Assembly (NCBI GenBank): GCA_902825965.1
Contig: CADEDA010000004.1
Coordinates: 262,596-298,930 of the forward strand
DNA length: 36,335 nt
DNA from: an uncultured Gemmatimonadota bacterium
GTDB lineage: Bacteria > Gemmatimonadota > Gemmatimonadetes > Gemmatimonadales > Gemmatimonadaceae
Direction of reading: 5' to 3'
The position numbers and the translations under genes were made by a program. Below, in pieces: positions 1-36,335 of this stretch. The notes beneath the pieces are model-generated. The model was not told the DNA's origin and did no database searches. It saw nothing but the letters and a program-made list of their open reading frames with translations. Within the stretch, counting starts at the first letter, position 1. The number at the start of each line of letters is the position of its first letter.

Positions 1-324
1 GTGCGCAAGACGATGTTCATCAAGTACTCGAGCGCGTTCATCATCTTCCCCGGCGGCTTCGGGACCTTCGATGAGCTGTTCGAGGCACTCACGCTGATCC
101 AGACCGGCAAGATCTCGCAGTTCCCGGTGGTGCTCTTCGGGACGCACTACTGGGCCGGCCTGGTGCGCTGGCTGAACAGCAAGGTGCTCGCCGAGCGGAA
201 GATCTCGCCCGGGGACATGGACCTGATGGTGGTGACGGACGATCCCGCGGAAGCCGCGCGGGTGGTGGAGCAGGCCTTCGAACTGCAGCTACGCACGGCC
301 CGATTGCGGGCGGAGAAGAGATAG
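1..324 (+). CDS. LOG-family (TIGR00730-type) protein, C-terminal part
   Basis: This is the 3' part of a Rossmann-fold gene of the LOG family, whose studied members are cytokinin-activating phosphoribohydrolases that split nucleoside 5'-monophosphates into base and ribose phosphate. The hallmark PGGFGTFDE (residues 17-25 of the visible part) is the conserved PGGxGTxxE motif that binds phosphate and carries the catalytic Glu. It is followed by the usual LTLIQTGKI segment. The GTG at base 1 is only the window edge: in this family the motif lies mid-protein, so roughly the first half is missing. The stop codon TAG (322-324) abuts the ATG of the next gene at 325, so the two genes are cotranscribed. 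The bacterial role is often unclear, so substrate is left open. Confidence 0.88.
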   Translation: MRKTMFIKYSSAFIIFPGGFGTFDELFEALTLIQTGKISQFPVVLFGTHYWAGLVRWLNSKVLAERKISPGDMDLMVVTDDPAEAARVVEQAFELQLRTARLRAEKR

Positions 325-1569
325 ATGGCACCGAAGAAGGAGGAGCGCGCGCGCGGCGGCTTCAAGGCCTCCCGCCACGGGGACGGCAAGGCGCGGCGCG
401 CGAGTGCGGCCGGGAACAAGGCCGAGCAGAAGCGGGAGGCCGAGGCGCGCGAGGCCAAGAGTGCGAAGGTCGGCACCAAGGCCGTGAGCCCGCTGCTGCG
501 CGGCAAGAAGATCGACCCGCGCAAGCTCGACGGCACCGAGACCGTGGTGCAGCTCGTCGAGGGAGCGTTCCAGAGCTACAACTCCGGCCGGCTGCGCGAG
601 GGCTGCCAGCTGTTCACGCAGCTCATGCTGGAGCCCGGTGTGACCGTGGGCATGACACTCACCGGCGCGCTGACCCCCGCCGGGCTCGGGATGAGCACCA
701 TCATCCCGCTCATGGAGGCGGGCTTCGTGGACTGGATCATCTCCACCGGCGCGAACCTCTACCACGACACGCATTTCGGGCTCGGCCTCTCGATGCACCG
801 CGGGAACCCGCAGGCGAGCGACACGCAGCTGCGCGAGGAGGGCGTCGTGCGCATCTACGACGTGTTCTTCGACTATGACGTCCTGCTCTCCACCGATGCG
901 TTCTTCCGCAAGATCATCCGTGCGCCGGAGTTCCAGCGTACCATGTCGAGCGCGGAGTTCCACCACCTCTGCGGCAAGTTCCTCGTGGAGCGCGAGAAGG
1001 CACTCGGCATCCCGCAGAAGTCGCTGCTCGCGGCGGCGTACCGTTGCGGCGTGCCGATCTACACCAGCTCCCCCGGCGACTCGAGCATCGGCATGAACAT
1101 CGCCGCGCTGCAGCTCGAGGGCGGGCGCTGCGTGATCGACCCGAACCAGGACGTGAACGAGACCGCGAGCATCGTGCTGCACGCCAAGCGCAGCGGCGGC
1201 GAGAGCGCCGTGCTCATCGCCGGCGGCGGCTCGCCGAAGAACTTCATGCTCCAGACCGAGCCGCAGATCCAGGAGGTGCTCGGCATCGACGAGAAGGGGC
1301 ATGACTACTTCCTGCAGATCACCGACGCACGGCCGGACACCGGCGGCCTGAGCGGCGCCACGCCGGCCGAGGCGGTGAGCTGGGGCAAGATCGATCCGGA
1401 CAAGTTGCCGGACGCGGTGGTGTGCTACCTCGACTCGACCATCGCGCTGCCGATCCTGACCAGCTACGCGCTGGCCAAGCGGAAGCCCCGGAAGCTCAAG
1501 CGGCTGTACGACAAGCGCGGCGCGATGATGCGGACGCTGCGGGACGAGTTCGCGAAGGCGAACGCGTAA
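325..1569 (+). CDS. Deoxyhypusine synthase-family protein
   Basis: A 414-residue protein of the deoxyhypusine synthase / homospermidine synthase family. These enzymes use NAD and spermidine (or putrescine) and form an imine on an active-site lysine. Residues 1-65 are a Lys/Arg/Ala-rich low-complexity tail. The conserved core then follows with [10 protein letters not shown], an HRGNPQASD stretch, SSPGDSSIG and GGGSPKNF. Lys305 of GGGSPKNF aligns with the catalytic Lys of eukaryotic enzymes (GGGVVKHH), and a following [19 protein letters not shown] matches the family's [14 protein letters not shown] region. Bacteria lack eIF5A, so the product is more likely homospermidine or a related polyamine than hypusine; this is inference. 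It directly abuts the LOG-family gene. Confidence 0.88.
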
Positions 1570-1602
1570 GTCGCTGCCGCAGGGCGGGTTACCGGGACGG
1601 AA

Positions 1603-1636
1603 GACGGGGGTGACGACGGCGGTCGTCACCCCCGTC
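1603..1636 (+). terminator. Perfect 15-bp hairpin after the DHS-like gene
   Basis: Arms 1603-1617 and 1622-1636 are perfectly complementary around a GGCG loop, 33 bases past the stop codon. No T-run follows, so it is a terminator-like hairpin rather than a textbook intrinsic terminator. It separates the DHS-like gene from the PadR operon. Confidence 0.5.
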
Positions 1637-1663
1637 CGCGTGGGAAGCAAACCCTCGAGGGAC

Positions 1664-1692
1664 ATAGAGTGTCTACCCCCTAGACTCCCTAT
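1664..1692 (+). promoter_or_regulatory. Candidate PadR operator (12-bp inverted repeat)
   Basis: ATAGAGTGTCTA (1664-1675) and TAGACTCCCTAT (1681-1692) form an inverted repeat with 10 of 12 positions matching around CCCCC; the inner GTCTA/TAGAC part is perfect. It ends 14 bases before the PadR start codon. PadR dimers generally repress their own operon through such palindromes, so this is the likely autoregulatory site; that role is inferred from position. Confidence 0.55.
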
Positions 1693-1706
1693 CCCTCACG
1701 CGGCCC

Positions 1707-2033
1707 ATGACCCGACGCGACCTGCTCCCCGGACTCCTCGACATGCTCATCCTGCGCAGCCTCAGCGCGCAGTCGATGCATGGCTACGGCATCGCCCAGC
1801 ACCTGCAGCGGCTCTCGCAGGATGTGATCCAGGTGGAGGAGGGGTCGCTGTATCCGGCCCTGCAGCGGATGCGGCAGAAGGGCTGGGTCCGCGCCGAGTG
1901 GCGGCAGACGCCCAACAACCAGCGTGCGCGGTACTACGACATCACCGCACTCGGGCGCCGGCAGCTGGGTGCGCAGACCGACGGCTTCACCGAACTCATG
2001 GCCGCGGTCCGCCGCGTCATGCAGCAGGCCTGA
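1707..2033 (+). CDS. PadR-family transcriptional regulator
   Basis: A 108-residue winged-helix regulator of the short PadR type. The opening LLPGLLDMLILRSL, the HGYGIAQHLQRLS helix, VEEGSLYPALQRMRQKGWV (recognition helix) and RARYYDITALGRRQL (wing) are all diagnostic of the family. It is 4 bases from the start of the ADOP-type permease (2038), an arrangement typical of PadR-ADOP pairs in Acidobacteria and Gemmatimonadota. It probably represses itself and the permease through the palindrome just upstream and is relieved by an unknown ligand. Start choice: the ATG at 1707 gives the normal family N-terminus. Confidence 0.93.
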   Translation: MTRRDLLPGLLDMLILRSLSAQSMHGYGIAQHLQRLSQDVIQVEEGSLYPALQRMRQKGWVRAEWRQTPNNQRARYYDITALGRRQLGAQTDGFTELMAAVRRVMQQA

Positions 2034-2037
2034 GCGT

Positions 2038-4743
2038 ATGCGTGAATGGCTGCAGCGCCTGCGTGACTGGTTCCGCCGCGAACGGCTCGATGCCGAACTC
2101 GCCGAGGAGATCGCGTTCCACAAGCGGCAACTGGCCCGGGATGCGGTGCACGGTGGCCTGGGCGCGGAGGAGGCCGAGGCGCAGGCGAACCGCACGTTCG
2201 GCAACACGACCGGGACCCGCGAGGCCGCGCGCGAACGCTGGTCGCTGCCCGCGCTGTCGCATCTCGTGCGCGACACGCGCTTCGCGTTGCGCGGCCTGCG
2301 GCGCTCGCCGAGCTTCACGCTCACGGTCATCCTCACCCTCGGGCTCGGGATCGGCGCCAATGCGGCGATGTTCGACGTCGTCGATCGCCTCATGTTCCGA
2401 CCGCTCGCGTACCTCCGGGACCCGTCGACGGTGCAGCGCGTCTATTGGCGCTGGACCGACCGCGATCGCGTGGTGACCGCGCAGTCGGGACCGTACACGC
2501 GGTACCTGGACCTGCGGCGCCTCACCGCCTCGTTCGAGCAACTCGCGGCGTTCTCCGAACGCAACCTGGCGGTGGGCGAGGGCGCGGACGCCCGCGAGCT
2601 CCGGGTAGCGGCGGTCAGTGCCTCGTACTTCTCCTTCTTCGACGCAGTGCCGGTCCGCGGACGCTTCTTCGTCGAGGCCGAGGACCAGACGCCGCGCGGT
2701 GCGGCCGTGGTGGTGCTCTCGCACGCGCTCTGGCAGTCGCAGTTCGGCGGTGGCGACGTGCTGGGCGAGATGCTGCAGGTCGGGAAGGTGCGCGCCGAGA
2801 TCATCGGCGTGGCACCCCGCGGCTTCGCCGGCGTGAACGACGCCGTCCCACCGATGGCCTGGATCCCCATCACGACCTTCGCGGGCAGCGAAGGCACCAA
2901 CGACGCCCTCACGTACTACACGCGCCACTCGTGGGGCTGGATGCACATCCTGGCGCGGCTCAAGCCGGGGGTCACGAGCGCGCAGGCGAGTGCCGACGCC
3001 TCGGCGGCGTTCCGCCAGAGCTGGCTGGCCGCCGAGAGTGTCGGCGACGCCGGGCTGAGCGCGGCGACCGCCGCCCCCTTCGCCGTCGTCGGCGCGGTAC
3101 GCACGAGTGCCGGGCCGGACCCGTCGCTCGAATCGCGCACGACGCTGTGGGTGAGCGCCGTGGCGGTCCTCGTGCTGCTGCTCGCGATCGCGAACGTCGC
3201 CAATCTGTTCGTCGCGCGTGCGCTCCGGCGCCGGCGCGAGACGGCCGTGCGCGTGGCGCTCGGGGCGAGCCGCAGCCGCCTGCTGGTGCAGTCGATGATC
3301 GAGGGCGCCGTGCTGGCGCTGGTCAGTGCGGTGGCCGCGACCTTGGTCGCCCGGTGGACCAGCGCCCTCATCCGTGAGGTGCTTCTGGGCGCCAGCGCCA
3401 GCGGCCCCGTGTTCGCCCTGCCGAGTGTCCGCGAGGACCTCCGCACGATCGGCGTCGCGTTCGCGCTTGCCGCGGTCATCAGCGTGATCGTCGGGGCGAT
3501 GCCGGCGGTGTTCGTCGAGCGCGGCGATCTCTCCGGCTCCCTGCGCGAGGGGAGTCGCGGCGCCGGTGTGCGCGCCCGCGGGCTGCGTGCCGGCCTGCTC
3601 GTGGTGCAGGGGCTCCTCAGCACGGTGCTGCTGATCGGCGCGGTGCTCTTCACCCGCAGCCTCGCCGAAGTGCGGGCCATGCGGCTCGGGTACGACTCGC
3701 AGCAGGTGCTGCTGATCACGCGTGTCCTGCGTGGACCGTTCCCCGGCACGGACGCCCTTCGCGCGATGAGCGACGACCTGCTGCGCGAGGCCGCCGCGAT
3801 GCCGGAGGTCGAGTCCGCGGCCTGGGTGGCCAGTGCCCCCTTCATCAGCACGTCCTCGACGTCGCTGTTCGTGGCCGGCATCGACTCCGTCGATCGGCTC
3901 GGCGAGTTCACCTTCCAGGTCACCACGCCCGACTACTTCCGGACGATGGGGACGCGCATCCTGCGTGGGCGCGGGATCGACTCCCTGGATCACGCCGGTG
4001 CGCCGGGCGTCGCGGTGGTGAGCGAGAGCATGGCGCGCGTCCTGTGGCCTGGGCGCGAGGCGATCGGGGAGTGCTTCCGCATGCGTGCGGACACCATGCC
4101 CTGCCTCACGGTGGTGGGCATCGCCGAGGACGTGGTGCTGAACGAGATCAACGGCACCGAGCGGCTGCACTACTACTTCCCGCTCGCCCAGTCCACGCGC
4201 ACCCTCGGCAACTCGATGCTGATCAAGCTGCGCGGCGATCCGGCGCAGCGCTCCGAGGCCGTGCGACTCCGGTTGCAGCGGGTGCTGGGCGCCGACGCCT
4301 ACCTCGTCGCGCGGCCGCTCGCCGAGGTCGTGTCCGGTGCGCAGCGTGCGTGGCGGATCGGTGCCACCATGTTCTCGATCTTCGCGGTGTTGGCCCTCAT
4401 CGTCGCCGCGGTGGGGTTGTACGGGGTGATCGCGTACAATGTGGAACAGCGGCGGCATGAGCTGGGCGTGCGGCTCGCACTTGGTGCGACGCAGGCCGAC
4501 CTGGTGCGGCTGGTGGTGGCGCAGAGCGTGCGACTGGTGGTGTTCGGCGTGGCCGGTGGCTTGGGGGTGGCCCTCCTGACCGCGCGCTGGATCGAACCGT
4601 TGCTGTTCCGGCAACCGAGTGTGGATCCGGCCGTCTACGCCATGGTCGCACTCGTGATGCTCGGCGTCGCGTTGGCGGCGAGCTTCACCCCCGCCCGCCG
4701 AGCGGCGACCGCGGATCCCGCGGCCGCGCTGCGCACCGACTGA
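2038..4743 (+). CDS. ADOP-type ABC transporter permease (MacB/FtsX-like)
   Basis: A 901-residue membrane protein of the 'acidobacterial duplicated orphan permease' class. The N-terminal helix (MREWLQRLRDWFRRERLDAE) is the usual short cytoplasmic cap, followed by LRGLRRSPSFT and a first membrane span near residue 92. A MacB-like periplasmic domain follows, then a block of spans near 370-395, 420-440, 471-492 and 516-540. A second periplasmic domain and three final spans (about 778-800, 835-853, 867-885) form the second FtsX half. Such proteins carry both permease halves in one chain and usually have no ATPase gene beside them, as here. The start at 2038 is chosen because it gives the family cap and sits 4 bases after the PadR stop. 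Export or signalling substrate is unknown. Confidence 0.92.
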   Translation: MREWLQRLRDWFRRERLDAELAEEIAFHKRQLARDAVHGGLGAEEAEAQANRTFGNTTGTREAARERWSLPALSHLVRDTRFALRGLRRSPSFTLTVILTLGLGIGANAAMFDVVDRLMFRPLAYLRDPSTVQRVYWRWTDRDRVVTAQSGPYTRYLDLRRLTASFEQLAAFSERNLAVGEGADARELRVAAVSASYFSFFDAVPVRGRFFVEAEDQTPRGAAVVVLSHALWQSQFGGGDVLGEMLQVGKVRAEIIGVAPRGFAGVNDAVPPMAWIPITTFAGSEGTNDALTYYTRHSWGWMHILARLKPGVTSAQASADASAAFRQSWLAAESVGDAGLSAATAAPFAVVGAVRTSAGPDPSLESRTTLWVSAVAVLVLLLAIANVANLFVARALRRRRETAVRVALGASRSRLLVQSMIEGAVLALVSAVAATLVARWTSALIREVLLGASASGPVFALPSVREDLRTIGVAFALAAVISVIVGAMPAVFVERGDLSGSLREGSRGAGVRARGLRAGLLVVQGLLSTVLLIGAVLFTRSLAEVRAMRLGYDSQQVLLITRVLRGPFPGTDALRAMSDDLLREAAAMPEVESAAWVASAPFISTSSTSLFVAGIDSVDRLGEFTFQVTTPDYFRTMGTRILRGRGIDSLDHAGAPGVAVVSESMARVLWPGREAIGECFRMRADTMPCLTVVGIAEDVVLNEINGTERLHYYFPLAQSTRTLGNSMLIKLRGDPAQRSEAVRLRLQRVLGADAYLVARPLAEVVSGAQRAWRIGATMFSIFAVLALIVAAVGLYGVIAYNVEQRRHELGVRLALGATQADLVRLVVAQSVRLVVFGVAGGLGVALLTARWIEPLLFRQPSVDPAVYAMVALVMLGVALAASFTPARRAATADPAAALRTD

Positions 4744-4774
4744 ACACCGGCTGCGAGCCGACGGCGGGCCGGCT

Positions 4775-4799
4775 GCGCGCCCGGTCCCGCCGGGCGCGC
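4775..4799 (+). terminator. 10-bp GC hairpin after the ADOP permease
   Basis: GCGCGCCCGG (4775-4784) pairs perfectly with CCGGGCGCGC (4790-4799) around TCCCG, 31 bases after the permease stop. There is no T-run, so it is a hairpin that may stop or pause transcription. The rest of the 4744-4891 gap shows no other clear signal. Confidence 0.4.
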
Positions 4800-4891
4800 T
4801 GCTCGTCCCATCCCCGGAAAAGCGCTGACACTTGCCGGGGTCGAAGGCGGTAGTGCGACACGTCACGCACCCACCTCCTCCCGACCCGCCG

Positions 4892-6331
4892 ATGCCGCTC
4901 CCCTCGTTCTGCCGCACTCTCGTCGTCCTCGGTTCCCTCGCCGTCTGGACGTCGGGGGCCGCGGCGCAAGCCGACCCGAAGGCGGTGGCCGTGCTCGACC
5001 GCGCCATCACCCGCATGGGTGGCGAGACCGCCCTGCGCGCGATCCAGACCATCCGCATGGATCAGATCACGCAGTGGCAGGGCACGCACTTCAGCGAGCA
5101 CCCCTACGCCGACCGCCCGAGCTTCGAGCGCACGGTCGATCTACGTGATTACGCCAGCCGGAGCTGGCGGAACACGCGCAACTTCCTGCCGCAGGGCATG
5201 GCGGTGGACATCGTGCGCGACACCGTGGGCGGTCGCACGCTCGCGGGCCAGAACGGAGCGCTGACGCAGGTGCCGCTCAACATCGCCTACGTCGATGACC
5301 GCCGTGAGCTGTTCGCGTTCGCCCCGGAGCGCACGCTGTTCCTGGCGCGCGAGGCCGCCGACCTCACGCTGCTCAGCGACAGCCTCATCGACGGCGTCGC
5401 CCATGCGCGCGTGCGTGCCACGGTCGACCGGTTCCCGGCGACCTGGTTCCTCCGCCGCACGGATGGCATGCTCTCGATGGTGCGATTCATGGCCGACGAG
5501 ACCAACGACTTCGGGCTCGCGCCCTGGGGGCCGATGGAGGTGGAGTTCTGGTACTCCGGCTGGGCCCCGGTGCAGGGCGGCACGCTCCTGCCGCGGCAGC
5601 GCGATGTGCGGCGCGTAGGGCGTCCGTACAAGCGCATGACCATCCTGTCGCTGGCGGTGAACGTGCCGGCACCGGCGGATTCGTTCGCCCTCGCCGACTC
5701 CACGGTCGCCCAGTATCTCGCCACGCAGCAGCGGCCGATGTGGGACACGCCGCTCGATTCCGCCCGCATCGTCGAACGCGACTTCGCGACGTTCCCGCCC
5801 TTCACCGGCTCGGCCGGGGCGGTGCGGATCGGCGGGCAGTGGGTGTTGCTGGAGACCGCGCAGCGCGACGGCGCCGTGCAGCGGCTCGTCGACTGGTTCG
5901 CGCGCACCACGCCGGAGTCGCCGGTGGCGGCGGGCCTCGTGTCCAACATCGGGCCGAGCAACGGTGGCGCGAAGTGGTTCACCACCAACCGCAAGCCGGT
6001 GTACGCGGCCGTGGGTGCGATGCCGAACCTGCGACGTATCGTCGGCGCGGCGCAGCTCGCGCGCCTGACCGCGGTGCCGGACGCACGCTGGGTGCGCGTG
6101 GGGACGGATTCCCTCTGGCTGGAGCGCCTCGACTCGCCGGATGGGCACGGCGTGCTGGCCGTGTACTCGCCGACATTGCGCTGGGTCTACGGCGCGCGGG
6201 TGGTCGGGGCGCCGGCGGCGCGAATGGACTTCGAGGGCTTCGTCGCGCGACTGCGGGCGCGGGGCCTGGCCGTGGAATGGATGGGCAACACCCGCGCGCT
6301 GCGGACCGCGGTGCCGCCCGCCGCGAAGTGA
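4892..6331 (+). CDS. Exported protein with a possible degenerate metallo-beta-lactamase fold
   Basis: A 479-residue protein of unrecognised function. The ATG at 4892 gives a clean signal peptide (RTLVVLGSLAVWTSGAAAQA), whereas the longer upstream reading is proline-rich and implausible. The mature N-terminus (VLDRAITRMGGETALRAIQTI) resembles the lead-in domain found in some exported MBL-fold hydrolases. In the C-terminal half, IGGQWVLLETAQ, then SNIGPSNGGAKWF (351-363), PVYAAVGAMPNLRRIVG and LAVYSPTLRWVYGARVV follow the order of an MBL domain. The HxHxDH ligand motif is replaced by non-ligand residues while the following GG is kept. I infer a non-catalytic MBL-like domain. It stands alone and converges with the gene ending at 6333. 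Confidence 0.7.
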   Translation: MPLPSFCRTLVVLGSLAVWTSGAAAQADPKAVAVLDRAITRMGGETALRAIQTIRMDQITQWQGTHFSEHPYADRPSFERTVDLRDYASRSWRNTRNFLPQGMAVDIVRDTVGGRTLAGQNGALTQVPLNIAYVDDRRELFAFAPERTLFLAREAADLTLLSDSLIDGVAHARVRATVDRFPATWFLRRTDGMLSMVRFMADETNDFGLAPWGPMEVEFWYSGWAPVQGGTLLPRQRDVRRVGRPYKRMTILSLAVNVPAPADSFALADSTVAQYLATQQRPMWDTPLDSARIVERDFATFPPFTGSAGAVRIGGQWVLLETAQRDGAVQRLVDWFARTTPESPVAAGLVSNIGPSNGGAKWFTTNRKPVYAAVGAMPNLRRIVGAAQLARLTAVPDARWVRVGTDSLWLERLDSPDGHGVLAVYSPTLRWVYGARVVGAPAARMDFEGFVARLRARGLAVEWMGNTRALRTAVPPAAK

Positions 6332-6332
6332 G

Positions 6333-6902
6333 CTAGAGGCCGCCGGCCGCCGCCACCGGTGTGGCGGTCGGTGTGCACTCGTAGACGAAGGCGGGTGGGA
6401 TGTTGGCGAGTGTGAAGCCCACCCGCACGTCGCCGAAGCGGCGCTCGAGCATGGAGCGCTGGCTGAGGCTGTACTGGTACTGCAGGAAGAGTCCGTCGGG
6501 CGCCAGCAGGTCCTCGCTCGCCATGATGATCCGCTCCACGAGCTCATCGTCCATGATGGCCAGCGGCAGGCTCGAGACGATGTAGTCGATGCGACCGAGG
6601 CCGAGTTCGTCGACGAGGCTGGGCAGCGATCCTGCGCAGGCTTGCCGCAGGGTCAGCCGGCGGTCGCGGATCTCCTCGCGGCACTCACCGACGAAGACGG
6701 GATTGAGTTCGAGCGAGATGAGCCGGGCATCCGAGCGCATCCGACCCAGGAGCGCCCGGGTGATGCAGCCCGTGCCGACGCCGAACTGCACCACGGTCCG
6801 TGCGCGGCGGAAGTCTATGCCGCGGAGCAGTCGCTTGATGAGGAAGGGCGAACTGCGGACGATCGTCCCCGATGTCTTGATGTGCTTGATGTGCTCGATC
6901 AT
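6333..6902 (-). CDS. PmtA-like phospholipid N-methyltransferase family protein
   Basis: A 189-residue class I SAM-dependent methyltransferase. Motif I is VVQFGVGTGCITRALL (from residue 37), followed by ISLELNPVF (motif II acid), DYIVSSLPLAIMDDELVERI and FLQYQYSL, then NIPPAFVYEC near the end. This order (SSLP, QYQYS, N-PPAxVY) is that of the COG3963 phospholipid methyltransferases, which make mono-, di- or trimethylated phosphatidylethanolamine at the membrane. The start at 6902 is preferred over 6953 because the latter adds a serine-rich, non-conserved tail inside the upstream gene. It begins 10 bases after the stop of the VTT-domain gene, so the two form a membrane-lipid operon. Exact substrate is not provable from sequence. 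Confidence 0.82.
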   Translation of the reverse strand: MIEHIKHIKTSGTIVRSSPFLIKRLLRGIDFRRARTVVQFGVGTGCITRALLGRMRSDARLISLELNPVFVGECREEIRDRRLTLRQACAGSLPSLVDELGLGRIDYIVSSLPLAIMDDELVERIIMASEDLLAPDGLFLQYQYSLSQRSMLERRFGDVRVGFTLANIPPAFVYECTPTATPVAAAGGL

Positions 6903-6912
6903 CGGCGCACCC

Positions 6913-7479
6913 TCAGGGGAGGAACTCGGCGACCTTCGTCCCGAGCACAACATAGGCGGTCACGAGCGGCAGCTCCCCGATGACGAGGCCGAGGATCATC
7001 CGCCGGTACGGCATCCCTACGAGTCCCGCAGCGTAACAGATCAGGTCCGTCGGCACGGCCGGGAAGAACGACCACGCGGCCACCAGCCAGACCGCGCCCG
7101 GTTTGACCAGGTTGCGCCGGAGCCGGGCCAGCTGCTCCGGGTACTTGGCCGCCAACATAGAATCGTATCCCGCAAACCCCGGAAAGCGATAGAGGAGCGT
7201 GGCCGAGGCGACGATCCCCAGCATGGAGACGACCAGGACCGCGGGGATGGCATCCGGGAAGAAGGCCCCGCCGGCGAGCACCACGGGGGTGCTGGGGACG
7301 AGGAGCGCGCCGCGCACCAGCGAGATGAGAACGAAGCCCGCGAAGGCCCAGGGGCCCAGGCGCGCGAGCAGGGATTCGAACGACTCCTTGGAAAGTGCGC
7401 TGGGGTTGGCCAGCCAGAGCACCAGCACGCCGAGGACGAGCGTGGCCCAGAGGTAGGTCAGGAGTCGGCGATAGTCCAC
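6913..7479 (-). CDS. VTT-domain (TVP38/DedA-like) membrane protein
   Basis: A 188-residue integral membrane protein. A first span (LWATLVLGVLVLWLA) is followed by LGPWAFAGFVLISLVRGALLVPSTPVVLAGGAFF, then a span around VVSMLGIVASATLLY. The signature of this superfamily comes next: a hydrophilic stretch, WLVAAWSFFPAVPTDLICYAAGLVGMPYRRMILGLVIGELP. Family members act in lipid scrambling or undecaprenyl-phosphate recycling in the inner membrane. It heads a two-gene operon with the phospholipid methyltransferase, which supports a membrane-lipid role. The ATG at 7479 matches the usual short cytoplasmic N-terminus. Confidence 0.85.
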   Translation of the reverse strand: MDYRRLLTYLWATLVLGVLVLWLANPSALSKESFESLLARLGPWAFAGFVLISLVRGALLVPSTPVVLAGGAFFPDAIPAVLVVSMLGIVASATLLYRFPGFAGYDSMLAAKYPEQLARLRRNLVKPGAVWLVAAWSFFPAVPTDLICYAAGLVGMPYRRMILGLVIGELPLVTAYVVLGTKVAEFLP

Positions 7480-7562
7480 GAGCGGGGGTTGGGGGCGTGG
7501 GCACCGTACGGGTGGTCCGCACGGACGGTGTCAGCTCCCATGCGCGGTCGCAGGGAGGCGGG

Positions 7563-7583
7563 CCCGGACGCGGCGCGTCCGGG
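7563..7583 (-). terminator. 9-bp hairpin after the giant Ig-like gene
   Basis: CCCGGACGC (7563-7571) and GCGTCCGGG (7575-7583) pair perfectly around GGC, only 3 bases beyond the stop codon of the minus-strand gene. No T-run follows on the minus strand, so it is terminator-like only. Confidence 0.45.
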
Positions 7584-7586
7584 GCG

Positions 7587-10500
7587 CTACGGGTTCACGG
7601 TGATCGTCGGTGTCGTGTACGACGTGTAGTTGGTGTTGGAGACCGTGAAGGTACCGCTGCCGCCTCCGGCCAGTCGCCGGATGTAGAACGAAACGGCGTT
7701 CCCGTTCGCTGGGATCGTCACGCTCGTGATGACCGGGCTGCTGGCGCCGCCGGCGCGCAGCTCGAAGCCCGAACCGGCGACCGACAGGTCGAAGGTGGTG
7801 GCGGCCACCACGCTGCGGATGTTGGTGTCGGCGCTGCGCGCGTACAACGTGACCAGGACGGAGTCGCTGTTGACCGTCGTCGGCAGGCCACCGATGCCGT
7901 CGAGGCGCCCCAACGCCACCGCAACCGTGCCGCTGACGCTGTTGTGCCCGGGCGCCGTGGCGACGATGGTGTCGACGCCGAGCGCGACGCCGGTCAGGCG
8001 CACGCCGCCGAAGGAGGTGCCGGTGTTGAGCGTGATGGACGGCGGCGTGGCGCTGGTACCCGTGCGATGGGTCAACGTGACCTCAAGCGGCGTCAGGCGC
8101 GTGTGCGGGACGAAGACGTTGTGGTCCTCGTACTGTCCGACCGCGAGCGAGAGCGGCGACCCCCACCCCAGCGTGAGGTTCGGCTGCACCACGGCGACGG
8201 TGGTGGTTGCGCTGGTGTAGGCGTAGCTCGTGCCGCGGGGATCGGAGGCGGTGAGCGTGGTGGACCCGACCGCCGCAGGGATGAACCGCGCGCGGTTGTT
8301 GAAGTACTCGCCGGCCCGGATGACTACCGACACCGAGTCGATCGTGCCCGCCGCCGGGTTGGACGACGTGAGCGTGATGGGCACGTCCTCGCTGACGTAA
8401 TGCGCGCTGGTCCCGTCCGTGGCTTCGATGGTGACGGGGATGCTCGACGGCGGGGTGGTGGTGTTGACCGTGCCGCTGGACGTGATGCGGTACCGCGGCA
8501 GGACGACCTGCTGCGTGAAGCTCGCCGGGCCGTAACCCGGGGCCGAGGCCTGGATCTGCACGGTGCCGGTCTGATCCTGCGCGTCGATGCGGAAGTACGC
8601 GAAGGTCGATCCCGCCGCGATGGTCACGGTGGGCTGCACACGGGCGACCATCGTGTCGGTGGACACGAGGGTGACGACCAGCGGCGTCCCGATGGCGTTG
8701 GGGATCTGCACGTACGACGAGGACAGGAGTCCCGTCTGACGCATGCCGAGAATGGGCCGCGGGTTGTTCATGAAGAGCGACGGGCCGGTGACGGTGACGC
8801 TGTTCGTCGTCGCGCCGCTGTACCCGATGCCCGACGAATCCACGACCGACAACGTCGCGGTGCCCGGACCGGTGTAGCGGTAGCGCGGCTGCGCGAAGTA
8901 CGCGCCGCGCGGGATCATCACGGCGGTACTGTCGAACTGCAGCACTCCCGTGTTGCTGCTGAGCAATCCGACGCGGACGGAATCGAGCACGTAGTGCCCG
9001 GTTCCCACGCTGTCCGACGCCTGCACGAAGAGCGTCGTCGAGGGAGACGTCGTGGTGGCCGTCCCCGCGATCCCGCCCACGGTGTACCGCGGCGACGTGA
9101 CGACGATGATCGCGGTGTCGGGGTTGTAGCCCGGCGCCGACGCGATGAGGGTGTCGGTACCGCGGAGCATGCCCGCGAAGCCCAGGTACGCGAGGTTGGT
9201 GCCCGGCGCGATGCTCAGCGACGTGCTCGACAGCGAATCGACGGCCGGATTGCTGCGTGTGATGGTGACCGGGACGGCGACGCCTCGCGGAGTGGGCGTA
9301 TAGACGTAGTTCTCGTTCGACGGACGATACTGCCGCAGGCCGATGCGATAGGTCGCGAAGCTGAAGTTGAGCTTGGGCGTCTGCACCGTGAACGCGATGG
9401 TATCCGCGCCGCGGCCCGGTGACGTGCCGATGACGAGCGCGCTGCCGACGCCCACGGGCGTCATGCGCGCCGCGGTGGTGAAGTACTCGCCCGGCAGGAT
9501 CGTGTCCGCGGCGGTGACGGTCAGCACGGTCGGGTCACTCGAGACGTAGTTCACGATCACGGTGTCGAGCGTGTAGTGTCCCGAGTTCACCGTGCTGTCG
9601 CCGATGTAGGTCGTGATCCCGGAGGGGTTCGAGAAGTTGTCCACGGTGCCACCGCCGAACAGGTGGATCCGCGGGGACGTCACGGTCACCGTCGCCGTGT
9701 CCGGCTCGTAGCCCGGCGCGCTGGCGATGAAGGTCGCCGTGCCGGGCGTCAACGCATTCACGTTGAAGTACTGCAGGTTCGAGCCCGTGCCGATGGTCAG
9801 CGCCGTGGGCGCCGTCGCCACGGCGGGGCTGAGCGGCGTGAAGGTCACGTTGAGCGGCGAGAGCACGGCGTTCGGCGTGTACACGTACGCGTTCTGCTCG
9901 AACTGTCGCGCGCCGAGGCGGAGCGTGGTCCAGCTCAGCTGCAGCTTCGGCCCGACGAACGTGAACGTCGTCGAGTCGGTGCGATGGCCGCTGGCAGTGG
10001 CGTACAGCCGCGCCGTGCCGGGGTTGCCGCCGGATTCCACGCGGCCCGCGCTGTTGAAGTACTGCCCCGCGCCGATCGTGACGTTCGGCGTGAGAACGCG
10101 CAGGATGGTGGTGTCGCTCGAGCTGTACTGCACCGCGAGGCCGCTCGTGCGGTAGTTGGCGGAGCGGGTCGAGTCGGCCGCCTGCACCGTGACGCTGATC
10201 GGCGGTTGGGTGGTGTTGTACGTGCTGCCGCCCGAGACCACGAGGCTCGGCGAGGTCACCACGACATTGGACACGAACGTGGACCAGCCCGGCGCCGAGA
10301 ATGTGAGCGTGGCCGCACCGGCGGCGCGCCCGTCGTACCGGATGTAGGCGTAGCTGGTCCCGATCGGGATCACCACGGTGGCCGGCGCGGTGATGCGCGT
10401 GGTGTCGGAGCTGGTGACGGTGATGGTGAGCGGGACGGTGAGGTTCTGCGGCGTGTAGATGTAGTTGCCGTCCTGGTACTGCCCGGCGCCGAGGCGGATG

Positions 10501-13500
10501 TTCGGTTGCGTGAACGTGAGCGTCGCCGGTGAGACGGTGACGGTGGTGGCCTGGCCGCTGACGCCGGTCGCTGCCGGCGTGATCGTGGTGCTGCCCGCGG
10601 TCAGGCCGCGGATCACCACGTTGGCCGAGAGCTGGCCGGCGGGGATGAAGGCGGGATCCGGCGACACGCTGGCGCGGCCAGGGGTGCCGAAGGAGTACGT
10701 GATGAACGTGCCACCGGCCGGTGCGGGGTCGGTGAGCAGGATCTGCGTCGGGATCTCCTGCGTCACGATCGTCGAGTAGCTCGTCGTCGTGAACCGCACG
10801 GAGGCTTGCACGGCCAGCACCGCCGTGTCCGGCGCGAACGTCGCGCCCGCATCGGTGGCGATGATGCGTGTGGTGCCCGCGTTGCGCCCGCTGAGGAACA
10901 CGGTGCCCACCGTGGTCAGCGGCGGGATGGTCACCGACGTCGGCGAGAAGAACGCGAACGTATCCGCCACCGCGAGGTTCACGGTGACGGCCGTCGCGTT
11001 GGGACGGCTCAGGTAGACCGGGAAGCCGACGTTGGTCGCCGAACGCCCGATCGCCAGTGTGTCGCGGCCCCAGGAGAGCACGGCCGGCGCACTCGCGCTC
11101 ACCGTCACGGTGATGGCGTTGGAGGTGATCGCACCGCTGGTCGCCGTGACGGTGGTGCTGCCGAGTTCGACGCCCGCCACGACGCCGGCCGTGCTCACGG
11201 TCGCGATCGCCGGGTTCACGCTCGCGAAGGTGAACGTGCCGCCGGGGATGAAGAACCCGTTGGCGTCGAGTCGGCGCGGGGTGAGCACGGTCTGTCCGCC
11301 CACCGCCACGATCGCCGTGGTCGGGGCGAGGTCGATCGCCGTCATGACCTGCGCCACGCTGAGTGCGGCGGCGCCGGTCACACCCTGCGCGGTCGCCCGC
11401 ACGGCGGTGAAGCCGTTCGCCGCGGCCCGCGCCCGCGCGGTCGTCGCGCCGCTCGAGTCGAGGGTCGCCACCGAGGGATTCGACGACGCCCAGGTGAACG
11501 TAATGCCGGTCATCGCGACGTCGAGCGTGTCGTACGCCACGGCGCGATAGCTGCGGGACTGCTGCAGCGCGCTGAGCGTGAACGTGTCGGTCGCCACGAA
11601 CCCGATGGAGTCCCGGACCACGGCGATACGCGTGATCGGCGTGAGCACGCTGAGATTCGCGGTGCCGGTCACGCTGAGCGCGGTGGCGCGCACCTCGGCG
11701 GCGCCCAGGCCCACCCCGCGTGCCACACCCAGCGAATCCAGCGTCGCGACGGCCGGCGTGCCCGAGCTCCACACGAAGGTCGGCTGCACCGCCAGCGGCA
11801 CGCCGAGGCCGTCCACCGCGCTCGCGGTGAACCCGAACTGCGCACCGAGGTAGATGCTGCGGGTGCCCGGCGTCACGGCGATCGAGGCGAGGCGCTGGGC
11901 GACGACCACGCGGGCCGAGTCCCGCGTGCCGCCGGCCTCGGTGGCGACCACCCAGGTCGCGCCGTTGGTCACCGCGACCACGCGGCCGGAATCGTTGACG
12001 GTCGCGATCGCCGGGTCGCGGGAGAGCCAGGTGAACGCGCCCGGCACCACGGCGGCCGCCGCGTCACGTGCAGTCGCGACGAGCAGGCGGTTGGCGCCGA
12101 TCGCGGTGAGCGTGTCGAGTTGCGGTGCGACGGTGGTCGACGCCACGCCCGACGTCGCGGTCGCCGTCACGGCGAGCGGGGAGCCGGTGAGGCCCGCCGC
12201 GGTCACGGTGAGCGTCTGTACGCCCGGGGTGGCGCCCAGCGTCCACAGCACGCTGGCGAGGCCGGTCGCATCGGTGGTGTCGGCGGCCGCGGCGACGTTG
12301 CCGTTGGGCACACTGAAGCCGACGATCACGCCGGCGACGGGATTGTCGTACCCGTCCGCGACGCGCACCACCACCGGCTGCGCGAGCGCGGCGCCCGGGG
12401 CCGCCGCCTGGCCGCCGCCGGTGCTGAGCGCCAGCACACTCGCCGCGCGCGGCGTGATGGCGATCGCGGTGGACGTGTCGCTCGCCAGTCCCGCTGCCGT
12501 GACGAGCAGGCGATAGCCACTGCCGGCCCGCGTGAGGCGGAAGTTGTCGAAGCGCGCGAGGCCGGCGGTCGCCCGCACGCGCACGGGGCCGCTGAGGGTC
12601 GCGGCGTTGGGATTCACCGCGAACCCGAGGAAGACGGAATCGGCGAAGCTGCTGTCGCGCGCGCCACCCGCGGTGCGCGCTTCCACGAGCAGCGCCGGCA
12701 GGCTGTCGCCCGCCTGGTAGCTGGGGCCGAGCTCCTGCGTGATCACGAGTTGCGTCGCGTTGGCCACCACGGCGGTCGCACTCACCACGAGGTTGGCGAC
12801 GCCGGCGCTCGAGACGGTGACCGTCTGGGCACCGGCCGCGGCACCGAGGGTCCACGTGAACGACAGCTGTCCGTTGGCGTCGGTGGTCGCGGCCGAGGGC
12901 AGCACCGCACCGCCGCCGGTGGTCACCGCGACGTTCACGGCGGTGTTGGCCATCGGCTGGCCGTCGGTCGCGAGCAGTCTCACGACGACCGGCGCGGCGA
13001 GGGCGGCGCCGGGCGCGCCCGTCTGCGTGCCGCCCGACACGACGTTCAGCGCGCTCGGCCGCGGCAGGATCACCAGCGTCACGGTATCGGCCGCCGCCTC
13101 GGTGACGAGCTCCGCCGCGATGCGCACCGTGCCGCGCGCGCTCGTGGTGGTGCCGGCGCCGGCGGTGCGCGACGTGAGCGTCGCCCGGGTGAGGTCCAGC
13201 GAGGTGAAGACGATCGGCACACCGCTCATCGGCGCGCCCTGCCCGTCCAGAGCGGTCGCGGTGAACGTGAACGGATCACCCGCGACGACGGTCAGCGTCT
13301 CCGGAGTCACGGCGATGCCCGCCGCGTTCGCGCCGGGCCCGACGTAGGTGAGCGGCACCGGGGCCGGGGCCGGCGGCGGCGCGCCAGGTGCCCGCGGCGC
13401 GGCGAGCACGTCCACGGGCCCGCCCCGGAAGACGGTGTCCCCCGCGGCGTTCATGTAGGCCAGCGACAGCGCCAGCGTCTCGCCCGAGGCCGGTGCACCC

Positions 13501-13820
13501 GAGGAGAGCTGCACCCGGAGGTCGAGTGCGACGGAATCGGCGGTCGACGGGAAGTTCACGCTGGTGTCGAGCGCAACCGAACCGTCGCTGCGCCGGAACA
13601 CGACGCGCACGCGCTCGAACGGCACCACCGACCCCGCGCCCTCGGCCACACTCGCGATCGGTCGCGGATACTCACCGAGGAACGACAGCCCCGTCGCGAA
13701 GCGCAGTCCGGCGTCCGGTCCGGTGATCTCGCGGCCGCAGGACAGCAGCGAGAGGGCGAACGTGGCAGCGAGCGCCAGGATGCGGCGCGAGCGGTGCGGC
13801 AGACGACGGATGGTTGGCAT
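7587..13820 (-). CDS. Giant Ig-like repeat lipoprotein (2077 residues)
   Basis: A very large surface or periplasmic protein. The ATG at 13820 gives a lipoprotein signal with positive residues, a hydrophobic run and lipobox LLSC, acylated at Cys28; the ATG at 13871 would bury this signal. The N-terminal half is a string of bacterial Ig-like (Big1/Big2) domains with phrases such as VVVRLLATDGQPMANTAVNV, TDANGQLSFTWTLG, FTWASSNPSVATLDSSG and GVVAGVELGSTTVTAT. From about residue 1100 to the end there are five diverged 190-200-residue modules. No enzymatic motif or C-terminal sorting signal is seen. An adhesive or cell-surface stalk role is inferred from architecture. It has its own hairpin-bounded unit between the M28 operon and the VTT gene. 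Confidence 0.88.
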   Translation of the reverse strand: MPTIRRLPHRSRRILALAATFALSLLSCGREITGPDAGLRFATGLSFLGEYPRPIASVAEGAGSVVPFERVRVVFRRSDGSVALDTSVNFPSTADSVALDLRVQLSSGAPASGETLALSLAYMNAAGDTVFRGGPVDVLAAPRAPGAPPPAPAPVPLTYVGPGANAAGIAVTPETLTVVAGDPFTFTATALDGQGAPMSGVPIVFTSLDLTRATLTSRTAGAGTTTSARGTVRIAAELVTEAAADTVTLVILPRPSALNVVSGGTQTGAPGAALAAPVVVRLLATDGQPMANTAVNVAVTTGGGAVLPSAATTDANGQLSFTWTLGAAAGAQTVTVSSAGVANLVVSATAVVANATQLVITQELGPSYQAGDSLPALLVEARTAGGARDSSFADSVFLGFAVNPNAATLSGPVRVRATAGLARFDNFRLTRAGSGYRLLVTAAGLASDTSTAIAITPRAASVLALSTGGGQAAAPGAALAQPVVVRVADGYDNPVAGVIVGFSVPNGNVAAAADTTDATGLASVLWTLGATPGVQTLTVTAAGLTGSPLAVTATATSGVASTTVAPQLDTLTAIGANRLLVATARDAAAAVVPGAFTWLSRDPAIATVNDSGRVVAVTNGATWVVATEAGGTRDSARVVVAQRLASIAVTPGTRSIYLGAQFGFTASAVDGLGVPLAVQPTFVWSSGTPAVATLDSLGVARGVGLGAAEVRATALSVTGTANLSVLTPITRIAVVRDSIGFVATDTFTLSALQQSRSYRAVAYDTLDVAMTGITFTWASSNPSVATLDSSGATTARARAAANGFTAVRATAQGVTGAAALSVAQVMTAIDLAPTTAIVAVGGQTVLTPRRLDANGFFIPGGTFTFASVNPAIATVSTAGVVAGVELGSTTVTATSGAITSNAITVTVSASAPAVLSWGRDTLAIGRSATNVGFPVYLSRPNATAVTVNLAVADTFAFFSPTSVTIPPLTTVGTVFLSGRNAGTTRIIATDAGATFAPDTAVLAVQASVRFTTTSYSTIVTQEIPTQILLTDPAPAGGTFITYSFGTPGRASVSPDPAFIPAGQLSANVVIRGLTAGSTTITPAATGVSGQATTVTVSPATLTFTQPNIRLGAGQYQDGNYIYTPQNLTVPLTITVTSSDTTRITAPATVVIPIGTSYAYIRYDGRAAGAATLTFSAPGWSTFVSNVVVTSPSLVVSGGSTYNTTQPPISVTVQAADSTRSANYRTSGLAVQYSSSDTTILRVLTPNVTIGAGQYFNSAGRVESGGNPGTARLYATASGHRTDSTTFTFVGPKLQLSWTTLRLGARQFEQNAYVYTPNAVLSPLNVTFTPLSPAVATAPTALTIGTGSNLQYFNVNALTPGTATFIASAPGYEPDTATVTVTSPRIHLFGGGTVDNFSNPSGITTYIGDSTVNSGHYTLDTVIVNYVSSDPTVLTVTAADTILPGEYFTTAARMTPVGVGSALVIGTSPGRGADTIAFTVQTPKLNFSFATYRIGLRQYRPSNENYVYTPTPRGVAVPVTITRSNPAVDSLSSTSLSIAPGTNLAYLGFAGMLRGTDTLIASAPGYNPDTAIIVVTSPRYTVGGIAGTATTTSPSTTLFVQASDSVGTGHYVLDSVRVGLLSSNTGVLQFDSTAVMIPRGAYFAQPRYRYTGPGTATLSVVDSSGIGYSGATTNSVTVTGPSLFMNNPRPILGMRQTGLLSSSYVQIPNAIGTPLVVTLVSTDTMVARVQPTVTIAAGSTFAYFRIDAQDQTGTVQIQASAPGYGPASFTQQVVLPRYRITSSGTVNTTTPPSSIPVTIEATDGTSAHYVSEDVPITLTSSNPAAGTIDSVSVVIRAGEYFNNRARFIPAAVGSTTLTASDPRGTSYAYTSATTTVAVVQPNLTLGWGSPLSLAVGQYEDHNVFVPHTRLTPLEVTLTHRTGTSATPPSITLNTGTSFGGVRLTGVALGVDTIVATAPGHNSVSGTVAVALGRLDGIGGLPTTVNSDSVLVTLYARSADTNIRSVVAATTFDLSVAGSGFELRAGGASSPVITSVTIPANGNAVSFYIRRLAGGGSGTFTVSNTNYTSYTTPTITVNP
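7590..10510 (-). repeat. Five ~190-200-residue protein modules inside the Ig-like lipoprotein
   Basis: Modules begin at about residues 1103, 1291, 1482, 1679 and 1879 (near bases 10510, 9948, 9375, 8783, 8183). Each opens with an LGxRQ/LGAGQY segment and YVYTPN-like text, then TIGTGSNLQYF-like, ASAPGYxPDTA-like, a TSPR turn, HYxxD, SSDPTVL and GEYF segments. The last copy is the most diverged. DNA identity is low, so these are old protein repeats rather than recent duplications. Boundaries are approximate. Confidence 0.75.
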
Positions 13821-13876
13821 CGGACTCGAAGGTAGGATGGACCAGCCCCCTTCAACAAGGATGCAGGGCACAGAAG

Positions 13877-13915
13877 GACCGGGGACTGGCGCGCATCGCG
13901 CACCAGTCCCCGGTC
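13877..13915 (-). terminator. Strong 13-bp hairpin after the M28 peptidase gene
   Basis: GACCGGGGACTGG (13877-13889) is perfectly complementary to CCAGTCCCCGGTC (13903-13915); the 13-base loop itself contains CGCGC-AT-CGCGC. It lies 44 bases past the stop of the minus-strand operon 18203-13959 and before the Ig-like gene. Only a short CCTTCTGTG follows on the minus strand, so U-tract support is weak. Confidence 0.55.
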
Positions 13916-13958
13916 ACAGTACTTCGGTCTTCGTTCGGAACGCCGGTGCCGACCTCGC

Positions 13959-15629
13959 TCAGCGCACGATCGCGGGCGAGGCGCGCTGGGCCTTGGTGCA
14001 CTCGCGCCACTGCGCCGGCTGGCCGCCCGGGCCGGCCGGGAGCGGATCGATCACCTGATGCGGCTGGAACGTCGGGTCCTCGCTGGCGAGGTACGCGAGC
14101 ATCGCGGTCAGCGTCGCGTTGTTCTTGAGGTCCGAGTCCACGACCTTGTCGTACGTGTCGCGGTCGGTGTGCCAGGTGGTGGACGAGTAATCCCAGCCCA
14201 GCGCGCCGAGCGAATACGCCGGCGCCTTGTGGCAGACGAAGCTCGCGTGGTCCGAGCCACCCGTCGCCTGGCCGCCGGTGGGCTGGAAGCGGATCCAGCG
14301 CGTGATCTCGTTGGGGATCTCCTTCAGGTAGCCCTCGAGGCGTGCCCCCGCCCCGGCGATCGGGCCGCCGTTCAGCCCGACGATGCGCCCGGTGCCGTTG
14401 TCCTGGTTGAAGACGGCCTGCAGCCCGTTCACGATCTCGGGGTGGTCCTCGCTGAAGGCGCGTGAGCCGTTGAGGCCCTGCTCCTCGCCGTTCCAGTGGC
14501 CCACGAGGATGGTGCGCTTGGGATTCGGGTAGACCTGCTTCAGGATGCGCAGGGCTTCCATCATGGTGATGGTGCCGGTACCGTTGTCGGTCGCACCGGA
14601 GGCGGCGGACCAGGAGTCGAAGTGCGCCGAGAGGAGCACGTACTCGTTCGGCTTCTCGGTGCCCTTGATCTCGGCCACGACGTTGAAGACCGGACGCTCG
14701 CCGAGCAGCTCGCTGTCGGTGAACGCCCGCACCCGCGCCGGCTGGTTGTTGCGGGCCATGCGGACCAGCAGCCCGTAGTCCTCGCAGCCGATCGCGAAGG
14801 TCGGGAGCGACTGGTTGGGCGAGCCGAAGATCTTCGCGATGCCGGGGTAGTTGGAGAACTGGAAGCTGAACACGGCGAGGGCGCCGGCGGCCTTGAGCTT
14901 GTCGAACATCACGCGCGGCCCGCCCATCGCGGTGTTGAGCTGGTTCCACTCGGCCTGCAGCGCCTGCTGCTCGGCGTTCACCCGCGCCATCTCCTCCTCG
15001 GTGCTGAACTCACGCCACTGCTGGAGCGAGCGGCACGAGAGGCGCGGCGCGTTCATCAGGAAGATCTTGCCCTTCACGGCCGGCAGCCACGCATCGAACT
15101 GCTCCGGCGTGGAGACGCCGAGCGGATACGCGATCACCTCGCCCTCGACCGGGCGCCCGCCGGTGTTCGGCGACCACGCCATCGTGGTGGCCTCGAGCGA
15201 GCGCACGCGCGGCGAGAGGAGGTCGACGTGCGTCACGCCGCGCTTCCAGCCGAGCCAGGTGCCGTAGCGCTCCTTGCGCGCGGTCACGCCCCAGCTGGTG
15301 TAGGTCTTCACCGCCCAGTCCTGCGCCACGTCGGACTCCGGCGACCCGGTGAGGCGCTGGCCGATGGGATCGAGCAGCACCTGGGCGAGCGTCATCGCCT
15401 GCGAACGCGTCATGCCTTCGTCCCAGATCCGCTGGATCATGGGATTGGTCGGTGCGCTGGTGCGGACGTACGGCGGATACTCGGCGGCCGGGATGGGATC
15501 GGCGGAGCGGTCACGCACGGCGGCGGGCGGCTGCGGGCCGCGCGGCTGCGCGCCCACGGGCAGCGACGCCAGCGGCGACACGAGCGGCGCGCTGAGCGCC
15601 GCCGCGAGGAGGACGGAACGGAAGGACAC
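13959..15629 (-). CDS. M28-family zinc aminopeptidase, exported
   Basis: A 556-residue exported metallopeptidase. The chosen GTG start (15629) has GGAG six bases upstream and gives a signal peptide (SVLLAAALSAPLVSPLASLPVGA). A protease-associated-type insert precedes the catalytic domain. Dizinc ligands of family M28 are all visible: His336 and Asp338 (SAHFDSW), bridging Asp348 (GATDNGTG), Glu382-Glu383 (NGEEQG) and His487 (TWHTDRDTYD). It should remove N-terminal residues from peptides in the periplasm or outside the cell. It is the last gene of the DUF3299-ABC operon, 35 bases after the permease stop, and is followed by a strong hairpin. Confidence 0.9.
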   Translation of the reverse strand: MSFRSVLLAAALSAPLVSPLASLPVGAQPRGPQPPAAVRDRSADPIPAAEYPPYVRTSAPTNPMIQRIWDEGMTRSQAMTLAQVLLDPIGQRLTGSPESDVAQDWAVKTYTSWGVTARKERYGTWLGWKRGVTHVDLLSPRVRSLEATTMAWSPNTGGRPVEGEVIAYPLGVSTPEQFDAWLPAVKGKIFLMNAPRLSCRSLQQWREFSTEEEMARVNAEQQALQAEWNQLNTAMGGPRVMFDKLKAAGALAVFSFQFSNYPGIAKIFGSPNQSLPTFAIGCEDYGLLVRMARNNQPARVRAFTDSELLGERPVFNVVAEIKGTEKPNEYVLLSAHFDSWSAASGATDNGTGTITMMEALRILKQVYPNPKRTILVGHWNGEEQGLNGSRAFSEDHPEIVNGLQAVFNQDNGTGRIVGLNGGPIAGAGARLEGYLKEIPNEITRWIRFQPTGGQATGGSDHASFVCHKAPAYSLGALGWDYSSTTWHTDRDTYDKVVDSDLKNNATLTAMLAYLASEDPTFQPHQVIDPLPAGPGGQPAQWRECTKAQRASPAIVR

Positions 15630-15664
15630 GAGCGACTCCGGTGAAGGTGGGACGGAACGGATCA

Positions 15665-16918
15665 CTACAACTTGGGGCTGAGCCCGTCGGCGAGCGAGGC
15701 GCGATAGGCCCGCCAGGCCGGCACGACACCGACGAGGGTGCCGGCGACCACGACCAATGCGAGGAACCCCCATTCGGTGGTCCCCAGGGCGTGCAGCGTG
15801 AGGGCGAGGCCGAACTTGGCCTCGACGGCGCGGCGGGCGAGCGCGATGCCGGCGTAGACCACCACCACGCCGCTCACCGCCCCCAGCACCGCGAGCAGGC
15901 CGGACTCGAGCACGAGCAGCGAGACGATGGTGCGCGGTCCCGCGCCCACGGCGCGCAGGATCGCCATCTCCCGCCGACGCGACTCGAGCGAGGCATACAG
16001 CGCGACGCACATGCCGATGAGGCCCACCAGCACGCAGAACAACGCGACGACGCGCAGGCCCACCTCCGCACTGCCGATGGTCTGCCAGAGCTGGCCGAGC
16101 GCGACGCCGGGGATGATCGCGGTGAGCGGTTCCTCTCGGCTCTCGTTCATCTCGCGCTGCAGCGCCAGCGTCTCGAAGCGGTTCCGGGTGCCGACGAGGA
16201 ACGCGGTGATCGCCGACTCGCCGTGGACGTGCTCCGCGTCCGCCGTCGGCGGTGGGCCCACGGGCAGGCCGCCGGCGCCCTCCTCGGCTTCGTGCATCTC
16301 CTCGAGGCCCTGCAGCGTCACGTACAGCGAGCGGTCGATCGGCGTGAAGCTGCGCGCGAGCACGCCGGTGACGATGAACGGATGCGCGGAGTGCTCCGCG
16401 AACGACACCGCGGCCATGCCGTGGGCCAGCACCACGGAGTCGCCCACGGCGTAGCCCAGCCGTTCGGCGACCTCGGAGCCGACCACGATGTCGTGCGGGC
16501 CGAACGGCGCCGCGCCGGACGCGAAACGCACCGAGTCGTCGCGGAAGCGATAGCGGGTGAAGAACTCGTCCGTCGTGCCGATCACGCGATGGCCGCGATG
16601 GGCGTCGCCGAGCGCGTAGGGGATGGTCCACTTCACGGCCGGATGCTTGGCCCACTTCTGGTAGGTCGCCCACGAGATGCTGCCCGACGGCGTGCTCATG
16701 CCGAACACGGTCGAGAGCAGCACCTGCGACGTGCCGCCGCGCGCGCCCACGATGAGGTCGGTGCCACGGATGGTGCCGGCGAAGCTCTCCCGCACGCCGA
16801 CCCGCACGTGCTCGATCCCGACGAGCAGCGCCACCGAGAGCGCGATGCTCGCGACGGTGAGCGTCGAGATGAGGCGGCGATTGCGCAGCGATGCCCAGGC
16901 GAGCCGGAGCAGCGTCAT
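15665..16918 (-). CDS. FtsX/MacB-type ABC transporter permease
   Basis: A 417-residue permease. The N-terminus has RLAWASLRNRRLISTLTV and a first span, then GTDLIVGARGGTSQVLLSTVFG opens a long periplasmic MacB-PCD-like domain. Three C-terminal spans follow (VALFCVLVGLIGMCVAL, LLVLESGLLAVLGAVSGVVVVY, FLALVVVAGTLVGVV), with the cytoplasmic ESRRREMAILRAVGAGPRTI coupling helix between the first two. The start at 16918 overlaps the ATPase stop in an ATGA, so the pair is translationally coupled. The 'type 7' mechanotransmission transporters it resembles act on lipoproteins or peptides at the outer face of the inner membrane rather than pumping across it. Confidence 0.9.
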   Translation of the reverse strand: MTLLRLAWASLRNRRLISTLTVASIALSVALLVGIEHVRVGVRESFAGTIRGTDLIVGARGGTSQVLLSTVFGMSTPSGSISWATYQKWAKHPAVKWTIPYALGDAHRGHRVIGTTDEFFTRYRFRDDSVRFASGAAPFGPHDIVVGSEVAERLGYAVGDSVVLAHGMAAVSFAEHSAHPFIVTGVLARSFTPIDRSLYVTLQGLEEMHEAEEGAGGLPVGPPPTADAEHVHGESAITAFLVGTRNRFETLALQREMNESREEPLTAIIPGVALGQLWQTIGSAEVGLRVVALFCVLVGLIGMCVALYASLESRRREMAILRAVGAGPRTIVSLLVLESGLLAVLGAVSGVVVVYAGIALARRAVEAKFGLALTLHALGTTEWGFLALVVVAGTLVGVVPAWRAYRASLADGLSPKL

Positions 16919-17664
16919 CGCCGGGCTCCCGCGCCGACCGCTTCCGGGTCGCCGGCCGCGCGTGGCGCGGCGGCACGGTTGAGTGTGCCCAGTGCGAGCG
17001 TCCGCGAGAAGCGCGGGGCCAGCGCGAGGTCGTGGCTCACGAAGACCAGCGTACTCCCGGCCTCCTGGCATCGTGCGAAGAGCAACTCGAGGAAGCGGTC
17101 GCGCCGGTCGGCGTCGAGCGCGCTGGTGGGCTCGTCGCAGACGACCAGCTCCGGCGCACCGAGCAGTGCCCGCGCCACGGCGACGCGCTGCTGCTGGCCC
17201 ACGCTGAGCGCCGTCACGGGTTCGTCGAGCAGCCCGGCGATCTCGAGGCGGTCGGCGAGCTGTGCCGCTTGCGCGTCGGCACTCGTGCCGCCGAGCCGGG
17301 CGCGGCGGGCGGCGGAGAGGCGACAGGGCAGCGTGATGTTCTCCCGCACCGAGAGGTACGGGATGAGGTTGAACATCTGGAACACGTAGCCGAGGTGCTC
17401 GGCACGGAAGTGGTCGCGGGCGCCGCTACGCAGGGCCCCAAGGTCGCTGCCGAGGATCCGCACCGTGCCCGCGCTCGGCACGAGCACGCCGGCGAGCAGC
17501 CCGAGCAGCGTGGTCTTGCCACTGCCCGACGGACCGTGCAGGAACAGCAACTCGCCGCGGGCGACGCTGAGGGCCGGAACGTCAAGGACGTCCTGCCCCG
17601 CGCGATACGCGAAGCGGACGTCCTTGAGCTCGACCGCCGGTCCGGCGGCCGCGGACGTGCTCAC
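16915..17664 (-). CDS. ABC transporter ATP-binding protein (LolD/MacB-like)
   Basis: A 249-residue ATPase. Walker A is GPSGSGKTT, the Q-loop lies in YVFQMFNLIPYLSV, the signature is LSVGQQQRVAVARAL (Val in place of the usual first Gly of LSGGQ), Walker B is LVVCDEPTSALD, and the switch His is in FVSHD. The start is GTG at 17664, which shares GTGA with the stop of the DUF3299 gene; an upstream ATG would run through that gene. It pairs with the permease encoded next. The C-terminal tail (ALGTLNRAAAPRAAGDPEAVG) is non-conserved. Confidence 0.92.
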   Translation of the reverse strand: MSTSAAAGPAVELKDVRFAYRAGQDVLDVPALSVARGELLFLHGPSGSGKTTLLGLLAGVLVPSAGTVRILGSDLGALRSGARDHFRAEHLGYVFQMFNLIPYLSVRENITLPCRLSAARRARLGGTSADAQAAQLADRLEIAGLLDEPVTALSVGQQQRVAVARALLGAPELVVCDEPTSALDADRRDRFLELLFARCQEAGSTLVFVSHDLALAPRFSRTLALGTLNRAAAPRAAGDPEAVGAGARR

Positions 17665-18203
17665 TTGCCGGTGTAGGGCTTCATGGTCATCCCCTCGATC
17701 TGGAACCCCACCTGCCCGTACGGCGAGTCGTAGTTCGTGATCTTGAGGGTGCCTTCCATCCACACCGCGTCGAACAGTGCGAGCTTCACCGGCTTCTTGG
17801 AGAACATCTGCACGAACGCCATCTGGTTGGGCGGTGGCGGCGGCGTGTGCACGCAGGCGCCGTAGTACGGGACGAGCAGGAACTCCGCGCCCTCCTCATC
17901 GGCGTCGTCGAGCGGCACGATGAAGCCGGGCACCCGCACCCGCTTGCCGTCGAGCTTCTTGAGCGTGTCGGTCATCTTGCCGGTCTCGTAGTCGAGCCCG
18001 GCGAGCAGGCGCCAGTCGACGTTCACGGCGGCGGCGGTGTTGGCCGGGGCGGCCGGCGAGAGCACAGCGGGCTTGCCCTGCGCGGCCAGCGGCGACGTCG
18101 CGGCAAGGGTGCACCCGGCGAGCGTGCCCAGGGCGAGGGCCACAAGGGCGCGACGCGTGGAACGCGGCGCGCGACGGCTGGAGAGGATCGGACGAGTCTG
18201 CAT
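17661..18203 (-). CDS. DUF3299 lipoprotein, first gene of the ABC operon
   Basis: A 180-residue lipoprotein with basic N-terminus, hydrophobic run and lipobox LAGC (Cys31). The mature part contains the DUF3299 hallmark YYGACVHTPPPPPNQ (about residues 114-127) after VPGFIVPLDD. From memory, DUF3299 proteins are commonly encoded beside MacB-like ABC genes in gammaproteobacteria, including a zinc-regulated cluster of Vibrio; the conserved Cys117 and His119 would suit metal binding. That function is not shown here. Its stop codon overlaps the GTG start of the ATPase, making it the leader of a four-gene operon (DUF3299, ATPase, permease, M28 peptidase). Confidence 0.85.
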   Translation of the reverse strand: MQTRPILSSRRAPRSTRRALVALALGTLAGCTLAATSPLAAQGKPAVLSPAAPANTAAAVNVDWRLLAGLDYETGKMTDTLKKLDGKRVRVPGFIVPLDDADEEGAEFLLVPYYGACVHTPPPPPNQMAFVQMFSKKPVKLALFDAVWMEGTLKITNYDSPYGQVGFQIEGMTMKPYTGK

Positions 18204-18274
18204 TGGCAATGGTACCCCGATGGACGGCGGATGGCGCCCAAGGGCGCCCGTGCAATTTACTCCGCGCGCGGGGG

Positions 18275-19081
18275 TCACGTTGAGGCCGGCGCGGCCCCGG
18301 CCCGAGTGGCGAGGACGCTCTCGACGAAGTTCCGCTTGGAATAGTCGCCGGCGCTCGCGATGCCCGTCATGTCCTCGCGGCCGAGGACGTGGTTCCGGAT
18401 CTGGTCCGCGGACCACCCCCTGTCGGCACCGGCTTCGATCGCGCCGATGGTCTCCTCCAGCCACTCCGCCTTGGCGCGCAGCAGCGCGACCGGGTCCCGC
18501 AGTGGCCCGCGGTGCGCGTCGAAGACGCGCGCGGGACGCAGGGCGACCAAGTCGCGCAGCGTCCGCACCTGCGCCCGCAGGTCCTCCCGCGGGTGCGCGA
18601 TGCGCAGTTTCACGCCGATGAACGCGTCGCCGGTGAAGAGGGTCTCGCGCGCTTCGTCCCACACCACGTGATGATCGCTGGTGTGCCCCGGTGCGGGGCG
18701 CAGCTGCAGCGCCGCGTGCGCGAACGGCGTGGGCGTCGCGGCGAGCGGCGGCGCGGTGCCCCAGCAGATGCGCCGGTACATGCCGATCGGTCCTGGGACC
18801 CGGATCCGGGCGAGGGTCGCGTCCGCGAGTCCCACCGGACAGCCCCGCGCGCGCAGCAACTCGACGTTCCCGGCATGGTCCTCGTGGGCGTGCGTGAGCA
18901 ACACCCCCTCGAGGCGATGGGCACGGAGCCAGGCCGCCAGGTCGTCGCGGACGCGGGGGAACAGCGTGTCGATCAACACGCCGCGCACGACGTACGCGCT
19001 CACCTCGTAGTCGATGAGCCGACTCACCCGCGTCCAGGCGCGGAGCTGGGTCACGTCGTCGTGCCGGAGGACCTGCAACAT
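18275..19081 (-). CDS. MBL-fold metallo-hydrolase
   Basis: A 268-residue soluble hydrolase with an intact metallo-beta-lactamase site: THAHEDHAGN (His64, His66, Asp68, His69), then APGHTSDHHV, LFTGDAFIG and a C-terminal DAHRGP that can give the last His. The C-terminal helices (LRAKAEWLEETIGAIEAG, DQIRNHVLGREDMTG) resemble those of RNase Z / glyoxalase II-like or LACTB2-type enzymes. Substrate is unknown. It starts at 19081, directly beside the divergent greA promoter, and ends 71 bases before the DUF3299 gene starts, so it may share a promoter region with greA and possibly lead that operon. Confidence 0.9.
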   Translation of the reverse strand: MLQVLRHDDVTQLRAWTRVSRLIDYEVSAYVVRGVLIDTLFPRVRDDLAAWLRAHRLEGVLLTHAHEDHAGNVELLRARGCPVGLADATLARIRVPGPIGMYRRICWGTAPPLAATPTPFAHAALQLRPAPGHTSDHHVVWDEARETLFTGDAFIGVKLRIAHPREDLRAQVRTLRDLVALRPARVFDAHRGPLRDPVALLRAKAEWLEETIGAIEAGADRGWSADQIRNHVLGREDMTGIASAGDYSKRNFVESVLATRAGAAPAST

Positions 19082-19083
19082 TC

Positions 19084-19112
19084 TTGTAGGATAGCGGTCC
19101 CACGGCTATACT
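19084..19112 (+). promoter_or_regulatory. Candidate sigma-70-type promoter of greA
   Basis: TTGTAG (19084-19089) and TATACT (19107-19112) are 17 bases apart. The -10 box matches TATAAT at five of six positions; the -35 box is weaker. Transcription would start near 19119, about 70 bases before greA and upstream of the leader hairpin. It lies 3 bases from the start codon of the divergent MBL gene. Confidence 0.5.
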
Positions 19113-19132
19113 GAGGGCAGCGAACGCTCCCC

Positions 19133-19169
19133 CCGGCGCCCGGCCACCACGGTCGGGCGTCGGATTTTT
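19133..19169 (+). terminator. Terminator-like hairpin in the greA leader (attenuator candidate)
   Basis: CCGGCGCCCGGCC (19133-19145) and GGTCGGGCGTCGG (19151-19163) form a 13-bp stem with two G-U pairs around an ACCAC loop, followed by A and five T (19165-19169). This is the best intrinsic-terminator shape in the window. No plus-strand gene ends nearby (the previous one ends at 6331), so it can only act on the greA leader transcript. Confidence 0.65.
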
Positions 19170-19189
19170 CTACGCCGCCGAGGCATGGC

Positions 19190-19669
19190 ATGATCGAAGC
19201 GCTCAAGCAGAAGCTCACCGACGAGGCGGAGAAGCTCCGCTTCGAGCTGAACGTCACGCTGCCCAACGAGATCCGCAAAGCCGTCGAACTCGGCGACCTG
19301 CGCGAGAACTCCGAGTACAAGGCGGCGCTGGAGCGGCAGCAGTTCGTGCAGGCGCGCCTCGGGCACCTCACGCAGCGCCTCTCCAAGCTGTCGGCCATCG
19401 ACGAGTCGCAGATCGCCACCGACGCGGTGGGGATGGGGTCCAAGGTCGTGGTGGAGGACACCACCACCAAGGCCAAGGAGTCGTATCACATGATCTTCGG
19501 TGACGCCGAGGACTTCGACGACGGGCAGGTGACGATGTCGTCCCCGATCGGCCGCGCGCTGCTCGGCAAGAAGGTCGGCGAACTGGTGCTGCTCAAGCTG
19601 CCCACGATGACGCGCAAGCTGAAGGTCGTGAAGCTCACGACCATCCACGACGACACCGAGCTGCTCTAG
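19190..19669 (+). CDS. greA: Transcription elongation factor GreA
   Basis: A 159-residue GreA. The N-terminal coiled coil carries the catalytic-tip motif GDLRENSEYKAALERQ, whose acidic residues bring Mg2+ into the RNA polymerase secondary channel to promote cleavage of backtracked RNA. The C-terminal FKBP-like domain shows VGMGSKVVVED, ISSPIGRALLGKK-type text (MSSPIGRALLGKKVGELV) and ends normally. A weak GAGG lies six bases upstream of the ATG. A two-codon reading frame (ATGGCATGA at 19185) overlaps the start. The stop TAG shares the palindrome CTAG (19666-19669) with the stop of the convergent TlpA-like gene. The leader holds a promoter and a terminator-like hairpin. Confidence 0.97.
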   Translation: MIEALKQKLTDEAEKLRFELNVTLPNEIRKAVELGDLRENSEYKAALERQQFVQARLGHLTQRLSKLSAIDESQIATDAVGMGSKVVVEDTTTKAKESYHMIFGDAEDFDDGQVTMSSPIGRALLGKKVGELVLLKLPTMTRKLKVVKLTTIHDDTELL

Positions 19670-20220
19670 TCGCGCGGCTCCGCGAGGGCGCGCTGGAGGG
19701 CGGCGGTGAGGGCCGAGTCACCCGCGGTGACCGGCCCGATGTGTTTCCAGCGCAGGGTCCCGTCGCGTCCGATGAGGTAGCTCGCGGGCACACCCACCGC
19801 GAGGAAGGTGCTCGACACCGCATCATCGGGATCGTGCCAGAGCTCGTAGGTGGCGCCGAGCTCCTTGGCGAACGCCGCGACGCGGCCCTCCTCGCCCTCG
19901 AGGTCGATGCTCACGCCGACCACGCGCAGTCCCTCCGCCCGATGCCGCGTGTACAGCGTGTCGAGTGCCGGGATCTCCTGCCGGCAGGGCTTGCACCAGG
20001 TGGCCCAGATGTTGAGCAGCACGACCTCGCCTCGGAGCGAGTCGAGGGCGATCTCCGGCCCGCTGAGCACGCGTGCCGCGTAGGCTGGAGCCGCGGCTCC
20101 CACCTGGACCACGGCGCGGGCCGGCGCCGCGCCGCCATCGCAGCCGAGGACAGCGGCCGCGATGGCGGCCAAGAGCGGGAGGCCGCGCGCGCGCCGGTCA
20201 CGCGCCGCCACACGCGTCAC
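19666..20220 (-). CDS. TlpA/ResA-like thiol-disulfide lipoprotein
   Basis: A 184-residue membrane-tethered thioredoxin-fold protein. The GTG start at 20220 overlaps the stop of the upstream gene (GTGA) and gives a basic N-terminus, a hydrophobic run and lipobox VLGC (Cys27). The active site is WATWCKPCRQEIP (Cys76, Cys79), followed by RVVGVSIDLEGEEGRVAAF and the cis-Pro region GVPASYLIGRDG. Such proteins reduce specific disulfides outside the cytoplasm, for example in cytochrome c or copper-site maturation. Its translational coupling to a secreted protein with a CDCC cluster suggests that protein as a partner (inference). The stop overlaps that of greA in CTAG. Confidence 0.9.
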   Translation of the reverse strand: MTRVAARDRRARGLPLLAAIAAAVLGCDGGAAPARAVVQVGAAAPAYAARVLSGPEIALDSLRGEVVLLNIWATWCKPCRQEIPALDTLYTRHRAEGLRVVGVSIDLEGEEGRVAAFAKELGATYELWHDPDDAVSSTFLAVGVPASYLIGRDGTLRWKHIGPVTAGDSALTAALQRALAEPRD

Positions 20221-21569
20221 GGTGTGCCGATCCGGATCCGTGCGACCTTCACGGCGCTGGGGCGGCCGGCGAGCGTCCAGGCGAGGATCACGCCGTCGCG
20301 GGTGCGGGCGCTGCGCGGGAATCCGCTCGAGCGGGCACGCGTCGAGGCACTCACCACGAGCGGCGCCCCGACCGTGCCGTCGCGGTGCACGAGGCGGGCA
20401 CGCACCTCGGCCGCGTCGCCGCCCGTGCGCTCGAGCCAGGTGACCAGTGCGGTACGGCCGTCGAGCATCTCGATGTCCACGCGACCGGTGGGGTTGCCGC
20501 CATCGACGCCGACCGGTGTACCGAAGCTGCCGCCGGCGTCGGTGGAGAACGCCACGCGCACCCGGCCGCTGTCGCCGGGTGCCGTGAACCAGGCGCTCGC
20601 GAGCGTGTCGCCCACCGCGGCGACCGCCGGACCGTTCACGGGGCAGGAGGCGATCTTCCAGCCATCGCGATGCACCGGCGCCGGGGCCGTCCACTTGCCG
20701 TTGACGAGGCGCACGATCGACATGTCGCGGATCTCCTCGTCGCTGCGGTCGCGGTAGACCACCACCGGACCCTTGGTGGTCATCGCGGTGGCGGTCTGGC
20801 AGCAATCGCAGGTGCGTACGTCGAGTGTGGTGGTGTTCACCACGCGACCATCGCGCCAGGTCGCGTGCGCGAGCTGCATCGCCGCGCCGTGTGCATCATG
20901 CCCGGCCGCGGCGCCGCCCGCCGCCTTCGCCTTGGCGACGGCGAGTGCACCGGCGGTGCCGTCGAGCAGCACCACACTCGCGCTGCCTGCCGTCGTCGGC
21001 AGGATGGACACGAACCCATGCTCGGCCTGCACACCAGGCGCATGCGGCAGCATGCTCTCGCCCCACGTCGCACCACCGTCGCGCGACTCAGCCAGCCGCA
21101 CGTCGTAGGCGTAGGTGCCGGCGCCGTTCCGCTGCAGCCAGTGCGCGAGCAGGCGTCCGCCGCCGATCGGGACCACCGACGGGAAGTCGGCCCAGTTCAC
21201 GAACAGGTCCTTGCGCCGCAGGACTTCGCGGGGCGCGGACCAACCGGCGGCACCGGCCGCGAGGGTGGCGAAGCGGAGCGCGTGGCTCGAATCCGCCTGT
21301 CGCTCCAGCCAGCTCAGGTGCGCCGTGCCTGCGGCATCCGTCGCGACGAACGGCTCCGCCGCATCGCCACCCGCGGGTGAGGGCAGGGGCTCGAGGCGGA
21401 GCGTCGGCAGCGCCTGCGCCCCGTCGGCCGCGGACGGCGGGTGCTTGACCGCTGCGCCGCGGTCGCGTGCCTCACCCACGGCGCGCTGCTCGGCGACGAC
21501 CAGCAGGCCGCCGATCGCCACGAGCAGCGGCAACCGGACCATGAGACGGGGAAGGGGGAGCGTCGTCAT
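20217..21569 (-). CDS. Exported BNR/sialidase-like beta-propeller protein with CDCC motif
   Basis: A 450-residue exported protein. GAGG sits eight bases before the ATG at 21569, which gives a signal anchor (LMVRLPLLVAIGGLLVVA). The body shows repeated propeller blades with Asp-box-like phrases, such as ESRDGGATWGE, and VAFSTDAGGSFGT near residue 350. A cysteine cluster TCDCCQT (Cys254, Cys256, Cys257) and a later ASCPVNGP are unusual for sialidases, and no sialidase Arg triad can be assigned. I call the fold, not the enzyme. It starts 10 bases after glpD and is translationally coupled to the TlpA-like gene, so the cysteines may be kept reduced or metallated by that partner. Confidence 0.75.
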   Translation of the reverse strand: MTTLPLPRLMVRLPLLVAIGGLLVVAEQRAVGEARDRGAAVKHPPSAADGAQALPTLRLEPLPSPAGGDAAEPFVATDAAGTAHLSWLERQADSSHALRFATLAAGAAGWSAPREVLRRKDLFVNWADFPSVVPIGGGRLLAHWLQRNGAGTYAYDVRLAESRDGGATWGESMLPHAPGVQAEHGFVSILPTTAGSASVVLLDGTAGALAVAKAKAAGGAAAGHDAHGAAMQLAHATWRDGRVVNTTTLDVRTCDCCQTATAMTTKGPVVVYRDRSDEEIRDMSIVRLVNGKWTAPAPVHRDGWKIASCPVNGPAVAAVGDTLASAWFTAPGDSGRVRVAFSTDAGGSFGTPVGVDGGNPTGRVDIEMLDGRTALVTWLERTGGDAAEVRARLVHRDGTVGAPLVVSASTRARSSGFPRSARTRDGVILAWTLAGRPSAVKVARIRIGTP

Positions 21570-21579
21570 CGTCGGAACC

Positions 21580-23115
21580 TCAGGGGGAGACGGCGAAGAG
21601 GCGTTCGATCTCGTGCCCGAACTCGTCGACCGCGTGCCGTTCGCCGGCGTCGGTCCACTTGAGATGGGGACCCATCAAAGATGCAACGTGCGCCGCGATC
21701 GCGCGCCCATGGTCCGCGGTCTCGAAGGCCAGTGGCATGCGGCGGATCAGTACGTCGCCGATCGTCTCGGCCATCTCCTCGCGCACCGCGTGGCGGACGT
21801 CCGCCTCCCGCCACTCGAGCCCGTCGAGGAGCGGGCGGTCGTCGGTGCCGGAGGCGCTGCCGGCGGCGGCGCGTACGCCCGGCAGTGGCGCGCGGGCCGT
21901 GTCGCAGGCGCGCACCGTGATCCCCAGGTGCCGCACGGCCTCGTCCACGCACTGCTCGGCCATCGCGCGGTAGGTCGTGAGCTTGCCCCCCGTGATGGTG
22001 AGCACGCCGCGCGGCGTGTGCCGGATGGCGTGCTCGCGCGAGGCGGAGGCCGGGTCGCCGGTGTTCCCGCTCGCGACGAGCGGGCGGATGCCCGCCCAGG
22101 CCGCCACCACGTCGTCCTCCGTGAGTGCGGCCGCGGGGAAGAACCGATTGCAGGCCGCGAGCAGGTAGCGCACGTCGGCGCGGGCGGCGCGCACCTCCTG
22201 CGGGTGCTCCTGGGTGGCGGTGTCGGTGGTGCCGATGATCGTGTGTCGGCCCGCCGGCAGCGTGAACATCACGCGTCCGTCGTCGGGCGAGAGCATCGTC
22301 ACCGCGGCCTGGTTGCCCACGCGGGCGGCCGGCACCGCGATGTGCACGCCCTTGGTGCCGCGTACCGTCGGCGCCGTGCCGCCGCCTTCCATGGTGGCGA
22401 TCTCGTCCGTCCATGGACCGGTGGCGTTGAGCACCACACGCGCCTGCACGCGCAACTCGTTGCCGCCGATGCGGTCGTAGACGAGCGCGCCGTCGGCCGG
22501 GCCGTGCGGTCCGCTGAAGCTCAGCGCCTTCACCTCGACGTGGTTGAGCACCGTGGCACTGGAATGCGCGGCGTCGAGCGCGTTGGCCAGCGTGAGCCGT
22601 GCGTCGTCGGTGGCGGCGTCCCAGTACATCGCGCCGCCGGTGAGCCGGTCGCGGGCGAGTGCGGGCTCGAGCGCGAGCACCGCCTCGGCCCCGAGCCGCT
22701 TGTGCCGGCCGACGTTCTTGAAGAGTGCGAGGGCGTCGTAGAGCATCAAGCCCGCCCCGAGCTTCCAGCGGGGCACGCGGGCGCCGCGGTACACCGGCCA
22801 GGTGAAGCGCAGCGGACGCACGAGGTGCGGCGCGAGGTCGAGCAGGCGCCGGCGCTCGCGACTGGCCTCGAACACGAGGTGCAGGTAGCCGTGCTCGAGG
22901 TATCGCACCCCGCCATGGATGAGGCGCGACGACCGGCTCGAGGTCCCCGCGGCGAAGTCGTCCTTCTCCACGAGGGCCACCGCCATGCCCCGGCGTGCGG
23001 CGTCCCGTGCGATCCCGGCACCGGTGATGCCGCCGCCGATCACCAGCAGGTCGAAGCGACGGTCCGCGAGCTCGGCAAGGCGTTGTGCACGTCGCGGGAT
23101 GGCCGGGGAGGACAT
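21580..23115 (-). CDS. glpD: Aerobic glycerol-3-phosphate dehydrogenase/oxidase
   Basis: A 511-residue FAD enzyme that oxidises sn-glycerol 3-phosphate to dihydroxyacetone phosphate at the inner membrane and passes electrons to quinone. The dinucleotide motif is VIGGGITGAGIARDAA (Gly27-Gly34), followed by the family signatures VEKDDFAAGTSSRSSRLIHGG and RYLEHGYLHLVFEA. Further family segments are NATGPWTDEI, GTKGVHIAV, TIIGTTDT and GVLTITGGKLTTYR. The length is normal for GlpD. No glycerol kinase or facilitator is present beside it. It is divergent from fadI with only 61 bases between starts, so glycerolipid and fatty-acid breakdown may share control. It leads an operon with the propeller and TlpA-like genes. 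Confidence 0.93.
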   Translation of the reverse strand: MSSPAIPRRAQRLAELADRRFDLLVIGGGITGAGIARDAARRGMAVALVEKDDFAAGTSSRSSRLIHGGVRYLEHGYLHLVFEASRERRRLLDLAPHLVRPLRFTWPVYRGARVPRWKLGAGLMLYDALALFKNVGRHKRLGAEAVLALEPALARDRLTGGAMYWDAATDDARLTLANALDAAHSSATVLNHVEVKALSFSGPHGPADGALVYDRIGGNELRVQARVVLNATGPWTDEIATMEGGGTAPTVRGTKGVHIAVPAARVGNQAAVTMLSPDDGRVMFTLPAGRHTIIGTTDTATQEHPQEVRAARADVRYLLAACNRFFPAAALTEDDVVAAWAGIRPLVASGNTGDPASASREHAIRHTPRGVLTITGGKLTTYRAMAEQCVDEAVRHLGITVRACDTARAPLPGVRAAAGSASGTDDRPLLDGLEWREADVRHAVREEMAETIGDVLIRRMPLAFETADHGRAIAAHVASLMGPHLKWTDAGERHAVDEFGHEIERLFAVSP

Positions 23116-23176
23116 ACGCTAGAGATATCCCGCCGCCCGCCCTGCCGCGAGTCTCGGCGCGGGCTAGCTTTCCCGC

Positions 23177-24472
23177 ATGCCCATCTACGAGCCGGGGAAG
23201 CGGATCGCGGTCATCGCGGGCGTCCGCACGCCCTTCGCCAAGGCCGGCACCACGTTGAAGTCGCTCAGTGCGATCGAGCTCGGCAAGATCGCCGTCAGTG
23301 AACTGGTGCATCGGACCGACCTCGATCCCGCGAGCGTGGACCTGCTGACGTTCGGCACCGTGCTCCCGTCGGTGCTCGCACCCAACATCGCGCGCGAGAT
23401 CGCGCTCATGCCGTTGCTGCCCAAGGGCGTGCAGGCCTGGAGCGTCTCACGCGCCTGCGCCTCGGCCAACCAGGCGATCACCGACGCCGCGGACCAGATC
23501 GCGCTGGGGCACGCACAGGTCGCGATCGCCGGCGGTGCGGAGTCGCTCTCCAATGTGCCGATCCTGCACTCGCGCGGATTCTCCGACGCGCTCGTCGCCG
23601 CGTCCAAGGCCAAGACGCTCGGCCAGCGTGTGCAGGCCTTCTCGGGCATCCGCGCCAAGGACTTCATCCCCATCACGCCGGCGATCGCGGAACCGACGAC
23701 GGGCGAGACGATGGGGCAGTCGGCCGAGAAGATGGCCAAGCTCAACGGCGTGACGCGTGAGGAGCAGGACGCCCTCGCCCTCGCCTCGCACCTGCATGCG
23801 CACCAGGGCACCGTGGACGGGCGCCTCACGGCGGAGATCGTGCCCGTGCCGCTGCCGCCGCGCTTCGAGGGGGCGATGACGAGCGACAACGGCATCCGCT
23901 CCGACACCACCGCGGCACAGCTGGCCGCGCTCAAGCCGGTGTTCGACCGCCGCTACGGCAGCGTCACCGCCGGCAATGCGTCGCCGCTCACCGATGGGGG
24001 CGCGGCGGTGCTGCTCATGCGCGAGGACGTGGCCAAGGCGCTGGGGTACCAGGCCAAGGCCTACATCCGCTCGTATGCCTACGCGGCGCTCGATCCGGGC
24101 GAGCAGCTGCTGCAGGCGCCGGTGCTCGCGGCGCCGGTGGCGCTCAAGCGCGCCGGACTCACGCTCAAGGAGATCGATCTCGTGGAGATGCACGAGGCCT
24201 TCGCGGCGCAGGTGTGCTCGAACCTCAAGGGCTTCGAATCGCCGTACTGGGCGGAGCGGGCGGGGTTCAGCACGCCCGTCGGTTCGGTGGACCGCAGCAA
24301 GCTCAACGTGATGGGCGGCTCGATCGCGATCGGGCATCCCTTCGGCGCGACGGGGGCCCGCGTGACCACCACGCTGGTCAACGAGCTCGCCCGGCGCGGC
24401 GGGCAGTTCGGCCTCATGACCGTCTGTGCGGCCGGTGGACTCGGCTTCGCGATGGTGGTGGAGCGCGCATGA
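23177..24472 (+). CDS. fadI: FadI-like acetyl-CoA acyltransferase (thiolase)
   Basis: A 431-residue thiolase that performs the last step of beta-oxidation, cleaving 3-ketoacyl-CoA with CoA. The nucleophile is Cys94 in SRACASANQAI, and the C-terminal catalytic pair is His387 (GHPFGATG) and Cys417 (VCAAGG). The length and the RACASANQ form fit FadI rather than the shorter FadA. Its stop TGA overlaps the ATG of the next gene (ATGA), giving a fadI-fadJ pair that forms the trifunctional complex. Start ATG 23177 gives the normal N-terminus (RIAVIAGVRTPFAK). Confidence 0.92.
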   Translation: MPIYEPGKRIAVIAGVRTPFAKAGTTLKSLSAIELGKIAVSELVHRTDLDPASVDLLTFGTVLPSVLAPNIAREIALMPLLPKGVQAWSVSRACASANQAITDAADQIALGHAQVAIAGGAESLSNVPILHSRGFSDALVAASKAKTLGQRVQAFSGIRAKDFIPITPAIAEPTTGETMGQSAEKMAKLNGVTREEQDALALASHLHAHQGTVDGRLTAEIVPVPLPPRFEGAMTSDNGIRSDTTAAQLAALKPVFDRRYGSVTAGNASPLTDGGAAVLLMREDVAKALGYQAKAYIRSYAYAALDPGEQLLQAPVLAAPVALKRAGLTLKEIDLVEMHEAFAAQVCSNLKGFESPYWAERAGFSTPVGSVDRSKLNVMGGSIAIGHPFGATGARVTTTLVNELARRGGQFGLMTVCAAGGLGFAMVVERA

Positions 24473-26631
24473 GCCCCACCGCCGCCGTCTCACTCGTCAT
24501 CGAGGACGGCATCGCCGTCCTCACGCTGGACGTGCCCGGGGCGAGCGTGAACACGTTCTCGCCGCCGGTGATCGAGGAGTTCACGGCCCACTTCGAGCGC
24601 ATCGAACGCGACCCGGCGGTGCGGGGCGCCGTGGTGATCAGCGGCAAGCCGGGCAACTTCGTCGCCGGCGCCGACATCGACCAGTTCCTCGAGTTCAAGA
24701 CCGCCGCTGACGCGGCCAAGGCCAGTGCCTTCGGGCACGCGATGTTCCACCGCATCGAGAAGGGCCGCGTCCCCGTGGTCGCCGCGGTGGAGGGCGCCTG
24801 CCTCGGCGGCGGGCTGGAGCTGGCACTCGCCTGTGCGTTCCGCGTGGCGGCCGAGTCGCCCAAGACGCTGTTCGCCCTGCCCGAGGTGAAGCTGGGCCTC
24901 ATCCCGGGTGCGGGTGGCACGCAGCGGCTGCCCAAGCGCGTGGGGCTGCAGGCCGCGCTCGACATGATCCTCACGGGCAAGAACGTGCGGGCCAAGAAGG
25001 CACTGCAGATCGGGCTCGTGGACGAGACCGTGCATCCCAGCATCCTGCGCCGCATCGCCGTGGAGCGCGCGCGCGAACTCGCCGCGGGCACCATCGCCCG
25101 GCAGCGCGACAACCGCCGGCACGGCGCCAAGGAGATCCTGCTCGACGACAACCCCATCGGCCGCGCGGTGGTGTTCCGCACGGCGCGCGAGCAGTCGCTC
25201 AAGAAGTCGGGCGGGCACTACCCGGCCGTGATGGCGGCCATCGACGCCGTCGCCGCGGGCTACTCGGCCAGCAGCGAGGCGCACGGCTACGCCGAAGAGG
25301 CGCGGTTGTTCGGCGAGATGGCGATGACGCCGGTGTGCCGCGAACTCATGTTCCTGTTCTACGCGACGACGGCGCTCAAGAAGGACAGCGGCGTCCCGGC
25401 GGGCACCGCGCCGCTACCGGTGCCGCTGCCGGTGCCACGCATCGCGGTGCTTGGCACGGGGTTCATGGGGGCGGGCATCGCGGCCGTGAGTGCCATGCAG
25501 GAGATCCCGGTGCGGTTCAAGGACACGGCGAGCGACCGCGTGGCCAAGGGCATCGCCGCCGTGCGGGAGGTGCTCAAGGACGGCCTCACCAAGCGCCGCA
25601 TCACGCGGCAGCAGTTCGACGACCAGGTGGGACTGGTCTCGGGCACGGTGGAATACTCGGGGTTCGGGCGCGTGCCGTTGGTGATCGAGGCCGTGTTCGA
25701 GGACCTCGCCGTCAAGCACGCCGTGCTCAAGGAGGTGGAGACCAAGCTCGCCGCGACGGCGATCTTCGCGACCAACACCAGCACCATCCCGATCGGCCGC
25801 ATCGCCGCGGCGAGCAAGCGGCCGGAGCGCGTGATCGGCATGCACTTCTTCTCGCCGGTGCACAAGATGCCGCTGTTGGAGGTCATCGTGACGCCGCAGA
25901 CGGCGCCCGAGGTGACCGCGACCGTGGTGGAGTACGGGCGCCGGATCGGCAAGACGGTGATCATCGTCAACGACGCGCCGGGGTTCTACGTCAACCGCAT
26001 ACTGGCCCCGTACATCAACGAGGCCGGCAAGCTGCTGGATGAAGGCATCGCGGTGGATGCCATCGACCGCGCCATGACGGCCTTCGGCTTCCCGGTGGGT
26101 CCCATCCAGCTCATCGACGAGGTCGGGCTCGACGTCGCCGGCAAGTCGGGCGCGGTGATGGCCGAGGCGTTCGGCGGGCGCATGCAGCCGAGCGAGGCGC
26201 TGCAGAAGGTGCTGGGCGCCGGACGCCTGGGCCGGAAGGGCAAGCAGGGGTTCTACGCGTACGACGAGAAAGGCAAGCGCGACGGGGTGGATGAGAGTGT
26301 GTACGCGCTGTTCAGCGGCGGCACGCGCCGCCGCGAGATGCCCAAGGAGGAGATCCAGCGCCGGCTCTCGCTCGCGATGCTCAATGAGGCGGTGCATTGC
26401 CTCGACGAAGGCATCATCGGCTCGGCGCGTGACGGTGATATCGGGGCGGTGTTCGGCATCGGCTTCCCGCCGTTCCGTGGCGGGCCGTTCCGGCACATCG
26501 ATACGGTGGGTGCCGCGGAGATCGTGCGGCAACTGGACGCACTGGACGCCGTGCATGTGGGACGCTTCACGGCGGCGGCGGGGCTGCGGCGCGCGGTGCG
26601 CTTCTATCCGGCGAGCGGGAAGCCGGTCTGA
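24469..26631 (+). CDS. fadJ: FadJ-like enoyl-CoA hydratase / 3-hydroxyacyl-CoA dehydrogenase
   Basis: A 720-residue bifunctional alpha subunit. The N-terminal crotonase domain (about 1-190) has GNFVAGADIDQF for the oxyanion hole and the catalytic pair Glu117 (GGGLELAL) and Glu139 (LPEVKLGLIPGAGGTQRLP). The NAD-binding domain starts near residue 325 (IAVLGTGFMGAGIA), with GMHFFSPVHKMPLLEVI holding the catalytic His and VNDAPGFYVNRILAPYINEA following. The C-terminal 3HCDH domains end normally. It carries out hydration and oxidation in beta-oxidation. The ATG at 24469 overlaps the fadI stop; longer in-frame readings lie inside fadI. Confidence 0.95.
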   Translation: MSPTAAVSLVIEDGIAVLTLDVPGASVNTFSPPVIEEFTAHFERIERDPAVRGAVVISGKPGNFVAGADIDQFLEFKTAADAAKASAFGHAMFHRIEKGRVPVVAAVEGACLGGGLELALACAFRVAAESPKTLFALPEVKLGLIPGAGGTQRLPKRVGLQAALDMILTGKNVRAKKALQIGLVDETVHPSILRRIAVERARELAAGTIARQRDNRRHGAKEILLDDNPIGRAVVFRTAREQSLKKSGGHYPAVMAAIDAVAAGYSASSEAHGYAEEARLFGEMAMTPVCRELMFLFYATTALKKDSGVPAGTAPLPVPLPVPRIAVLGTGFMGAGIAAVSAMQEIPVRFKDTASDRVAKGIAAVREVLKDGLTKRRITRQQFDDQVGLVSGTVEYSGFGRVPLVIEAVFEDLAVKHAVLKEVETKLAATAIFATNTSTIPIGRIAAASKRPERVIGMHFFSPVHKMPLLEVIVTPQTAPEVTATVVEYGRRIGKTVIIVNDAPGFYVNRILAPYINEAGKLLDEGIAVDAIDRAMTAFGFPVGPIQLIDEVGLDVAGKSGAVMAEAFGGRMQPSEALQKVLGAGRLGRKGKQGFYAYDEKGKRDGVDESVYALFSGGTRRREMPKEEIQRRLSLAMLNEAVHCLDEGIIGSARDGDIGAVFGIGFPPFRGGPFRHIDTVGAAEIVRQLDALDAVHVGRFTAAAGLRRAVRFYPASGKPV

Positions 26632-26701
26632 CGTGGAGATGGGATAGCGGATCGGGGCGAGGGGATAGGAGAGCGGAACCACCACCAGTGAGGAACGACC
26701 G

Positions 26702-28369
26702 ATGCGGCGTGGGGCTTGGGTGCGGGTGAGCGCGATGATCGCGATGCTGCTGGCGCTGGTGATGTCCGCGTCGCCGAGCGCGGCCGTGGCGCAACAGACG
26801 CGGGCGGAACGCTCCGGCTACAAGGAGACGTCGAGCTACGCCGATGTCATCGCCTTCCTCGACTCGCTCGAGCGGCGCGCGCCGGGCACTTGGGTGCGCG
26901 GCAGCATCGGGAAGACCTCGCAGGGTCGCGAGCTGCCGTACATCGTCGTCTCGCGCCCGCTCGTGCGCACACCGGCCGAGGCCAAGCGCTCGGGCAAGCC
27001 CATCGTGTACCTGCAGGGCAACATCCACGGCGGCGAGGTGGAGGGGAAGGAGTCCGTGCAGGCGCTGCTGCGCGACCTCATCCTCGACCCCAAGCGCAAC
27101 GCGCTCGACTCCATCGTGCTCATCGCGGTGCCGATCTACAATGCGGACGGCAACGAGGTCTGGGGCCCCCAGGAGCGGCAGCGCAGCGAGCAGGACGGTC
27201 CGGAGCAGGTGGGCCAGCGGCCCAACGGCCAGCAGCTCGACCTCAACCGCGACTACATCAAGAACGAGGCGCCGGAGTCGATCGCGTCGCTGCAGATGTT
27301 CACCGCCTGGGATCCGGACGTGTTCGTGGACCTGCACACCACGGACGGCTCCTACCATGGCTACGCGCTCACCTACTCGCCGTCGCTGCATCCGGCGGCG
27401 ATGACGTCGGCGCTCGCGCCTGCGGGGCCGTGGACGCGCGACACGCTGCTGCCCGAGCTGCGCGAGCGCGTCCGCCGCAAGCGGGACTTCGAGACCTTCG
27501 ACTACGGCAACTTCACCGGCGGCGCCAACGGCACCCGCGAGGACCCGGCGTCGTTGCAGAAGGGCGGCTGGGCGACGTATGAGCACAAGCCGCGCTTCGG
27601 CACCAACTACTATGGATTGCGTGGCCGCATCAGCATCCTGAGCGAGGCCTACTCGCACGACCCCTTCGAGCGGCGTGTGCGCGCCACCTCGGCCTTCGTC
27701 GGCGAGTTGCTCACGTACGTCGGCGAGAAGGGCCGCACCGTGCTCGCACGCACCCGCGCCGGCAGCGAGGGCCTGCGCCGCGCGAACCCCACGCCCGTGC
27801 CGATCCGGGCGCGCATGACCACCACGCCGTTCACCGCACCCGTGCTCGTGGAGCCGCTGCAGGCGATGGGCGACACACTGCGGCACGAGGCCGGGGTGCG
27901 GCGCGGCTACAAGCGCACGCGCACGTTCACGGCGGTCGACATGCCGGTGTACGACCGTTTTGAGGCCACCCTGACGCAGACGCTGCCCACGGCCTGGGCA
28001 CTCGACGCCTCGATGACCCCCATCATCGACCGTCTGCGCCGCCACGGCATCGAGGCCACGCAGCTCACGCGCGCCTGGACGGGCGACGCCGAGCAGTTCA
28101 CCGTCGATTCGCTGCTCAAGAGCCCGCGGCCCTTCCAGGGGCACGCCGAGGTGCGACTCGAGGGACGCTGGAACCGCGCGTCGGTCACGCTGCCGGCCGG
28201 CACCTGGGTCGTCCCGGCGCGACAGGCGACGGCACTCGTCGCGCTCATGATGCTCGAGCCGCAGAGCGACGACGGCCTCACCACATGGAACGCGTTCGAT
28301 GACGCCCTCAGCGTGGGCGGCGCCCATCCGGTGCGGCGCCTCCTCGCCCCACTGCCCGCGCGCCCGTGA
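26702..28369 (+). CDS. M14-family zinc carboxypeptidase-like protein, exported
   Basis: A 555-residue exported metallopeptidase. GAGG eight bases before the ATG supports the start, which gives a signal peptide (MIAMLLALVMSASPSAAVAQ). Zinc ligands are His and Glu of NIHGGEVEGKES, with the third His in VDLHTTDGSYHG. QLDLNRDYIK is the family's substrate-binding segment. The C-terminal 200 residues are a beta-rich domain without recognised motifs. It would trim C-terminal residues of peptides outside the cytoplasm. It is the second exported metallopeptidase of the window, after the M28 enzyme. It starts 70 bases after fadJ and may be independent of it. Confidence 0.88.
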   Translation: MRRGAWVRVSAMIAMLLALVMSASPSAAVAQQTRAERSGYKETSSYADVIAFLDSLERRAPGTWVRGSIGKTSQGRELPYIVVSRPLVRTPAEAKRSGKPIVYLQGNIHGGEVEGKESVQALLRDLILDPKRNALDSIVLIAVPIYNADGNEVWGPQERQRSEQDGPEQVGQRPNGQQLDLNRDYIKNEAPESIASLQMFTAWDPDVFVDLHTTDGSYHGYALTYSPSLHPAAMTSALAPAGPWTRDTLLPELRERVRRKRDFETFDYGNFTGGANGTREDPASLQKGGWATYEHKPRFGTNYYGLRGRISILSEAYSHDPFERRVRATSAFVGELLTYVGEKGRTVLARTRAGSEGLRRANPTPVPIRARMTTTPFTAPVLVEPLQAMGDTLRHEAGVRRGYKRTRTFTAVDMPVYDRFEATLTQTLPTAWALDASMTPIIDRLRRHGIEATQLTRAWTGDAEQFTVDSLLKSPRPFQGHAEVRLEGRWNRASVTLPAGTWVVPARQATALVALMMLEPQSDDGLTTWNAFDDALSVGGAHPVRRLLAPLPARP

Positions 28370-28386
28370 GCGGGCGCCCGTGAGCG
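28360..28386 (+). repeat. 13-bp tandem repeat duplicating the peptidase stop region
   Basis: GCGCCCGTGAGCG occurs at 28360-28372 and again at 28374-28386. The first copy contains the TGA stop of the M14 gene. A short slippage duplication in the gap before the next gene; no function implied. Confidence 0.7.
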
Positions 28387-28396
28387 AGCACAGGTC

Positions 28397-28741
28397 GTGA
28401 GTCGGTTCCTGCCGGCGGACCATTCCAAAGGCGACGAACGCACCATCGGCGGGTACGCGGCGGTGCATGCGCGACCCGCCGCGTTCGAGGGGACCGACGG
28501 CTTCTCGTACAGCGTGGAGCTCCTCACCGACCGCGTGGATGACCCCCGCGGTGCGTTCGGCGCGTTCCTGATGTTCCTCCGCTGGAAGCGCATGGGTGAG
28601 CAGGGCGTGCAGGGCCACCTCGAGAGCGACTTCCTGGCGTTCGCGGCGACGGCGGCGGAGGCCAAGCGTGCCCTCGGGGCCATGCGCGTCGAGGCGGTGC
28701 AGGCGCAGCTCGACGCCCTCATCGCGGCGCGCGACGCGTGA
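28397..28741 (+). CDS. Small conserved-looking protein of unknown function
   Basis: A 114-residue soluble protein I do not recognise. It starts with GTG at 28397 and lies between the M14 peptidase and rsgA; its stop overlaps the rsgA GTG start (GTGA), so it is translationally coupled to rsgA. Visible features are GGYAAVHARPAAFEG, SVELLTDRVDD and a helical C-terminus (FLAFAATAAEAKRALGAMRVEAVQAQLDALIAARD). The region has the strong GC bias at third positions expected of a real gene here. No signal peptide or membrane segment. Confidence 0.7.
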   Translation: MSRFLPADHSKGDERTIGGYAAVHARPAAFEGTDGFSYSVELLTDRVDDPRGAFGAFLMFLRWKRMGEQGVQGHLESDFLAFAATAAEAKRALGAMRVEAVQAQLDALIAARDA

Positions 28742-29673
28742 CGGCAGGTCAGGGCATCATCGTCGAGGGCACCGGTGGCGTGTGGCGCGTGCGCACGCGG
28801 GACGGCGCCGAGCACGACGCAGCGCTCGCCGGCCGGCTCAAGCAGGAGGACCGCGGCAACCGCAAGCTCGCGGTCGGTGATCACGTCACCATCGAGCCCG
28901 ACGAACGCGGCAGTGGCTGGCGCATCACGGCCATCGGCGAACGCCACGGCATCCTCTCGCGCCGCGAGCCCGGCGGCCGGCACGGCGAGCGCATCCTCGC
29001 CGCCAACGTGGACTCGGTGCTGGTGGTGTTCTCGGTGGCGCAGCCCGAGCCGCACGTGCGCATGATCGACCGGTTCCTCGTGATCGCCGAGGCCAACGAC
29101 CTGCGCGCCCACGTGGTGTTCAACAAGGTGGACCTCGCCGCCAGCGCCGCCGCCGTGGATGCCCTCGCGGAACCCTACGAAGCGGCGGGGTACCCGGTGC
29201 ACCGCACCAGCGCCAAGCGCGGCGACGGACTCGAGGAGATGCGACGCGAGCTCCACGGTCGCGTCACGGCGGTCACCGGGCCGTCGGGCGTGGGCAAGAG
29301 CTCGTTGCTCAACGCGCTGCACCCCGAGCTCGGCCTGCGGACGCAGGAGATCTCGCCATCCGTGGGCAAGGGGCGGCACACCACCGTGGGCGCCAAGTTG
29401 ATCCCGCTGCCCGGCGATCCCGACGGCTTCCTGGTGGACACGCCGGGGCTGCGTGAGGTGGGGATGTGGGGCCTGCCGTCGGGCTCGCTCGACCAGTGCT
29501 TCCCCGAGTTCAAGCCCTTCCTCGGGGAGTGCCGGTTCCAGGATTGCCAGCATCATCAGGAACCCGGCTGCGCCGTGCGGGAGGCGCTGGCGCGGGGGGC
29601 GGTCAAACCCTCGCGCTACGAGAGCTATCTGAAGCTGCGTGCGGAGCTGATGGCCTCCGAGAACGTGTGGTGA
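28738..29673 (+). CDS. rsgA: Ribosome small-subunit GTPase RsgA
   Basis: A 311-residue circularly permuted GTPase that acts in late 30S subunit maturation. The N-terminal OB-fold is followed by G4 NKVD (Asn129-Asp132), then G1 GPSGVGKSS (181-189), and G3 DTPG (234-237), the permuted order typical of RsgA. The C-terminal zinc site is complete: Cys265, Cys270, His272 and Cys278 in CRFQDCQHHQEPGC. The GTG start overlaps the upstream stop. It is in one transcription unit with the small unknown protein and probably with the TPR gene. Confidence 0.95.
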   Translation: MTAGQGIIVEGTGGVWRVRTRDGAEHDAALAGRLKQEDRGNRKLAVGDHVTIEPDERGSGWRITAIGERHGILSRREPGGRHGERILAANVDSVLVVFSVAQPEPHVRMIDRFLVIAEANDLRAHVVFNKVDLAASAAAVDALAEPYEAAGYPVHRTSAKRGDGLEEMRRELHGRVTAVTGPSGVGKSSLLNALHPELGLRTQEISPSVGKGRHTTVGAKLIPLPGDPDGFLVDTPGLREVGMWGLPSGSLDQCFPEFKPFLGECRFQDCQHHQEPGCAVREALARGAVKPSRYESYLKLRAELMASENVW

Positions 29674-29702
29674 ACCGGAACGGGAACCGAGGGGTGGATC
29701 GG

Positions 29703-30605
29703 ATGCGGTGGCTGCGGTCGGTGTCGTCGATGCTGTTCGCCGGTGCGCTGGGCAGTGGGTTCGTCGCCGGGGCCCTCCCCGCGCAGAAGGGACGCCCCTT
29801 CCTCGAGGAGGGGATCCGCCTGATGCGCGAGGGCAAACCCGACAAGGCGGAGGCGCAGTTCGAGAAGGCGGTCGCCGCCGAGCCGAACGTCGGCGAGTAC
29901 CATCTCTGGCTCGGCAACGCCGTGGGCCAGCAGGCCGGCTCCGCGAGCAAGCTCAAGCAGCCGTTCATGGCGCGGCGCATCAAGGCCGAGTTCGAGCGCG
30001 CCATCGCACTCGACCCCGAGCTGCTCGACGCGCGTGATGGGCTCATCCAGTTCTACCTGCAGGCACCGGGCTTCATGGGCGGCAGCCCGGTGAAGGCCCG
30101 CGAGCAGCAGCGCGAGATCGCCACGCGCAACGCGCTGCGGGGGCATCTCGCCGCCGCGACCATCGCCTGGCACGGGCGGGACACCGTCGCCACCGAGCGT
30201 GCGCTGCAGGCCGCCGTGACCGCGGCACCCGACAGCATCAACGCGACCGTCGGCCTTGCGCAGCGCCAGGCGGCGTGGGGGCGCACGGCGGCCGCGTTCG
30301 CCACGTTGGAGGCGTTCCGTGCGCGTCATCCCGACGACATCGCGGGCCGGTTCCAGATCGGACGGCTCGCGGCGGCCAGCGGCACCGAACTCGCGCGCGG
30401 CGAGCAGATCCTGCGCGCACTGCTCGCCGAACCGGATTGGGTGGTGGAGCGCAGCCGTCCCACCAAGGCGGCCGTGCACTATCGGCTCGGGATGATCCTC
30501 GAGAAGACGGGCCGGAAGCCCGAGGCGAAGGCCGCGTACCAGACGGCCGTGTCGCTCGACCCGCAGTTCAAGTTGGCCAAGGACGCGCTCGGCGCCCTGA
30601 AGTAG
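29703..30605 (+). CDS. Exported tetratricopeptide-repeat protein
   Basis: A 300-residue exported TPR protein. The ATG at 29703 gives a signal peptide (MLFAGALGSGFVAGALPAQ) and has a GAGGGG-like box upstream; a GTG overlapping the rsgA stop (29670) is possible but would add a polar 11-residue lead. TPR motifs are clear at the start (FLEEGIRLMREGKPDKAEAQFEKAVAAEP) and end (VHYRLGMILEKTGRKPEAKAAYQTAVSLDPQ), with weaker helices between. It probably acts as a periplasmic scaffold; the partner is unknown. Confidence 0.8.
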   Translation: MRWLRSVSSMLFAGALGSGFVAGALPAQKGRPFLEEGIRLMREGKPDKAEAQFEKAVAAEPNVGEYHLWLGNAVGQQAGSASKLKQPFMARRIKAEFERAIALDPELLDARDGLIQFYLQAPGFMGGSPVKAREQQREIATRNALRGHLAAATIAWHGRDTVATERALQAAVTAAPDSINATVGLAQRQAAWGRTAAAFATLEAFRARHPDDIAGRFQIGRLAAASGTELARGEQILRALLAEPDWVVERSRPTKAAVHYRLGMILEKTGRKPEAKAAYQTAVSLDPQFKLAKDALGALK

Positions 30606-30647
30606 CGGCGCGCCGCCCTGCCTGCCCGAGCCCGGGCGGCGCGCGGC

Positions 30648-31283
30648 CTACGGGCTCAGGCGCTCCACGCGCCAGCCGCCCGATTGTGGCACGAAGCGCA
30701 GACGGTCGTGCAGGCGGCTCGGCCGCCCCTGCCAGAACTCGTACGACTCCGGCACCACGCGGTAACCGCCCCAGTGCGGTGGCAGCGGCACGTCCTCGCC
30801 GGGGTATTGCGCGTCGAGCTCCTCGTGCCTGCGCTCCAGTCCCGCGCGTGAGGCGATCACCGAGGACTGCGCCGAGGCCCAGGCGCCGAGCCGGCTGCCG
30901 CGCGGGCGCTGCCGGAAGTACGCCGCCGACTCCTCGCTGCTCACGCGCTCTACGCGCCCCGTGATCCGCACCTGCCGCTCGAGCGGGCCCCACCAGAAGC
31001 AGAGCGCGGCGCGTGCGTTGGCGCCGAGGTCCTCGCCCTTCTTGCTGCGGTAGTCGGTGAAGAACACGAAGCCGCGTGCATCGGCTTCCTTGAGGAGCAC
31101 CATCCGGCAGGCCGGGGCACCATCGGCGTCGGCCGTCGCCAGTGCCATCGCATTGGGTTCATGCACCTCGGCGTCGCGCGCCTGCGCGAACCAGTGGTGG
31201 AACTGGGCCAGTGGGTCGGCGGCGACGTCGGACTCGTCGAGGGTGGCGCGCCGGTACTCCTCGCGCAGATGGGCGATGCTCAT
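30648..31283 (-). CDS. pdxH: Pyridoxine/pyridoxamine 5'-phosphate oxidase
   Basis: A 211-residue FMN enzyme that makes pyridoxal 5'-phosphate from PNP or PMP. The family order is complete: [107 protein letters not shown] and the C-terminal [27 protein letters not shown] with the substrate-binding RLHDR. The ATG at 31283 gives the usual length; the longer in-frame start would extend into the sigma-factor promoter region. It is divergent from the ECF sigma gene (84 bases between starts). Confidence 0.96.
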
Positions 31284-31324
31284 GCCGAAAACTCCCGCCG
31301 TCGTGGGTGGCGGGGCAAGTCCTC

Positions 31325-31330
31325 GGAACC
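31325..31330 (+). promoter_or_regulatory. GGAACC box, possible ECF -35 element
   Basis: GGAACC lies 37 bases before the sigma-factor start. ECF sigma factors of the SigR/RpoE type use GGAAY-like -35 boxes and often control their own gene. The matching -10 is not clear (ATTGG near 31347), so the call is tentative. A palindrome-like GGAATGTTCC (31353-31362) lies just downstream. Confidence 0.3.
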
Positions 31331-31366
31331 TTTGCTTTCGGCAGGGATTGGTGGAATGTTCCCCAG

Positions 31367-31966
31367 ATGAACGAACCCGCCCCGGTCGCACCGGCACCCC
31401 TCACGCATGATGCCTTCAGCGCGCTCGCGCTCACGGCGCTCGACGACGTCTATCGGTTCGCGCGGTCCCTCACGCGCGACGCGAGCGACGCCGAGGATGT
31501 CGTGCAGGAGACGTACCTGCGAGCCTTCCGGTCGTGGACGACGTTCCAGCCCGGCACCGACGTACGGCGCTGGCTCTTCACCATCGCGCGCAACGCGTTC
31601 CTGCGCTCCCGTGAGCGCGGGCAGCGCGAGGTCATCCTCGACGACGAGGGTGCCGCCGCTGCCGACGCCGAGCAGGCGCAGGAGGCCTGGGTGCGCGGCG
31701 GATTGGACCCCATCCTCGACCGCACCGACCTCGGCCCGGCGATCGTCGCGGCGCTGGCCGAGCTGCCCGAGGTGTATCGCAGTGCCGTGGTGCTCGTGGA
31801 CCTCGAGGACCAGCCGTATGAGGCCGCCGCCGAGGTCCTCGGCATCCCCGTGGGCACGGTGCGGTCGCGGCTGTTCCGTGGGCGCAAGCTCCTCCAGCAA
31901 CGCCTGGCGCAACACGCGCGTGACGCCGGCATCATCCCGGACCGCGCGGCAGGGAGTCCCGTATGA
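31367..31966 (+). CDS. ECF sigma factor (SigR/RpoE-like)
   Basis: A 199-residue extracytoplasmic-function sigma factor. Region 2 shows [31 protein letters not shown] and the [20 protein letters not shown] segment; region 4 shows [19 protein letters not shown] and the helix-turn-helix [26 protein letters not shown]. The linker between them is about 45 residues and acidic. Its stop overlaps the ATG of the anti-sigma gene (ATGA), the usual coupled arrangement. The partner's redox-type zinc site suggests that this sigma factor drives a thiol or oxidative-stress regulon, probably including itself. Confidence 0.95.
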
Positions 31967-32229
31967 GCACCATGCCTGAGCCGCATCGCGCACTCGATTG
32001 CGACGGCGCGTTCGCGCGCCTGTTCGACTTCCTCGACAAGGAACTCGACGCGGCCACCGAGTCCGCGCTGCTCGCCCACGTGCAGCATTGTCGGTCGTGC
32101 TTCGACCAGGCCGAGTTCGAGCGCCGGTTCAAGGCGGCGGTCGCCGAGTCGCGCTCGGCGCAGCGGTGCCCGGACGCGCTGCGGCAGCGGGTGATCGCGT
32201 TGCTGGGGCCGCAGCGGGAGGCGACGTAG
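31963..32229 (+). CDS. Zinc-binding anti-sigma factor (RsrA-like)
   Basis: An 88-residue cytoplasmic anti-sigma factor without a membrane span. The candidate zinc ligands are Cys13, His39, Cys43 and Cys46 (HVQHCRSC). Their spacing (26, 4, 3) is the same as in Streptomyces RsrA (Cys11, His37, Cys41, Cys44), where oxidation forms a disulfide, expels zinc and frees SigR. Between them runs FARLFDFLDKELDAATESALLAH, a typical ASD helix. A further Cys69 in QRCPDALRQRV matches the C-terminal segment of the mycothiol-type family. Translation is coupled to the sigma gene. Confidence 0.9.
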   Translation: MSTMPEPHRALDCDGAFARLFDFLDKELDAATESALLAHVQHCRSCFDQAEFERRFKAAVAESRSAQRCPDALRQRVIALLGPQREAT

Positions 32230-32350
32230 GGGCGCGGCGGCACTGCGCGGATGTCGATTCACCCGTGCACACCGCTCGACGAGGACACCTTGCGAGCGGG
32301 CGATTCGGATCATTGCCGGAATGACGCGCCGGAATCGGCCATCGAGGCAT

Positions 32351-33523
32351 TCATCCGAACTGGGGGACGGGGCAGTCATTCAAATAGAAGGGATCGACTC
32401 GCAGCCGACCGACCGGAACGTACACGTCGCCGACTGGAACGCGCGACTCGCCGACCGGAATGCCTGAGCCTCCAACCGGAACGATCCCATGACCAACCGA
32501 GACGATCGGGCGACCGACCGGGTTGATCGCGTCACCGACCGGATTGATTGCGCGACGGACAGGGTTGGTTGCGCACCTGATCGCATTGTCCTCACGACGG
32601 ACCGGAACATTCGAGCCACGGACAGGAATGCGGAGGCTCCCGACTGGAATGTCCGAGCTCCCAACCGGAATGTTCGCGCTCCCAACCGGACTGTCGGAGG
32701 TTCCGATCGGGTTGTCGGCGCCACCGACCGGATTGTTCAGCCTCCCGACCGAGTTGTCCGGGGTGCCGACCGAATCGTCCACGCTCCCGACCGAGTTCTC
32801 CTCGCGGCCGACCGGCTTGATCGCGCTACCAACCGGATTGATCGCGCTACCAACCGGATTGATCGCGCTACCAACCGGAATGTTCGCGCAACCAACCGGA
32901 TTGATCGCGCTACCAACCGGAGTGTGAACGCGACGGAGCGGGTTGTGCGCCCTGCCGCGCGGATTGTGACGCTCACTGCGCGGACGGTGCAGCTCGTGGA
33001 CGTGGTGGCGCGCCGGCGTGTGCGCGTGCCGCCGTGGCGATCGCAGCACGCGCAGCGTCGTGCGGCACTTTCGCAAGGACGGATGCCGCTTCCGCACCGC
33101 CGCGCGCCACTTCTGCACCGCCGAACGGTCGTTCAACAGCGCCGCGCGCGAGTCCAGCAGGGTCCTTCGGGAGTGCAGCAGGGTCCTTCGCGAGTGCAAC
33201 GGGGTCCCGCGCGAGTCGAGCAGCGTCGCGCGCGCCTGACGTCGGTGCGATCGCCGGTGCAGCCGTCTCGATCGGCCTTCCGATACGGCCGTCCGTAGCG
33301 GACGCGCACGGGCGGGGCGCTCCGACAACTCTCGCGTGCACCCCCTTCTATAGGAAGAGCAGGGCCCTGGACGAGCGACAGCAGCAGTTGGTGGACTCGT
33401 TGCTGCGTGTGCAGGCGTTCCTCGACGTGCATCCGGATCGCCTAGAGCGAGGCTCGCCCTCACATCTCCTATGGGCAGCTGACCCGCCAAGGAACTCGCC
33501 GAATCACGCCACGAACGGAACAC
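32351..33523 (-). CDS. Possible heptapeptide-repeat protein (uncertain)
   Basis: One minus-strand frame is open over the whole 21-bp tract and would encode 390 residues with about 40 heptads, first of the type RRTLLHS and later VGSAINP. A hand tally over nine units (32643-32831) gives G or C at 51, 34 and 39 of 63 for the three phases. The richest phase is the third codon position of this frame, and the poorest is its second, as expected for a coding frame in a high-GC genome. A plus-strand frame shares the same wobble phase but is broken by TGA codons at 32925-32927 and 32967-32969. Against coding: the N-terminal 95 residues are arginine-rich and unlike a real protein, and no Met lies near the repeat start. 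The gene may begin later, or not exist. Confidence 0.28.
   Translation of the reverse strand: MFRSWRDSASSLAGQLPIGDVRASLALGDPDARRGTPAHAATSPPTAAVARPGPCSSYRRGCTRELSERPARARPLRTAVSEGRSRRLHRRSHRRQARATLLDSRGTPLHSRRTLLHSRRTLLDSRAALLNDRSAVQKWRAAVRKRHPSLRKCRTTLRVLRSPRRHAHTPARHHVHELHRPRSERHNPRGRAHNPLRRVHTPVGSAINPVGCANIPVGSAINPVGSAINPVGSAIKPVGREENSVGSVDDSVGTPDNSVGRLNNPVGGADNPIGTSDSPVGSANIPVGSSDIPVGSLRIPVRGSNVPVRREDNAIRCATNPVRRAINPVGDAINPVGRPIVSVGHGIVPVGGSGIPVGESRVPVGDVYVPVGRLRVDPFYLNDCPVPQFG
32412..33251. repeat. Tract of ~40 units of a 21-bp tandem repeat in unbroken phase
   Basis: Starting at 32412, units of exactly 21 bp follow each other with no insertion or deletion to about 33251. The first 27 units share the pattern ACCGGNNTGNTCNCGCTNCC (type A); three of them (32832, 32853, 32895) are identical and 32811 differs at one base. 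The middle units are diverged, and the last four or so (33147-33230) share CGCGAGTGCAGCAGGGTCCT (type B). Because 21 is a multiple of three and stops are rare, frames on both strands stay open and read as heptapeptide repeats. The tract follows the anti-sigma gene and has lower GC than the genes to its left. The 32230-32411 lead-in shows nothing clear. Confidence 0.9.
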
Positions 33524-33765
33524 CGCAGAGAAGTGGCTACAGCGACGGCACCATAGACGACGCGCGTCCCTACCAAGCGCTGTTCGTGGAGCACAGCAGG
33601 GCGGTGGATTCCCTCGCCCTGTTCAAGGCCGGGCGCGACGGGCCCGAGCGCCCGATCGGCGAGCGTGCGACGCAGGTGAGCTCACAAGTGGCGGCGCGTG
33701 CGAGGGTGAAGCTCCATCTGTCGAGTCGGGCGGGGGAGTGGGTGGAGGAAGCGGCGACGGCGTAG
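33337..33765 (+). pseudogene. Unrecognised ORF remnant after the repeat tract
   Basis: An open plus-strand stretch with no good start codon. Its first 40 residues (CTPFYRKSRALDERQQQLVDSLLRVQAFLDVHPDRLE) read like a genuine helical protein, with Leu/Val spacing and mostly G/C at third positions. The remainder (to VEEAATA, stop TAG 33763-33765) is less convincing. I do not recognise the family. It may be the surviving part of a decayed gene, possibly one that once carried the heptad repeats at its N-terminus. Bases 33766-33887 hold nothing I can name. Confidence 0.35.
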
Positions 33766-33887
33766 TGGGGGCGCGATGGAGGCGACGCGGGGGACGACCT
33801 GAGGGCCGTCGGTACCTGCACTGCTATGAGATGGCGTCGCGGCTTTGTGCGACGTGGCTATGCAGACCGGCCTCTCGTGGGAGTTCA

Positions 33888-34018
33888 GTGTAACGTGGGG
33901 CGGGGTGGCGGTTTGCGACGTCTTGCGGGGGGTTGGTACGCGCTGGAGATTGGGATATACGGACCTGTATAACAGCGCGGGATGGGTGTTAGGTAGGTCT
34001 GTCCAATACACGTTAGCC
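33888..34018 (+). other. Left boundary site of the cassette array (divergent attC or attI)
   Basis: The right end is the R' box GTTAGCC (34012-34018), preceded by CAATACAC much as attC sites are. Read as an attC, an imperfect R'' GTGTAAC (33888-33894) gives 131 bp, close to the 133-135 bp of the other sites, with an inner hairpin CGCGCT...TATAC/GTATA...AGCGCG. It lacks the GGTAGC and GCATTTTATG segments shared by the other sites. A second perfect GTTRRRY box, GTTAGGT, lies at 33988-33994, which would suit an attI. Which one it is cannot be decided here. Confidence 0.4.
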
Positions 34019-34632
34019 CGATTGACACGGATCTCAGTATGGGATGGTTGACTCGACGAACTATCGAAGTGGATTTCCGTGTCGACGTCGTGCTGTTTCG
34101 CGTAGAGGGACGCGAGTTTGACGTCACGCCGTCACTGCATGTCGCGTCCGGCGAGCGTCCTCGCCGTGAGCGCTTGCGTCGCGTTCACGCCATCGGCGAC
34201 CGCGATGGCTTTCCTCCTGAAGCGATCCACATCTATTTTCTCCAACAGACCGCGCTTCCACCGGATGTGGAGGACGCGAAGCAAGAGTACTTCGCCATTT
34301 GGTGGCGCCTGATCTTCGAGCTGATGGTGACAGGTAGTTCCCTGATTCCGCGAAAGCCTATCGTTCGCGTGTTCGTCCGGGCGCTCGCGAGCGATGCAAC
34401 GCGCGGCGAGACGGCTCAGATGATTAAGCGCGCGGCTCTCGAAGGAGGAGCGCACTCCGTGGACGTGACCGTGGAACGGGGAACAGCGCATCGGGCGCGC
34501 ACGGGCTAACGACGCTTGCTGCCGACAAGCGCAGGTGCGGTAGCGGTTGTGGGGCCGCCGCTCCACTTTATGGAAGGTCTGCAGCGGCCCCACAACCGCA
34601 TTTTATGGGAGCGCTTGCAGCAGAAGCACACG
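34013..34632 (+). mobile_element. Integron gene cassette 1 (620 bp)
   Basis: Bounded by the crossover points in the R' boxes at 34012/34013 and 34632/34633. It begins TTAGCC; its trailing attC has R'' GGCTAAC, the exact reverse complement of GTTAGCC. It carries one gene that ends inside that R'' box. Confidence 0.88.
34039..34509 (+). CDS. Cassette 1 protein, unknown; faint MreB-like resemblance
   Basis: A 156-residue protein filling cassette 1, starting 26 bases after the crossover point. Its stop TAA lies inside the R'' box GGCTAAC of the following attC, a tight fit typical of cassettes. There is no signal peptide. The order IEVDFRVDVVLFRVEGREFDVTPSLHVASG, then RLRRVHAIGD, then RKPIVRVFVRALASDATRGETAQMIKRAALEGGAHSVDV recalls the N-terminal part of MreB-like proteins (xPRVVVxVPxxxTxxExxAxxxAxxxAGAxxV). 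From memory, small proteins labelled 'rod shape-determining' do occur in cassettes. This is weak pattern similarity, not an identification. GC content is lower than in the chromosomal genes. Confidence 0.8.
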   Translation: MGWLTRRTIEVDFRVDVVLFRVEGREFDVTPSLHVASGERPRRERLRRVHAIGDRDGFPPEAIHIYFLQQTALPPDVEDAKQEYFAIWWRLIFELMVTGSSLIPRKPIVRVFVRALASDATRGETAQMIKRAALEGGAHSVDVTVERGTAHRARTG

Positions 34633-34638
34633 TTAGCT
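34504..34638 (+). other. attC site A (135 bp)
   Basis: R'' GGCTAAC (34504-34510) and R' GTTAGCT (34632-34638) bound an imperfect palindrome. The central arms are GCGGTTGTGGGGCCGC (34543-34558) and GCGGCCCCACAACCGC (34584-34599), a perfect 16-bp match. Outer arms pair CGCTTGCTGCC with the GCAGCAGAAGC side. Crossover is expected between G34632 and T34633. The conserved segment GCATTTTATG lies at 34598-34607. Confidence 0.92.
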
Positions 34639-35664
34639 GGACCATCCGGCCTCCATCGTACTCATGGACACGCACGTCTGGCTTCCGCCTTCGGATTCCT
34701 CGCAGCAGCGTGCTCTCGCACATATGGCAGCGCGCAGCCGGGGTGGTCCGCTTGATCCTACCGTACGGGTAACGATCAATTTTCATCCCGCCAGACTGCA
34801 CCAAGGCGCCCCACTGCTTCGGTCCCTTGCGAGAGACGGGGATTACCGCTCGCAGTTCGAGACGGGCACCGGCAATGGAAGCCTCTCGGCATTTCCGGGT
34901 GGCGAGCGCTGGCAGTGGGAGACTCGGCTCTTCGGCGGTGCCTATGACGCCGCGTCCGCCAACGAGCGTCCGAAAGTGGGCGCGCTCAACTTTCGTCGCC
35001 GCGCTACCGGAGCGGCCCCGCGGTACGGTTCTGCCTATCTGCGGCTTCGGCCAGAGGTCGCGCCGCGCTGCACATTCTGCTTTCCTGATTCCTGCTTCGA
35101 GCCGTCCGCATTCGGTACGGCGTCTCGCATGAGTCTCATCGACCTCGCCGCAGGGGAGCAGCGGGACCGCCTCGACGACTACGTCGAAACGCACGTGCAT
35201 GGTCCCGTGCGCCTTGCTGTTGACGTCGAGGCGCTGGTCCTCGATCCCTGCTTCCGCGATACCGAGGTCGAAGAGCTCGCACGCCAACTCCCCTGTCCTC
35301 TTGAATGGCATCCGGGCTTTCGGCTTCATGTCGACGAGATGGCGCAACATCCGAGCTATCGTGGTCCGGAGTACGTGGTGCTCGGACGATCGGTGGCCGT
35401 CGATGGATGGCTCACGCCCGCCATCCTTGAAGTGGCGGTGCGTTCGGAACGCCATCACCCACAGGACCTCAAGAAGGTCTGGCACTACCTGGCTCGCTTT
35501 GGTGACCAATCGCCAGAGTGAGATCGCATCGCGGCCAGCTAACGGCAGTTGGTGACCGACGGCCGTCTAGGGTAGCAGGTGGGCGGCCGCGCCTTGTCGT
35601 ACCTTTCGGTACGGCGCGGCCGCCCACCTGCATTTTATGAAAGCGGCCGCGGCACAACTTGACG
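34633..35664 (+). mobile_element. Integron gene cassette 2 (1032 bp)
   Basis: Begins TTAGCT after the crossover point; its trailing attC has R'' AGCTAAC, the exact reverse complement of GTTAGCT. It carries the DUF3626 gene. Confidence 0.9.
34664..35521 (+). CDS. DUF3626 family protein (cassette 2)
   Basis: A 285-residue protein of the DUF3626 family. Diagnostic stretches are VRVTINFHPARLHQGAPLLRSLARDGDYRSQFETGTGNGSL, FPGGERWQWETRLFGGAYDAA, RPKVGALNF and APRYGSAYLRLRPEVAPRCTF(C)FPDS. The C-terminal part (VETHVHGPVRLAVDVEALVLDPCFRDTEVEELA, then EWHPGFRLHVDEM) contains His/Asp/Glu residues. Function of the family is not known to me; from memory it is recurrent in integron cassettes of soil and marine bacteria. 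The gene starts 31 bases after the crossover point and ends 15 bases before the R'' box. No promoter is seen, so expression depends on upstream cassettes. Confidence 0.85.
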   Translation: MDTHVWLPPSDSSQQRALAHMAARSRGGPLDPTVRVTINFHPARLHQGAPLLRSLARDGDYRSQFETGTGNGSLSAFPGGERWQWETRLFGGAYDAASANERPKVGALNFRRRATGAAPRYGSAYLRLRPEVAPRCTFCFPDSCFEPSAFGTASRMSLIDLAAGEQRDRLDDYVETHVHGPVRLAVDVEALVLDPCFRDTEVEELARQLPCPLEWHPGFRLHVDEMAQHPSYRGPEYVVLGRSVAVDGWLTPAILEVAVRSERHHPQDLKKVWHYLARFGDQSPE

Positions 35665-35670
35665 TTAGGG
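35537..35670 (+). other. attC site B (134 bp)
   Basis: R'' AGCTAAC (35537-35543) with L'' around GCAGTTGGTG; L' GCACAACTTGAC and R' GTTAGGG (35664-35670). The central stem is a perfect 19-bp match (35575-35593 with 35613-35631), with a smaller GTACC-TTTC-GGTAC hairpin in its loop. GCATTTTATG at 35630-35639 is shared with site A. The ATG inside it is in frame with the cassette 3 gene. Confidence 0.94.
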
Positions 35671-36284
35671 CGAGCAGACCGAGATCTATGCTAGGCCAGC
35701 ATATTCTGAGATTCGAGCTTCCGATCGCTGCCGCGGAGTTCGAGCGTCGGCTTGAGGCGCTCTTGGCCAGGCCGACGGGACGGATGTACTCCGGTGAGCT
35801 TTCGTTCACCGGCCGGGTCGCGAGCGGTCTCGTCCAGATGCGCGTGCGCCGACTATCACGCCAAGCACTACGCCTGCGGGTCGAAGGCAGTTACGAGGCG
35901 ACGTCAACCGGCGTCGCGTTTCGTGGGAGGACGCTGCCTTCTACGGAGACCTACCTCCCTCTCGCGCTCTTGCTCGCCGCGCCGATCTCTCTGTCTTTCG
36001 GCAGCCCGGCGTCGCTCGCCCGGAATGGTTGGATCGGACTCGGCATCTTCGTCCTTCTCGCGGTCGCGTTGCACTTGTACCTGCTCGTGCGCTTGGGCGA
36101 GCGCGTCGAGCGTGAGTTGCTTGAGTTAGCGCAGTAGGCGGAGAACTGTGCGCGCCGCCCTAACGACAGTTGGTGCTGATGGCCGTCTGGGGTAGCGGGT
36201 TGGCGGCCCCGGCCTCATCGTACTTCAGGGTCGGCCGTGGCCGCCAACCCGCAATTATTGGATCGGCCACAGCACAACTCGACG
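35665..36284 (+). mobile_element. Integron gene cassette 3 (620 bp)
   Basis: Begins TTAGGG; its trailing attC has R'' CCCTAAC, the exact reverse complement of GTTAGGG. It carries a small membrane protein. Confidence 0.9.
35688..36137 (+). CDS. Cassette 3 protein: small membrane protein of unknown function
   Basis: A 149-residue protein starting at the ATG 35688, 24 bases inside cassette 3. An in-frame ATG at 35637 lies within the preceding attC and would add 17 residues across the recombination junction; the internal start is preferred because it lies wholly in the cassette. The N-terminal half (LRFELPIAAAEFERRLEALLARPTGRMYSGELSFTGRV, VRRLSRQALRLRVEGSYEA) is a soluble, beta-rich domain. The C-terminal half has two spans, LPLALLLAAPISLSF and WIGLGIFVLLAVALHLYLLVRL, followed by a charged tail. 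No family recognised. It may report or attach to the inner membrane. Confidence 0.78.
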   Translation: MLGQHILRFELPIAAAEFERRLEALLARPTGRMYSGELSFTGRVASGLVQMRVRRLSRQALRLRVEGSYEATSTGVAFRGRTLPSTETYLPLALLLAAPISLSFGSPASLARNGWIGLGIFVLLAVALHLYLLVRLGERVERELLELAQ

Positions 36285-36290
36285 TTATGG
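36158..36290 (+). other. attC site C (133 bp)
   Basis: R'' CCCTAAC (36158-36164), L'' ACAGTTGGTGC, L' GCACAACTCGAC and R' GTTATGG (36284-36290). The central stem is GCGGGTTGGCGGCC (36195-36208) with GGCCGCCAACCCGC (36239-36252), a perfect 14-bp match. Its left half is close in sequence to site B (AGTTGGTG...GGCCGTCT.GGGTAGC.GGT.GGCGGCC). Confidence 0.94.
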
Positions 36291-36335
36291 CGACTTCGAG
36301 GTATCGCAATTGGACACGCGTGAACGCTGCCCTGG
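36285..36335 (+). mobile_element. Integron gene cassette 4, start only
   Basis: The first 51 bases of a further cassette, beginning TTATGG directly after the crossover point. The window ends inside it, so its own attC cannot be compared. The array therefore continues to the right. Confidence 0.75.
36287..36335 (+). CDS. Possible start of the cassette 4 gene, truncated by the window
   Basis: An ATG (36287-36289) lies inside the R' box GTTATGG, two bases after the crossover point, and reads MATSRYRNWTRVNAAL to the window edge without a stop. If this is the true start, the gene has no leader of its own and its ribosome-binding region comes from the preceding cassette. A later start outside the window is equally possible. 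Confidence 0.35.
   Translation, partial: MATSRYRNWTRVNAAL

Follow-up and report, generated by a model that had tools for sequence, protein, structure and literature searches.

The greA leader of Escherichia coli and the GraL RNAs that arise from it were reportedly described by Potrykus in 2010. GraL is also among the closest described counterparts of the element analyzed here. In E. coli roughly two thirds of transcripts end at GraL, and in cells without greA the amount of GraL falls about fourfold, a response that needs catalytically active GreA (Dylewski 2019, PMC6829880). According to the sections of that paper drawn on here, changes in the tail or arm of the GraL hairpin abolish most of the GreA response while termination persists; the effect of GreA on GraL is seen in vivo and not in vitro, and an extra factor is invoked for the control of the leader terminator by GreA (PMC6829880). 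Premature terminators upstream of greA are known in E. coli, and they have been predicted for Proteobacteria, bacilli and Clostridia (Naville and Gautheret 2010, PMC2965389), the greA/rnk-leader attenuators forming the gene family ranked seventh in that survey. Gemmatimonadota go unnamed among the greA cases in the sections of PMC2965389 drawn on, and a literature search, based mainly on result listings, found no report of a greA-leader terminator in this phylum.

Here we examine a window (the whole stretch of DNA analyzed, 36,335 nucleotides) from contig C4 of a Gemmatimonadaceae MAG (4.07 Mb in 73 contigs), whose closest named relatives are likewise Gemmatimonadaceae MAGs. The greA message of this genome, encoded by the gene that is its sole GreA match, probably carries a built-in polymerase stop, as in E. 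coli. The features of the locus are as follows.

18275..19081, minus strand: divergent upstream gene for a metallo-beta-lactamase-fold (MBL-fold) protein, start at 19081; context, outside the element
19084..19089, plus strand: predicted -35 element TTGTAG (sequence; TTG(CCC)-17-TANNNT layout in relatives)
19107..19112, plus strand: predicted -10 element TATACT, spacer 17 (sequence; layout in relatives)
19119..19169, plus strand: predicted terminated leader RNA, about 51 nt (from the positions of promoter and T-run)
19133..19163, plus strand: hairpin of 13 bp with a 5-nt loop, CCGGCGCCCGGCC-accac-GGTCGGGCGTCGG (scan and fold; conserved, covarying)
19165..19169, plus strand: TTTTT of the predicted intrinsic terminator (sequence; T columns in relatives)
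19180..19183, plus strand: GAGG, a possible Shine-Dalgarno sequence of greA outside the hairpin (sequence, inference)
19190..19669, plus strand: greA, 159 aa (Pfam PF01272/PF03449)

An earlier note on this DNA had described a 13-bp stem with a 5-base loop and five T between a TATACT promoter and greA, and this is confirmed: the arms (19133-19145 and 19151-19163) form 13 pairs, 11 of them G-C, around a loop at 19146-19150, and a single A precedes the T-run. Between 17500 and 21500 three terminator-like sites are found versus 0.9 expected from shuffles, the greA-leader site being by far the best, and the region 19115-19190 folds at -42.4 kcal/mol (z -2.8). The predicted start site near 19119 lies 14 nt 5' of the stem, and the leader RNA of about 50 nt envisaged in the note is accordingly predicted, from promoter and T-run positions, to extend from about 19119 to 19169. 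The note was also right that no plus-strand gene upstream needs a terminator, the MBL-fold gene being on the minus strand; the 3' neighbor of greA, a thioredoxin-like gene, is on the minus strand as well. The same scanner recovers the GraL terminator of E. coli. A promoter scan with a fixed consensus did not report TTGTAG-17-TATACT, whose -35 element matches at 3 of 6 positions. An Rfam search of the window and the loci of eight relatives returned nothing at gathering score, and membership in tfoR (RF02100) was rejected (23.1 bits versus a gathering score of 70).

The hairpin is widespread in the family. From 80 named loci and the window we obtained 79 distinct greA leaders, after dropping L046 (no upstream DNA) and L063 (a duplicate). 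A strict scan finds a hairpin with a T-run in 73 of the 79, and by core match it is recognizable in 77; scanner scores of at least 11 are reached by 72/79 leaders versus 11/790 dinucleotide shuffles, and scores of at least 15 by 58/79 versus 0/790. Alignment A1 comprises 77 leaders, L094 and L096 having been removed by eye beforehand; L033 was kept, its core match being as poor as theirs but accompanied by a 7-bp stem and a T-run. A covariance model (R1) built from these 77 leaders was run on 61 genomes with matches listed to E ~0.006: among the matches listed, one adjoins greA in at least 34 of 37 family genomes and in none of the 24 genomes from two sister families, and a targeted search added weak greA-adjacent matches in a further family genome (L199, the 35th) and at the sister-family loci L181 and L208. 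In a second set of 51 loci (no start for L017, L025, L251, L257 and L260), which overlaps the named loci and was kept out of the statistics, the core occurs in 42 of 46 readable leaders, the match in L254 looking spurious. Since the hairpin is absent from L094, L096 and the family genome G022 (L200), it is dispensable; in L200 tandem GTGATTAGT-like repeats fill the leader. T-runs are poor in L071, L076 and L108, the stem is degraded in L033, and a termination score is zero or below in 10 of 77 leaders.

Several features point to selection on the RNA. Compensatory stem changes, for which the earlier note looked to the leaders of relatives, are present: on the greA tree, 14 double and 43 single changes in 11 pairs preserve pairing, next to 29 losses, and controls with slid partners yield 0-1 double changes. 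In the aligned stem 88.3% of cells are paired, with both sides changed in 64 cells versus 28 in shuffles. G-U cells outnumber A-C/C-A cells in the inner ten pairs (59 versus 10), which argues that it is the plus-strand RNA that pairs. The loop beyond the 13 pairs is variable (2-11 nt), and four T columns are 86-99% T across the 77 leaders. Taken together, the covariation, the strand fit of the G-U pairs, the variable loop and the conserved T-run argue for an RNA intrinsic terminator under selection; on this comparative evidence the hairpin in the greA leader is evidently kept as an RNA structure. The stem core GCGCCC/GGGCG is near invariant, and five central pairs (CGCCC/GGGCG) show very little variation, so that either the sequence is important as well or this is just a favored stem. 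The 5' tail of the leader (columns 8-12) carries about 0.2 bit or less, and the loop is likewise unconserved.

Such hairpins are rare upstream of genes and not peculiar to greA in sequence. Across 398 kb of the same genome, a comparable site lies within 200 nt upstream of 3 of 333 crudely called genes. The three sites are the greA hairpin, an attC-like hairpin close to the end of the window, and a 3' terminator that follows a MoxR gene. In the genome of the window the core pattern matches twice, and just one of these copies is terminator-like, the other having no T-run. Several genomes also have a GCGCCCGGCC-type stem 3' of stop codons at unrelated genes, and because the core thus serves as a 3' terminator at other genes, reading the stem sequence as a greA-only signal is weakened. 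The two 3' terminators that were traced turn over quickly: that of fabI is kept in 1/18 and that of MoxR in 4/18 with unrelated stems (no anchor was obtained at six FabI loci and a single MoxR locus), and the 3' end of greA itself has a terminator in 1/77.

Other parts of the window hold features of their own. Three attC-like integron sites (34507-34636, 35540-35668 and 36161-36287), with TAACG...CGTTA ends and a long hairpin (z -8.4), flank open reading frames at 34664-35521 (DUF3626) and 35637-36137 (without a Pfam match); we take these sites to be attC by comparison with the consensus. The segment 34507-36287 would then be an array of gene cassettes truncated at the contig end, and contig C32 of the same genome encodes an integron integrase (TIGR02249, 412.7 bits). 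A 2094-aa protein (7587-13871, minus strand) combines bacterial Ig-like and macroglobulin MG4 domains, and about 18 diverged copies spaced 21 nt at 32406-32982 are perhaps a 7-residue protein repeat.

The arrangement of promoter and hairpin recurs in relatives. A promoter 5' of the hairpin scores at least 7 in 71/77 leaders versus 11.6% of shuffles, a comparison that is partly circular because the matrix was drawn up after viewing the same leaders; its spacer is 17 in 62 of the 71. From predicted start to stem core the median distance is 8 nt (quartiles 5-11), and the predicted leader RNA of the family has a median of 44 nt (41-49). Between hairpin and ATG, promoter-like sites are found in 0 of 77 leaders. 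The upstream gene, by crude calls, is on the opposite strand in 46/76 and on the same strand in 30/76, and since it may lie on either, it is greA, rather than the neighbor, that the hairpin accompanies. With a median of 8 nt between start site and core, there is no room for an aptamer, an antiterminator or a leader peptide, so that any sensing would fall to the polymerase and its factors. When 20 nt 5' of the core were folded together with the 5' arm and loop, the best alternative had a median of -6.7 kcal/mol versus -24.8 for the hairpin and reached half of the latter in 5/77 leaders; given so weak an alternative and so short a 5' tail, an antiterminator is rejected as a general feature, and attenuation, which the earlier note had suggested, is not upheld in the classical sense of alternative RNA structures. 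That GreA extends N-terminally across the hairpin was likewise rejected: loop lengths differ by single bases, and in L003 the open frame is just 160 aa.

We consider the element likely to be a promoter-proximal intrinsic terminator that throttles greA. RNA polymerase would start near 19119, and the GC-rich hairpin would form almost at once; a share of complexes would stop in vivo at the T-run of the leader, releasing a leader RNA of about 50 nt, and the remainder would read on into greA, the level of escape presumably being set by the elongation complex and its bound factors. By analogy with GraL of E. coli, abundant GreA may increase termination and thereby limit its own synthesis, a feedback to which we give somewhat less than an even chance. 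More doubtful still is the wider proposal of a minimal polymerase-sensing attenuator at greA in distant phyla, in which the early elongation complex would be the sole sensor, the level of GreA would set escape at a hairpin near +45, and the stem would be tuned to backtracking, whether through deep ancestry with stem turnover or through repeated evolution.

Four other readings of the hairpin were weighed. Were it a 5'-end stabilizer that shields greA mRNA from decay without termination, its position would suit, as in most leaders the core starts about 3-18 nt from the predicted 5' end, like stabilizing stems; yet a stabilizer does not need the T-run that is so well kept, and we regard this reading as unlikely. 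The near-invariant core would fit a DNA operator, a palindrome for a dimeric repressor just 3' of +1, but half-site spacing (the loop length) is free to vary, most imperfect pairs are G-U on a single strand, and the T-run is almost always attached; this reading is highly improbable, and loop length and the strand bias of the G-U pairs led to its rejection.

Intrinsic terminators are commonly intergenic, and the hairpin might instead insulate greA against read-through from upstream or antisense transcription, as the 30 leaders with a same-strand upstream gene would allow; a promoter 5' of the hairpin with none seen between hairpin and ATG, together with a divergent upstream gene in 46/76 (the window included), makes such an insulator or 3' terminator very unlikely. 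A trans action of GraL is known from E. coli (PMC6829880) and lends some plausibility to a trans-acting small RNA as the main product (as GraL on nudE), with the effect on greA secondary; here neither 5' tail nor loop is conserved, so no kept seed is visible, and we hold this reading to be quite unlikely.

Beyond the family, 23 leaders of two sister families were read at fixed coordinates (17 from f2, 6 from f3). Scores of at least 11 are reached by 6/17 in f2, where three hairpins lie 25-30 nt from the start codon and those of L164, L178 and L179 lie 76-83 nt upstream of greA and may fall outside the transcript, and by 0/6 in f3. In L178 and L179 a hairpin of 13-14 bp about 76 nt 5' of greA is followed by ACCTTGTTTT, in which TACCTT also resembles a -10 element, the hairpin apparently overlapping the promoter. 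Elsewhere in the class, 6/20 leaders from other families have a terminator-like hairpin with different stems; the background of terminator-like upstream sites is about 1%. Within the class, terminators thus seem to be enriched in greA leaders, and the stem is family-specific.

What the present analysis adds to the known greA leaders is a predicted terminator in another phylum that is deeply conserved, covarying and without an antiterminator. A clade this distant, which matches E. coli in geometry but has another, near-invariant stem and lacks an antiterminator, offers a clean comparative test: features common to the E. coli and Gemmatimonadaceae leaders are candidates for the mechanism of GreA control, and an RNA of about 50 nt is predicted in Gemmatimonadota. 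Compared with ordinary 3' intrinsic terminators of Gemmatimonadota, the greA element has the GCGCCCGGCC-type stem in common; those terminators stand at scattered genes, and the two that were followed are not kept, whereas that of greA is fixed in the leader. With the attenuators of Naville and Gautheret (2010, PMC2965389) it has in common a premature terminator upstream of greA, but the parts of that survey drawn on describe a clear antiterminator in each case, for which the leader in the window has no room. The GraL-like layout proposed in the earlier note agrees in geometry: in both systems an intrinsic terminator lies between promoter and greA, the upstream gene is divergent (dacB in E. coli), the 5' tail is short (19 nt in E. 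coli, 14 nt in the window), and the RNA is about 50 nt (predicted here), GraL transcripts of 37-59 nt, whose ends are imprecise, comparing with 51 nt predicted for the window and a family median of 44 nt. The stem sequence is unrelated to that of GraL, and model R1 gives no match at the E. coli greA locus (L282), so that it is the layout, and not the stem, that the two leaders have in common.

Follow-up and report, generated by a model that had tools for sequence, protein, structure and literature searches.

The stretch of DNA analysed here (36,335 nucleotides, hereafter the window; positions 262596-298930 of contig C4 in genome G000, a draft of 4.07 Mb in 73 contigs) most probably holds the attI-proximal part of a satellite array that lacks an integrase, belongs to a multi-array chromosomal integron and is served in trans by a remote integrase, IntI, encoded on contig C32. 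As judged from sequence, the array consists of true cassettes behind an attI-like head, with no intI within 12 kb upstream, one intI on C32 and a layout that recurs in relatives. The C32 IntI would act on these sites, and attI function of the array head is suggested by its position, its conserved core and the correspondence between R'' boxes and cassette starts (the R'' rule). The matching cassette ends, to which a first-pass annotation of this DNA had drawn attention, are strong proof of an integron array but are not surprising in themselves, being textbook integron biology. More interesting, and absent from that annotation, is the lack of a nearby integrase at an array that begins with an attI-like site of its own, together with the apparent service of several such sites by one integrase elsewhere in the genome.

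At the end of the window, three attC sites bound three cassettes, all on the plus strand. Cassette 1 (34013..34632, 620 bp) starts with TTAGCC, which pairs with the R'' box GGCTAAC of attC1 (34504..34638, 135 bp; R' GTTAGCT), and carries a gene of 156 aa (34039..34509) without Pfam or PADLOC match. Cassette 2 (34633..35664, 1032 bp), whose start TTAGCT pairs with the R'' box AGCTAAC of attC2 (35537..35670, 134 bp; R' GTTAGGG), encodes a DUF3626 protein of 285 aa (PF12294; 34664..35521; Pfam E-value 2.9e-63), the sole clue to function among the window cassette genes. Cassette 3 (35665..36284, 620 bp) starts with TTAGGG, pairs with the R'' box CCCTAAC of attC3 (36158..36290, 133 bp; R' GTTATGG) and contains a gene of 149 aa (35688..36137), again without Pfam or PADLOC match. 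The start of a fourth cassette (36285..36335) is interrupted by the end of the contig at window base 36335, the window and the contig ending together (298930/298930). The continuation of the array past the window, claimed earlier, is therefore presumed from attC3 and the start of cassette 4.

The identity of the array is supported by attC model scores, folds and R'' matches. A covariance model (R3), trained on 12 attC sites from other genomes with the window left out, scored the three window sites at 145.4, 124.0 and 110.2 bits in their order along the array (E-values from 7e-40 to 1e-29), with no other match above 12.2 bits across the window. The first-pass annotation had proposed this check and had named failure of all three sites to score as refuting; with scores of 110-145 bits that failure did not occur. 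In three congeners without intI, a related covariance model, for which window sites were part of the training set, found no match; attC models of this kind are therefore not promiscuous. The attC bottom strands fold as single-stranded DNA far better than shuffled sequences (z = -8.84, -9.84 and -9.08 for attC1, attC2 and attC3, respectively), and the attC sites within arrays are mutually similar, with a mean column identity of 77%. These sites use GTTANNN, so that a search with the classical R box GTTRRRY proved too restrictive, and Rfam at gathering scores gave no matches in the window. Site lengths of 133-135 bp, one plus-strand gene per cassette and a GC content lower than that of the chromosome had also been reported previously, and all agree with our measurements, GC being 63% at 34001-36000 versus approximately 68-74% elsewhere in the window up to 32000. 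With three attC sites (at least two are needed) and no intI homology within 12 kb upstream, the downstream side being off the contig, the array falls within the definition of a CALIN. Compared with a complete integron, it has no adjacent intI on C4, and it has a putative attI at its head.

For each of the three window cassettes, the R'' box reads as the exact reverse complement of a G followed by the first six bases of its own cassette, as claimed in the first-pass annotation, and in none of the three does it match the R' of its own linear attC. In a test set of 192 cassettes from five genomes, for which the three variable bases were compared, R'' agreed with its own cassette start at all three bases in 186 cases, against a mean of 22.9 and a maximum of 39 matches in 5000 shuffled R''/start pairings. 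In the 163 discriminating cases, where the cassette start differs from the R' of the site, the start was matched in 159 and the own R' in none. As R'' follows the cassette start, the data fit the prediction of circular cassettes, in which R''/start complementarity is textbook integron behaviour. The match could conceivably be fortuitous, the core sequence being constrained and only three of the seven bases variable; however, 186 matches of 192 versus 22.9 expected, together with the score of 159 to 0 in the 163 discriminating cases, leave this explanation with virtually no credibility. The R'' of the first attC also places the cassette start on the attI core in all 19 testable array heads, 13 of which are located away from intI. 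Confirmed in this way by the R'' rule, the 19 testable attI appear to be real insertion points. The rule also provides a simple attI finder, in which the R'' of the first attC is read and the upstream region is searched for GTTA followed by the predicted three bases. By comparison, attI sites outside class 1 go undetected by IntegronFinder (PMC9024848).

At the head of the window array, the R'' of attC1 predicts GTTAGCC, the sole copy of which within 3.5 kb upstream is the core of an attI-like element (33791..34015, plus strand). This core, CCAATACACGTTA, occupies positions 34003-34015 with the crossover between G34012 and T34013, and the first window cassette begins inside it. The 4.07 Mb genome contains four exact copies of this 13-mer (on C4, C16, C26 and C32), each at an array head, and a one-mismatch search over the genome gave no additional site; intI lies beside only one of these four heads, that on C32. 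The heads on C4 and C26 are 83.6% identical over 225 bp, with homology stopping at the core/crossover, and those on C16 and C32 are 73% identical over 98 bp, with homology stopping at the crossover. A diverged fifth attI copy is located on C33. No hairpin was detected in the attI-like region when its folding was compared with that of shuffled sequences (z = 0.31 and -1.39), and a search for a Pc promoter at 33700-34100 gave no sigma-70-type match, in a bacterial group whose promoters may differ. On C17, the R'' box of the first attC points to a head at AGTATACGTTAGCC (L021:13558, minus strand), which is possibly a diverged attI.

The IntI encoded on C32 scores 412.7 bits against the integron-specific profile TIGR02249 (family cut-off 265), matches the tyrosine-recombinase domain PF00589 and is the sole match above the family cut-off in the 73-contig draft. 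On C32 the attI is located downstream of intI, and the nearest named relative of this IntI is from a Gemmatimonadetes MAG (63%), which makes it likely that the host belongs to Gemmatimonadota. In addition to the lack of intI homology upstream of the C4 array, no intI remnants were found beside satellite arrays in about 5-12 kb upstream of the heads tested. Because the window genome is a draft, a second, unassembled intI in the window strain is conceivable, a concern that the single-contig relative G011 answers by analogy.

Several repetitive elements were observed in the vicinity of these arrays. Window positions 32395-33240 contain approximately 0.9 kb of 21-bp tandem repeats, relatives of which are present only on C16, C17, C18 and C32 of the window genome, where each precedes intI or attC sites by a few kb. 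This region shows no clear coding signal; it was considered as a part of the integron platform, but it is absent from the congener loci compared. Matching 100-bp palindromes adjoin two copies of the repeat region (L021:16514-16613 and L030:8443-8542). Far upstream of intI on C32, tandem repeats with a period of about 381 nt extend over approximately 10 kb and may represent a giant repetitive gene.

The same layout is found in relatives of the window genome. The attI model (R2), built from the four window-genome sites, was weak or silent in most congeners, and a 13-base pattern combined with the R'' rule was therefore used instead. The pattern MYAATHCACGTTA gave 20 matches in 17 same-genus genomes, where its reversed control gave none; across 148 family genomes the reversed control matched twice. 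In G011, which is assembled as a single contig, one intI is accompanied by three attI-headed arrays at 1.34, 2.33 and 3.12 Mb; in G004 the number of attI-headed arrays is five, again with one intI. Further satellites were identified in G015 and G009 (one each) and in G044 from a different genus (two). The satellites at 3.12 Mb in G011 and at 23 kb in G004 have more than 6 kb of flank in common, and those at 1.34 Mb in G011 and on C13 in G002 about 7.9 kb. These two satellite loci are thus orthologous between species, with intI absent at both members of each pair, and the common flanks imply that the loci predate those species. In the 30 bp that precede the core on its left, identity between paralogous attI within a genome is 0.87 in G011 and 0.73 in G004, versus 0.23 and 0.37, near chance, between attI at orthologous loci. 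Three G004 satellites have approximately 190-257 bp in common at 86-94% identity. At the two orthologous loci, attI apparently tracks the genome rather than the locus, and the likeness of attI within a genome could result from copying between sites and/or from shared selection by one IntI.

Comparison of cassettes points to traffic between arrays and between species. A 721-bp cassette of G011 is present with 100% identity in the intI array and at two positions of the 3.12 Mb array. In G004, two intI-less arrays have a 473-bp cassette in common at 100% identity, and a 269-bp cassette of the intI array recurs with 100% identity in an array without intI. Two cassettes, of 931 bp (L241:2930-3860 and L249:8890-9820) and 667 bp, occur with 100% identity in both G004 and G011, in which flanks at common loci are only approximately 75-80% identical, and for the 931-bp cassette this disparity suggests a recent transfer between species. 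As identical whole cassettes sit beside different left neighbours, the comparison suggests that cassettes are mobile as exact units. In the window genome, a 55-base stretch at the left edge of cassette 3 (35660..35714, plus strand) is identical to the end of C32, which carries the intI-adjacent array. This is the mark of an assembly fork: in the sampled DNA, cassette 3 is preceded by two different neighbours, which may reflect either two copies of the cassette or strain variation. It is also conceivable that identical cassettes were obtained from outside donors or through an earlier integrase, rather than by present action in trans.

According to the standard view of CALIN origin (PMC8618304; PMC9024848), the satellites would be degraded integrons that lost their intI and are now inert, and clearly decayed sites are indeed present in the window genome, on C2, C18 and C33, where attC scores are low. 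This origin is nevertheless unlikely, as the satellite heads tested showed no trace of intI within approximately 5-12 kb upstream, 13 heads have an intact attI core, the cassettes that are 100% identical across arrays and species argue for recent traffic, and neither of the two orthologous satellite loci has intI in either species. Insertion of cassettes off target, at genomic sites other than attI (attG sites), although described for integrons (PMC12444791; PMC8618304), is a very improbable source of these arrays, since independent sites would have in common neither 30 to 257 bp of upstream homology ending at the crossover nor an exact 13-base core that is found at four heads and nowhere else in the genome. 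For the arrays on C4, C16, C26 and C32 and for the G004 satellites, an attG origin is refuted by the common attI-like element at their heads; arrays without recognisable attI, such as that on C37, could have originated in this way.

It might also be argued that all arrays are parts of one integron split by draft assembly, given that C4, C32 and C41 end inside arrays and that C32 and C4 have a 55-base end overlap in common. However, each attI-like head is joined on the same contig to its own non-array flank (window 1-33790; C16; C26), and the one-contig genome has three separate attI-headed arrays hundreds of kb apart, so that we see only a slim chance for this explanation.

Integrons are already known in Gemmatimonadota (PMC8618304), and integrons typically possess one initial attachment site near the integrase (PMC9024848). 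The system described here resembles sedentary chromosomal integrons (Vibrio-type superintegrons) in having intI, attI, long arrays, mutually similar attC and one gene per cassette; however, those are described as having a single attI next to intI (PMC9024848), whereas several attI-headed arrays are located away from intI here. With CALINs it shares attC arrays without neighbouring intI, and mobilisation of CALIN cassettes in trans has already been proposed (PMC9668308; PMC12444791). The definition of CALINs ignores attI, whereas each satellite here has an identifiable attI and some of the loci are conserved between species. In Treponema and archaeal integrons, intI is transcribed towards attI and attI lies downstream of intI, as on C32; the descriptions consulted mention no satellite attI. 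Delta-attI-type gene cassettes of mobile integrons (PMC12901181) similarly have an attI sequence away from its usual intI-adjacent place, but their attI is inside a cassette, whereas here it heads whole chromosomal arrays.

Under the favoured interpretation, an integrase-less satellite array served in trans, the C32 IntI would recognise bottom-strand single-stranded attC hairpins and excise cassettes, the resulting circles would be inserted in trans by IntI at any of several dispersed attI copies, and cassettes would thereby circulate between arrays. A more general model, a distributed integron in which one trans integrase serves several permanent attI docking stations around the chromosome and copying or shared selection maintains the likeness of the attI in one genome, has in our opinion an even chance of being correct. 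The new part of these observations is the existence of attI-headed arrays without integrase, the end-matching rule being already known, and no description of attI copies heading integrase-less arrays was found in the open-access literature. CALINs are commonly regarded either as degraded integrons or as products of off-target insertion. Should many of them possess an attI and be served in trans, a genome could accommodate several independently placed sites for cassette expression and storage under one enzyme, and the origin of CALINs would become testable.
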